From: a virus
Reading direction: 5' to 3' (one strand)
Virus record (IMG/VR): IMGVR_UViG_3300031673_010277
Span: 1 to 42,448 of that record
Length of the DNA: 42,448 nucleotides
Positions within the stretch are counted from its first letter, which is position 1, and the number at the start of each line of letters is the position of its first letter. Below, in pieces: positions 1 to 42,448 of the stretch. The notes under the pieces are model-generated. The model searched no databases. It was not told where the DNA came from and worked only from the letters and a program-made list of their open reading frames with translations. Both the position numbers and the translations under genes were made by a program.

Positions 1-1
1 A

Positions 2-2017
2 CCGCAAGATTTACAACAATACCAATTTGTGTCTATTGATGTTCCTTTTACTGGCCAAATATCAGAACAAACAGTTCAAGTAAAACCATCTGAGTCTGCT
101 TCATATGAGAGTTATACAGAAGTTCCGAGTTTGTTTTTAATGGATGCAAATACAAAAGGATATGTATCAAGAAGAACAGATTCGGGAATAAACCTACAAT
201 TCGGAAACGGATTGATTGGATATCAACCCGAAGCAGGTTCGACCATTCTTGTTAATTTATCTTTAACACAAGGTTCGGGTGGAAATGTTATTTCTGGATC
301 AATAAAAAGTGGAGATAGAATTTACAACACAACAGATGCCGGTATAACTGAAATTGTTCAGTACACTATTACCAATCCTGCTCCTGCCTTTGCTGGGGAA
401 GATGAGGAATCTCTTGAAGAGATCAGACGAAATGCTATTATCAATATCTCTGCCCTGGAAAGAATTGTAACCGAAAACGACTTTATAAATGCAGATGTAA
501 TCATTGATAATTCTCCAATTGGCCCAAATTCGTTGCCTGTATTAAAACGGTCAGATTTGAAAGTGAATGAGATCGCGTTGTTTTCAACTATCTATTTTGC
601 TGATGACTTGGTTCCTACGAGAGATGTGTTTGAAACATTTAACACTTTATATATTCCAAGACAGACTGTTATTAATTTTGATGGAGTTGATTATTATACA
701 GTATTCGATATTGAAATTGACCCTTTAAATTCAAATGCAGAATATACTTATATTATGTATCAGATTGAGCAAATTCCTTCATTGGTTACAAGCTACGGAT
801 CTGATTATGATTTATATGCTGATCTTCTGACTGTTGAAAGGTCTGGTTTGACAGCAACATATACATTGGATTATAAATCTACAGAGGTTGATTCAATTAC
901 AACTACCTGTACAATGGAAATTTCAGAAACGGGTGCTTCATATAATATGACAAATGACGGCACAGCGTTCGTTTACTACTTTGCAAATAATCAAGCTATC
1001 CCAAAGGGTGAATTGACTTACTTCTTCACTATAAGTCATCCTACAGAAGGAACTATCGCTCAATACTCAACACAGTTTATATTTAGACAAGACTTGAGTG
1101 ATTTTACAATGTCAGATGTTGTTCAGTCAGATTCAACATCATATATTGTATATGATATTCCTACGGTGGAAAAGGATTATTATGATAGTATAAACCAAAG
1201 AGATTTTGAATTACAAGTAATGCAGCAATTGCTTACAACTCTAACATTTAAAGATTACAGAATGTTAACTGACTTTGTTAATTTTAAATTTTCAAATACT
1301 ACAGGTATTCTGCGTAATATGCAACTAAATGATGTGGACTTGTTACCTGTATTGTCAATTAAATGTAATATGCCATTGCTTCCAACTGAGGGTGATAGAT
1401 ATATTGTCGGAACAGGCAGTACCGGAGATTGGGCAACCCATGAGGATGATGTGGCTACATATACAAAGCAAGTAACCAGCGTTACAACTGATACTACGAG
1501 TATTATAGATACGACTGCGGTCATTGATGCAACAACTATTATTGATACGACTGCTATTATACACACAACCGTGACCACAGATACAACCAGTTATTTATGG
1601 ATTTATACTGAACCAAAAAGCGATCAAATGGTTTATGTAGTCAGTGAAGATTATAAGTATATATTTTCAGACCCTGGTTGGGTAAAACCAGAGTATATGA
1701 TTCCGCTTCAAATTTCTCTTGATGTATTCAGGGAATCTACATACACAAGTTCGTTAGGAGCTTTAACTCAAGCAATTCGAGAGGCGTTGGTTGCAGCATT
1801 TGCGGAAAGATTTGGTATCAATGCTGAAATTTACAGATCTGAAATTGTGGATGTTGTTCAAAGTGTTGATGGGGTTGATCATTGTCGTTTGATTGCTCCA
1901 GAATCAAGTATCTTTTTCAACTTTGATATTGATACATTTACACAAACAGAATTGTTGGAATATGCACCAGAGTATGTTTATTTTACAGAAGATGATATAG
2001 CAATCAGGATATTCTAA
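2..2017 (+). CDS. Baseplate wedge protein, gp6/baseplate J-like (5' end outside window)
   Basis: This is a structural protein of the contractile-tail baseplate wedge. The reading frame is open to the left edge, so the true start lies outside; the first in-window start-like codon, a GTG at 29, is probably internal. The N-terminal part has the baseplate J/gp6 signature: FGNGLIGYQPEAGS followed by a Gly/Ser-rich GSGGNV stretch, then EDEESLEEIRRNA and ALERIVTENDFINADV, which matches the conserved 'ESLEE.RR.A ... R.VT..D' block of that family. The middle (about residues 200-470) is an elaboration I cannot assign. A Thr/Ile/Asp-rich repeat follows at about residues 485-520. The C-terminal part ('YTSSLGALTQAIREALVAAF', then 'VVQSVDGVDHCRL') again resembles the J-like C-terminus. 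It sits one base before the next + strand gene. The gp6-like assignment is an inference from motifs. Confidence 0.72.
   Translation, partial: PQDLQQYQFVSIDVPFTGQISEQTVQVKPSESASYESYTEVPSLFLMDANTKGYVSRRTDSGINLQFGNGLIGYQPEAGSTILVNLSLTQGSGGNVISGSIKSGDRIYNTTDAGITEIVQYTITNPAPAFAGEDEESLEEIRRNAIINISALERIVTENDFINADVIIDNSPIGPNSLPVLKRSDLKVNEIALFSTIYFADDLVPTRDVFETFNTLYIPRQTVINFDGVDYYTVFDIEIDPLNSNAEYTYIMYQIEQIPSLVTSYGSDYDLYADLLTVERSGLTATYTLDYKSTEVDSITTTCTMEISETGASYNMTNDGTAFVYYFANNQAIPKGELTYFFTISHPTEGTIAQYSTQFIFRQDLSDFTMSDVVQSDSTSYIVYDIPTVEKDYYDSINQRDFELQVMQQLLTTLTFKDYRMLTDFVNFKFSNTTGILRNMQLNDVDLLPVLSIKCNMPLLPTEGDRYIVGTGSTGDWATHEDDVATYTKQVTSVTTDTTSIIDTTAVIDATTIIDTTAIIHTTVTTDTTSYLWIYTEPKSDQMVYVVSEDYKYIFSDPGWVKPEYMIPLQISLDVFRESTYTSSLGALTQAIREALVAAFAERFGINAEIYRSEIVDVVQSVDGVDHCRLIAPESSIFFNFDIDTFTQTELLEYAPEYVYFTEDDIAIRIF
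1481..1590 (+). repeat. Degenerate Thr-rich coding repeat inside the baseplate gene
   Basis: An in-frame stretch encodes tandem degenerate copies of a 6-residue unit (IIDTTA, VIDATT, IIDTTA, IIHTTV). It is flanked by TTDTTS on both sides, so the run is symmetrical. At DNA level the unit is about 18 bases, ATT-ATT-GAT-ACG-ACT-GCT-like. The copies differ at third positions, so it is a protein-level rather than a recent DNA-level repeat. It probably forms a beta-rich spacer or a variable surface loop (inference). Confidence 0.7.
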
Positions 2018-2018
2018 T

Positions 2019-3140
2019 ATGCAAATATTATATGATAAAGTAGATCCAAACTACAATCAGTTAAAACGATTTATTACAACAAGTGCAGCAAGAGAACTGT
2101 CCGCACTTTCTGAACCTTGCTATTATCCGAAAACAAAAAGATTCTATTTTGAGCTTTTAAATATCTTAAAAATTAAAGATAAAGATATGAAAGAGTTTGT
2201 AAAAAGAACATATAAAGGCACAAAAGCAGAAAAGTTCCAATTAACAAATGATGTGGGAACTAACATTTTGGTGTTTGTTATGCACTACTTTTTAGAGCAT
2301 AGGGATCAAGCTGCTTTTCAGGCTGGAATGGCATATTTTATGGTAATTCAATATTCTCGCCTTATGCACAAACAAATAAAATATTGTTACCCTGATACAT
2401 TCAAATATACACTCGATACGTTGACAAGAACTCATTTGTTTTTTAGAGAGAAATCAATCCCAAACAGTTTATACTATTTAGCAAATCAGATGCAATCTAA
2501 TTACAAAGATGATATTAAAAATTGGGATATTGATAGAATTATTGCCTTTTTGAGTGCTGCAAGAACCAGAATCTCACAGAGCGTTAAAAGTTTTGCTGAA
2601 GCGTATTATAGAAATAGACAAGCTGGTTCGGCGATCAAAACACAAGGTGAAATATCTGACGATGATGACTCAAACAATTATCAATATCAGGTATTAGAGA
2701 AAGGACAGAAAATCGTTGATGATCTCACAAAGAAAATTACATCATATAAGATCATTGATAGGAAAGCATTTGATGAAGCAAAGAAAATAAGTAAAGTAAA
2801 AACATCAATTGCAACCATAATTGCAAATGGTATCACAAATGAAAAACATTATAATAATGTGAAAATTGCGTTACAATTATTTGTTAAAGAAGCTAAAGCT
2901 GTTGATATGGTTTGTGGTGATGGGTTTTATATCTACGTGAAAAGACTCATGGCTGTTAAAAGAACGGTCGCTCAATTATATTTCAAAGCTCAAATAAACA
3001 TACTTCTCACAGAGGTTTTAAAAGATGCTGGGCAACTTAAAACATATGAGAAGTACACGTCTCAAACTCAATTCATTATAAACTCCTTCTTAGCATTTTA
3101 TCTTACAATAATGGTAAGAAGAAGTGTCTGCAATGTTTAA
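2019..3140 (+). CDS. Unknown 373-aa phage protein, probably virion-associated
   Basis: I do not recognise this protein. It starts at an ATG one base after the stop of the baseplate gene, so the two are probably translated together and it may belong to the tail/baseplate module. The sequence is mostly alpha-helical, Lys/Tyr-rich and lacks a signal peptide. A short acidic linker (SDDDDSNN, about residue 215) separates an N-terminal helical domain (about 1-210) from a C-terminal one (about 225-373). The last 25 residues are hydrophobic (FIINSFLAFYLTIMV) and might be a membrane-associated or buried helix. Its stop codon overlaps the stop of the convergent minus-strand gene by four bases (TTAA), leaving no room for an intergenic terminator. 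Confidence 0.55.
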   Translation: MQILYDKVDPNYNQLKRFITTSAARELSALSEPCYYPKTKRFYFELLNILKIKDKDMKEFVKRTYKGTKAEKFQLTNDVGTNILVFVMHYFLEHRDQAAFQAGMAYFMVIQYSRLMHKQIKYCYPDTFKYTLDTLTRTHLFFREKSIPNSLYYLANQMQSNYKDDIKNWDIDRIIAFLSAARTRISQSVKSFAEAYYRNRQAGSAIKTQGEISDDDDSNNYQYQVLEKGQKIVDDLTKKITSYKIIDRKAFDEAKKISKVKTSIATIIANGITNEKHYNNVKIALQLFVKEAKAVDMVCGDGFYIYVKRLMAVKRTVAQLYFKAQINILLTEVLKDAGQLKTYEKYTSQTQFIINSFLAFYLTIMVRRSVCNV

Positions 3141-4438
3141 TTAAAAGAAGGAAATCTAGCCACTATATCGTCGTATGTTTTCTTTACGGCAGTAGTAACT
3201 CTATTTGGGGGATTATCCTTTTGTTCATCTGTAAGTTCTTCTTTTGTAGGAGCTTGATTTTTAGTTATCAGTTGATCCTGTTGCTGAGCCAATAATCTTG
3301 ACTCAGTTTCACGCCTTTGTCTTGTACTTGTTAATTGATCTTCCAATGTGTATTGTAAAGGCGTTGTACTAAAATTTTGTACTCCCTTTTTTTCCCAATC
3401 AGTTTCATGTATCATTGTATCAAGGTATGTTGATAAAGTAGGTCTTCCACTATTAATATTTGGTGCAGCTAACATACTATTAAATAAACTTCCAAACTCA
3501 ATTCTTATATCAACTATTCCCAATGTTTGTCTGTAAGAAATTTGTTGTTGATCACCACCTTTAATAACAGTTATGTTTGAAATAAACGCGGGGTCTAAAT
3601 CATATATACCAGGCGATTGAATCCTATGAATGAATGGCCAACTGAATGTAATCCCATCTGTTGAAACCGGCATTGCTAACAACATTATTGCTGCCATTGG
3701 AGCGGCTATGTATTTTTCTGTTGCATCTCTACTTCCTGGAGCTGGATTATAAAGTCTAACTGTCATTGTATATGAAGGTTGAAATGCGCTTCCTTTCCAA
3801 ACCATAGGAAAATCAATTCTTGATCCCGCCATTAATTTGGAAACAACATCAATACCGCCTGTAATACTTTTAGGCAAAACAGCTCTTGCAGCACTTCCGA
3901 TCATTCCACCAACGCCTCTAATAGCATTTGCAGCTGTTTCCCCCATTGCGCCGGTGCCTGCTAAATCTCCCAGAATTTTATCAGCAACTTCGCCCATATC
4001 TCTGGCGCCACGAATCTGTGCTAATGATGCAGCAGCATCTGAACCTACAGTAGTTAGTCCTTGTAAAAAGTTTTCTCCATACTCATTTGTAAATGAGTCA
4101 GTTGGAAAGCTATCAGCTTGATATGCAAGAACTAAACATCCTTCCGGACCACCCCCATTAATTGCATGTTTGGGTTGTGATAAACCAAATCCGTGTGCAT
4201 TTAACAAACTCGTATATGTTAAATTATTCTTTTTTCCACTACCTCTAAAATATGCCTGTCTTTTAAATAATGTTAATCCTTTTGTAAATGACGGAATTCC
4301 TGGAAATATTCTTGCGATGGGCATTGAATTTTCCATGACAATTTGAGATCTGTCATACATAGAATCATCCGCAAGATTCCCCGGAGGTAATCCAATTGTA
4401 TAATCAATGGTTCTATTTTTAGTTACTGTTCTTGCCAT
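3137..4438 (-). CDS. Virion structural protein, probable tail tube/baseplate component
   Basis: A 433-residue protein encoded two bases downstream of the tape measure gene (ATG two bases after its TAA; the ribosome site GGAG lies in the last codons of that gene). There is a compositionally simple Ala/Gly-rich middle (about residues 125-195) and then a beta-rich block: 'YTMTVRLYNPAPGS', 'PMAAIMLLAMPVS', 'HRIQSPGIYDLDPAFISN', 'VDIRIEFGSLFNSML'. Such a block (polypeptide flanking a pore-like 'pP...pG.f' loop and ending 'v.I.FgsL') is typical of virion proteins near the tube-baseplate junction in large myoviruses; this is an inference. The C-terminus (about 365-415) is Gln/Glu/Lys-rich and likely flexible or coiled. 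No enzymatic motif is visible. Confidence 0.5.
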   Translation of the reverse strand: MARTVTKNRTIDYTIGLPPGNLADDSMYDRSQIVMENSMPIARIFPGIPSFTKGLTLFKRQAYFRGSGKKNNLTYTSLLNAHGFGLSQPKHAINGGGPEGCLVLAYQADSFPTDSFTNEYGENFLQGLTTVGSDAAASLAQIRGARDMGEVADKILGDLAGTGAMGETAANAIRGVGGMIGSAARAVLPKSITGGIDVVSKLMAGSRIDFPMVWKGSAFQPSYTMTVRLYNPAPGSRDATEKYIAAPMAAIMLLAMPVSTDGITFSWPFIHRIQSPGIYDLDPAFISNITVIKGGDQQQISYRQTLGIVDIRIEFGSLFNSMLAAPNINSGRPTLSTYLDTMIHETDWEKKGVQNFSTTPLQYTLEDQLTSTRQRRETESRLLAQQQDQLITKNQAPTKEELTDEQKDNPPNRVTTAVKKTYDDIVARFPSFN

Positions 4439-4441
4439 TTT

Positions 4442-7400
4442 TTAGTCTCCGTCTACCTCACCAGGTATAATCAATCTGTTGTATTCTCCTCCGATATAAT
4501 CCACTGCTGCTTGTCCTTGGTTCATCACATTGGTTGTTGTGTTATTTACACTATTCACGACATTGTTAGAGGTTGCAACTACTGTGCCTTTAAGTTCTTT
4601 TGCAATTTGATCTCTATTTTGTACTGCTTTTTCTGCAGCATCTAATGTTGCTTTTGCTTGTTTATTTGCTGCGTACACACCCATTGCTACTTTTCGTTTT
4701 GCAAGTTCTGCTTTATCGCCATAGTTTCTTTCGAGTTTTTCTGTCATTGACAAATCATCATAATTGACATATGGCATATCAACAGCTAATCCGCGAGAAG
4801 ATTGATATTCAGCAAATCTGTCTTGAACTTGCTCGTCAGTTAGAGGTACATATGACTTGTTGGATGTTAAGAATTTTAGAAATTCTTTTTCTCGTTTCTT
4901 TCCATATCCTTTGGCACTTGTACCCAGACCTTTTCCGCCCATGCCAATCCAGTTACTCCATTTGCCTCTATTCTTTTTTATAAAAGCTTTTCTCGCTTGT
5001 GCAAGGGTTTTTGGGGAATATTTCATGTACTTTTCGATATTGGTCATCATGTGCTCTTTTTGACCTGCTGCAATAGCAGACATATTTCTTCGGCCAAATG
5101 TTCCAACATCTTCTTGCCAATCTTTACCTGTACCTATTTTAGCACCAAGATGGGTTTTCATCTGCCCCTCAAACCCCAGTCGTCCACCTTCTCTCGCTGC
5201 TTGAGATGCAGTTGATGTCTTATCTTGTACTGTACCTACATATGCTCTATCCTTTTCATCCTGTTTAGTTAACCATCCCTGGATACTTTTAGTGATCCCA
5301 AGCATCTCATCTAACTGTTTACCTAATTCATATCCTGCATAACCAGCGGCCGCAACAGCACCAACGCCTCCAAGAGTTTTTAGAACTGTTGGATTTGAAA
5401 GAAAGCTGCCAACGCCTTTGGCCATTGTGCTTATCATTCCTGCTGCTATTGGACCACCTACTTTGAATAAATCTGCAATTGCAGGTCCTATACTTTTGGT
5501 GATAAAACCTGTTATTCCCCCACCCATCATCATAAGCAAAGGACCAAGACGTTTTATGAATCCGAGGATTCCGCCACCCCCACCAAACAAACCAAAAAGA
5601 CCTGTTTTGGCTTTGTTGTAATTTTTCTTCAAACCTTCTCGTATCCTTTCCATTTTTGCGGCACGCTTTTCTTTGGCAATAGCTTTCTTTTCCAATGCGA
5701 GTTTCTTTTGAGCTTTTTTGATTAATTTTGCAGCTATCTTTTGTGCTTGTTTTGCTCTTCTGTCTCTCCTTCTTTGGATCTCTTTTGCTACTGATGCTTG
5801 ATGTTTTTCAAGTTTCATTTTTCTGGCATGATCTTTTTTCGCTTGCTCATATTGTTTCTTTGTCATTTTTGCAGCGGAGACTTCTTCATGTTCTTCTTTT
5901 GCTGCCTCTTTTGCTGCCTCTCCAATATTCCCAGCAATCATTACAGGCATCGCACTATGTTTTACTGCAAGTTTTGCCATACCTTTTGGCATATATTTCT
6001 GATACTCTTCTTCACTTTGACTTGCACGGATCGCTTGTTCTGATCCGTATATGTTTTCCATGTATCCTTTTGAAAGTCCTGCTAAACCAATCGGTTTTCC
6101 AGCTTGTCTCATAAGAATACTTTTCTTAGCCCCACCCCAAAAACCTTTTATCTTATCAGAAACTGATTTCGATTGTGCTTTTTTTCTTGCTTTAAAATCT
6201 GCCTTACTTTCACCAATTTCTTTTCTCATTCCCCTGGTTGCAAACGGTGCAGCTGCAAGGCGTGTACCCAAACTTCCAGTTCCAGCAATAAGGGAATTTG
6301 TGAACCCCCTCATCATTTTAAAGATTGACCATTTTCCTGATGAAATTCCAGCTATTGCTTTGTATTTCGTTCCGGTTATTGCAGTGGATAGATGTCTTAC
6401 GGCCTCGGCTGTTGCTCTTGTGTATGTAGCAATAGCATCAAGCCTATACATTGAACCTGTATATAAGGTACCAATGTTATCACTCATTGCTGAGAAGGGT
6501 TGTTTCGATTTCGATAGATGTCTTGTATATCCACCTCTGGTTTTAAAGAAACCATAAACTGGACTCCACGCTCTTCCCAATACATTCTTTAGTATCTTCG
6601 CTGTATATAGAGATGTTCTCATTATCGGATGCTCAATGAGCATCTTTTGCCATACTTGTTCCCAAGTTCCTATCTGTGCACCAATCGCTGACTGAATTGC
6701 AAGCAATGATCTCAGCATACGTTTTTCTGCTGGCTCTTCATATTGTGATTGGACTTCCTCCAACGCTCTCATGAAACCTTTAAACATACCTACTTTTTGT
6801 TGCGAATGAACATCACCAATATATGTGTCCATTTTTGCAAGAGCACTGGTTTGGAACTTAACAGATGATGTTGCTAATGCTTGTGATACGGATATTTGAT
6901 CATCCATCCGTTTCAATAGTTTATCAACCGGCATTACAACTTCGGCGGCATGTAGTCGAGCGACACCTCCCTTCTCAACAACACCACCCCTTGCCATATG
7001 TGGAATTTTTTCTTTTGATTTCTTGTTTATTGAAATTGAAGCTCGGTCCACCTCTTTTGATGCCTTGCTTCTTCCAGTTACAAACCCTTTTATTCCTCTA
7101 CCTAATCCACTCAGGGCATTACCGATGTTTGTTTTCATTTTATCTACTGCAGTTTTGAATACATCGGTTTCCATAAATCTAGAAATGTAATAACCAAAAA
7201 TTGGACCTGTTGTTTTTGATAAAGCCATTGCTACCATTTTTTGAGGATCGTATTTAACCTCATCCTGCATGGCTCTTCTCATTTGAGCAAGAGTTGATCC
7301 TGTTCCTTTTGCTAAATTCATAGCAATTGAAGAAAATCCCTTTCCCATGTCTCCGACTGTACTACTTAACTTTCTCAAAACATCATTCATAGAGGATTGA

Positions 7401-7579
7401 ATGGCACTAAGATCCTCACCGGTTGATACCTTGGTATCAATTTCGCTCATTTTTTGATCAATCTGTTTTTGCATATTCGAGATCGCACGACTTACATTAC
7501 TAATCTCAGATATACGTTGATCTTTGCTGTCAGCAGACGCTGTAATACTTCCAGGTCTTCTTGTTGTTTCGTCAGCCAT
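4442..7579 (-). CDS. Tail tape measure protein
   Basis: A 1045-residue protein with the properties of a tape measure. The N-terminal 100 residues are a coiled coil (ISNMQKQIDQKMSEIDTKV). About residues 195-225 carry 'ARGGVVEKGG...HAAEVVMPVDKLL', matching the 'GG....GE...EAV.P.' motif common in phage tape measures. A very Lys/Ala/Glu-rich helical stretch lies at about 560-690. It is followed by a Gly-rich hydrophobic region (GLFGGGGGILGFI, then LLMMMGGGITGFI and GGVGAVAAAGYAGYELG, about 690-800) that could insert into or cross a membrane during DNA delivery. The C-terminal quarter is charged. The gene lies between a HExxH protein and a structural protein in the virion module. The length is ordinary for a long-tailed myovirus. 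The start is supported by AAGAGG upstream of ATG. Confidence 0.7.
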   Translation of the reverse strand: MADETTRRPGSITASADSKDQRISEISNVSRAISNMQKQIDQKMSEIDTKVSTGEDLSAIQSSMNDVLRKLSSTVGDMGKGFSSIAMNLAKGTGSTLAQMRRAMQDEVKYDPQKMVAMALSKTTGPIFGYYISRFMETDVFKTAVDKMKTNIGNALSGLGRGIKGFVTGRSKASKEVDRASISINKKSKEKIPHMARGGVVEKGGVARLHAAEVVMPVDKLLKRMDDQISVSQALATSSVKFQTSALAKMDTYIGDVHSQQKVGMFKGFMRALEEVQSQYEEPAEKRMLRSLLAIQSAIGAQIGTWEQVWQKMLIEHPIMRTSLYTAKILKNVLGRAWSPVYGFFKTRGGYTRHLSKSKQPFSAMSDNIGTLYTGSMYRLDAIATYTRATAEAVRHLSTAITGTKYKAIAGISSGKWSIFKMMRGFTNSLIAGTGSLGTRLAAAPFATRGMRKEIGESKADFKARKKAQSKSVSDKIKGFWGGAKKSILMRQAGKPIGLAGLSKGYMENIYGSEQAIRASQSEEEYQKYMPKGMAKLAVKHSAMPVMIAGNIGEAAKEAAKEEHEEVSAAKMTKKQYEQAKKDHARKMKLEKHQASVAKEIQRRRDRRAKQAQKIAAKLIKKAQKKLALEKKAIAKEKRAAKMERIREGLKKNYNKAKTGLFGLFGGGGGILGFIKRLGPLLMMMGGGITGFITKSIGPAIADLFKVGGPIAAGMISTMAKGVGSFLSNPTVLKTLGGVGAVAAAGYAGYELGKQLDEMLGITKSIQGWLTKQDEKDRAYVGTVQDKTSTASQAAREGGRLGFEGQMKTHLGAKIGTGKDWQEDVGTFGRRNMSAIAAGQKEHMMTNIEKYMKYSPKTLAQARKAFIKKNRGKWSNWIGMGGKGLGTSAKGYGKKREKEFLKFLTSNKSYVPLTDEQVQDRFAEYQSSRGLAVDMPYVNYDDLSMTEKLERNYGDKAELAKRKVAMGVYAANKQAKATLDAAEKAVQNRDQIAKELKGTVVATSNNVVNSVNNTTTNVMNQGQAAVDYIGGEYNRLIIPGEVDGD

Positions 7580-7591
7580 TTAATAGTCCTC

Positions 7592-8473
7592 TTAAGCTAT
7601 GATTTGAAATAGTTTTTTCACTACAGAGTCATGTGGATTCATTTCAACAAATACACATGCTACTTCTGATAGTGAAATTAGTTCTTGCATGGGTGTTGTG
7701 TATTGATTTCTCTTTCCAAATGCGTTTAAATATGCAGCATTTAGTGATGTGAACATCATTTGGTATTTTCTTATGTTTTTTAATAGAGATGGCATGTGCA
7801 TAATCATCAATTTTAAGGCAACAACCATATCTGTCAATCTCTGGTCAAAGTCCTCTGGTGCTAATGTTGTATCTGCACCAAATAATTTAGCAATTAGTCG
7901 ATAATAGTTTCCAAGATCTTTATTTGCATATTCTGGACCTCGTCTTTCCAAATTTGCAATGTATTTCATCAATTCACTGACCTTTTTTGGATCTGGATAA
8001 TTTACCCCAAAATAGGAATCAACGAATTGTGTATAATATGCGTGTAAATACCTAAAAAATGTACTTGTGAATTTGGAAAAATTCCTTCCTGCTGATAAAT
8101 GCATACATTCATGCATTGTTGTGGAAACAAGATCATTGTTTGCAGCTGTTCCAATTATAGAAACGGCATGCTCGATCAATACAACTACTTTTTTATCTTT
8201 GACATGATAAAATCCAAGAATATACTTATCTGGGTCTCCTGTTAATTTCTTTTTGATAAAAGAAAACAGGTTCTTTGACTTGTAACATGGCATTACAAGC
8301 TTTTTCTGTACTAAACTTTCTATTTGTGCCGTTACCTGACTTCCTTTTGATGATTTTGCAAATGCCTCAACAAACTTTGCTTTTAGAGAATCTGAGGAAT
8401 AGAATTTACTCCCATCTATTGTAGTTTCAAGAGAAAGTGATAAAGGCATAGCCATTAGTTCTTGAATTTCCAT
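7592..8473 (-). CDS. Putative zinc metallopeptidase-like protein (HExxH) in the virion module
   Basis: This 293-residue protein contains a clean zincin motif, HECMH (residues 121-125), inside a hydrophobic helix preceded by a small beta-rich segment ('ILGFYHVKDKKVVVLIEHAV'), as in minimal zinc metallopeptidase cores. The third metal ligand is not obvious. No signal peptide is seen. The gene follows terminase with a two-base gap, and its ribosome site (AAGGGG) lies in the last codons of terminase, so the two are coupled. It precedes the tape measure gene. It could be a virion-maturation protease, a tail-tip peptidase acting on the cell envelope, or a structural protein that keeps the motif for metal binding. 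The family is not recognised; the peptidase call rests on the motif only. Confidence 0.5.
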   Translation of the reverse strand: MEIQELMAMPLSLSLETTIDGSKFYSSDSLKAKFVEAFAKSSKGSQVTAQIESLVQKKLVMPCYKSKNLFSFIKKKLTGDPDKYILGFYHVKDKKVVVLIEHAVSIIGTAANNDLVSTTMHECMHLSAGRNFSKFTSTFFRYLHAYYTQFVDSYFGVNYPDPKKVSELMKYIANLERRGPEYANKDLGNYYRLIAKLFGADTTLAPEDFDQRLTDMVVALKLMIMHMPSLLKNIRKYQMMFTSLNAAYLNAFGKRNQYTTPMQELISLSEVACVFVEMNPHDSVVKKLFQIIA

Positions 8474-8475
8474 GT

Positions 8476-10131
8476 TTACCCCTTAAAAAATGTCAAAGTA
8501 TCGACAAACCCTGTTGACTCGTCGTAATTGTTTTTAACATGTCTCATAATATCTTTATTTGAAAAACTTACATTCGGAGCGTCGTCATTCATGTTCATAA
8601 TATCAGTCATCTCACCAGATAGATCACCAAATCGTTTCGAGTCGATCATCATAGGTGGATCATATTTTCTAACATACATACAAACCGCAGCAGATAAAGC
8701 AATATCATCATGACACCCTGAATCTGCTTCAACTTTACCGCTTGATTTGGAAACAAGTCCTGTTAACTCAAGTGCCAGTCTTTGTGACTTAACTGACTCT
8801 GGGTATTGTGTCATGTATGAATACAATGCGTCAATCATTAGAGGTCTTGTCTTTGCATTGGTTGATAGACCAGGCACATATGTATTCTGCCCGCGTTTCT
8901 CTTTGTAAAGCATATAGGAGTATTCACTTGCGTTTAAATGCTCTACAACTTGGTTTCCGTAGGAGTTAGATTCAACAACAATCGTTCCTGGATACTCTGT
9001 TGCAGCAACCTTGACAACTTTAACAAAATCAAGGACTTTACATTTGCCTTGATATTCCCAAACTTGCTCTAATGTTTCATAATCCCACACTGTAATTGCT
9101 GATTTATCATTTCCATGCTCGGGTGCGGTATCGACTCCAAGTATATAATGTTTACCAGGTACTGCGTTTGAAAATTTCCATACTTCGCCATTAAATATTT
9201 TAATTTTGTCGATTGGTTCAGCTGCTGCATTTTGCATAGCTTCAACCGTTTCAGCTTCAAAGAATGATCCTTCTGTTGGAAGAAATTTTAGTTCCAATTC
9301 CTGTGCAATACGTTTTGAATCATGATCAAATAGAGCACATTGTGTTTTATACCAATCAGGATCCTCTGCTAACTCAGGAATCATTTTCCAATGAATTACA
9401 AACGGTTCAAAAATATCATCATGAGCAATTGCTTTCATATATCGCTCAAAATACCATTGCCCGATTCCCACTGTCTTATTCGGAGTTGATAGAACAATAG
9501 TTCCATGTGGGATTCCAGCTTTTCTTGCTTGCATCTGGTTTGTTGACAAAGCAGGAACCATTGAAGTCCAAGCTGTACTAATGTGATGGACAAATGCTGC
9601 CTCATCAATAACCAAAAATGTGATTGCCTTACCACGAAGAGTTTTATCAGGTGCATTTGGGTTAACTGGTGATGCATAAACTTTTGAGCCGTTTGTTAAA
9701 ATAAATGAACGCTCAGTTCTCTTTGCAAACCCACGACCAAGAAGTCCTCCGGGTGGTTTCATCCAATCAGGAAGTTTTTCAACCATACCCCTAATTATTC
9801 TTGCAAAGTCTGTAGCTTCAGCACCATCTTTTGATATAATACCAATAACAACATTGTCATAAAAGGTTGTTAACCATGCTGCATATGCCTGAACGACAGT
9901 TGAGATTCCAATCTGTCTACTCTTTAATACTAATACATATTTTTTAAGATTGATAACATCAATCAATTCTGTTTGTTTTGAATAAGGGTTGAATAGTACA
10001 TCCTTGCCGGGAAGTTCCAAATAAACGTAATTTTTACAAAAATAGTTGAAGCTTGCTCGACATTTTAAAAACTCAGCGATATATTGATTCGCTAAGTTTT
10101 TTAACTGTATTGGTTTCCTTATCTTCGCCAT
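8476..10131 (-). CDS. terL: Terminase large subunit (packaging ATPase/nuclease)
   Basis: This is the motor that pumps DNA into the prohead and cuts concatemers. The N-terminal ATPase has a T4-type Walker A variant, LKSRQIGIST (residues 69-78), Walker B FLVIDEAA (172-179) and the coupling motif 'IVLSTPNKT' (212-220). The C-terminal RNase H-like nuclease has all acidic positions: D334 in 'ILGVDTAPEHGNDKSA', E387 in 'TIVVESNSYG' and H474-D475-D476 in 'GCHDDIALSAA'. At 551 residues it is a normal full length. The start is supported by AAGGGG just upstream of ATG. No small terminase gene is recognisable next to it. It lies between a hub-like gene and the HExxH gene. Confidence 0.96.
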   Translation of the reverse strand: MAKIRKPIQLKNLANQYIAEFLKCRASFNYFCKNYVYLELPGKDVLFNPYSKQTELIDVINLKKYVLVLKSRQIGISTVVQAYAAWLTTFYDNVVIGIISKDGAEATDFARIIRGMVEKLPDWMKPPGGLLGRGFAKRTERSFILTNGSKVYASPVNPNAPDKTLRGKAITFLVIDEAAFVHHISTAWTSMVPALSTNQMQARKAGIPHGTIVLSTPNKTVGIGQWYFERYMKAIAHDDIFEPFVIHWKMIPELAEDPDWYKTQCALFDHDSKRIAQELELKFLPTEGSFFEAETVEAMQNAAAEPIDKIKIFNGEVWKFSNAVPGKHYILGVDTAPEHGNDKSAITVWDYETLEQVWEYQGKCKVLDFVKVVKVAATEYPGTIVVESNSYGNQVVEHLNASEYSYMLYKEKRGQNTYVPGLSTNAKTRPLMIDALYSYMTQYPESVKSQRLALELTGLVSKSSGKVEADSGCHDDIALSAAVCMYVRKYDPPMMIDSKRFGDLSGEMTDIMNMNDDAPNVSFSNKDIMRHVKNNYDESTGFVDTLTFFKG

Positions 10132-10160
10132 ACTATTCCCCTTATTATTTTGTTCTAAAT

Positions 10161-11408
10161 TTAGGTTGTTGTCCTATTCGTTCTGATGAGATGTAATTTA
10201 GCAAGAGAGTTCCAATCTTTTTCTCGAAGAAAGGAAATCTCACTTGCTCTAAGCATATACATATCTGTGAAGTCTCGAGTTGGGGTAATTTGTGTATTCA
10301 GCTTTACAGCTTCTCCAACCTCCATTAAATTTAATATTTTCATCATGTTGGCAACCTGAACAGTAAGTTCTGTAAATGTTGAAACTCTTCTTGAATACTT
10401 TGCTCTAATGAAATTTTCATTCAGTTCATATCCAGTGTGATCTTTGTGTATTGCTACTCTGTATGATGGTAATAAAGCTTTGTTATCATAAAATATTTTA
10501 TCTCCTTTTGAGATTAAACCATACGTTTTAGCAAAATCTTCAAGGTCAACATCAATCGTATGAAATAATCTGTCCTTTGGTTTAACGATAAATTTTAATT
10601 TTGGAGCCATGTATGCCATTGCAGCAGATGCCTGATATGAAGTTTGTATAGGATCGGTTGTATAAAAATTGACACCGTCATTACATTTATTAATGATTTC
10701 AGTATTGTCTTGATTTAATGGTAATTGATATAAAACAAATTTGTTTGACGTTGTCATTTTAGCTGTTAGATTTTTTACTCTAACAAGATTATCATAAGTA
10801 CAAAAAATTGCTGCCATTCCATCGTATAAACCAAAAGTTCTGTTTAAATATTGCAAGCATTTATAAAGAGTACTTGTTGGAACAAGAACTTGATCTATTT
10901 TTTCCGAGTTTGCCCCTTGGGTATCCATGCTTAATATTGCTGTTTTTGAAGCCTGATAAACCATGCCCCCAATAATATTTTTTAATGTTTCCCCTATATG
11001 TACAGAATTTACAACAGCATTCATTGTCATATATGCTTGTCTTGCAACACATACAATTTTAAACAGGTATCTATCTTTTTGAATATTCTCTGGCTTTGGT
11101 ACTGAAACTCCCATTGGAATGTTAGATGATAAATACATTATTTCAAAATCTATTTGATCCTGAATTACAGCCTGTGAAGTAGCGTACAATCTGGTTGTCA
11201 ATTTCAGTGGAGTTTGTCCATATATTTTCTCTAAGATAACGTCGTTTGGATCCATCGTAATTTGAAGGATAAATGTTTGATATGGAATATCAATTGACGT
11301 TAGAATAGTAACCGAAACGAGGTCCGGCGTAAGATCTACTTTTCCTATTTTTAGTTCAAATTCATATGTCCTACTTGGACTCCAATATCTACTACGGTCT
11401 TCTGCCAT
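10161..11408 (-). CDS. Putative baseplate hub/tail protein (gp27/gpD-like)
   Basis: A 415-residue protein encoded just upstream of terminase (29-base gap). The first 90 residues read as a beta-rich domain ('YEFELKIGKVDLTPDLVSVTI', 'PYQTFILQITMDPND'), similar to the opening of gp27/late-control-D-type hub proteins, where a conserved strand is followed by 'sv.i....d.py..f.l.l'. The centre holds 'TLYKCLQYLNRTFGLYDGMAAIF', reminiscent of the hub segment in which the next domain loads a small peptide (inference). No enzymatic motif is present. A terminator-like hairpin lies upstream of the start, so this gene probably begins a separate transcript, or is reached by read-through. The ribosome site is AGAGG. 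Alternative: another tail or neck component. Confidence 0.42.
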   Translation of the reverse strand: MAEDRSRYWSPSRTYEFELKIGKVDLTPDLVSVTILTSIDIPYQTFILQITMDPNDVILEKIYGQTPLKLTTRLYATSQAVIQDQIDFEIMYLSSNIPMGVSVPKPENIQKDRYLFKIVCVARQAYMTMNAVVNSVHIGETLKNIIGGMVYQASKTAILSMDTQGANSEKIDQVLVPTSTLYKCLQYLNRTFGLYDGMAAIFCTYDNLVRVKNLTAKMTTSNKFVLYQLPLNQDNTEIINKCNDGVNFYTTDPIQTSYQASAAMAYMAPKLKFIVKPKDRLFHTIDVDLEDFAKTYGLISKGDKIFYDNKALLPSYRVAIHKDHTGYELNENFIRAKYSRRVSTFTELTVQVANMMKILNLMEVGEAVKLNTQITPTRDFTDMYMLRASEISFLREKDWNSLAKLHLIRTNRTTT

Positions 11409-11461
11409 CCTACTATCCTCTTTTCATGTGATTTGTATTTTGTTCCAAAAAAATCTAAACG

Positions 11462-11494
11462 AAAAAAATGGGGAGAGTTTCCTCCCCCCATTTT
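11462..11494 (-). terminator. Rho-independent terminator after the DUF932-like gene
   Basis: On the minus strand the hairpin has a 9-bp perfect outer stem (AAAATGGGG pairing with CCCCATTTT) and an inner G/C-rich extension, followed by a run of seven T (ATTTTTTTCG). That is the layout of an intrinsic terminator for the gene ending at 11508. The + strand is also followed by TTTT, so it could act in both directions. The roughly 50 bases between it and the next start (11408) are AT-rich and probably hold the next promoter, but I cannot pick a -35/-10 pair with confidence. Confidence 0.8.
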
Positions 11495-11507
11495 ATATTT
11501 ACGGCAG

Positions 11508-12449
11508 TTATGATGATTGAAGTCTCTCTAAGACCTCATACATTCTTGGCGGGATAACAAGAACGCTCTCTGCCGCATTCTCAAGAAGACGCTTGCTGTT
11601 CAAGTTCGGCTCAAGGCTACTGTATCTGGCAATCGCTAAAAACACCTGCCATGCCGAGGGTAACGGAGGAGTCGCGCCTTCTTGTGTTGGGGGATTCAGT
11701 TCATTTAAAATAGATGCTATTCTCTCTTTTCGATTTTTACCGATGCCCTCAATAATATCGAGTACAGACAACATCTCATCTTCATTCAATGTGCTTTGAA
11801 AACTTGATGTAATCATGTCCAAAATACTTTCATTGAAGACTTGCATATAAGAACCGACCGCTGCTGATAATTGGGTTGTTGAGCTTTCAACATGAACCTG
11901 TCTCATTTCACCCAAGGAGAAGCCAAATATGGTGCGTCCGATTTGACGCCCTATGTTATCAATTGCTATACCAAAACCCAGTGTGGCTGCTCTTGTGCCG
12001 TTGTAGCTATTGTTTACAATCATAACGGGAAGAACATCACCGGCTTGAGATGTACTTTGGCTGCTTTGCAGAATGATTTCATTTCTCATCCGGCAAAACG
12101 AATCCCAAAGGATTGTATTTTCCTCAAGGATTGGCATTCCAACGCTTTGTATAGCGTCTCTGATCCGTTGATTTACAATGTCGTTACCAATGAATTTGTA
12201 AAGTTCAGAAACATATCCTGCATAGTTATATTCTTGTTCCTCAGGACCTTTTGAAAATATACCGATTAATGGAGTATCAATTCCATCGGTAGGATGTGTG
12301 TTCCCAGGCAATTCACGAGAATCGAATTGCGGCTTGAGTTCACGATAAACAACTTCGCCATATCTATCGACGTAGCTGTACAAACCTTTGAAGGAGAGAG
12401 TTGTGTTTAGGCCCATTGCCTCTGCTCTCTCGCTGAAGGGTGTTCTCAT
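11508..12449 (-). CDS. Hypothetical protein, weakly DUF932-like
   Basis: A 313-residue protein of unknown function. Its start is well supported: GGAAGGAG lies 6-8 bases before the ATG, even though the ATG is inside the 3' end of the upstream gene (86-base overlap). The middle segment 'VNNSYNGTRAATLGFGIAID' and the later 'LPSAWQVFLAIARYSS' resemble two conserved blocks of DUF932 phage/plasmid proteins ('ltNShDGs.a...g..pvr' and 'gTaW...navteY'), with similar spacing; this is my inference and needs a profile search. The base composition looks richer in GC than that of neighbours, and a strong terminator follows. Both fit a highly expressed, separately regulated gene. Confidence 0.45.
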   Translation of the reverse strand: MRTPFSERAEAMGLNTTLSFKGLYSYVDRYGEVVYRELKPQFDSRELPGNTHPTDGIDTPLIGIFSKGPEEQEYNYAGYVSELYKFIGNDIVNQRIRDAIQSVGMPILEENTILWDSFCRMRNEIILQSSQSTSQAGDVLPVMIVNNSYNGTRAATLGFGIAIDNIGRQIGRTIFGFSLGEMRQVHVESSTTQLSAAVGSYMQVFNESILDMITSSFQSTLNEDEMLSVLDIIEGIGKNRKERIASILNELNPPTQEGATPPLPSAWQVFLAIARYSSLEPNLNSKRLLENAAESVLVIPPRMYEVLERLQSS

Positions 12450-12789
12450 CTAAGTCTCCTTCCGGTATTATGTTTTTTCCAGATACAATGGGTTTCAAGG
12501 CTTCAACAATTTTCATTTTCATTGTTTCCTGAAACATATCCATTGAACCGTCAAAAACAGCTTGGGTTAACATGTTAGCAATAATGTCTAAAGCACTATC
12601 CATTGTTGCTTCCCCATGTGGCCCATATCTGTTTTTCATTATAAAAAATTGATTGTCTTTATCAAGAGATAGTACCATTTGAGCATTATACATTTTATCT
12701 TTTGATGTTGGTCCACGTCCAAGACCTATACTGCCACCGCCACCATCTCCTGATGCCTTTGAATGAAAGTTGTATTTCCCAGGTGCCAT
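12364..12789 (-). CDS. Hypothetical 141-aa phage protein
   Basis: Not recognised. The start is supported by AAAGGAG five bases before ATG. The N-terminus is Gly/Ser-rich and flexible (SGDGGGGSIGLGRG); the rest is helical ('DSALDIIANMLTQAVFDGSM', 'FQETMKMKIVEALKPIVSG'), suggesting a small oligomeric protein. The last 28 codons overlap the start of the downstream gene in another frame. The gene follows the 190-residue gene without a gap (its ATG is immediately after that stop), so they are one transcription unit. No metal-binding or membrane motif. Confidence 0.5.
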   Translation of the reverse strand: MAPGKYNFHSKASGDGGGGSIGLGRGPTSKDKMYNAQMVLSLDKDNQFFIMKNRYGPHGEATMDSALDIIANMLTQAVFDGSMDMFQETMKMKIVEALKPIVSGKNIIPEGDLDENTLQRESRGNGPKHNSLLQRFVQLRR

Positions 12790-13362
12790 CTATGCTCCTT
12801 TCAATCCATAGTATAATCGTGAAACCAATAAGTTTCTCCCTTCATTTGTGTCTTCATATGGTGCATCAAGAACATCTAATATTTCAGGCATCATTTTCTT
12901 TCTTAACACTTTTGATTTTAAAGGAATTTCAAACGGTGATATAATATTGAATGGTTTTGCACTCCAATAATGTCTTGTATGACCAATTCTTGGTCCAGTT
13001 AATAACATGACAACTGCACCATAATCTGTAAATGTGCTGTATTTCATTTTTATTTTTCTATATCGACCGATAACAACACCAAGTTGATTTCTTGCCCATC
13101 TGGCGACATCCGGATTCCTTGGCCAAAATTTCTTTTGATCTTTTTTAGCTACGAACCACCCACGCCAATCTGAAAACTGACGATGATAGAATCCATCGGT
13201 GAATTTTACTATATCGCCTTTTCTATAATGCATAGTTGGGTTGTCATCTAAATATTCCTTAACATATCGAGTTCGACGTCCATCACGAAACGTGGAACGA
13301 TGCGAACATGCAAAATAAGTACCACTAAATGATTGTTTTACCCAAGGCAATATGTCCTGCAT
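12790..13362 (-). CDS. Hypothetical 190-aa basic protein
   Basis: Not recognised. The protein is rich in Arg, Lys, Tyr and Trp ('HRSTFRDGRRTRYVKEYL', 'HRQFSDWRGWFVAKKDQKKF'). A segment 'MHYRKGDIVKFTDGFYHRQF' followed by 'LGVVIGRYRKIKMKY' and 'YGAVVMLLTG' has the look of a small SH3-like beta barrel of the kind seen in translation or KOW proteins. The ribosome site AAAGGA falls in the last codons of the upstream methyltransferase-like gene (two-base gap). A nucleic-acid-binding role is a guess from charge and fold only. Confidence 0.5.
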   Translation of the reverse strand: MQDILPWVKQSFSGTYFACSHRSTFRDGRRTRYVKEYLDDNPTMHYRKGDIVKFTDGFYHRQFSDWRGWFVAKKDQKKFWPRNPDVARWARNQLGVVIGRYRKIKMKYSTFTDYGAVVMLLTGPRIGHTRHYWSAKPFNIISPFEIPLKSKVLRKKMMPEILDVLDAPYEDTNEGRNLLVSRLYYGLKGA

Positions 13363-13363
13363 T

Positions 13364-13966
13364 TTAAATCCTTTCGATGAAGGACCTTAAGTATATATCC
13401 CTTCCATCAAATTTGAACGCTTGATTTTGTATCCCAACCCTGAAGCGTCCTTCAAGTTCCCAGAACCTTTTCATTCTCGCTGGAGTCCAAATAGATGCAT
13501 GTGGACACGATGGTTCATTGAGAAGTTCGGTTGTAAGTAGAATATTCTTTTCTGTAAAATCAGAACGGTTCGGATTGTCATTTATTATCATTTCCGCAAG
13601 CTGTATATAATTTGGAACAATAACATCTACAAGTCCGCCTTTGTTCAATACAGTTGACACAAGATAAATAAAATATTCAACCTGTGTAAATGTTACGTGC
13701 TCAAGAAAACGATAGATAACAACCCGATCAAATACAACTGATGTTCTTTCCATGAACTCAAATACGTCCATGTTTAAATTTCGGTGCATAGAGATTCTAT
13801 CACCATCCATAACCCACCCATGAAGACAACTCTCCAATTCTCCAGCGTTTGTATCTGTGAAGTACGATGTATCCACATTTAATACAAATTTTGGCATCAT
13901 TGAATCTTCTTTGGTTGACATTGGGAGCGGTTGAAACTTCCCTGCTGCAATGTTTAGTATGCGCAT
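13364..13966 (-). CDS. SAM-dependent methyltransferase-like protein
   Basis: A 200-residue protein with class I methyltransferase layout: an N-terminal strand and loop 'MRILNIAAGKFQPLP' at the motif I position, 'FVLNVDTSYF' ending in an acidic residue at the motif II position, 'FDRVVIYRFLEHVTFTQVEY' (motif IV/V region, with 'LEH' as in Methyltransf_11-like proteins), then 'VLNKGGLVDVIVPN' (post-motif strand-turn). The Gly-rich loop is degenerate (AAGKF rather than GxGxG), so activity is uncertain. I chose the ATG at 13966 because GAGG lies five bases upstream; a GTG two codons earlier overlaps the upstream stop. The substrate is unknown; it could be DNA, a nucleotide precursor or a protein. 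Confidence 0.5.
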   Translation of the reverse strand: MRILNIAAGKFQPLPMSTKEDSMMPKFVLNVDTSYFTDTNAGELESCLHGWVMDGDRISMHRNLNMDVFEFMERTSVVFDRVVIYRFLEHVTFTQVEYFIYLVSTVLNKGGLVDVIVPNYIQLAEMIINDNPNRSDFTEKNILLTTELLNEPSCPHASIWTPARMKRFWELEGRFRVGIQNQAFKFDGRDIYLRSFIERI

Positions 13967-13968
13967 TT

Positions 13969-14700
13969 TCACCTCACATTTTCGTAGACGATTGATTTTG
14001 TAAACGGCTCGATGTAAAATTTGAAATATCTTTCTCTATCAACATCATCCGTATCCATTATTTTCAAAGTTGAATGAGACACTTCGAGTTCACCATATCC
14101 CAATAGAAATATATTGAACTTTCCATTTTTAACTGGTATCCCAAACAACTCGGGATTCTCTGTTTCAAAAAACTCATCTTTAAGTTTTTGTAATCGTGTA
14201 AACAATGAAGCTTTTGTAACATCGAGTATTAAACAAAGTTCTCGATACATTACATCCATTGCTTTATATTTAAAGGAAACCCCTTTTACTTTTAACTCAT
14301 TATTACTATCTAACGCAATATAGGCTTTCCTGTCAATTGATGAAATAAATATTTTGAATGCCTGTCTCAACTCTAATGGCATATGACCGATATTTGTGAC
14401 GTCAAGTTTTCTTCTTAAAATTAAACCGTCATATTGGCGGATTACAATATCATCATCTTCGATATTATTTATGTTGATATAATCATTGATAATGGATTCT
14501 GTTGTTGTTCTCAGTAGAGATGTAATCCTGGGATTGTCACGCATCATTTGTCCGATCATTATATTTCTACCGAGCTTATCCTCAGGATCGATATGTGAAA
14601 GATCATACCCCTTATTTTTCAATATTGTGTAATGGCAGGCTTCAATATCGTAAACACGTAGATCTCTCATTATCAATGGTAAATTTGGATTTAATTCCAT
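13969..14700 (-). CDS. Unknown protein with possible polymerase-palm-like motifs
   Basis: A 243-residue protein, not assigned. Two acidic motifs are spaced as in a nucleic acid polymerase palm: 'RVYDIEACHYTILKNKGYD' (D-x-E after a strand, like motif A, residues 15-33) and 'IVIRQYDGLILRRKL' (Y-D-G between two strands, like motif C, about 85-99), joined by a helix-rich 50-residue segment. 'VKGVSFKYKAMD' follows. This pattern is suggestive only; fingers and thumb would be minimal. The start at 14700 has no visible Shine-Dalgarno sequence and lies directly after a large hairpin, so the start is less certain than for neighbours; ATG at residue 11 is an alternative, also without a ribosome site. 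It is followed by the methyltransferase-like gene. Confidence 0.35.
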   Translation of the reverse strand: MELNPNLPLIMRDLRVYDIEACHYTILKNKGYDLSHIDPEDKLGRNIMIGQMMRDNPRITSLLRTTTESIINDYININNIEDDDIVIRQYDGLILRRKLDVTNIGHMPLELRQAFKIFISSIDRKAYIALDSNNELKVKGVSFKYKAMDVMYRELCLILDVTKASLFTRLQKLKDEFFETENPELFGIPVKNGKFNIFLLGYGELEVSHSTLKIMDTDDVDRERYFKFYIEPFTKSIVYENVR

Positions 14701-14709
14701 TTAAGAAAT

Positions 14710-14774
14710 GGGGGGTGAGGGTCAGGAGCCGGACCGTGATTGATGCAATGCACCCTGACCGAACTACACCCCCC
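14710..14774 (-). terminator. Large G/C-rich hairpin, probable terminator or RNA stabiliser
   Basis: Outer arms GGGGGGTG (14710-14717) and CACCCCCC (14767-14774) pair over 8 bp. Inner arms GGTCAGG (14720-14726) and CCTGACC (14754-14760) pair over 7 bp, with an asymmetric internal loop between them. In the minus-strand direction the stem is followed by ATTTCTTAA, only a weak U-run. It lies between the 243-residue gene ending at 14782 and the one starting at 14700. It may end or protect the upstream transcript, or hide the downstream start. Confidence 0.6.
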
Positions 14775-14781
14775 AAACTCC

Positions 14782-15513
14782 TTACGCCAATGTGTCGATA
14801 ATGACGTTGTCGATTTGAAGATGATGGTTAATATCTTCAATCGTTGCCTGCCGCTCAAGCAGCCAATTGATAGCATCCTGATTTGATTCAAGACCTTCGG
14901 CCTTTGAACTTTGTTTGTATCGTAACTGTAATGCTTCAATGTCGAGTGCCTCGCTCAGCTTATGGCGAACATCGGCCGGATCTCTTGTGATAATTGAAAT
15001 GCTTGTATCCTTTTTCTTTGCACGCACAATTGCGTATGGAATCAATGCATCATCAATATCATTACAAAATGTTGAGATCAGCCCTGTGCGAACTCCGTAA
15101 CTTTTTACGAAGATACCGTTGCCCAGATCATAAATGATTCTGAAACCATTGCTGTAGATCTGCATATCCATTGCAGGTTTGTTTAACACTGGAAGCAAAT
15201 GTGCATCATCAAAAACAACCATGCGTCTTTTCTCTTCACTTCCTTCTGATGTTTCAACAGGAATAGTTACAAGCAATTGCTCGTTTGCATCAACATTGGT
15301 GATAGCCATTGTTGGTTTCCTGATGTTTGGAAAGTTTGCAACATTTGCTGTAAACCAATCCGCCAAACATGCAATTTCAATAATTGTCGGATCCACAGTT
15401 TCTTCTGCTTGGACCTCTTCTGTCTCTGGTGGAATATCCAAATCTGCTTCGGAAAATACCACCGGTTCTTCTGTTACTCCGTTTTTGACCATTTGAGATA
15501 AATTGTCATTCAT
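14782..15513 (-). CDS. Hypothetical 243-aa phage protein
   Basis: Not recognised. The first 45 residues are acidic and low-complexity (Glu/Pro/Val-rich), probably a disordered tail. The remainder is mixed alpha/beta: 'RRMVVFDDAHLLPVL', 'QIYSNGFRIIYDLGNGIFVKSYG', 'SISIITRDPADVRHKLSEAL', then a helical C-terminus. The base composition looks richer in GC than most neighbours. The start has AAAGGAG upstream. It is followed by a strong hairpin, like two other GC-richer genes in the window, so it is probably well expressed. No catalytic motif is visible. Confidence 0.5.
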   Translation of the reverse strand: MNDNLSQMVKNGVTEEPVVFSEADLDIPPETEEVQAEETVDPTIIEIACLADWFTANVANFPNIRKPTMAITNVDANEQLLVTIPVETSEGSEEKRRMVVFDDAHLLPVLNKPAMDMQIYSNGFRIIYDLGNGIFVKSYGVRTGLISTFCNDIDDALIPYAIVRAKKKDTSISIITRDPADVRHKLSEALDIEALQLRYKQSSKAEGLESNQDAINWLLERQATIEDINHHLQIDNVIIDTLA

Positions 15514-15537
15514 TACAATTAGTTCTCCTTTACATTT

Positions 15538-15888
15538 TTATTTTTTCCACTTGGTGCTTTCTTCTTCGGGATCTTTTCTCCACTCTGATGGATTAATATC
15601 AGCAAATGTTTCTAATGCTGCCCCTGCCAATGCAAAGACTTTAACTAATTGTTCGTATGCCTCAACTGGTGCTGAACCTTCCTTCATTTCTTGTGAGTCG
15701 AATAACCACAATGGTGGATCTTCATCCCACTTTCCCGAGTAACACTTTTTGGCTTTTTGCAAATATTCCTCAATGAACAAAAGGAAACTTGCAAAGTTGA
15801 GAGATTTTAAATCAGAGTATTCGCCAAAACAACATCTCTGATATTCCCTCTCGCGTTGATACAGTTCGAAAAGTCCTCTTACATCCAT
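15538..15888 (-). CDS. Hypothetical 116-aa protein, possibly MazG-like
   Basis: A small, probably all-helical protein. The segments 'LNFASFLLFIEEYLQKAKKCY' and 'EAYEQLVKVFALAGAALETF' resemble paired helices with a patterned acidic motif, similar to small phage proteins annotated as MazG-like nucleotide pyrophosphohydrolases. The full E-x2-E ... E-x2-D metal motif is not evident, so this is a weak inference. The C-terminus is charged (RKDPEEESTKWKK). The ribosome site AAGGAG is well placed. It lies between the TIM-barrel gene and the acidic-tail protein in the same operon direction. Confidence 0.4.
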   Translation of the reverse strand: MDVRGLFELYQREREYQRCCFGEYSDLKSLNFASFLLFIEEYLQKAKKCYSGKWDEDPPLWLFDSQEMKEGSAPVEAYEQLVKVFALAGAALETFADINPSEWRKDPEEESTKWKK

Positions 15889-15903
15889 AAACTTCTCCTT
15901 GCG

Positions 15904-16611
15904 TTAATTTACCAATGATTGTAAATAATTGGCATTTTTATTCAACTTATGTTGATGTTCGGGCATATATTCTAATACAATATCACCATCCCATTTATAC
16001 CGATATTTTAATTCTTTAACAAACTTCACAAGATTTAAATTTCCCACTGGTGAATTAAATGGAAGATGTTGACCGTGCCCTTTAGCTCGATTGGATAAAT
16101 GTATAACAGATGTATATCTTAATAGGAAGGAAATAATTTTAGGGTCAAACCACAATTCTTCAATGTGGCTTGTGTCTATAACCATTCGTAATGATGGTTG
16201 ATATATCAATATAAATTCCACTATCTCTAATGGACTTCGCAGATATTTATTACTTTTCCACCCAAATGTTTCAATACACAAACATGTCTGTGAATGACAT
16301 CTGAAGAAAAACTGATCTATAAAATCAGTAAGCCCTTTATTTGGATGAATAACATATTTGACACACCCTGTTTTTTCAAATATCTCATTGATCATTGTAC
16401 ATATTTTTTCTGCCGGCAATTTTAATGTGTCCAGTGGTAAGTGTGTTGCCCGCACTTTTGTATTATTTTCTTCTATAGATTTGAAGACATCATCTGAATT
16501 GATTACATAATTTTCATATTTGTACAATGCAAGCTGAATGCTCGGTGGGATATTCTCTGTATAATATCTGTTATCATCACCGAACCCATACGAAACTGAA
16601 ACATTTATCAT
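15904..16611 (-). CDS. Xylose isomerase/endonuclease IV-like TIM-barrel protein
   Basis: A 235-residue member of the AP endonuclease family 2/sugar isomerase TIM-barrel superfamily. Residues line up with the endonuclease IV metal cluster: H57 (THLPLD), H89 (VIHPN), E114 (CIETFG), D146-x2-H149 (IDTSH), H171 (VIHLSN), H182 (GQHLPFNSPVG) and E214 (IVLEYM). Only the Asp of the DRH motif seems replaced. So it could be a metal-dependent AP endonuclease for repair of modified or deaminated DNA, or an isomerase/epimerase. Its ATG overlaps the FolE2 stop by four bases (ATGA), so the two are translationally coupled, which hints at a link with nucleotide or deazapurine chemistry; that link is an inference. 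Confidence 0.65.
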   Translation of the reverse strand: MINVSVSYGFGDDNRYYTENIPPSIQLALYKYENYVINSDDVFKSIEENNTKVRATHLPLDTLKLPAEKICTMINEIFEKTGCVKYVIHPNKGLTDFIDQFFFRCHSQTCLCIETFGWKSNKYLRSPLEIVEFILIYQPSLRMVIDTSHIEELWFDPKIISFLLRYTSVIHLSNRAKGHGQHLPFNSPVGNLNLVKFVKELKYRYKWDGDIVLEYMPEHQHKLNKNANYLQSLVN

Positions 16612-17498
16612 AAATACCTTCTTCCGTTAAAGCCTCCTGGAACCCCTTTCCAATTGACTGCAATCGCCTCATGCGTATGAATTGATTCCTCATGAATACA
16701 TTTTACAATCCAATCTCGAATTGGTAGCGTATCCAATCCTTCTGATATTGTTCGGATTGCATCTTCAACAAACATTGGATTTTCTGCTGCGACTCTTGCA
16801 ATCTCTTGCTCATCAATACGCTTGATTACAGGATATGGCAATGTTTTAATTCTCGACTCAACTACTTCAATGATATCCTCAAGCCACACATATTCATTTG
16901 GATCACATTCAACTAATATGTGAGCAAATGATCTTTGATTGTGAGGAAATCCTTTACTTTCATTCTCTGATAAATGGCCACACAATTCTGCTGAGCATGG
17001 ACAATATGATGCATATTGAACTGTTACTCCTTGGAAAAATCTAAACCGATCTCCTATTCTATATACATCTCCCTGCTCTACATCTTTTTTAACTTTATAA
17101 AGCTGCCCCTCAAATTTACATTTGTAATACAAAGGAAAGCTGTTATCAGACAAAATGGATTTTCGCATAAGCGGCATTCTAAAATCGAACTTCATAAAGC
17201 TTGCCTGACTTTCAACATTATTTCTTAATGCTTCAAGAATTTCTCGTATCAATGTTTTCTTCAATGGTAGATCAAGATATGGTTTTAATGTTAATCCCAA
17301 CCTTGACATTGAAATGCCTTTTGTTGAGGCATCTAAATTTGTTCTCATTGAAACATTTGCGTTTAGCTGGTAAAATCCTCCTGTTTTAAATTCTAACTTG
17401 AAAGGAAGTTCAATGTTCTCAACACCTACCTGCATAATTGGCATATTGATGTTTGGTGCTGAACATTGAACATCGGGTAAACACGTTTTATCTGTCAT
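16608..17498 (-). CDS. folE2: GTP cyclohydrolase IB (FolE2/MptA type)
   Basis: This enzyme opens GTP to 7,8-dihydroneopterin triphosphate, the first step of folate and 7-deazapurine (queuosine, preQ0) synthesis. The 296-residue sequence carries the FolE2 hallmarks: 'STKGISMSRLGL' (positions 58-69, normally kGtHMSRf), the Cys motif CPCSAE (166-171) and HNQRS (186-190). The length is usual for FolE2, not for the unrelated FolE1. FolE2 works with a range of metals and is favoured under zinc limitation in bacteria. With QueD at 39008-39445 it suggests that the phage makes a 7-deazapurine, probably for its own DNA; QueE, QueC and a DNA transglycosylase are not seen in the window. The start has GGAGG upstream. 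Confidence 0.9.
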   Translation of the reverse strand: MTDKTCLPDVQCSAPNINMPIMQVGVENIELPFKLEFKTGGFYQLNANVSMRTNLDASTKGISMSRLGLTLKPYLDLPLKKTLIREILEALRNNVESQASFMKFDFRMPLMRKSILSDNSFPLYYKCKFEGQLYKVKKDVEQGDVYRIGDRFRFFQGVTVQYASYCPCSAELCGHLSENESKGFPHNQRSFAHILVECDPNEYVWLEDIIEVVESRIKTLPYPVIKRIDEQEIARVAAENPMFVEDAIRTISEGLDTLPIRDWIVKCIHEESIHTHEAIAVNWKGVPGGFNGRRYL

Positions 17499-17525
17499 TA
17501 ATAAACTTCCTCCGTTATTGTTATT

Positions 17526-17560
17526 GTGAGGAAGAATGTTTTATATACATCCTTCCTCAC
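17526..17560. other. Perfect hairpin between the 62-aa gene and folE2
   Basis: GTGAGGAAG (17526-17534) pairs with CTTCCTCAC (17552-17560) over 9 bp, and the stem continues after one mismatch with ATGT/ACAT, leaving a short AT loop. Neither side has a T-run, so it is not a classical terminator. It sits between the folE2 start and the end of the next gene, about 30 bases from the folE2 start codon, so it may set an RNA processing point or protect a 3' or 5' end. It is upstream of the folE2 ribosome site on the minus strand. Confidence 0.55.
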
Positions 17561-17561
17561 A

Positions 17562-17750
17562 TTATACGACTAACTGCATTGGATCGAACATTAAATTATC
17601 CTGACCTGCACGTCTTATATCTAAGGATAATCTTTTCCACCCCTCTTCGAACTCCTGTCGATATACTCTTTCATTTGTGTCAGAGTGTATGCCGTCATTC
17701 CAATTAAGTTCAAGTTCCTCACTTATTGTTAATTCTCTTTCTCTGGCCAT
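17562..17750 (-). CDS. Small acidic hypothetical protein (62 aa)
   Basis: A small Glu/Arg-rich protein of unknown function. It lies in the gene run between beta and folE2 and overlaps the upstream 119-residue gene by 22 bases. An AAAGGGA sequence about 10 bases before the ATG is a passable ribosome site. The sequence has no transmembrane or zinc motif; 'YRQEFEEGWKRLSLDIRRAG' looks helical. It is accepted as real because it fits the tight gene packing on this strand and would otherwise leave a gap; expression is not shown by the sequence. Confidence 0.45.
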   Translation of the reverse strand: MARERELTISEELELNWNDGIHSDTNERVYRQEFEEGWKRLSLDIRRAGQDNLMFDPMQLVV

Positions 17751-18088
17751 TTGTCAACTATCCCTTTTGGGTCAAAGTGGAAAACTGTTTGCGGTTCTTC
17801 TATATCTTTTTGATCGTGTTGATCTTTAAAATCGCCCATAACTGATCTCATGAATTGCTTTTTTGTATCATCAAAAGCGTTTAAGTATTCTGTTTTAAAA
17901 TCAACAGGATATCTCATTTTAGGGATATCGGTTCTCAGACGCTCTTTTCTAACTTGATCTTCATGTGCCATCTTCTGCATCATAGCTCGTCGATATTCCT
18001 CGTAAGCTATTGAACCGTATTTTTGATAATATCCTGACGATGCAGTTGTTGTTGATGTGCTGTTATACCAATCGAAATTGACAGCCAT
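17729..18088 (-). CDS. Hypothetical 119-aa protein downstream of beta
   Basis: Not recognised. Its ATG overlaps the stop of the RNA polymerase beta gene by one base (TAATG), so it is translationally coupled to it. The N-terminus is Ser/Thr-rich (STSTTTASSGYYQ); the rest is charged and helical ('YEEYRRAMMQKMAHEDQVRK'), with a basic-then-acidic tail. The tight coupling raises the possibility of an RNA polymerase accessory factor (assembly or promoter factor), but there is no recognisable sigma, omega or alpha similarity. Confidence 0.5.
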   Translation of the reverse strand: MAVNFDWYNSTSTTTASSGYYQKYGSIAYEEYRRAMMQKMAHEDQVRKERLRTDIPKMRYPVDFKTEYLNAFDDTKKQFMRSVMGDFKDQHDQKDIEEPQTVFHFDPKGIVDKWPEKEN

Positions 18089-21000
18089 TATTGATCAATG
18101 CCAATCACTGTCAAATATGAATTTAATAACTTGACAGATTCTGGAGTTGAATCGAGATCCTCGGGCTCTGTAGCTTTTTCATCAATGAATCCTCTGATAT
18201 AAGCATTCTTTCTTTCAATACAATCTGATTTGGTTGTTAAAAATTCAAAAAGGTTTATCGGTGCATCGTGACCAATGATACATGCTGTTTCCATTTCACC
18301 ACATCTTTGACCACCTTTGTTTTTACGACCCCCCAATGGCTGGAGTGTTCGTTTTGCATATGCACCAATACCACGAGCAGCTAACTTTTCTTCAGCTATA
18401 TGAACCATCCGCAAGAAGTAAATATACCCGACCGCAACGGGATTTTTCAAATGTGTTTTTGCTAATGGATCATAAATTCTTTCCTTGAAACTCGTGTGCG
18501 TATAAGCTAACGCTTTCTTTATATCTTCAAGCTTACACGACTCAAATGGTGGCTGAATCAATGTAAGCTCGTTTATGAAATCTTCAGTTATTGTATCCGG
18601 CAGCTGTGTAGCAAATTGTGTAACATACCACTTGTCTGCCGTTTTATCAATAATGTCAATGTATGCCAACAAATACTCTTTGATTGTATTTTGATCAACA
18701 CTGTCTTTGAGTAATTGTATCATGTTTGCTTTGAGGTCATAGAGTGACATTGATAATTGCAACTCAAACAATTGACCGATGTTCATTCTTGATATGATAC
18801 CAAGAGGATTAATACAGATGTCCAAATGCCTTCCATCATCTAATTTGGGCATTTTTTCGTGGGGAACAATCCTTGAGATTACTCCTTTATTTCCATGTCG
18901 GTTCGCAATCTTGTCACCAACCTTCACTTTTCTGAAATGGACTCCATACATTTCTACCTTGATGCCGTTGATCTTTTCTTTCTTCTCTTTGTATTTTCCA
19001 ACAAATGAAAATAAATCAAGACCATTCTCCCGGATGAATTTGTTAGCTTGATCTTTGTCCAGTTTATCTTTCAGGACCTTTTTCAGGACTAACTCTTTTT
19101 CCTTTTGTTTCTCAATCATTTCTGCTACCCAATCTCGAAACTCAGGGATGTCCTCATTCCATGCGTTTGCATAAATATTCACCTCGGGAATAATATATGT
19201 TTTTTCAGCTTCAAGTGGAATGTCTTCATTAAATACTGAATACATATCATCAATTGTTAGGCTCTTTAATATTGCATAGGGGCTTCCTGCCTGAATAACT
19301 TCATATGATTCTTTTGATCCAGGCGTTGGAATTTCGGGTAAAGGTTTATATCTTCCTTCTTCTAATGATAACAATACCTTATGAGGTGGAATTACAAATG
19401 ATAAATCTTTAAAATGAACCGATGTTAAGGTGTCTTCATTGACAAGACGATCCGATATAACAATTCCGTCCTCATAATTGTTTCCATAATATACCATAAC
19501 GCCGGTGAGAAGATTTCGACCAAAGCGAATACCCCCATCTTTACAGAAGTTACTCTCTGCTAAAATGTCACCCGCTTTAAATTTATCACCAGGTTTAACA
19601 TAGACATTCATAAAGTCCATGTGCTCAACATAGATCTTTCGATATGAAATGTTGAATATGTCAACTTCGCCATCTGCGTAAGAGACAATTAAATATTTTG
19701 CATCAATATGAATGACCTCACCATCCTTCTTTGCTTTTTTAACAAACTGCGTGTAATCTGTATATAGATGCTCACACCCAGACCTGATCATTGGATGGTC
19801 AAACTCCTTTAATAATATTGACTGTCTCATCTGTGAAGATGACATTTGTAAACGTGTCTGGTCATCATGCTCCAAAAACGGAACCATCGAAACAGGGATT
19901 GATATTGGCTGTTTCTCTAAATATTCTGGTTCAAATCTTAAATTTCGATCTAATTTAACATTTGGAATTAGGTTTTGTAAAACACCACAATTGTCACGGT
20001 CAGGTGTATCAACCGGACATATGCGACCAAACATTGATGGTGTAATGTCCCTTAAATGTCGCGGAATGTTTTCTCTCTTGAATCCGCCTGGTCCTAAAAG
20101 ACTTATTCTTTCGAGTTTTGTCAACTCCTCAATTGGGTTAATTGAGAAATCGAATTGAACAATATCTGAAACATTACACTCTGACAATATCTGTGTTGAA
20201 CTGATATTGAATTTCGGATGCCGTGCTGTTCTGTTTGAAAAACATAAATCAAACACGATTTTTGATAATTTTGCAAAGATCATATACTCAAAACATCGAA
20301 CACGTTTATTCGTGAACTCTGTATCATCAATATCACCAGCTTGCATTGCCCACAACAACTCTTCGATTAGAGAACCGGTGTTTAAAAATTGACATGTTAT
20401 TGGGTCGACCTTTGGAATCAAATCCAATGCATAAAGAACATCCTCGCCCTTTGATTTCGCATTGTATCTTGAATAAATACGACCAACTTCTAAAATGAAG
20501 TCGTCTTGTGTGTATCCTTTTGATTCCTGATAAAATAATTTCAAATCCTCAAGCAACAATTCCATTAAATTGGTTTTGTCTCGAATTTGAAATGTATCAA
20601 GCATGAATCGACTACCCATTTCATCTACACCATAATATGCCAACATAAGCAATGACAATGGAACTTTCTTTCCTAAGAAACTCACATAGATATTCGGTTC
20701 CTCTTTATCTTTTATAATCATCAATGTTGCCACGTTTGTTCGCAGCTTAATGGACTCGCCCCTTGTAACAACGGGGATATCAAACAACTGAAACAGAGGG
20801 ATCTTCTTTCTACCGTTGATCATTATATAGTTTCCGTCAATGATCTTTGGAACAAAGATGCTCAAATCAATATTGTGTGTCCCTTTTTGCAAGCGGATAA
20901 CAAGAGATTGTTTTAGCGTTTTCGATAACTCTCCTGATGAGAATCTCGAATCTCTTAAATCCAACTCTGTAATTGTAAAACCGATCTCTGTCACCGGTTG

Positions 21001-21108
21001 TAGTATCTGCGTCGCTAAAGGTAAAATATTCTCATAATCGAGTCTCCTTAATGTGAAGATATTGTTATCTTCGTTTTGGATTTTGAAAATCGGATTAATT
21101 ATGTTCAT
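18088..21108 (-). CDS. rpoB-like: Phage DNA-directed RNA polymerase beta subunit (single polypeptide)
   Basis: The 1006-residue protein covers the beta core in one chain. In order: 'LLGPGGFKRENIPRHLRDI' with 'GRICPVDTPDRDNCGVLQNL' (337-380), matching the bacterial GPGGL...RDvh...GRICPiETPEGpNiGL block; 'YGNNYEDGIVISDRL' (541-555; bacterial GyNfEDAi); 'VGDKIANRHGNKGVIS' (730-745), carrying the conserved Lys; 'DICINPLGIISRMNIGQLFE' (763-782); and the C-terminal 'LGGRKNKGGQRCGEMETACI' (925-944). It is shorter than bacterial beta (about 1340) through loss of lineage inserts. It overlaps the beta' gene by four bases. A phage-encoded enzyme of this type would transcribe phage promoters. The absence of alpha, omega and sigma genes nearby suggests phage-specific assembly and promoter recognition. 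Confidence 0.95.
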   Translation of the reverse strand: MNIINPIFKIQNEDNNIFTLRRLDYENILPLATQILQPVTEIGFTITELDLRDSRFSSGELSKTLKQSLVIRLQKGTHNIDLSIFVPKIIDGNYIMINGRKKIPLFQLFDIPVVTRGESIKLRTNVATLMIIKDKEEPNIYVSFLGKKVPLSLLMLAYYGVDEMGSRFMLDTFQIRDKTNLMELLLEDLKLFYQESKGYTQDDFILEVGRIYSRYNAKSKGEDVLYALDLIPKVDPITCQFLNTGSLIEELLWAMQAGDIDDTEFTNKRVRCFEYMIFAKLSKIVFDLCFSNRTARHPKFNISSTQILSECNVSDIVQFDFSINPIEELTKLERISLLGPGGFKRENIPRHLRDITPSMFGRICPVDTPDRDNCGVLQNLIPNVKLDRNLRFEPEYLEKQPISIPVSMVPFLEHDDQTRLQMSSSQMRQSILLKEFDHPMIRSGCEHLYTDYTQFVKKAKKDGEVIHIDAKYLIVSYADGEVDIFNISYRKIYVEHMDFMNVYVKPGDKFKAGDILAESNFCKDGGIRFGRNLLTGVMVYYGNNYEDGIVISDRLVNEDTLTSVHFKDLSFVIPPHKVLLSLEEGRYKPLPEIPTPGSKESYEVIQAGSPYAILKSLTIDDMYSVFNEDIPLEAEKTYIIPEVNIYANAWNEDIPEFRDWVAEMIEKQKEKELVLKKVLKDKLDKDQANKFIRENGLDLFSFVGKYKEKKEKINGIKVEMYGVHFRKVKVGDKIANRHGNKGVISRIVPHEKMPKLDDGRHLDICINPLGIISRMNIGQLFELQLSMSLYDLKANMIQLLKDSVDQNTIKEYLLAYIDIIDKTADKWYVTQFATQLPDTITEDFINELTLIQPPFESCKLEDIKKALAYTHTSFKERIYDPLAKTHLKNPVAVGYIYFLRMVHIAEEKLAARGIGAYAKRTLQPLGGRKNKGGQRCGEMETACIIGHDAPINLFEFLTTKSDCIERKNAYIRGFIDEKATEPEDLDSTPESVKLLNSYLTVIGIDQ

Positions 21109-23774
21109 TCAATCATCTCTCCCTTTAGGATTTTATCCATTATACCTGAATATCGACCTTCATACATAATTCCTTTCAATATACTGCGTTTCGGATTTGA
21201 AAACGCCATTGCCAATATCCAACTTTCCTGATTTGGAACTGACTGGATACTGAAATATGATGGTTTCACCTTGTCTCGATCTTCAAGCAATCTCCATTTT
21301 CTTGAGCTTTTCCACATCAATTGTGCTACAACACATTCAAAATGAACATGATGAATGTCCTTATCATATACTGCAAACAAGTCATTGACAATATCCGTGT
21401 ACGTTTTACCTTTGAATCTGTGAAGCAATTCTGCAACTGCTGCCAAATCTCCGATAATGTCTTTCTGCTTCATACCATGATCGTTTGCATCTTCACCTTT
21501 TATTACAGCTGAACCAGATGTGTGAAATGTTCTCAACACTAACTGGGTTCCTCTTTCACCAAGGGTTTGTGCTGCAATGATTCCGACAAAACGACTTTTT
21601 ATATATTTATAAAGATCTCCATAACATGTCTTGCACAACTTAGGCGATTTGCAAAGAATTGGACTTCTGATGTTTATGATTGTTCCAACCAACGCTTCAC
21701 AATTATTATTTGTGATTTTCACCAACTCTCCGCCCACTGACATATTGCGACCAACAAGCATTCTTGCTTTCTTGCTTGATTTCACATTTACCTCAAGGAG
21801 ATCCTCTGTACCGCAATCATCAAGATTTTCATCAATTTGTAAATTGGCACATGTGAATATAAGTTTCCTTGATAGGTAACCGGACGTTCCTGTATTCAAT
21901 GCAACATCAAGAAGTCCTTTTCTACAGCCATTGGTCGATAAGAAGAACTCCTCTGGAGTCAACCCTTGTACCAAACTGTTTTTAATTGGAGTTGGTAAAA
22001 TTTCACCATCAAAGTTTGAAATAAACCCACGGGTCAGAATCATCTGTTTTGCTTGATCCCAACTTCCTCTTGCTCCAGATTCAATCATATATGCATAGGG
22101 AAAGGTTCTTTTCAAATCTTCAATTACTTCTGCACTATTTGCTGCAACCAATTGATCTCGGATTTCTGGTCTATCATATATTGATGCTCTAATCTTATCA
22201 GCCTCTGGAAAATCAAAATCGTCCAAGGACATTGTACAACCCAGAAGTGTTGCATATTTGAAACCAACTCTTTTAACAGCATCTAGTGTTTGTGCTGTAA
22301 CTTGCTCAGGATAATTATCTTTAATTTCATTCAAGATCATCAGAAGTTTCTTTTCGTCAACGATTTCCTTTACGTCGGGATAGTCCTCCGGTAAACAATC
22401 ATTGAACAATTTGAATCCTTCTTCTCTGTCTTCAAAATCCGGTGATGTGATAAAGTAAATTCCCAGAATGATATCTTGACTTGGTGTTGTTGTCAAGCTT
22501 TGATTTGATGGACTGCTTAAATTCTTTGTAATAAATATCTTTTCACGAATCTCCTGTTTTGCTTCTGCTGTGATTGGAATGTAAACAGCCATTTGATCCC
22601 CATCAAAATCTGCATTGAATGGAGGACAAACAAGAGGATGAATCTTAATGACTTTATCAAGAGTCAGTTTGATGTTAAATGCAAGCATTCCCAATCTGTG
22701 TAATGATGGTTGTCTGTTCAATATACAAACTTCATCCTGTGTTACTTCTTCACATATTTTATACAATACCGGATTGTTTGTTTCGATACATCTATCAACA
22801 AAGTCAATTGCTTTGTTTAACAATTTGAACTTTCCAATTGCAATAATCTTTTTAGCAATCGGCAATTTAAACAATTCTAAAACCATAATGTAAGGCAACA
22901 CACATTGATCTATACTCAATGTTGGATCGGGGGTTATAACTGCACGCCCCGAGAAGTCGATACGTTTACCTAAAATGTTTCCACGAATCAACCCTTCTTT
23001 CTTTGCCATTTTTTCTAATATTCTATGATATAACTCATTGACATCCTTCTGTAATTGCTTGAAGTATGTGTAATATAGATTCTTATCACGAATAATGTTA
23101 AGAACCGTATCCTTCATGATTTCTTTTTTTGTTAATATCTGAACATAGTACCGATTGATTTTGTCCATCAATTGTTTTCCACCTGCTGCTGCAGATGAAG
23201 GTCTTAAATCTGGTGGTAGAACAATAACATGATCAATTAATAAATTGTCAATGTTATTATGGATAAGTATCCATTCTGGGATTCCATCATCTGCAAACAT
23301 CTTGGATAAATCTTTAACCAATTTGTATATTGCATCAGTCTTTTCCCAATATTCGGTTCCCTCGTTTCGTTTATCTTGATCGGACCCAACTATGTGCTCA
23401 ACCCCATCCATATACAAGTAACTTTTTTCATTTCTCATTAATTCGTCGATGGCATGTTTTAAAGTCTTCCCCCCAACCTCTACAACAAGATCATAGAAGA
23501 TGGGGTTGACTACAGGGATCGGTAAACCTATTTTTGCAAAACGTGTTCTTCTAACATCGCTATTGATAATATCAACACCGCATGTTGAACATTTTCCGCC
23601 CGATTTCGATAAGCCATAGTAGGTTCCGCACTGACATGTGTAATTTTTTATTGGTCCGAAAATTTGCTCTGAGAACAAACCTTGCGGATGAAACTTTTTC
23701 TTTCCGAATACTTTTAGAGACGTCACTTCGTCTAGTTCTTCACAGAATTGTGCGTAATCTAAAACTTTTGGCAT
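21105..23774 (-). CDS. rpoC-like: Phage DNA-directed RNA polymerase beta' subunit (single polypeptide)
   Basis: The 889-residue catalytic subunit is unbroken. It has an N-terminal zinc ribbon (C47, C49, C62, C65), 'VLPPDLRPSSAAAGGK' (185-200), 'LGKRIDFSGRAVI' (268-280), 'LNRQPSLHRLGML' (351-363) and the intact catalytic loop NADFDGDQ (387-394; Asp 389, 391, 393). It then carries the F-loop/bridge helix 'GLLDVALNTGTSGYLSRKLI' (620-639), a second zinc site (C654, C708, C714, C717; CKTCYGD), the trigger-region/C-terminal 'LGERGTQLVLRTFHTSG' (738-754) and 'VHFECVVAQLMWK'. Both zinc sites are kept. It is shorter than bacterial beta' (about 1400). It lies before beta in the operon, the reverse of bacterial rpoBC. 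The start is supported by AAGGAG. Confidence 0.95.
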   Translation of the reverse strand: MPKVLDYAQFCEELDEVTSLKVFGKKKFHPQGLFSEQIFGPIKNYTCQCGTYYGLSKSGGKCSTCGVDIINSDVRRTRFAKIGLPIPVVNPIFYDLVVEVGGKTLKHAIDELMRNEKSYLYMDGVEHIVGSDQDKRNEGTEYWEKTDAIYKLVKDLSKMFADDGIPEWILIHNNIDNLLIDHVIVLPPDLRPSSAAAGGKQLMDKINRYYVQILTKKEIMKDTVLNIIRDKNLYYTYFKQLQKDVNELYHRILEKMAKKEGLIRGNILGKRIDFSGRAVITPDPTLSIDQCVLPYIMVLELFKLPIAKKIIAIGKFKLLNKAIDFVDRCIETNNPVLYKICEEVTQDEVCILNRQPSLHRLGMLAFNIKLTLDKVIKIHPLVCPPFNADFDGDQMAVYIPITAEAKQEIREKIFITKNLSSPSNQSLTTTPSQDIILGIYFITSPDFEDREEGFKLFNDCLPEDYPDVKEIVDEKKLLMILNEIKDNYPEQVTAQTLDAVKRVGFKYATLLGCTMSLDDFDFPEADKIRASIYDRPEIRDQLVAANSAEVIEDLKRTFPYAYMIESGARGSWDQAKQMILTRGFISNFDGEILPTPIKNSLVQGLTPEEFFLSTNGCRKGLLDVALNTGTSGYLSRKLIFTCANLQIDENLDDCGTEDLLEVNVKSSKKARMLVGRNMSVGGELVKITNNNCEALVGTIINIRSPILCKSPKLCKTCYGDLYKYIKSRFVGIIAAQTLGERGTQLVLRTFHTSGSAVIKGEDANDHGMKQKDIIGDLAAVAELLHRFKGKTYTDIVNDLFAVYDKDIHHVHFECVVAQLMWKSSRKWRLLEDRDKVKPSYFSIQSVPNQESWILAMAFSNPKRSILKGIMYEGRYSGIMDKILKGEMIE

Positions 23775-23787
23775 TATCAGCTTCTCC

Positions 23788-24006
23788 TTAAATTGAAAAT
23801 TTCTCTTTTACGAGATCGGCTAACTCGGTGAAATGCTCTTTGACTCGTTTGGATATAAGTTCATCTAAATGTGGTAAAATGGCCAAAACGATTCTACTAG
23901 CATCTTCTTCTTTTAATGTTACTTCTAACAAGTCAGCTTGCTCATTCAGTTCCGCTTTGATAAGTTTTTTTATATAATCTTCCATGATGTTTGGTGTTTC
24001 ACTCAT
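23788..24006 (-). CDS. Small helical protein upstream of beta'
   Basis: A 72-residue protein, not recognised. It is almost wholly amphipathic helix, rich in Glu, Lys, Leu and Ile ('ASRIVLAILPHLDELISKRV'), of the size of small helical adaptor or polymerase accessory proteins. It lies between the E2-like gene and beta' (four-base gap upstream, 13-base gap downstream) with an AAGGAG ribosome site in the last codons of the E2-like gene, so all are in one message. I considered an omega subunit but see none of its conserved residues. Confidence 0.5.
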   Translation of the reverse strand: MSETPNIMEDYIKKLIKAELNEQADLLEVTLKEEDASRIVLAILPHLDELISKRVKEHFTELADLVKEKFSI

Positions 24007-24010
24007 GTAT

Positions 24011-24484
24011 TTAATCTCCTTGATTGAATTGCATAGATATTGATTTCAGTTTTTTATATTCCACTTGATTCTTGGGCGGAGTATAGAAACAGTCATCAAG
24101 ATAATACGTTTTAATATTTGTTAGAAGCATTTCATAATATTTTTCATCATACTTTACTCCCTTTTTATATTTAGGTAAGCAATAGAAATTTGTCTCAGGA
24201 TCTCTATTTGGGTGATATCCAAATAGTGTAATGTTCCTTACAAAATCCTGTTCTGTTATAACCATGAACCCATTAATAAAAAACTGTGGGTGGAGATATG
24301 TAATCTCATATACTTGTTTATTTTTAATCATACGGGTTGGTATGATTTGCCCCTCATAGAGATAAATTTTCTCTATAAGAGGCAAATCGTTGTTGTGACC
24401 CCATATGACTATTCGGTCGTCAACATAATCCATCGGTTTACGCGGCGCCCGTTTCTTCCAATAACTCGATGAAGGATTTCCCAT
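24011..24484 (-). CDS. E2-like (UBC-fold) ubiquitin-like conjugating protein
   Basis: The 157-residue protein has the layout of an E2. A strand-rich N-terminus ('DDRIVIWGHNNDL', 'QVYEITYLHPQFFINGF') leads to 'LFGYHPNRDPETNFYCLP': an HPN motif (91-93) followed after eight residues by a Cys-Leu pair (C102), nearly the spacing of eukaryotic E2s, where HPN precedes the active Cys by seven or eight residues. A helical segment 'DEKYYEMLLTNIKTYYLDD' and 'PP' then match the UBC helix after the active site. The start has AAGGAG upstream of ATG, inside the end of the E1-like gene (47-base overlap). The role (accepting the ubiquitin-like protein from the adjacent E1) is inferred. Confidence 0.62.
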   Translation of the reverse strand: MGNPSSSYWKKRAPRKPMDYVDDRIVIWGHNNDLPLIEKIYLYEGQIIPTRMIKNKQVYEITYLHPQFFINGFMVITEQDFVRNITLFGYHPNRDPETNFYCLPKYKKGVKYDEKYYEMLLTNIKTYYLDDCFYTPPKNQVEYKKLKSISMQFNQGD

Positions 24485-25355
24485 TTTCTCTCCTTACTGT
24501 AACTATGTAGTTTGATACTCCAGGTTGTAATTCAACTAAATCTGAGAGACGTTGCATCACATCCATTGATGTGTTTAAACTTCCGGCTGGAATCATTGAG
24601 TATTTTGTTTCTGCCACCTCAGGCATTCTGTGAAATAACTTTTGAATGATATTTTGAGATGGTTTTTCGCCAACATAAACATCAACATGTTCTGTTCTGT
24701 TAAGATTCAATATTGGTTTGATATTGTCTTCTATGCATTGTAGACGCTGTGATACATCTGCTTGCTCATAAATAATGTCAATCTTATTATCCAAAGTTCT
24801 TTTAATAGCTCTACTCATAACAGAAGGCAGAATACTTAGATCAATTCGTTGTAACAAATTGTTCTTAATCATATCATTTACTTCCTCACTATCAATAATC
24901 TGAGCTGCATAAAATGCTGCTTTGTTAATCTCAGGCCTTGATAAGTTGGTTGAATATGATCCATTGTACGAGCAAGCATTTCTGACATTTTTTCTACAAT
25001 CTATTATTAGAACTTTTTCCGAGATGTAAAACCGAACATCAATTTCTCCATCTCTATCGCACACAACATCTCGGCAATCTATTATAAGATTACATTGAGG
25101 TAAAGACGTTTTCCCTTCAATATAACTTTTATTAATTGCAGTGACAGTAACATCATCGTTTATAATATCTTCAAGTGCCTTGACTTTATACTCTCCAACT
25201 TGAGAAGAATTGTAGATAGATTTGAAAACATTCTTACTTTCTACAATGTCAGGGTCAATTATGACTAATTCTTTTACACCGTCTAATTCGGAAATATGCT
25301 TACATAGAAAACCGCCTAATGTACCTATTCCGATTACTGCCACTTTACGAAACAC
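24438..25355 (-). CDS. ThiF/E1-like adenylating protein, divergent (E1-A)
   Basis: The 305-residue protein has a Rossmann ATP-binding start, 'VAVIGIGTLGG' (5-15), then 'ELVIIDPDIVESKNVF' (29-44; D34, D36, N42), 'GEYKVKALEDI' and 'CNLIIDCRD' (about 88-96), the layout of E1/MoeB/ThiF proteins. The usual Arg after the Asn (NLnRQ) is a Lys or missing, so adenylation may be impaired and this may act as a partner subunit. The C-terminal 150 residues are specific to this protein. The start is a GTG with AAGGAAGGAG 10 bases upstream, directly after a stable hairpin behind the ubiquitin-like gene; the GTG suggests lower output than its neighbour. It overlaps the E2-like gene. Confidence 0.7.
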   Translation of the reverse strand: MFRKVAVIGIGTLGGFLCKHISELDGVKELVIIDPDIVESKNVFKSIYNSSQVGEYKVKALEDIINDDVTVTAINKSYIEGKTSLPQCNLIIDCRDVVCDRDGEIDVRFYISEKVLIIDCRKNVRNACSYNGSYSTNLSRPEINKAAFYAAQIIDSEEVNDMIKNNLLQRIDLSILPSVMSRAIKRTLDNKIDIIYEQADVSQRLQCIEDNIKPILNLNRTEHVDVYVGEKPSQNIIQKLFHRMPEVAETKYSMIPAGSLNTSMDVMQRLSDLVELQPGVSNYIVTVRRENGKSFIELLEETGAA

Positions 25356-25382
25356 TGAGGTACATCTCCTTCCTAGTGGATT

Positions 25383-25404
25383 TGGGGGACCCGAAGGCCC
25401 CCCA
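25383..25404 (-). terminator. cUUCGg-capped hairpin after the ubiquitin-like gene
   Basis: In minus-strand RNA a 9-bp stem (UGGGGGGCC with GGUCCCCCA, one G-U pair) is closed by the very stable C(UUCG)G tetraloop. The 3' flank (AAAUCC) has no U-run in the coding direction, so it may act as a partial terminator or a 3'-end stabiliser, limiting transcript flow from the ubiquitin-like gene to E1-A. On the + strand it is followed by ATTTTATT, so it could also stop antisense transcription. Confidence 0.65.
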
Positions 25405-25425
25405 TTTTATTCCATCAAGGATGGA

Positions 25426-25902
25426 TTAGCACCCTTTCTTGCCGGCAGGTTTCAGATACTCGAGGGTATCTCCCGGTTGCAGGGTGTACTCTGCACCGAC
25501 TTCCTTACCGTTTACCAGACCTGTGGACAGGCGATCCACATTCAGAACCTCACGGAGAAAATCCCCAACTTCCTTGACGCTACGGCCGGCAACGGGAAAG
25601 TTACCGGAAGAGGCACCACAGGACACCTGAATGGTGGTGGAGGTTTTGGAACCGAAAGGAGCTCCAGGTTTGGTCAGAACGCTTTGTGCCTGAAAGGCCA
25701 CGCCGCCTATTGCTGCAGGTTTTGCTGCGGCCGCTTTGGCCACGGTTGCTCCGGATGCACCGAATTTGTTCAGAATGGCTGCGATCACGACATCCTTGGG
25801 TTTCTTGGTCATGCCAGGAATGGCGAGTTCATCAACACACATTCTTTTGAGTTCGACTGCAGTTTTGGCTTCCAGAGTTTCGCGAGTAAAAGTTGCTCCC
25901 AT
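25426..25902 (-). CDS. Ubiquitin-like protein with SAP-like N-terminal domain
   Basis: A 158-residue protein. Residues 1-48 ('LKRMCVDELAIPGMTKKPKD' then 'VIAAILNKFG') look like a SAP-type helical DNA-binding domain; a low-complexity Ala/Pro/Gly linker runs to about 85; the C-terminal 70 residues read as a beta-grasp (ThiS/MoaD/PRTRC-C-like) fold: strand 'TTIQVSC', helix 'SVKEVGDFLREVLNV', 'GLVNGKEVGAEYTLQPGDTL', then the tail ending GKKGC. Active ubiquitin-like proteins end in a Gly; here Gly is second to last before a Cys, so a peptidase may need to expose it, or the Cys itself may be used. The gene looks clearly richer in GC than its neighbours. AAGGAG and a CAA-rich leader precede the ATG. 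Confidence 0.68.
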   Translation of the reverse strand: MGATFTRETLEAKTAVELKRMCVDELAIPGMTKKPKDVVIAAILNKFGASGATVAKAAAAKPAAIGGVAFQAQSVLTKPGAPFGSKTSTTIQVSCGASSGNFPVAGRSVKEVGDFLREVLNVDRLSTGLVNGKEVGAEYTLQPGDTLEYLKPAGKKGC

Positions 25903-25964
25903 GTTTAAATCTCCTTGTTACGTTTAGTTTGTTGTTGTTGTTCACGATGTGACCAAATGGTCAC
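25903..25964 (-). promoter_or_regulatory. Leader with inverted repeat and CAA-rich segment before the ubiquitin-like gene
   Basis: A perfect 7-bp inverted repeat, GTGACCA-AA-TGGTCAC (25949-25964), starts at the stop of the E1-B gene. In minus-strand RNA it is followed by AACAACAACAACAAAC, an unstructured run that favours ribosome loading, then AACAAGGAG and the ATG. The repeat may be an operator, a processing site or a short RNA hairpin. I cannot identify a clear -35/-10 promoter. Confidence 0.45.
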
Positions 25965-26656
25965 TACTGTTTTACGATTCGAATCTTCGAGTTGGAGTTC
26001 ATACTCAAAATATCAAAGTAGACCTCCGACCGATCATGCTGACCCTTCACAACAGAGTTGTAGAATAACCAACACATCAGCGTTGCAACGCCCAGATTTG
26101 TGAAATACAACTGGGGTTCCGATTGTGATAATTCCTCACATGACATTTCATCTGGTAACTTATCGTCAGGGTTTGCAATCTCTGGATGATAGGCACATAG
26201 GTCAGGTGTTAAATCTACCCCCCCTCTTCTGACATAAAGTTGTGCATTACCATCTGTTAATTCATTCCCACCAGAAATAATTGTAACATCATTCAGATTC
26301 TTACAGTAATTGTTAATTATCATTCTGGATTTGTGATTGTCAACACATATGAATACAATTGTATTCTCTTTAATTACTTGGGCAATATTAGTTTCATTGA
26401 TGTAAGCATCGAATACGTCAAATTCGATATTGCTGAACTTCATAGCAAGCTCATCGGCTTTTGTTTCAGCTTTGTTGCCCATACCACTAAATTCCTGTCG
26501 TTCGAAATTTTTCATTTCGTATTGGTCTCCATCGACCAAAAGTATGTTCGCTTCATAATCTTGAGAAAAGTTTAGAAACCGACAAAGACGTTCTGCAAGG
26601 ATTGTGCCGACACCGCCCAAGCCGATAATAGTAATATCAATGGACTGTTGTGTCAT
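25964..26656 (-). CDS. ThiF/E1-like adenylating protein (E1-B), PRTRC-ThiF-like
   Basis: A 230-residue E1-family protein; residue numbers below count from the GTG two codons upstream of the chosen start. It has the full adenylation set: 'ITIIGLGGVGT' (10-20), 'LLVDGDQYEMKNFERQEF' with D44, D46, N52, R55, Q56, 'GNKAETKA' with K64, and D108 in 'FICVDNHKSR'. C175 in 'DEMSCEELSQSEPQLYFTN' is a candidate thioester Cys; that region resembles PRTRC-system ThiF ('...Sc.....q.lfiN...a...'). I chose ATG 26656 because GGAGG lies five bases upstream; the GTG start is less likely. It overlaps the end of the JAB gene by 20 bases. It would activate the downstream ubiquitin-like protein. Confidence 0.82.
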   Translation of the reverse strand: MTQQSIDITIIGLGGVGTILAERLCRFLNFSQDYEANILLVDGDQYEMKNFERQEFSGMGNKAETKADELAMKFSNIEFDVFDAYINETNIAQVIKENTIVFICVDNHKSRMIINNYCKNLNDVTIISGGNELTDGNAQLYVRRGGVDLTPDLCAYHPEIANPDDKLPDEMSCEELSQSEPQLYFTNLGVATLMCWLFYNSVVKGQHDRSEVYFDILSMNSNSKIRIVKQ

Positions 26657-28499
26657 TCCCACCTCCGAATACCTTTCTCATTTTCTCAATGAGAGATAAT
26701 GGTTTTGAAGTCCCTGGTTGCTCAGGATCAGGAATCCTTTCCAGGTGCTTATCGGCTTCTGCTGCAGCATCTAATATAGCTTGATGCTCTTCATCTGATT
26801 GGTGAAGGAATGCCCCTGAGTCTGCTTCCATTTGCTTCTCACGATCAATCTCGGAACTTGACATTGGATGACCACAAGCGTAGCAGCCTCCGATTCTTTC
26901 AATGCTGTCAAATGTGTTTTCTTCATTACATTTGGGGCAAATCAGAAAATGGCCAGGTTCTTCGTCATCAATAACAGTCAACTCAACAGGTCCGTTACAA
27001 TAAGGGCATTGTCCTGCGGTTTCCATTTCTGACTCACCAAAGACTCCTTGGCAATATGGGCATTCCCATTCCATCTCTTTATCCGCTGAGACGGTATCCG
27101 GCAATAATGTGTAACAATACGGACAACATTCATCTGTTGATAATTTCAAGAACGTATTGTTACATTCCAGACAGGTTTGATATCCCTGTTGATCCGGTTG
27201 TACTTCCATTGATTGTGCAGAGTTTAATGCCGCTTCCCGATCTATATCATCCATCGGCGGCCCCTGCTCATAACCATCTTTAAGTTCATCTTGATCTATC
27301 TGGACCAAATGATCGTCCGTTTTACATGTTGGACATACTGCTTCAGCATCTGTTGTTGTGAAAACGACCTTGCACTTTTCGCAGTGATACATTTCCTCTT
27401 CAAACTCAATGCCTTCCATTTCATTCATAATTTTAGTTTCTCGGTGCTTACATGACAGACATGGATTTAATGGATCACATGCTGGTTTTTCACCTGGTTT
27501 TACAACAACCGTCGGAGTTCCTGGTTTCTGCCCAACGAATCCTGGTAATTGTTTTTGGTTGCCAGGTGCAATGTATCGGCCAGCTTGGTCCCAAAGACTG
27601 GCGTCATAATTTCCACCCCAGCCATTCCAGCGACCACGACCATTCTTGTACATCCCACGTTGACCCTGCCAATAGTTTCCACCACGCCAATCGCCATAGT
27701 ATCCACCGTAGGTATATGTATATGTCCCACGTTCAACCATGTCCATCCATTTGGAATTGAATTGGCGTTTGCTTTCCGACACTTTAAATATGTATCGTTT
27801 GTCGAATTTTCTTGTTTGATATGCACTCTTGCTGCTGGCCTTTTCATCTAAGACCATTTTACCATTTGCGTCAGCCTTATATATCTTTGTGGTATATTTG
27901 ATTTCTTTTTCATCAATATCCTTGGTCTTTGATAACCCAAGCATATAATCATCGGGATTCACCATAAACCGATGGCCATTGGCAACGATTGATGCTGATA
28001 AGCTAAACTCTTCAGACATTACATTGCCGTATGTGATATGAAGTCCATCAAACGTCTTTTCATCGCTATCATCAACACCTGAGTGAAACGCTGAAAAGTT
28101 TGCATGGCTGTGAATTGTTCCGATCATTGTAAAACCTTCAATGGTAACTCCTCGGTTATAATCACATGCCGCTGCTGTAACTTTTTGATGGGGAGGAACA
28201 ACTCGGTACTTTCCGGTTGCCTCATTGTAGAATAACAGCACAATTGCCTCGCCACTATACTTTTGATATACTGCTTTAAAGAACTCAAGTATCTTGGCTC
28301 CGGTTTGTGCTGGCAATGGATTGATATACATGCGTGCCATTGTATTGGCACTTTGCAAGATTGAAATGTTTTTAACAGGGGCGATGCTTTCCATCACCCC
28401 CATTTTCTTTTTCAGGAAGATTCCTTCTTTTGCGACGATATAATAAATATCATCATCCGGAAGTTCCTGTGTCCCGTCATTGATAACAACTTTGAACAT
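26637..28499 (-). CDS. JAMM/JAB metallopeptidase fused to multiple zinc ribbons
   Basis: A 620-residue protein. The N-terminal JAB domain (about 20-190) has E84 and a perfect JAMM motif, HSHANFSAFHSGVD (H130-x-H132-x7-S140-x2-D143), typical of deubiquitinase-type zinc peptidases that process or remove ubiquitin-like proteins. A Gly/Tyr/Trp-rich linker (about 260-320) follows. The C-terminal half has four or five zinc ribbons: pairs such as CLSC, CEKC, CPTC, CLEC, CPYC (three times), CPKC and CYAC. Such ribbons can bind modified substrate, DNA or RNA polymerase (inference). The ATG overlaps the stop of the large E2-like gene by one base (TAATG) and has AAAGGAG. In the cassette it could trim the GKKGC tail and/or reverse conjugation. 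Confidence 0.88.
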   Translation of the reverse strand: MFKVVINDGTQELPDDDIYYIVAKEGIFLKKKMGVMESIAPVKNISILQSANTMARMYINPLPAQTGAKILEFFKAVYQKYSGEAIVLLFYNEATGKYRVVPPHQKVTAAACDYNRGVTIEGFTMIGTIHSHANFSAFHSGVDDSDEKTFDGLHITYGNVMSEEFSLSASIVANGHRFMVNPDDYMLGLSKTKDIDEKEIKYTTKIYKADANGKMVLDEKASSKSAYQTRKFDKRYIFKVSESKRQFNSKWMDMVERGTYTYTYGGYYGDWRGGNYWQGQRGMYKNGRGRWNGWGGNYDASLWDQAGRYIAPGNQKQLPGFVGQKPGTPTVVVKPGEKPACDPLNPCLSCKHRETKIMNEMEGIEFEEEMYHCEKCKVVFTTTDAEAVCPTCKTDDHLVQIDQDELKDGYEQGPPMDDIDREAALNSAQSMEVQPDQQGYQTCLECNNTFLKLSTDECCPYCYTLLPDTVSADKEMEWECPYCQGVFGESEMETAGQCPYCNGPVELTVIDDEEPGHFLICPKCNEENTFDSIERIGGCYACGHPMSSSEIDREKQMEADSGAFLHQSDEEHQAILDAAAEADKHLERIPDPEQPGTSKPLSLIEKMRKVFGGGNDTTVH

Positions 28500-31069
28500 T
28501 AAGCTCTCCTTTGGTTTAAGTATCTGGTTGATAAAGCATTCTCGAATACATCAAATGAATGTAGATTTAACATCCCCCTGAGTATCCCAACTTGTTCGAT
28601 TTTCGCCGGTGAGACTCGTGGTGCAGGAATACAATCCAGCCTGCACTCCCTTGTCATATAACGATCAAGAGAATAAGACTCGGGATAACCACCGAAATAT
28701 TCAAGTGGCATTGCTCTTAATGCCCGTGTTGTTGATGGGCCGTATAATAGATATCCATAATTATTCTTGTAATCTTTCAAGCCATTGATAATATCTCCTG
28801 CCTGAAATTTAATCTTTGATAAATCTAATGGGGCATGGTCAAGTTTCGGCCATTGTTTGGACTTCAATGTGATTTTCTTGAAGTTTTCCATAACATCATT
28901 GAACCACAATGTGCACCCATTTGAACAGAGAACTAATGGTTCTCCGCCGGTGTCGGTAATGAAGGCGACTATAATATTCACATCCTTCTTTGGAAAACAA
29001 GGAATGCCGGCAGTTGTTGCTACGATCTTTGTGCCTGCTGACAAACGGCCAATTTTATTTGTGACCTTTCTTACTTTACCCGTTTTAATGATTCCATGAT
29101 ATCCGTCAACATATAGGGTTTCCGACAGATTGCCTTCTTTATCAATAAGGATAAAATAAATATCTCCACGCTCTTCATTATATTTGAACCCTTGGAGCAT
29201 TTTAACTGTCAATACTTCTAATGGATTTTCCCAATTGGCTACAACGACCTTGTCTCCGATAACAAATTCAGTATCGAAATCTGCACCCTCAATAAAGAAT
29301 CTATCACCATCAATCAACTCCTTTGTGTAACCACCCTTTAAAGTTTTCAAAGAGTAGTTTCCATCCCACGTCAAAATACCATTAATACCCCATGTAACTT
29401 CCGGTTTTGGTTCGCTGTTTCTTCCGGGGATGAAAAACAATTTTCGCCCGACTCTGAATTTTCCTTCGAGTCGTTTGACTTCATCGAGATGATAAACTTG
29501 TCTCTTGGGTGCTCCCCTTGATAATTCAAGTCTTCGATCATGTCCTTGAAGCTCTGGATGACAATTCATAAATCGTGCAATGATTTGTCCACGGCCAGAT
29601 ACATCAATTGAATGGAATCTCATTCTGTATCCGTTGGTTTTTGCACCTGGATGTGATGAGTCGCCAATGATAATATATTGGTCTTTCTTGTTTAGTTTGA
29701 TTCCGTCGATTTCTGGTTCATCAATTTTAAATTCAGTTGCATCAAGATTTGAGGTGAGATAATAGCTGTTTCCAAGTTTAACTTCAAGGATTTCTTCTCC
29801 ATCAAACCCACGACTTTTTCTTATATATTCTGTTTTGTGATAAGATTCGTTACTCCCAAGTTTTAGAATGAGAATAGTATCTGGCTTAACAACCGTGCCG
29901 TTGGGTAGAGTTGCTTCATCTACTCTTCTTTGCTCGGTTATTTTTTTAGACAACCATCTACGAGATTTGGGTGTTAACTGCATTAAAGATATCCGACCTT
30001 CAATATCAATCTGAATATATTTAACATCGCTACCGTCTGGGAAGCCAACAAATGAGTCGATGAAAGCCATCTTCCCTTTTGCAGTTTCAAATGAATCACC
30101 AACGGTTACGTTTGTTCGCTCATCAAGATATGTTCCCTGAGCAATATCATAAAACAACTTATGGGTTAGTTTTGATCGTTTAGACGCTTTTACTTCAATG
30201 CCCGTATCTTGAGCTTGATAAAAGAAGTCCGCAAGCTCTTTATAACCCATTGATTTTTTCCCTCTCAGATTATGGCTCTCTTTTGTATATTGAATCCTTT
30301 GCCCGAGAGAATATTCTGTTTTAATCCAATCGGCTGTATAGATAAACATCGGATTTGCTTGACTCATATATTGCCATTCCAAATAACTATTCAACACTGG
30401 AACATCTCTATATGCATTATAGTTGTATGTGTAATCTGAATTGAATGTAGCTGACCACCACACCATGATAGCATGTTGAATCGCTGCATTGAATGATTGT
30501 GCTCGGTTATTGATTGCACTGCCGAAACAAACGAAACCACCGTCAGAGATGTTACACATTGGTATTTTGAGAAGATAATCCGATAACCCGGACATCTGTT
30601 GGGTCCTCAAAAACACTTGGCCGCTGGTGACTTCATTGTATTTTGTGATATACAGAATAAAGATAACATACGGAAATGCGAGCTGGAATACATAAGGTGG
30701 ATTGTTTTCACTTTTCCAATCTGTGTATCCCATCATATCAAGTTTTCCATCGCTCCGAAGCCGTGAGATTTCATCAGTGAATCCCATAACTGACTTAATG
30801 GTTCTGTATGCTGGGGGTTCTTCAATAACAACAAGATGCCCCTTTTCCAGCTCTTCAATATATCTGCAATTTGCTGGAATTACTCCACCTTCAATTCCTC
30901 CCCCTGTTATACGTTTAATATAATCACCGGTGAGTAGAGTTTTCTTTTTAATCGTAGGAAGTGAATCCGCTTCATATTTTTCAGGAATGTACTCTGAATA
31001 TAATAGATGCGCATACTTCTCATTGAACCTGATCTCTTCGACCAGTTTGTCTCGCCTGGGTTCTGCCAT
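28499..31069 (-). CDS. Large protein with PRTRC-B/E2-like N-terminus
   Basis: An 856-residue protein. The N-terminal 260 residues resemble the PRTRC system protein B family (E2-like): 'VIEEPPAYRTIKSV' (81-94; family vPPa.RT), 'NNPPYVFQLAFPYVIFILYI' (122-141), 'LLKIPMCNISDGGFVCFGSA' (166-185; family 'aP..N...dG.vC.Gs'). C181 in FVCFGSA is the candidate active Cys. The remaining 600 residues look like a series of small beta-barrel segments (KOW/SH3-like 'GDKVVVANWENPLEVLTVKML', 'AGTKIVATTAGIPCFP') and a Tyr-rich tail; I cannot name them. There is no signal peptide. It is the first gene of the cassette, with AAGGGG upstream. An adaptor or ligase role joining conjugation to a target is possible but unproven. 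Confidence 0.58.
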   Translation of the reverse strand: MAEPRRDKLVEEIRFNEKYAHLLYSEYIPEKYEADSLPTIKKKTLLTGDYIKRITGGGIEGGVIPANCRYIEELEKGHLVVIEEPPAYRTIKSVMGFTDEISRLRSDGKLDMMGYTDWKSENNPPYVFQLAFPYVIFILYITKYNEVTSGQVFLRTQQMSGLSDYLLKIPMCNISDGGFVCFGSAINNRAQSFNAAIQHAIMVWWSATFNSDYTYNYNAYRDVPVLNSYLEWQYMSQANPMFIYTADWIKTEYSLGQRIQYTKESHNLRGKKSMGYKELADFFYQAQDTGIEVKASKRSKLTHKLFYDIAQGTYLDERTNVTVGDSFETAKGKMAFIDSFVGFPDGSDVKYIQIDIEGRISLMQLTPKSRRWLSKKITEQRRVDEATLPNGTVVKPDTILILKLGSNESYHKTEYIRKSRGFDGEEILEVKLGNSYYLTSNLDATEFKIDEPEIDGIKLNKKDQYIIIGDSSHPGAKTNGYRMRFHSIDVSGRGQIIARFMNCHPELQGHDRRLELSRGAPKRQVYHLDEVKRLEGKFRVGRKLFFIPGRNSEPKPEVTWGINGILTWDGNYSLKTLKGGYTKELIDGDRFFIEGADFDTEFVIGDKVVVANWENPLEVLTVKMLQGFKYNEERGDIYFILIDKEGNLSETLYVDGYHGIIKTGKVRKVTNKIGRLSAGTKIVATTAGIPCFPKKDVNIIVAFITDTGGEPLVLCSNGCTLWFNDVMENFKKITLKSKQWPKLDHAPLDLSKIKFQAGDIINGLKDYKNNYGYLLYGPSTTRALRAMPLEYFGGYPESYSLDRYMTRECRLDCIPAPRVSPAKIEQVGILRGMLNLHSFDVFENALSTRYLNQRRA

Positions 31070-31072
31070 TCG

Positions 31073-31450
31073 CTATCCCCTTAACATTTTAAGTTTTTTC
31101 GCAAATTGGGTTAAGATTTTTTCCGCTTTGTTTTCATCAATAACCCACACCTTTCTTCGACGTGGAGGGATTGTATTTTCAGGATCATCAGAGATTCTAT
31201 ATTTCTCTAATGTACTGTAAATCGCAACATACACTTCTTCGTCTTCCCTTTCCAATGTTAAAAACCCGATTTCTTTATTATTCCTTCCAGGCACATCAAG
31301 CGATAGAAACACTCTTGGTCCTGTTGGATTCAATTCGGGATACTGAATAGATGATTTTTCTTCTTGAATAATTTGATCACATATAACCCTAACTTGATGG
31401 GTTAAATCCGTGTCCTTCAATTCACTTAACAAATGTTGCAAAATTCCCAT
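31073..31450 (-). CDS. Hypothetical 125-aa protein upstream of the cassette
   Basis: Not recognised. A mixed alpha/beta small protein: helix 'QHLLSELKDTDLTHQVRV', strands 'PRVFLSLDVPG', 'EIGFLTLEREDEEVYVAIY', then 'RRRKVWVIDENKAEKIL' and a Lys-rich end. I chose ATG 31450 because a TTG two codons earlier overlaps the upstream ribosome site; AAAGG lies nine bases before the ATG. It lies three bases from the large PRTRC-B-like gene and seven from the Sm-like protein, and is probably in the same transcript. It could be a cassette accessory factor, but there is no direct evidence. Confidence 0.5.
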   Translation of the reverse strand: MGILQHLLSELKDTDLTHQVRVICDQIIQEEKSSIQYPELNPTGPRVFLSLDVPGRNNKEIGFLTLEREDEEVYVAIYSTLEKYRISDDPENTIPPRRRKVWVIDENKAEKILTQFAKKLKMLRG

Positions 31451-31456
31451 ATTCAA

Positions 31457-31789
31457 TTACCTTTTAAATGGTCTGATTTTAAACCTTTGATTTTGGTCTC
31501 CGCCCAATTCAAGCCAATCAACTTGGTTGAATGGAACCGATCTCCAATCTTTCTTTTCGAGATCATAAACATGAATGATTCCACTCTGTTGCATCAGCTT
31601 TAATATTTTTGGCATATTTACATTTTTGGGATACTGTTTTTTTGGAATCTTTGTGAAGTCCAAGGTACATTTCATAATCCTTATTGTACCATCTTTTTTG
31701 ACGAACTTTACTTTAGCTTCGCCCGTAGCATACAGTTTTTCCCAAAACTCTACTGCACTACGAATAACATCATGATCTGCCTGTGGCAT
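31457..31789 (-). CDS. Sm-like/WYL_2-type SH3 beta-barrel protein
   Basis: A 110-residue protein with the signature of small phage SH3/Sm-like barrels (DUF2693/WYL_2): 'AKVKFVKKDGTIRIMKCTLD' followed by 'IPKKQYP' and 'IIHVYDLEKKDWRSVPFNQV', i.e. a 'kkdGt.R.m..T...iP' strand pair and a second strand pair ending 'v.D.e...WRs...d.v'. Such proteins are common in T4-like and jumbo phages; their ligands are mostly unknown. It lies after the radical SAM gene (three-base gap) with GGGAGGG as ribosome site. Assignment to the family is from memory of the motif. Confidence 0.6.
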   Translation of the reverse strand: MPQADHDVIRSAVEFWEKLYATGEAKVKFVKKDGTIRIMKCTLDFTKIPKKQYPKNVNMPKILKLMQQSGIIHVYDLEKKDWRSVPFNQVDWLELGGDQNQRFKIRPFKR

Positions 31790-31792
31790 TTA

Positions 31793-32842
31793 TTAACCCT
31801 CCCGTTTATCTAAATGAACCAGATCTCCTTCTCCATCTTCATGCTTATCAATATGTTGACTCATCATTAAACATGAATGGTTACATAATTTACAATGTCT
31901 TCGTTTATCTTGACACATCAGTTCATAAAAGTCCTTCGATACCATTGTATCATAATTCTTTTCAAACAATTCGCTAACGTGCAGGTGTGGTGTTAATACC
32001 CCTTTTATACGAAGACATAATCTCATGGTTCCATCAGCATCGACTGTTACATTATGAACTCCATGTTCGAGTTCACAATCAAAGTTTGATGGTAAGGTAT
32101 CAAACATTCTTGGGATTAATACGTCTTTCATGTGAATAAATAAATCATCATCATGCATTATTTTCCCAAGCATTTGTGATAATTTCCATGATTTTTGAAC
32201 AAGTTGATCTGGATCTTTGACATTTGAAAAGTCGTAATATGGACTTTTTGCAATATCTACAAATGTAATATCACTGTATATTTCATTCTGGCTGAGGTCA
32301 TAAACAAGATCATACAGAAAATCTTTATTTTCATTCATGACTGTTATCTCAGCTACTACATCTTTTACATCTCCCTTTGCTTGAATTTCTTTTAATCGCT
32401 TCATTCCTTCAACGCTTTTTCTTATTCGATCTTCTCCAGCATATCCTGGATGATTAAATATTGGATCAACTGAACTTGTAAATCCTTCAACATAATCTGT
32501 TTCTCTAAATAAGCGTTTTATCAAAGGTTGAATTTCAGGGGTATTGTTGCTTATGATTGTATAATAAATTTCATTGTCATTACAGAAGTTTATAATTTCT
32601 GGTAGGTCTTTTCTCAATAAAGGTTCCCCACCATAAAAGATATGAAACACATTTGGGTTTTGTTTTTTAAATGCTTTCAATGCATTTATAACAACTTCTG
32701 TTGACATTTCATTTTTAATGTAATGTTCCATCTGTGGATAACCCATTGGCATATCAGGATAATTTTTAACGATTGCACAATACTCGCAATCTAAATTACA
32801 CTTCCTTGTCAATATCCAGTTTACAATTCTTATTAGGCTCAT
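31793..32842 (-). CDS. Radical SAM protein with SPASM-like C-terminus
   Basis: A 349-residue radical SAM enzyme: the [4Fe-4S] motif CNLDCEYC (C-x3-C-x2-C) near the N-terminus ('WILTRKCNLDCEYC'), then 'FHIFYGGEPLLRKDLPEII' (GGE SAM-binding motif) and 'YYTIISNNT'. The C-terminus has extra cysteines ('DCELEHG', 'MRLCLRI', 'CQDKRRHCKLCNHSC') that fit a SPASM/twitch-type auxiliary cluster, as in enzymes that modify peptides (anSME, RiPP maturases). I chose ATG 32842: GGGGG lies three bases upstream, and it leaves a clean gap to the upstream gene; an ATG seven codons earlier overlaps that gene. The neighbour is a MKIK-TNSSS protein, a possible substrate. It is not QueE-like. Confidence 0.86.
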   Translation of the reverse strand: MSLIRIVNWILTRKCNLDCEYCAIVKNYPDMPMGYPQMEHYIKNEMSTEVVINALKAFKKQNPNVFHIFYGGEPLLRKDLPEIINFCNDNEIYYTIISNNTPEIQPLIKRLFRETDYVEGFTSSVDPIFNHPGYAGEDRIRKSVEGMKRLKEIQAKGDVKDVVAEITVMNENKDFLYDLVYDLSQNEIYSDITFVDIAKSPYYDFSNVKDPDQLVQKSWKLSQMLGKIMHDDDLFIHMKDVLIPRMFDTLPSNFDCELEHGVHNVTVDADGTMRLCLRIKGVLTPHLHVSELFEKNYDTMVSKDFYELMCQDKRRHCKLCNHSCLMMSQHIDKHEDGEGDLVHLDKREG

Positions 32843-32850
32843 GTTCCCCC

Positions 32851-33228
32851 TTAATAAATACATTCAAAAATTAGGTCGTCCCACTTTTTTTGAAATTGTT
32901 CAACTACATTATAATCGACTGCCATATAAACAGCAATCTTTTTCTTTTGAATTACGTCTTTACATGCGTTATATGTTGATTCGCCCAAGGCATTAAACAA
33001 TGGCCCACGAGCTTTTGATATCCAATCTAAAGGACCATCATTTGTATATCTATTGAGTTTGTGTATTGTTGTGAATGCCTCATAGATTCTGACTCCTTCA
33101 TTCCCCGCATCAGGATGTCTGTCAAGCTCTTTAACGTGCTCTCTCAATTCTTCAAGCTGAGTTTTATTCACTCCTAATATAAAACATGACGATGAACTGT
33201 TTGTTACAAAATCAGTTTTTATTTTCAT
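32851..33228 (-). CDS. MKIK-DF-TNSSS N-terminal signature protein 1 (125 aa)
   Basis: A 125-residue protein whose first residues, MKIKTDFVTNSSSSCFILG, nearly match those of two other small proteins here (36673-37122 and 37308-37607), while the bodies differ. I recall this N-terminus on many otherwise unrelated hypothetical proteins, but not a demonstrated function. The remainder is helical ('LEELREHVKELDRH', 'TYNACKDVIQKKKIAVYMAV'). It is encoded directly before the radical SAM gene (start 32842, gap of eight bases) with AAGGAG upstream. The Ser-rich cluster could be a modification or recognition segment. It could also simply be a conserved folding start; a RiPP-like role is a hypothesis. Confidence 0.6.
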   Translation of the reverse strand: MKIKTDFVTNSSSSCFILGVNKTQLEELREHVKELDRHPDAGNEGVRIYEAFTTIHKLNRYTNDGPLDWISKARGPLFNALGESTYNACKDVIQKKKIAVYMAVDYNVVEQFQKKWDDLIFECIY

Positions 33229-33236
33229 AGAACTCC

Positions 33237-35426
33237 TTAACTCAACGCCAGAGTCTGATCCGCTTCAACTTGATCCTGATGTTGATGTGAAATGATAAAG
33301 ATTGATTTTCCAACCTTCAATTTGTTTAATACTTTTGCCACATACCCAATGTTTTCATCATCGAGCGCATCGAATATTTCATCAAACAACAAGATGTTAA
33401 TTTTCATATTCTGCATATTCGCTTGTAGCTCACCAAGCGTCAATATTGTTGCTATATCAACGATTCGTGTTTGCCCACCAGATAACTGAACTCTTAAATT
33501 TGCTTGGGTGTGTGTATCCAAAACTCTAACAGAAATCTTATCTCTGAACTCACCCGCTTTTGTTTCTGCAAGAGTATCGAATGAAACTATGTATCGACCA
33601 TTGGTCAACATATCTAAATACTCTGACACCTTTTGATTCATAAATGGAATTGATTCATCAATCAACATAGAAGGCATGCCTGCTGATGAAAATCCTGTTT
33701 TCCAGAACTCCAAAACACTTTGCCTTACTTCCAAAGTTTTCACATTGCTTGCAATCTGTTTGATTGTTGATTTTAAATCAATCTCCCTTTGTTGATACTT
33801 TAATAATTGATCAGCATCATATTCTTTTTCTTCTTCAGTTTTTATATTGCTTTCAATAACAGCATGACCATTGTCTAAGTTCTTAATGGTTCCTTTAACA
33901 CCATCCACTTTCAATTGATGATCAGCCGCCTCGGTTTTCAATTCATCCGTTTCAGCTTGTCTTTTGAGCAAATCCGCTTTTTCTTGTTTTGCCTTTTCTT
34001 CAAGCTGTTCCGTTTGTTGTTTTGCTAAGGCATCGACCTTTTGAAATGTTTGGGTCAATCTCTCGTTTATGTTTTGATATTGATCTTGTTGATCTTTGTC
34101 AATTTCATCTATTGCATCTTGAGTTGATTGAATTGTATCATTCATATCGTTTTCTTTTGCAACGTGTGTTTCTTTTACTGATTTAATTTGTGACTCAATA
34201 GATGCAATCTCTTTATTATTTGTTGCTATGTTTCCTTCATGTCCCTGAACCTTCGCAATTAACGATTCTCGGGTTTTATCATTCACATCCTGCTCACATG
34301 TCGGACATGATGAAAACTCTTTCTCAAGAACATTTGAACGGATTTCATCTATTCTTGATTGGTTTGATCTGTTGTCTGCAAGCAAATCATTCTTCTTTAT
34401 ATCAAGTTCATGAAGCAATTGTTTACATTTATCAGTAGCCTCTCGTAATTTTAATACGATTGTCTCTTTTACACTTACCAATGCTTCTTTTGCTTTAATT
34501 GCTGTATCCCGAACTTCTTTTGCTGCTTCATCTGCCGCTGATTGCAATTCATGTTTCTTCTGTTCCATCTGAATCTTTAAATTGTTAGACAACGACTGAT
34601 ATTTTGCATCAAGGGTTTCAAGTTCTACATTTATCTTTGCAAGCTCGATGGTTAATGTTTCAACATTGAATTGGGTTTGTTCGAGTTTATCAAGCTCTTT
34701 TTTCCAATTATCTGAAAGACGTTCATTGTCTTCTAAATCCCTTTTCAACTGAGCGATTATTTCTTTTTGATCTGTATAGAATTTCTTCTTCAAAGCTTTC
34801 AACATTACGATTTGCTCAAGCGTATCTTCCAAAATTCCATGTTTGACTTTTCCTTGATTTGATAGATTGTCAATCTCATTCCTGACTGTTTTTAATCTTG
34901 CATCCGTTTCTTTATAATATAGAATGTATTGTTCGAGCATGAGAATCTTTCTGAATATTTCCTTCTTATCAGAATCAACAAGATCTGTAAAGAAGTCTTT
35001 GACCTTTTGCCCGAACATTAAAGTATTCATAAATGATTTTTGAGGACAAATCAATCGCTCGATTTCAGGTAATACTTCTCGATGTCCTGATTTAATGTCC
35101 ACACCATTCTTATTTAGTACAACCGTGTTACCCATTTTTGTATATTTTTGATACCGGTTGACTTTATACTGATCGTCATTTATTTTGAAATTGACCCATG
35201 TATGACAATTCTTTCCGACAACATTATTTATTACATCATCTCCACGTGCTCCCTTTGATGTTGTACCAAATAATGTAAACGGAATAGCATCCAATGACAT
35301 TGTTTTACCGATTCCATTTGGACCAGTCATCAATGTGATTGTATCATTTGTAAATGTGTGGGTCATTACATCAATATATGGACCATAATTTTCCATTCCG
35401 ACTTCTTGAAAAGTTATATCTCTCAT
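33237..35426 (-). CDS. Rad50/SbcC-type recombination nuclease subunit (T4 gp46-like)
   Basis: A 729-residue SMC-like ATPase. Walker A is GPNGIGKT (35-42); the arms are a long coiled coil (about 170-570) with a zinc-hook CPTC (C374, C377) in the middle; signature LSGGQTR (648-654) and Walker B ILLFDEIFD (678-686) follow, then the H-loop 'IFIISHQHQDQ'. It pairs with the nuclease encoded just upstream (TAA immediately followed by ATG, so coupled). In T4 the gp46/gp47 complex resects DNA ends for recombination-dependent replication and degrades host DNA. The arm is short, as in phage versions. Confidence 0.95.
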   Translation of the reverse strand: MRDITFQEVGMENYGPYIDVMTHTFTNDTITLMTGPNGIGKTMSLDAIPFTLFGTTSKGARGDDVINNVVGKNCHTWVNFKINDDQYKVNRYQKYTKMGNTVVLNKNGVDIKSGHREVLPEIERLICPQKSFMNTLMFGQKVKDFFTDLVDSDKKEIFRKILMLEQYILYYKETDARLKTVRNEIDNLSNQGKVKHGILEDTLEQIVMLKALKKKFYTDQKEIIAQLKRDLEDNERLSDNWKKELDKLEQTQFNVETLTIELAKINVELETLDAKYQSLSNNLKIQMEQKKHELQSAADEAAKEVRDTAIKAKEALVSVKETIVLKLREATDKCKQLLHELDIKKNDLLADNRSNQSRIDEIRSNVLEKEFSSCPTCEQDVNDKTRESLIAKVQGHEGNIATNNKEIASIESQIKSVKETHVAKENDMNDTIQSTQDAIDEIDKDQQDQYQNINERLTQTFQKVDALAKQQTEQLEEKAKQEKADLLKRQAETDELKTEAADHQLKVDGVKGTIKNLDNGHAVIESNIKTEEEKEYDADQLLKYQQREIDLKSTIKQIASNVKTLEVRQSVLEFWKTGFSSAGMPSMLIDESIPFMNQKVSEYLDMLTNGRYIVSFDTLAETKAGEFRDKISVRVLDTHTQANLRVQLSGGQTRIVDIATILTLGELQANMQNMKINILLFDEIFDALDDENIGYVAKVLNKLKVGKSIFIISHQHQDQVEADQTLALS

Positions 35427-36458
35427 TTATACCTCACAGCTCTGAATAATATCAAAGGCTTCTTTCATATATAATTCAATTTGATCTTCGGGGATTTCTT
35501 TTATCTCTAGATACTTTTTGATCTTATCTTCTTGACTCATGGAGCTTGTAATCCCACGATCAGTAATATCAGCCTCGGTTTTGTCGACCACGTTAAATTC
35601 ACCTTTGAATCCGGTGAGGTCAACCTTTTCTCTCATGATAACCTTCACATGATCGCCATCATCTCTGGCTTTCTTTGCAGCTGCCAAAATTTCATCAATG
35701 TTGCCAGCCTTGATTTCAAGTTCAATATGTTTCTTGTAATCATTGATTGGTACACTTTGAACATCTAATGTATCTGTATCAATAACCAAGAATCGTTTTA
35801 AGTCATTCTTTTCACCCCAATCCAATTGAATCAATGAACCTGAGTAATACAGAGCAATGTCTGATCGAATGATTTCTTGCGGTTTATGGTAATGCCCAAG
35901 TAGGACTAATTTATATCTACCAATCAAATCCTTTAAAGATATGTCTGATATGATACTTAATCCTGAATTTAATATTCCTTCACTCAACCCGAAATGTGAA
36001 ACCAGAATATTCGCTTTATGTTCCCTGATTATTTCAGGCAGTTTTGTTGAATATGGAACGAATAATACATCATCGCTCTCTCTGTGATATACTTCTGAAT
36101 AAGGTACCCATTTTACATTGTCAACTTTCGCTAACGGCCTTAATGCTGAAACTACATCATCTCCTTTACCCGATAGATCGTGGTTACCGTCAATGACAGT
36201 GAACAACAACTTATCTTCAAAATCTTCAAAGTATTGGAGCATAATTTCCTGAGCGATTGCATAGATGACTGACTTGCCGTGCAATACATCGCCACCGATA
36301 ACAAGTTCTTCAATGCCGTTATCAATGCAGTATTTTGCAACTTCATATAATGCACTTTTGATACTATGCAATCGCTCTGGTAAATTGGTATCATCTTCAA
36401 TTTTATCCGAACCGTAACGTGAAAGATGAATATCTGCTATATGTGCAAATCTACTCAT
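35427..36458 (-). CDS. Mre11/SbcD-type nuclease subunit (T4 gp47-like)
   Basis: A 343-residue calcineurin-like phosphoesterase with all metal-binding motifs: D9 and H11 in 'HIADIHLSR', D57 in 'VIGGDVLHGK', N92-H93-D94 in 'IDGNHDLSG', H155 in 'LVSHFGLSE', H189 and H191 in 'LLGHYHKPQ'. The C-terminal 100 residues form the cap and partner-binding part ('DVQSVPINDYKKHIELEIKAG'). Its ATG overlaps the end of the prepilin-like gene by four bases (ATGA), and it is followed at once by the gp46-like gene. Together they form the end-processing nuclease. Confidence 0.95.
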   Translation of the reverse strand: MSRFAHIADIHLSRYGSDKIEDDTNLPERLHSIKSALYEVAKYCIDNGIEELVIGGDVLHGKSVIYAIAQEIMLQYFEDFEDKLLFTVIDGNHDLSGKGDDVVSALRPLAKVDNVKWVPYSEVYHRESDDVLFVPYSTKLPEIIREHKANILVSHFGLSEGILNSGLSIISDISLKDLIGRYKLVLLGHYHKPQEIIRSDIALYYSGSLIQLDWGEKNDLKRFLVIDTDTLDVQSVPINDYKKHIELEIKAGNIDEILAAAKKARDDGDHVKVIMREKVDLTGFKGEFNVVDKTEADITDRGITSSMSQEDKIKKYLEIKEIPEDQIELYMKEAFDIIQSCEV

Positions 36459-36703
36459 AATGTTTTACCGATTCCTTTATCTGTAGATTTTACTTCTTCC
36501 TGCTTTAATGGTGGTTGAATTTTTGTGTCCTCTTTTTCATTTAAAGTAGCTTCTTGTTCCTGAGTTATTACTTCAACCTGTTTTGTTTTCGTTGTCTGAG
36601 AGATACCAGCTATGAACGGAACAGTAATTGCTAACAAGATTACTATAATGAAAATACAAACAATCAATTCGATTAAGGTGAATCCTTTTTTGCTTCGTAA
36701 CAT
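36455..36703 (-). CDS. Small membrane protein with type IV prepilin-like N-terminus
   Basis: An 82-residue protein opening with MLRSKKGFTLIELIVCIFII: a basic leader, the prepilin cleavage motif K-K-G/F-T-L-I-E (Glu at mature position 5) and a 20-residue hydrophobic helix, as in type IV pilins and pseudopilins. The C-terminal 40 residues are charged and Thr/Gln/Glu-rich, not a pilin head. AAAGGAG lies seven bases before the ATG, so translation is well supported even though it overlaps the upstream gene by 31 bases. Host prepilin peptidase (PilD) could cut it before F8 (inference). It might interfere with host pili or anchor a complex; I have no function. Chance similarity is unlikely given a full motif. 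Confidence 0.72.
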   Translation of the reverse strand: MLRSKKGFTLIELIVCIFIIVILLAITVPFIAGISQTTKTKQVEVITQEQEATLNEKEDTKIQPPLKQEEVKSTDKGIGKTL

Positions 36704-37122
36704 AATTCAACTCCTTTGTTTACTGTGGTTACTAAATCAGATAGATCAATGTGATTTTTTAAAATATCAACTATCTGTTCTTCTTTGATTCCGAATATGG
36801 AGTTGTTTCCTTCGCCACCCATTTCAGAATCTGAAACGATAAAACCATTTATATTGCATATGTCTAATACTGCATAATATATTGGACCTGGAGTTCCTTC
36901 ATCTCCATATGACCAAAGATGCTGTCCTTCTTTTAGTTCTTCAATTGAGTCTTCTATATCACAGAATATTTCATCATTGAATGCTTTATCTGATGTGTCA
37001 CTATAATATTCATTTTTATATGACTTATGTGCTTGATTTCTTGTGACTTTGAAATTGTTTGGTACAAATACTACATATGCTGTCGATGAACTATTTGTAA
37101 TGAAGTCAACTTTTATCTTCAT
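36673..37122 (-). CDS. MKIK-DF-TNSSS N-terminal signature protein 2 (149 aa)
   Basis: A 149-residue protein with the shared N-terminus MKIKVDFITNSSSTAYVVF. The body is acidic and contains 'YGDEGTPGPIYYAVLDICN' and 'VDILKNHIDLSDLV', not recognised. It overlaps the small Cys-rich gene upstream by 17 bases and the prepilin-like gene downstream by 31 bases. The ribosome site is AGGAAA, weaker than its neighbours. The three TNSSS proteins are listed together because the first 14 residues are nearly the same; the rest is not clearly related. Confidence 0.6.
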   Translation of the reverse strand: MKIKVDFITNSSSTAYVVFVPNNFKVTRNQAHKSYKNEYYSDTSDKAFNDEIFCDIEDSIEELKEGQHLWSYGDEGTPGPIYYAVLDICNINGFIVSDSEMGGEGNNSIFGIKEEQIVDILKNHIDLSDLVTTVNKGVELCYEAKKDSP

Positions 37123-37321
37123 AAGTGTTTCCTGCTGCTCCTGCTTTATTCATTATATCTTGTACAAATTCTGCAAAGTCACGACACGCACTATGATTTA
37201 TAAATGATCTTGTACATGATGCAGTAACAAGACAATCAATACATGGACTACCTTCTCTTGTCGATAATTCTTTCATAGCTTTTCCGAATCGTCGTGTGTC
37301 TTTGCGTTTACGAGTGGTCAT
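37106..37321 (-). CDS. Small Cys-rich protein (71 aa)
   Basis: A small basic protein with a CIDC pair, then two more Cys ('CLVTASCTRSF', 'HSACRDFAEF'), a likely metal- or Fe-S-binding motif. The chosen ATG 37321 is two codons inside a longer TTG-start frame. It overlaps the upstream TNSSS gene by 14 bases and lies in the same transcript. The family is not recognised; similar small Cys proteins are common in large phages. Residues at the N-terminus are Arg/Lys-rich (RKRKDTRRFGK), so nucleic-acid binding is plausible. Confidence 0.45.
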   Translation of the reverse strand: MTTRKRKDTRRFGKAMKELSTREGSPCIDCLVTASCTRSFINHSACRDFAEFVQDIMNKAGAAGNTYEDKS

Positions 37322-37607
37322 AATCAATATGCCCGCTTGGGACGCCTATTGCCTCAAGCAATGAAAGCATGCTGAAATTATCCATTGATGTATCCCCATA
37401 TATTTTTTCAGAGTCTTCTCTGATTGTCCACTCATCCATTTTACTGATATAACCAAAATCATAGTGACCGGGTTTTCTTTGAGATATCATTGCAGCCGCT
37501 TCAAGGTGATCATAAATAAGCAACTCTTGCTCAGGTGTTAAATTGCTTCTTAATATTGTGAATGATGCACTCGAACTGTTTGTAATAAAATCAACTTTTA
37601 ATTTCAT
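37308..37607 (-). CDS. MKLK-DF-TNSSS N-terminal signature protein 3 (99 aa)
   Basis: A 99-residue protein with the shared N-terminus MKLKVDFITNSSSASFTIL. The body includes a helix ('PEQELLIYDHLEAAAMIS') and an aromatic segment 'HYDFGYISKMDEWTI'. Its ATG overlaps the stop of the helicase gene by four bases (ATGA), with GGGGGGA upstream as ribosome site. It lies next to the Cys-rich gene and about 4.4 kb upstream, in transcription order, of the first TNSSS protein (32851). Function unknown. Confidence 0.6.
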   Translation of the reverse strand: MKLKVDFITNSSSASFTILRSNLTPEQELLIYDHLEAAAMISQRKPGHYDFGYISKMDEWTIREDSEKIYGDTSMDNFSMLSLLEAIGVPSGHIDYDHS

Positions 37608-39007
37608 TCGTCCCCCCGTATAATTGTTAGGGCAATGTCTTCGTCAATTTGTTTTAACTTGTTATCCTTGTATAAAACATATTGAATCTTCCATCCCTTC
37701 TTTAAGTAAAATTCTTTTCTGTTGTGAAATGTCCGTGAAATATCTTTACATCCATAATCAAGCATATCAATTATGACTGGTGTATTTTTATTCTTTTTTG
37801 CTCTGGTTACCCTTCCAGCTAATTGCTCAATGTTTGATATTGGAGATGTCATTATGATTGTATCTTTCCAAGGAGCATCAACACCATCTCTACATTTTCC
37901 AGGTGTTGCAAAAGTATGCTGAGAATCAAGAGTTTCAAGACCACCCGATCCACAAAACATTGCTTTACTTGCTGACGGCATCCACTTGTGCAACTCTTCA
38001 ATCAGCTTAATTCTTTCAGCAATACATATTGTTTGTCTATCGTCTTTAAACCGTCCCAATAAACCCCTCACAACCTCTACAAACGGTTTTGACTTCTTAA
38101 TTAGATTAAGATATCTTGCACGCTGGAACTCCCCCCCATACCTTATATACTGCGTCCTGTAAGGTGTATCTATTTGATAATCCAAAAGGAATACTGTGAC
38201 TCTGGCATCCATTGTGCCTTGAGCATCATCATCCGAAAACACCTCTCCAAGATGATATTCAATTATGTCTCCATTACCATCATATCTATATGGAGTTGCA
38301 CTTAATCCATATGTATATTTTGAAGGCATATGAATTGAGCATTCTGAAAATGTTGGTGCTCCTACCGATGTGTGTACTTCATCGGCTACAAATATTCCTA
38401 TATTTGATTCGTTAAGTTTTATAAGAAAGTCTTTACGCTTTCTTTTCAACAATGATAAGAATGTTTGTGCGGTCGATATGATTATTGGTTTATCTAAATC
38501 CTCTTCAAATGTTGCGCTTGTTAGTCTTGCAATATCATCTTCTTTGATATCCGTAAATTGAAGGAACCTATTTTTCCATTGTATTGCTAATGGATCCCGA
38601 TGAACCAATATTAAAGATTTCAATTTTCTTTCAGCAATCATGTATATTGTGATTACTGTTTTTCCAACACCAGGAGACAATTGTAGAATACCATCTTCAT
38701 GATTCATCATGTATTCTATGGCTCTTTCTTGTACTTCACCTCTTGGTGTAATGTTGTGACTTATTTCAATTGATTGCCCATGATGCCGATGATCATGAAT
38801 TACTGTATTCATGAAGTATTTCTGGAGTGGGAAGTTCCTTGGTATTAAAAGAAACTTCTCCGACTCCAGATAAAATACATTTATTGTCATGGCGGAATTA
38901 CCATAACCTCGCGTTCTTCTTTCCAACTTTTCTTTTACATTTACATACGACCGTGTATTCCTATGTTTCGTTGGAATTAATATTCCTGAACGCTTTAAAA
39001 TATCCAT
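37604..39007 (-). CDS. UvsW-like SF2 DNA helicase
   Basis: A 467-residue superfamily 2 helicase. Walker A is SPGVGKT (111-117); DEVH (209-212) is the Walker B; 'YGLSATPYRYDG' is motif III; 'QLAGRVTRAKKN' is motif VI with the Arg finger. The N-terminal 90 residues match the basic extra domain of T4 UvsW-type enzymes. It probably unwinds recombination and replication intermediates (branch migration). The ATG is immediately after the QueD stop (TAA-ATG), and no strong ribosome site is seen, so expression may depend on coupling. Confidence 0.9.
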   Translation of the reverse strand: MDILKRSGILIPTKHRNTRSYVNVKEKLERRTRGYGNSAMTINVFYLESEKFLLIPRNFPLQKYFMNTVIHDHRHHGQSIEISHNITPRGEVQERAIEYMMNHEDGILQLSPGVGKTVITIYMIAERKLKSLILVHRDPLAIQWKNRFLQFTDIKEDDIARLTSATFEEDLDKPIIISTAQTFLSLLKRKRKDFLIKLNESNIGIFVADEVHTSVGAPTFSECSIHMPSKYTYGLSATPYRYDGNGDIIEYHLGEVFSDDDAQGTMDARVTVFLLDYQIDTPYRTQYIRYGGEFQRARYLNLIKKSKPFVEVVRGLLGRFKDDRQTICIAERIKLIEELHKWMPSASKAMFCGSGGLETLDSQHTFATPGKCRDGVDAPWKDTIIMTSPISNIEQLAGRVTRAKKNKNTPVIIDMLDYGCKDISRTFHNRKEFYLKKGWKIQYVLYKDNKLKQIDEDIALTIIRGDE

Positions 39008-39445
39008 TTATATCTTGAATAGCGGCTCTAATGAATATGTCGCTTTTGAATTTTCGTTTTCATACACGGTTACATAATCAATTAGAACATTCGGATACAT
39101 TTTAGTTAATGCTATTTCGACTGACTCAAATATATCCTTCGCCAATCTCTCTGCTGTTGGGTCATGATCAACTGTGATCACTCTCATTCCCATTCCCTCA
39201 AGCTGTTTCCCTAACTCTGCATCTGTTTCATTCAATAACAAACAGTGATCTAGTCCATCAAGAAATCCTCCAACCAATGCTTTCAAATTGGAGAAATCAA
39301 TGACCATATCATTTTCATCTAATTCTGAAGCTTTAACTCCAATCAATACTGTGAAGTTATGACCATGCATTGAGAAACATCTACCTCTATGTTTACTCAA
39401 TCTATGTCCCATAGGAAATGTGAATCTTTTTTCAATTCTGAACAT
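39008..39445 (-). CDS. queD: 6-carboxy-tetrahydropterin synthase (QueD)
   Basis: A 145-residue PTPS-family enzyme with the zinc His set H14 ('GHRLSKH'), H27 and H29 (MHGHN), catalytic C23 ('RGRCFSMHG'), 'LDH' (65-67), PTAE (96-99) and 'TVYENENSKATY'. The Cys just before the MHGHN motif marks QueD rather than a sepiapterin-making enzyme. It converts 7,8-dihydroneopterin triphosphate (from FolE2) to 6-carboxy-tetrahydropterin, on the road to preQ0. AAGGAG lies eight bases before the ATG, overlapping the last codons of the topoisomerase gene. Confidence 0.92.
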   Translation of the reverse strand: MFRIEKRFTFPMGHRLSKHRGRCFSMHGHNFTVLIGVKASELDENDMVIDFSNLKALVGGFLDGLDHCLLLNETDAELGKQLEGMGMRVITVDHDPTAERLAKDIFESVEIALTKMYPNVLIDYVTVYENENSKATYSLEPLFKI

Positions 39446-39448
39446 GCG

Positions 39449-40747
39449 TTATATCTCCTTATATTGATCTAACACAAACTCTGTTAGATTTTTAAGATTT
39501 GATGTAAAAATATTTAGTTTATCTGTCAGCTCAGACGTGTCTGTGTTCAAGGTCATCAATTTGCTGATTCTATATTTATTGATAAGTTCTGATACCGTTT
39601 CTTTTGGCACAGCTGTTTCTTTCGTAATTATATCAAGGGTTGTCGGGATATCCCAGTCGTTTTTAATACACTCGCTCAATGGTTTTCTAATTAATTCCAA
39701 TGCGTTGTATTCATCAATCTTTTCTTTCAGTCTGGATATCTCGTGTTTTAACATTTCTTCGTTCATCTGTGTGAACATGTTGTATGTATCTAATAACATT
39801 TGATCAATGGGTTTCACCAATACTTTATGATTGATATCCACAACCGTTGTTTCAAATGAGATTGCACCCTTGATAGCTTCCTTAATCTTCACAAGAAAGT
39901 CTTGATATATCTTATCTCTGTTTCTTTCTCGCAATACCTGAAAAACAATTTTGGTTTCATCAACTGAAAGGTCTGTAAATCCTACCATTCCGGAATCCAA
40001 TTCAGCTGAGAATTTATTTAACATTGATTCAAATCTTTTACCGGGTGCCCATGATTTTAAGGTGATCGTGTTATTCCTTGTATTTTCTTCAATGACACCA
40101 TCAACTTCAATCTTGGCTTTTCCAACTGTTAGTAATTCATCAAGCACATCAGGCGGAGAAGTTATTACACAATCTGTCATGGGGGCGATTATCGGTTTTC
40201 TTTTTCTGATCCCCAATAACCATAATAATCTTTGATATAAATCCTTTATATCAAAACAAGGAATGAATGTTTTAAATCCAAATCCAATTCCTTGTGTATA
40301 CTCTGTTCCCATTAAACACACAGGAAACATTGTTGGTAGAAATAACGATTCCTTATCCCCAAGTTCTGTTTCAACAATTGGGGCATGGTCAATATACTTG
40401 AATGCTAGATCAAGAATTTTTTGGCTTATTTTACACTCAGTGTATCTTGGGGCGGCTGGTCCAACTGGCTCAACTCCCACATTTGTGCCGAAATTTCCTT
40501 GCCCTGTTAAGAACCCTTGGCGAACTAACTGAACAATTGTCCCGTAACATTCACCATGAGGATGATAATGCCCAATTGTATATGCATCAACTTGCCGCGA
40601 TTTTACAAACTTTTGTCTCGCAATTTTATAAGCTGATAATAGAACTCTCCGCTCAACAGGTTTTAACCCATCAAGATCCAAAGGAAAGTTTCGATAATTT
40701 GAATATTGCCCGTAATCTCTATAAAGGTGCGGTAGGTTCTTGTCCAT
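39449..40747 (-). CDS. Type II topoisomerase subunit (GyrA/ParC family, T4 gp52-like)
   Basis: A 432-residue cleavage subunit with 'DGLKPVERRVL', 'YTIGHYHPHGECYGTI', 'GQGNFGTNVG' and the catalytic Tyr in 'AAPRYTECKI' (about residue 102). It has no beta-propeller C-terminal domain, as in T4 gp52; the end is a coiled coil and wing. I chose ATG 40747: CGGAG lies four bases upstream; an earlier TTG is inside the overlapping gene and less likely. It pairs with the GyrB/gp39-like subunit at the right edge. Such enzymes relieve the supercoils made by phage replication. Confidence 0.94.
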   Translation of the reverse strand: MDKNLPHLYRDYGQYSNYRNFPLDLDGLKPVERRVLLSAYKIARQKFVKSRQVDAYTIGHYHPHGECYGTIVQLVRQGFLTGQGNFGTNVGVEPVGPAAPRYTECKISQKILDLAFKYIDHAPIVETELGDKESLFLPTMFPVCLMGTEYTQGIGFGFKTFIPCFDIKDLYQRLLWLLGIRKRKPIIAPMTDCVITSPPDVLDELLTVGKAKIEVDGVIEENTRNNTITLKSWAPGKRFESMLNKFSAELDSGMVGFTDLSVDETKIVFQVLRERNRDKIYQDFLVKIKEAIKGAISFETTVVDINHKVLVKPIDQMLLDTYNMFTQMNEEMLKHEISRLKEKIDEYNALELIRKPLSECIKNDWDIPTTLDIITKETAVPKETVSELINKYRISKLMTLNTDTSELTDKLNIFTSNLKNLTEFVLDQYKEI

Positions 40748-41150
40748 ATAACTCCGTATCTTCAAAACATACTTGTTCAATCATCAGCGGAAATATTGGG
40801 GGTCCGAAAAAACAATTTGCCTCAATCATACTTCCACCTTGGATCACTTTGATGGGATCCATCAAATCCCCACCTGCAATTGACATATACACTTTCTCAT
40901 GCTCGGGGACAAATATGTATGAATAGTCTGTTCCTGAACTATCCGGCCAATCCCAAGGCCATTGGCAAATATGATTTGCTACAATACCCTCACAGAAATT
41001 AATATATTCTATGACCAACTCTTCATACATGATTCGATTTACTTGAAGCAGAATTGGGGTTGAGATTGCCCAAATTTCACCACATCTGTGTACACTCCCA
41101 ATCCAATCTGCTTGACTTCCTGAGCCAACATAAAAATCAGCCTTTTCCAT
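40719..41150 (-). CDS. Conserved phage hypothetical protein (143 aa)
   Basis: A 143-residue protein with 'ADFYVGSGSQADWIGSVH' at the start, 'WPWDWPDSSGTDYSYIF' and 'KVYMSIAGG' later: I recall this 'DFYVGrG..aeWiGS' pattern as a phage family of unknown function with a 'WPWPW..S..TDYaY' core. No catalytic site is known to me. Its end overlaps the topoisomerase start by 29 bases. The ribosome site GGGAG is well placed; the gene follows the DUF6899-like one after two bases. Confidence 0.6.
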   Translation of the reverse strand: MEKADFYVGSGSQADWIGSVHRCGEIWAISTPILLQVNRIMYEELVIEYINFCEGIVANHICQWPWDWPDSSGTDYSYIFVPEHEKVYMSIAGGDLMDPIKVIQGGSMIEANCFFGPPIFPLMIEQVCFEDTELYGQEPTAPL

Positions 41151-41152
41151 TT

Positions 41153-41446
41153 TCAGCTCCCATTCATTTCATTGAGAATCTTTGTGAAGCTGGGAACGTC
41201 ACCGTTTTCAAAAATCTTAATATCTTCATACGAATCTAATAACCTTCTTCTCAGTTCCGTTTCAGCATCGTGCACTGCATCAATTTTTTCAGACATGTTT
41301 GTATAACTCACACCTGTCTCTAAAATCACCTTGCCGACTAACTCACATATTGCATAATTTAAATCGCCTTTACTATCAATGAACATGAATAGATCATTGA
41401 TAGCATTTGCCATTTCTTCTTTATATTTATCGGGAATATAGGGCAT
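41153..41446 (-). CDS. DUF6899-like phage protein (97 aa)
   Basis: A small protein matching the phage family that starts 'MPYIP....' and contains 'GDLNYAICELVG' and, near the end, 'RRRLLDSYEDIKIFENGDV' (I recall it as DUF6899; 'pgdLNY.it.l' ... 'YRR....YEd.Ki..nGDv'). Function unknown. Its ATG overlaps the stop of the Cys-rich microprotein by one base (TAATG). It has GGGGG in the last codons of that gene as ribosome site. Confidence 0.65.
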   Translation of the reverse strand: MPYIPDKYKEEMANAINDLFMFIDSKGDLNYAICELVGKVILETGVSYTNMSEKIDAVHDAETELRRRLLDSYEDIKIFENGDVPSFTKILNEMNGS

Positions 41447-41613
41447 TATTTACCCCCTTTCTTAATCAGGTTACATTTTATAACCTTTTTTCCTTTTGCG
41501 GGTTCCATGATTTTGGGTTTTCCTTTTCCCCATGAACATTCAAATTGTGCCTGATCGTTTGCTGAGCAAAAATCACATGCACCGCAATCAATTGTTATTG
41601 TTTTCTTTCTCAA
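41446..41613 (-). CDS. Cys-rich microprotein (55 aa, TTG start)
   Basis: A short gene between the topoisomerase subunits. The TTG at 41611-41613 has an excellent ribosome site (AAGGAG with a six-base spacer) and the frame runs 55 codons to a TAA that overlaps the next ATG by one base. It encodes C10, C13, C16 (CGACDFC), C26 and C47, a likely zinc or Fe-S binder, with a Lys/Gly-rich body (KGKKVIKC). It is short and uses a non-ATG start, so many gene finders would miss it; the coupling and ribosome site make it credible. Confidence 0.65.
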   Translation of the reverse strand: MRKKTITIDCGACDFCSANDQAQFECSWGKGKPKIMEPAKGKKVIKCNLIKKGGK

Positions 41614-41623
41614 TTGTTACTCC

Positions 41624-42448
41624 TTATGTAACCAATTTCCTTTTTTCTTCAGCACTTGAAAATAGTTTTTCTAATGCACCAATGTCTTTGCTGTATTTAA
41701 TAGGAACAAGATTTCGAGTCTTAACATCTAACAAACAAACTTTTAATTGTTTGGGAGATAATTCGCCAAGACCTTTAAATCGTGTTATGTTGCGACCATC
41801 TTTTCTTGCCTTTTCCAATTCTTCCTCATTCCATAATGGGATGAATGCTTTCTTTTCATTGATAGCAAACAATGGAGTTTGTGCAATATAATACCTGCCT
41901 GTTTTCACAACCTCAGGCATCAATGTTGCAATAACCATTGTTACAAGACATGCAATATGATTTCCATCATGATCTGCATCGGTAGCACATATAATTTTTT
42001 GATATCTCATTTTATTGATATTGAAATGTGTATCAACTCCTGCTCCTACTGCCTTCACCAATTCACCAACCTCTTTATTTGCCAATATGTTTTTCTTGGT
42101 TGTTATATTTGGAATTGATTTTCCTTTCAATGGAAGGATTGCATGAAGAGCTGGATTTCTTGATTGAATGATTGAACCGCCTGCCGAGTCACCTTCAACA
42201 ATATATAATTCACCTTGGCGACTTGTACAATCACGCAATTTCGTGAATTTTGTTGATGCTCGTTTACCCACTCCGTTTGTTTTGACAAATTTCTTAGAGT
42301 CTAATTTCATTCTATAATCTTGAAATCGTTGCATATATTCAACCATCATTACTTCAGATTGTTGTGCAAATGTTTCAAGGTGACTTTTGAAATCTTTCAT
42401 AAACTTGTCAAAATAACTTTTTACATTGATTAACGAGTCTTTTGTTTG
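41624..42448 (-). CDS. Type II topoisomerase subunit (GyrB family, T4 gp39-like), C-terminal part, 5' end outside window
   Basis: The frame is open to the right edge, so the N-terminal ATPase domain lies outside; the ATG at 42400 is internal. The visible part is the TOPRIM region: 'LYIVEGDSAGGS' (metal-binding Glu), 'IICATDADHDGNHI' (DxDxD) and 'RFKGLGELSPKQL', and the end carries 'LEKLFSSAEEKRK'. The same chain has 'KLDSKKFVKTNGVGKRA' before TOPRIM. It would assemble with the gp52-like subunit (39449-40747), from which it is separated by three small genes. Confidence 0.94.
   Translation of the reverse strand, partial: QTKDSLINVKSYFDKFMKDFKSHLETFAQQSEVMMVEYMQRFQDYRMKLDSKKFVKTNGVGKRASTKFTKLRDCTSRQGELYIVEGDSAGGSIIQSRNPALHAILPLKGKSIPNITTKKNILANKEVGELVKAVGAGVDTHFNINKMRYQKIICATDADHDGNHIACLVTMVIATLMPEVVKTGRYYIAQTPLFAINEKKAFIPLWNEEELEKARKDGRNITRFKGLGELSPKQLKVCLLDVKTRNLVPIKYSKDIGALEKLFSSAEEKRKLVT

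Follow-up and report, generated by a model that had tools for sequence, protein, structure and literature searches.

An N-terminal tag on unrelated proteins of large phages, bacteria and archaea is associated with a SPASM-type radical SAM enzyme

Three small viral proteins begin with the same short N-terminus, which is a tag and not a shared fold, and in phages, bacteria and archaea this tag is associated with one radical SAM family of the SPASM type, here called rsA. We put at roughly 0.7 the probability that it is an N-terminal substrate tag for this dedicated enzyme, which would modify the T9-N10-S11-S12 core. No prior description of the tag/rsA system was found in the papers searched, in Pfam or in NCBIfam, and literature searches on the tag motif, or joining radical SAM with NACHT/STAND, phage or RiPP, gave nothing on the pair. 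That the tag stands nearly always beside rsA points to an undescribed form of chemical protein marking.

Results

The window, that is, the whole stretch of 42,448 nucleotides analysed (IMG/VR record IMGVR_UViG_3300031673_010277), holds exactly three genes that start with MK[IL]KxDF[IV]TNSSS, all on the minus strand. The first encodes a 125-aa protein (32851..33228), with its tag, MKIKTDFVTNSSSSCF (residues 1-16), at 33181..33228, conserved at the protein level and preceded by an AAGGAG-like ribosome site. The second encodes a 149-aa protein (36673..37122; tag MKIKVDFITNSSSTAY at 37075..37122), and the third a 99-aa protein (37308..37607; tag MKLKVDFITNSSSASF at 37560..37607). The back-translated motif matched the window three times, as against none in 100 shuffles, and a looser scan found no fourth copy. 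By blastp, each body belongs to a family of its own (clusters 8, 6 and 2), with 29, 57 and 55 tagged homologues, respectively, from partly overlapping loci; those of the first family lie mostly directly before rsB, a second radical SAM family (CX3CX2C, Cys-rich C-terminus). In the window rsB occupies 31793..32842 on the minus strand; its ORF was listed from 32863, but homologues favour the internal ATG at 32842, which has GGGGG upstream and lies 8 nt past the stop of the 125-aa gene. The first-pass annotation had thus been right on three points: the near-identical N-termini, the differing bodies and the position of one copy directly before a radical SAM gene. Searches of Pfam, NCBIfam and PHROGs identified or named no family for the window proteins, while phrog_7397 overlaps the start of the 125-aa protein (E=0.0012) and matches 16 of 136 representative tagged proteins. 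This is an unnamed family, for which no link to a tag or to radical SAM enzymes is given.

The stretch of 14 conserved residues described earlier is real, but it understates both the length and the reach of the tag. The full motif, MK[IVF][KR]xDF[VI]TNSSS[STA]S[FY][IV][IVL], runs to about residue 18, conservation being at background level from residue 19, and it occurs in at least 120 viral and at least 118 cellular loci. It starts about 550 distinct N-termini on about 111 unrelated body families, carried by uncultured large phages, Bacteria and Archaea, so that any notion of a phage-specific motif has to be dropped. The tagged proteins have a median length of 135 aa (half of them 121-167 aa, maximum 717 aa), and their bodies, LRR, BRCT and Zn-ribbon-like ones among them, have only the tag in common. 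Its position is strict: among 544 occurrences of [FY][VI]TNSS[ST] in 3.8 Mb of loci, 538 have a start codon exactly six codons upstream and only two have none. T9-N10-S11-S12 form the invariant core, with M1-K2-[KR]4 and [FY]16 also conserved. Several scans required N10, and some of them T9 as well, which makes invariance there a matter of construction; a scan free of this requirement still found N10 in all members not resembling chance matches. Residues 1-18 contain no conserved Cys, Cys15 being present in only about 5%. Against 50,697 phage records, the tagged proteins found no tagged homologue, and a tblastn search of the phage collection with the 22-aa tag, a query too short for this purpose, gave no match.

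Tandem arrays with swapped bodies would suit cassette shuffling, and one could therefore imagine a recombination or regulatory site in DNA or RNA that encodes the N-terminus by chance. However, the invariant serines are encoded freely by both AGY and TCN codons and the other codons vary at third positions. Since the serine codons mix in this way, selection acts on the protein; a DNA-level element is refuted, and we regard the chance that such an element explains the motif as negligible. It is also very improbable that the tag is simply how one highly diverged fold ordinarily begins, or the relic of common descent of one small family. Some body families may be distant relatives, including a tagged and an untagged paralogue in a chromosomal operon discussed below, and a strand is modelled at residues 14-19. 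Against this, the bodies are as different as LRR, BRCT and Zn-ribbon-like, paralogues keep the body without the tag, tags depend on rsA at the level of genomes, and the tag is predicted to be disordered. In the AF2 model of the 99-aa window protein, for which Foldseek found nothing significant in PDB and BFVD, residues 11-99 are mostly confident (block means 77-95), residues 6-10 have pLDDT below 50, and the first strand begins at residue 14. Body diversity together with the model led us to reject the structural explanation. Protein-level conservation, strict N-terminal position and predicted disorder on a well-folded body thus make this N-terminus a tag.

The commonest neighbour of tagged genes is rsA, a SPASM-type family different from the rsB that adjoins a tagged gene in the window. 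In the nearest tag/rsA pairs, 236 of 238 are on the same strand, with a median gap of 25 nt, and for 67 of 80 viral rsA loci a tag lies no more than 6 kb away, reversed DNA giving none as a control. No tag partner is seen in the other 13 and no rsA partner in 5 of 48 tag-bearing viral records, most of both being fragments. All 14 tag genomes tested carry rsA, at a single locus each except for one split over two contigs. Among the matches listed, 111 of 118 bacterial tag loci (93 + 17 + 1) are in loci or genomes with rsA; the remaining seven come from assemblies without a detected rsA, and one of these (L238) is a complete chromosome in which the tagged gene is probably disrupted. In unbiased draws of about 490 genomes, all four tag genomes had rsA and no tag occurred in about 483 genomes without it (Fisher p=8.6e-8). 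As a check of prediction, six rsA-positive genomes without a strict tag were searched, and in four of them a gene with a relaxed tag stands beside rsA; what the remaining two carry are low-scoring rsA homologues.

Moreover, the two partners co-vary. Enzymes with CX7CX6C or CXCX3CX3C accompany R4 in 325 of 328 cases and those with CX3CX2C accompany K4 in 121 of 158, both counts ignoring phylogeny, and a variant tag, MKF[KR]xSEVTNSSS, co-occurs with divergent rsA. The profile and AF2 fold of rsA match peptide-modifying SPASM enzymes, namely SuiB (5v1q/5v1s), SkfB, anSME and PqqE, the values for SuiB being 4.9e-13 by sequence profile and 2.1e-13 by Foldseek; none of the curated NCBIfam rSAM equivalogs was reached. 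Queried against the 50,697 phage records, rsA found a 27% identical SPASM protein in pseudo-T-even phages, with no tag nearby.

The adjacent radical SAM gene had been proposed as the tag's partner, but it is rsA, not rsB, whose distribution follows that of the tag in bacteria, archaea and phages alike. Modification by rsB, whether by itself or following on a first step by rsA, is an unlikely alternative. In its favour, most of 15 rsB loci have a tagged gene adjacent or close by, and all rsB records larger than 200 kb in the tag-ascertained set also have rsA. Nevertheless, in viruses 31 of 62 rsB loci are without a tag in the surrounding 6 kb, most tagless rsB records lack rsA too, many large rsB records lack both, and rsB was not seen among the neighbours of bacterial tag loci; its nearest solved relative is MoaA. 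Half of the viral rsB loci being tagless, and tagless records mostly lacking rsA, rsB was rejected as a universal partner. In four rsB-phage records rsA was not detected although tags are present, five of them in one record (G551). In the window itself, the left edge (1..631, plus strand) is 90% identical at the amino acid level to 44002-44632 of G536, the contig of the closest relative. Further along, this contig has an rsA gene (49175-50197) and also a fourth tagged gene (50193-50597). Because of this match, rsA is expected about 4.6 kb beyond base 1 of the window in this virus as well.

Chromosomal operons with STAND NTPases carry the same tag, in archaea as well as in bacteria. Cultured carriers include Sporomusa sp. 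KB1 and Arenibacter troitsensis DSM 19835, each with a tagged operon member, and [Clostridium] aminophilum KH1P1. One bacterial tag/rsA version is locked into a defence-like STAND/NACHT operon of fixed four-gene order, in which the NTPase is followed by an untagged paralogue of the tagged protein (hhalign probability 96.6%), the tagged protein itself and rsA. The NTPase matches Avs2 in PADLOC (1.7e-22) and NACHT at 3.9e-5, which is below the gathering cut-off, and its variable N-terminal effectors include Trypsin_2 (1.8e-5), SMEK_N (3.2e-42) and TIR-like domains. PADLOC did not name the four-gene operon as a system. It resembles Avs and bNACHT systems in this combination of a NACHT-type ATPase with a variable N-terminal effector (trypsin-like, SMEK or TIR-like) and in its scatter over distant lineages, and differs from them in the fixed gene order with a tagged protein, an untagged paralogue and rsA.

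Discussion

The earlier proposal of a signal, leader or modification tag holds in part: the bodies vary, the N-terminus is conserved and linked to a radical SAM enzyme, and it behaves like a tag for modification or recognition. It does not look like a leader that is cleaved off, or like a classical signal: the fold follows it directly, and neither a protease nor an exporter was recognised among the listed recurrent neighbour families, as far as these were annotated. A related idea is that of a transport or packaging signal, which would direct the protein to export, to a contractile injection system or, like the internal proteins of T4, into the capsid. Capsid-targeted internal proteins of phages do combine a conserved N-terminus with varied bodies in tandem arrays, and tagged genes also form tandem arrays in phages. 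However, the tag has no hydrophobic or twin-Arg region, and the gene that constantly accompanies it is rsA and not one for proteolysis or secretion. Since the same tag occurs in chromosomal operons, T4-type capsid targeting is unlikely, and we consider the whole group of transport readings very improbable.

The linkage to rsA would be the same if the tag served for binding without catalysis. The tag might be a docking or recognition signal only, with the chemistry elsewhere on the protein or on another molecule; it is a flexible N-terminal stretch with more residues than a single reaction site needs, and its flanks at M1-K2-[KR]4 and [FY]16 are conserved too. We think this doubtful, as invariance peaks in the reactive-type residues T-N-S-S and not in the flanks, while the tagged bodies share nothing and hence offer no common target elsewhere on the protein.

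For modification of the tag by rsA, which we favour, we infer the following course. The enzyme would bind the flexible first 16 or so residues of otherwise unrelated proteins and make an oxidative, radical-based change within T9-N10-S11-S12, the most plausible options being oxidation to a carbonyl or a formylglycine-type residue, or cross-linking of side chains, for which neither Cys nor Phe7 would be required. Phe had been suggested as the modified residue, but position 7 is F or Y, and E or H in variants, and a universal role for Phe7 is therefore unlikely; the E/H variants in particular weaken it. An aromatic cross-link at F/Y16 is possible. The tag would stay on the protein and give many proteins the same chemical handle, be it a reactive group, a binding face or a switch. 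Bacteria and archaea may use it both in the STAND/NACHT immune-like operon and with stand-alone proteins. Large phages have an rsA of their own, with as many as eight tagged proteins at a single locus, and the window is probably a fragment of such a phage with its rsA just outside. It is tempting to speculate further that N-terminal tagging is general to Bacteria, Archaea and large phages, with one radical SAM family recognising MKxKxDFVTNSSS on any protein and converting the TNSS core into a new chemical group, that it takes part in NLR-like STAND immunity and that the modification is a contested host-virus code; we hold this to be somewhat less likely than not.

If our reading is right, a fixed N-terminal tag directs a post-translational modification to full-length proteins that are otherwise unrelated, in two cellular domains and in viruses, through an enzyme family that no curated model names. 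Many small phage proteins that now lack annotation would become more accessible, a tagged protein and a radical SAM enzyme would join the parts of a STAND/NACHT immune-like operon, and the tag, being short and portable, could be used to install new chemistry on proteins.

Among known systems, the rSAM/SPASM maturases of RiPPs (SuiB, SkfB, PqqE, CteB) share profile and fold with rsA, which likewise is encoded beside its presumed substrate with a conserved motif. In contrast to RiPP precursors, the tagged proteins are folded (median 135 aa, with a modelled strand from residue 14), and instead of a leader and a proteolytically released core they have one motif at the extreme N-terminus, spread over about 111 unrelated families. 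The tag also lacks the Cys that forms the thioether in sactipeptides and ranthipeptides, and at position 7 the invariant aromatic of the 3-CyFE cyclophanes. The fold neighbour anSME is a SPASM rSAM enzyme that changes Ser or Cys in a short motif of a full-size protein. Its target motif, (C/S)x(P/A)xR, belongs to a single enzyme family and is absent from the tag; here TNSSS is at residue 9 of many families. Finally, FxSxx-motif peptides paired with radical SAM-SPASM enzymes have been described in VMAP ternary conflict systems (Kaur et al. 2020, PMC7159879). The motif differs, ours being an N-terminal TNSSS without FxSxx, but both cases place a short shared motif and a radical SAM-SPASM gene inside NTPase-based conflict systems.

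A shared N-terminal tag on varied bodies

Three minus-strand ORFs of the window (32851-33228, 36673-37122 and 37308-37607; 125, 149 and 99 aa) begin with MK[IL]KxDF[IV]TNSSS (the tag), as the first-pass annotation had described, each with purine-rich stretches upstream. A degenerate pattern of the motif gives exactly 3 matches in the window against 0 in 100 shuffles, and no family was identified for the three proteins in Pfam, NCBIfam or PHROGs. The same start is found on many other proteins, viral and cellular: an exact pattern scan yields at least 120 loci and at least 197 proteins in uncultured viral contigs, and at least 118 loci in bacterial and archaeal genomes, including Clostridia, Bacteroidales, Coriobacteria, Deltaproteobacteria, Sulfurimonas, Methanoculleus, Methanosarcina, Lokiarchaeota and others. 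Once loci gathered by other routes are added, some of them overlapping, the tagged proteins with a length of 60 aa or more number 825 and fall into about 111 body families. The suspected pattern of a conserved N-terminus on variable bodies holds, as the tag provides the only conserved columns among 136 representative tagged proteins. Recognisable bodies comprise BspA-type leucine-rich repeats and BRCT domains; the majority are unnamed.

Conservation spans residues 1-18 and falls to background level beyond. Across all loci, [FY][VI]TNSS[ST] occurs 544 times; in 538 cases a start codon precedes it by exactly six codons, and only 2 cases have none nearby. Both AGY and TCN codons are used for the invariant serines, so selection is at the protein level. 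In a permissive scan (5/8 core positions sufficed, matches with just 5/8 look like chance, and a reversed-DNA control gave 2 matches), N10, S11 and S12 are effectively invariant, T9 is T or rarely S, S13 is S, T or C, and F7 is replaceable by Y, E or H. M1 is probably retained, since K2 blocks Met removal.

The AF2 prediction for the 99-aa protein with 38 relatives has a confident body with a strand from residue 14, and residues 6-10 of the 99-aa protein lie below pLDDT 50. In the model the tag is thus an exposed extension directly abutting the fold, which leaves no space for cleavage between a classical leader and core. Among the recurrent neighbour families listed, none was recognised as a protease or exporter.

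Two further minus-strand ORFs lie between the tagged genes: an 82-aa protein (36455-36703) whose N-methylation motif is of the type IV pilin kind (Pfam N_methyl, 2.5e-8), with a similar pseudopilin-like gene adjoining tagged genes elsewhere in phages (L064:9849-10109), and, between the second and third, a 73-aa Cys-containing ORF (37106-37327; CIDCLVTASC...C) with no family match. A QueD/PTPS homologue (39008-39445, minus strand; 3.6e-30) suggests a 7-deazaguanine-type pathway in this phage.

A SPASM-type radical SAM family tracks the tag

Unsupervised neighbour clustering placed one radical SAM family, rsA, at the top (55 viral and 84 bacterial loci among the matches listed), usually as the next gene to the tagged one. 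The nearest tag lies on the rsA strand in 236 of 238 loci, at a median gap of 25 nt. All 14 tag-bearing genomes tested carry rsA; overall, 111 of 118 bacterial tag loci among the matches listed have rsA either at the locus itself or at another site of the same genome. Among about 490 genomes drawn without bias from one class and one family, 4/4 tag genomes were rsA-positive and no rsA-negative genome had the strict tag (Fisher 8.6e-8). Six rsA-positive genomes lacked the strict tag; four have a looser variant beside rsA (for example MKYRTGFVTNSSSSSN and MKICLDYVTNSSSSSF), and the other two hold the lowest-scoring rsA homologues. A reciprocal search from viral rsA recovered tags in 67/80 loci, and among 48 tag-bearing viral records rsA occurs in 37, and rsA or a second radical SAM family, rsB, in 43. 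In some gut and rumen Clostridia (L217, L127, L209, L225, L135), large proteins containing BspA-type leucine-rich repeats or BRCT domains bear the tag, with rsA adjoining or elsewhere in the same genome.

Members of rsA match Pfam Radical_SAM or SPASM and reach no NCBIfam equivalog cut-off. The best solved relatives of the profile are SuiB, SkfB, PqqE, CteB and anSME, and the nearest folds to an AF2 model (pLDDT 91.6) are SuiB and anSME. About half of the members have a non-canonical CX7CX6C cluster motif (such as L222:5148-6215), the others canonical CX3CX2C and a few CXCX3CX3C; whether tag position 4 is Arg or Lys co-varies with this spacing class. A SPASM radical SAM with about 27% identity to rsA is found in pseudo-T-even phages (L438 and 171 phage records, chiefly from phages of Klebsiella, Enterobacter, Cronobacter, Citrobacter and Escherichia), with no TNSSS tag near it in the one locus read.

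The radical SAM gene of the window

One tagged gene, here that at 32851-33228, had been placed directly before a radical SAM/SPASM gene. The position stands, with an 8-nt gap if the enzyme starts at ATG 32842, the equivalent of which is the start in its homologues; the enzyme itself is not of the tag-tracking family but rsB (31793-32842, minus strand), distinct from rsA. A tagged gene is beside or near rsB in most of 15 loci, and no tag lies within 6 kb in 31 of 62 viral rsB loci. Among 25 rsB records, 6 have tag and rsA, 14 neither, 1 rsA only and 4 the tag only (tag/rsA association, p=0.007). Two records carry a variant tag, SEVTNSSS for DFVTNSSS, and both have a divergent rsA immediately adjoining one of these tags.

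At 42 kb, the window record is a fragment. Its bases 1-631 have 90% protein identity to a relative's contig, which runs 4.6 kb further to an rsA gene that overlaps yet another tagged gene, the fourth, so the rsA of this phage most likely lies just outside the window. Most related phages keep a WYL_2/Sm-like SH3-barrel gene after rsB (31457-31789, minus strand; 2.1e-10) and likewise the next gene (31073-31456), a conserved rsB cassette.

Proposed chemistry

The economical reading is that rsA would act on the tag. The tag's Phe, earlier put forward as a residue to test for modification, is an unlikely common site because position 7 varies, which excludes Phe7 cyclophanes as the common product; thioethers are excluded by the absence of Cys. 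The reaction should thus fall in T9-N10-S11-S12, the leading options being Ser/Thr side-chain oxidation, the reaction type by which anSME oxidises Ser, or a cross-link inside this core.

The nearest published idea is the pairing of an FxSxx peptide and a radical SAM-SPASM gene within NTPase conflict systems (PMC7159879). In the literature searched, chiefly papers available through PubMed Central, no paper had the motif in this context or treated the tag/rsA pair. Motif-directed SPASM modification is of a known kind; the pair has a real chance of forming a new category of its own.

A STAND operon with a tagged protein

A four-gene order, with STAND(NACHT) first, then a small protein, the tagged protein and rsA, recurs in 19 bacterial and archaeal loci, judged as far as each reaches. 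Plasmid loci of Agrobacterium and Rhodobacter share this layout but carry a VSNSSS variant. Examples of the operon, which is present in Bacteria, in methanogenic archaea and on Agrobacterium plasmids, are L132, L161, L178, L134, L129, L198 and L439-L441. Its STAND proteins resemble Avs2 (PADLOC, 1.7e-22), and their N-terminal effector domain varies: trypsin-like or SMEK in Pfam, TIR-like by eye. The small protein and the tagged one are paralogues (hhalign 96.6%), of which the small one has no tag. The tag is therefore dispensable for the body and marks one partner of the pair. We infer a defence role, and the operon is a candidate undescribed anti-phage system. In four of these STAND loci, a family of about 310 aa (fam70) lies downstream of rsA (L129:2413-3336, L138:3313-4278).
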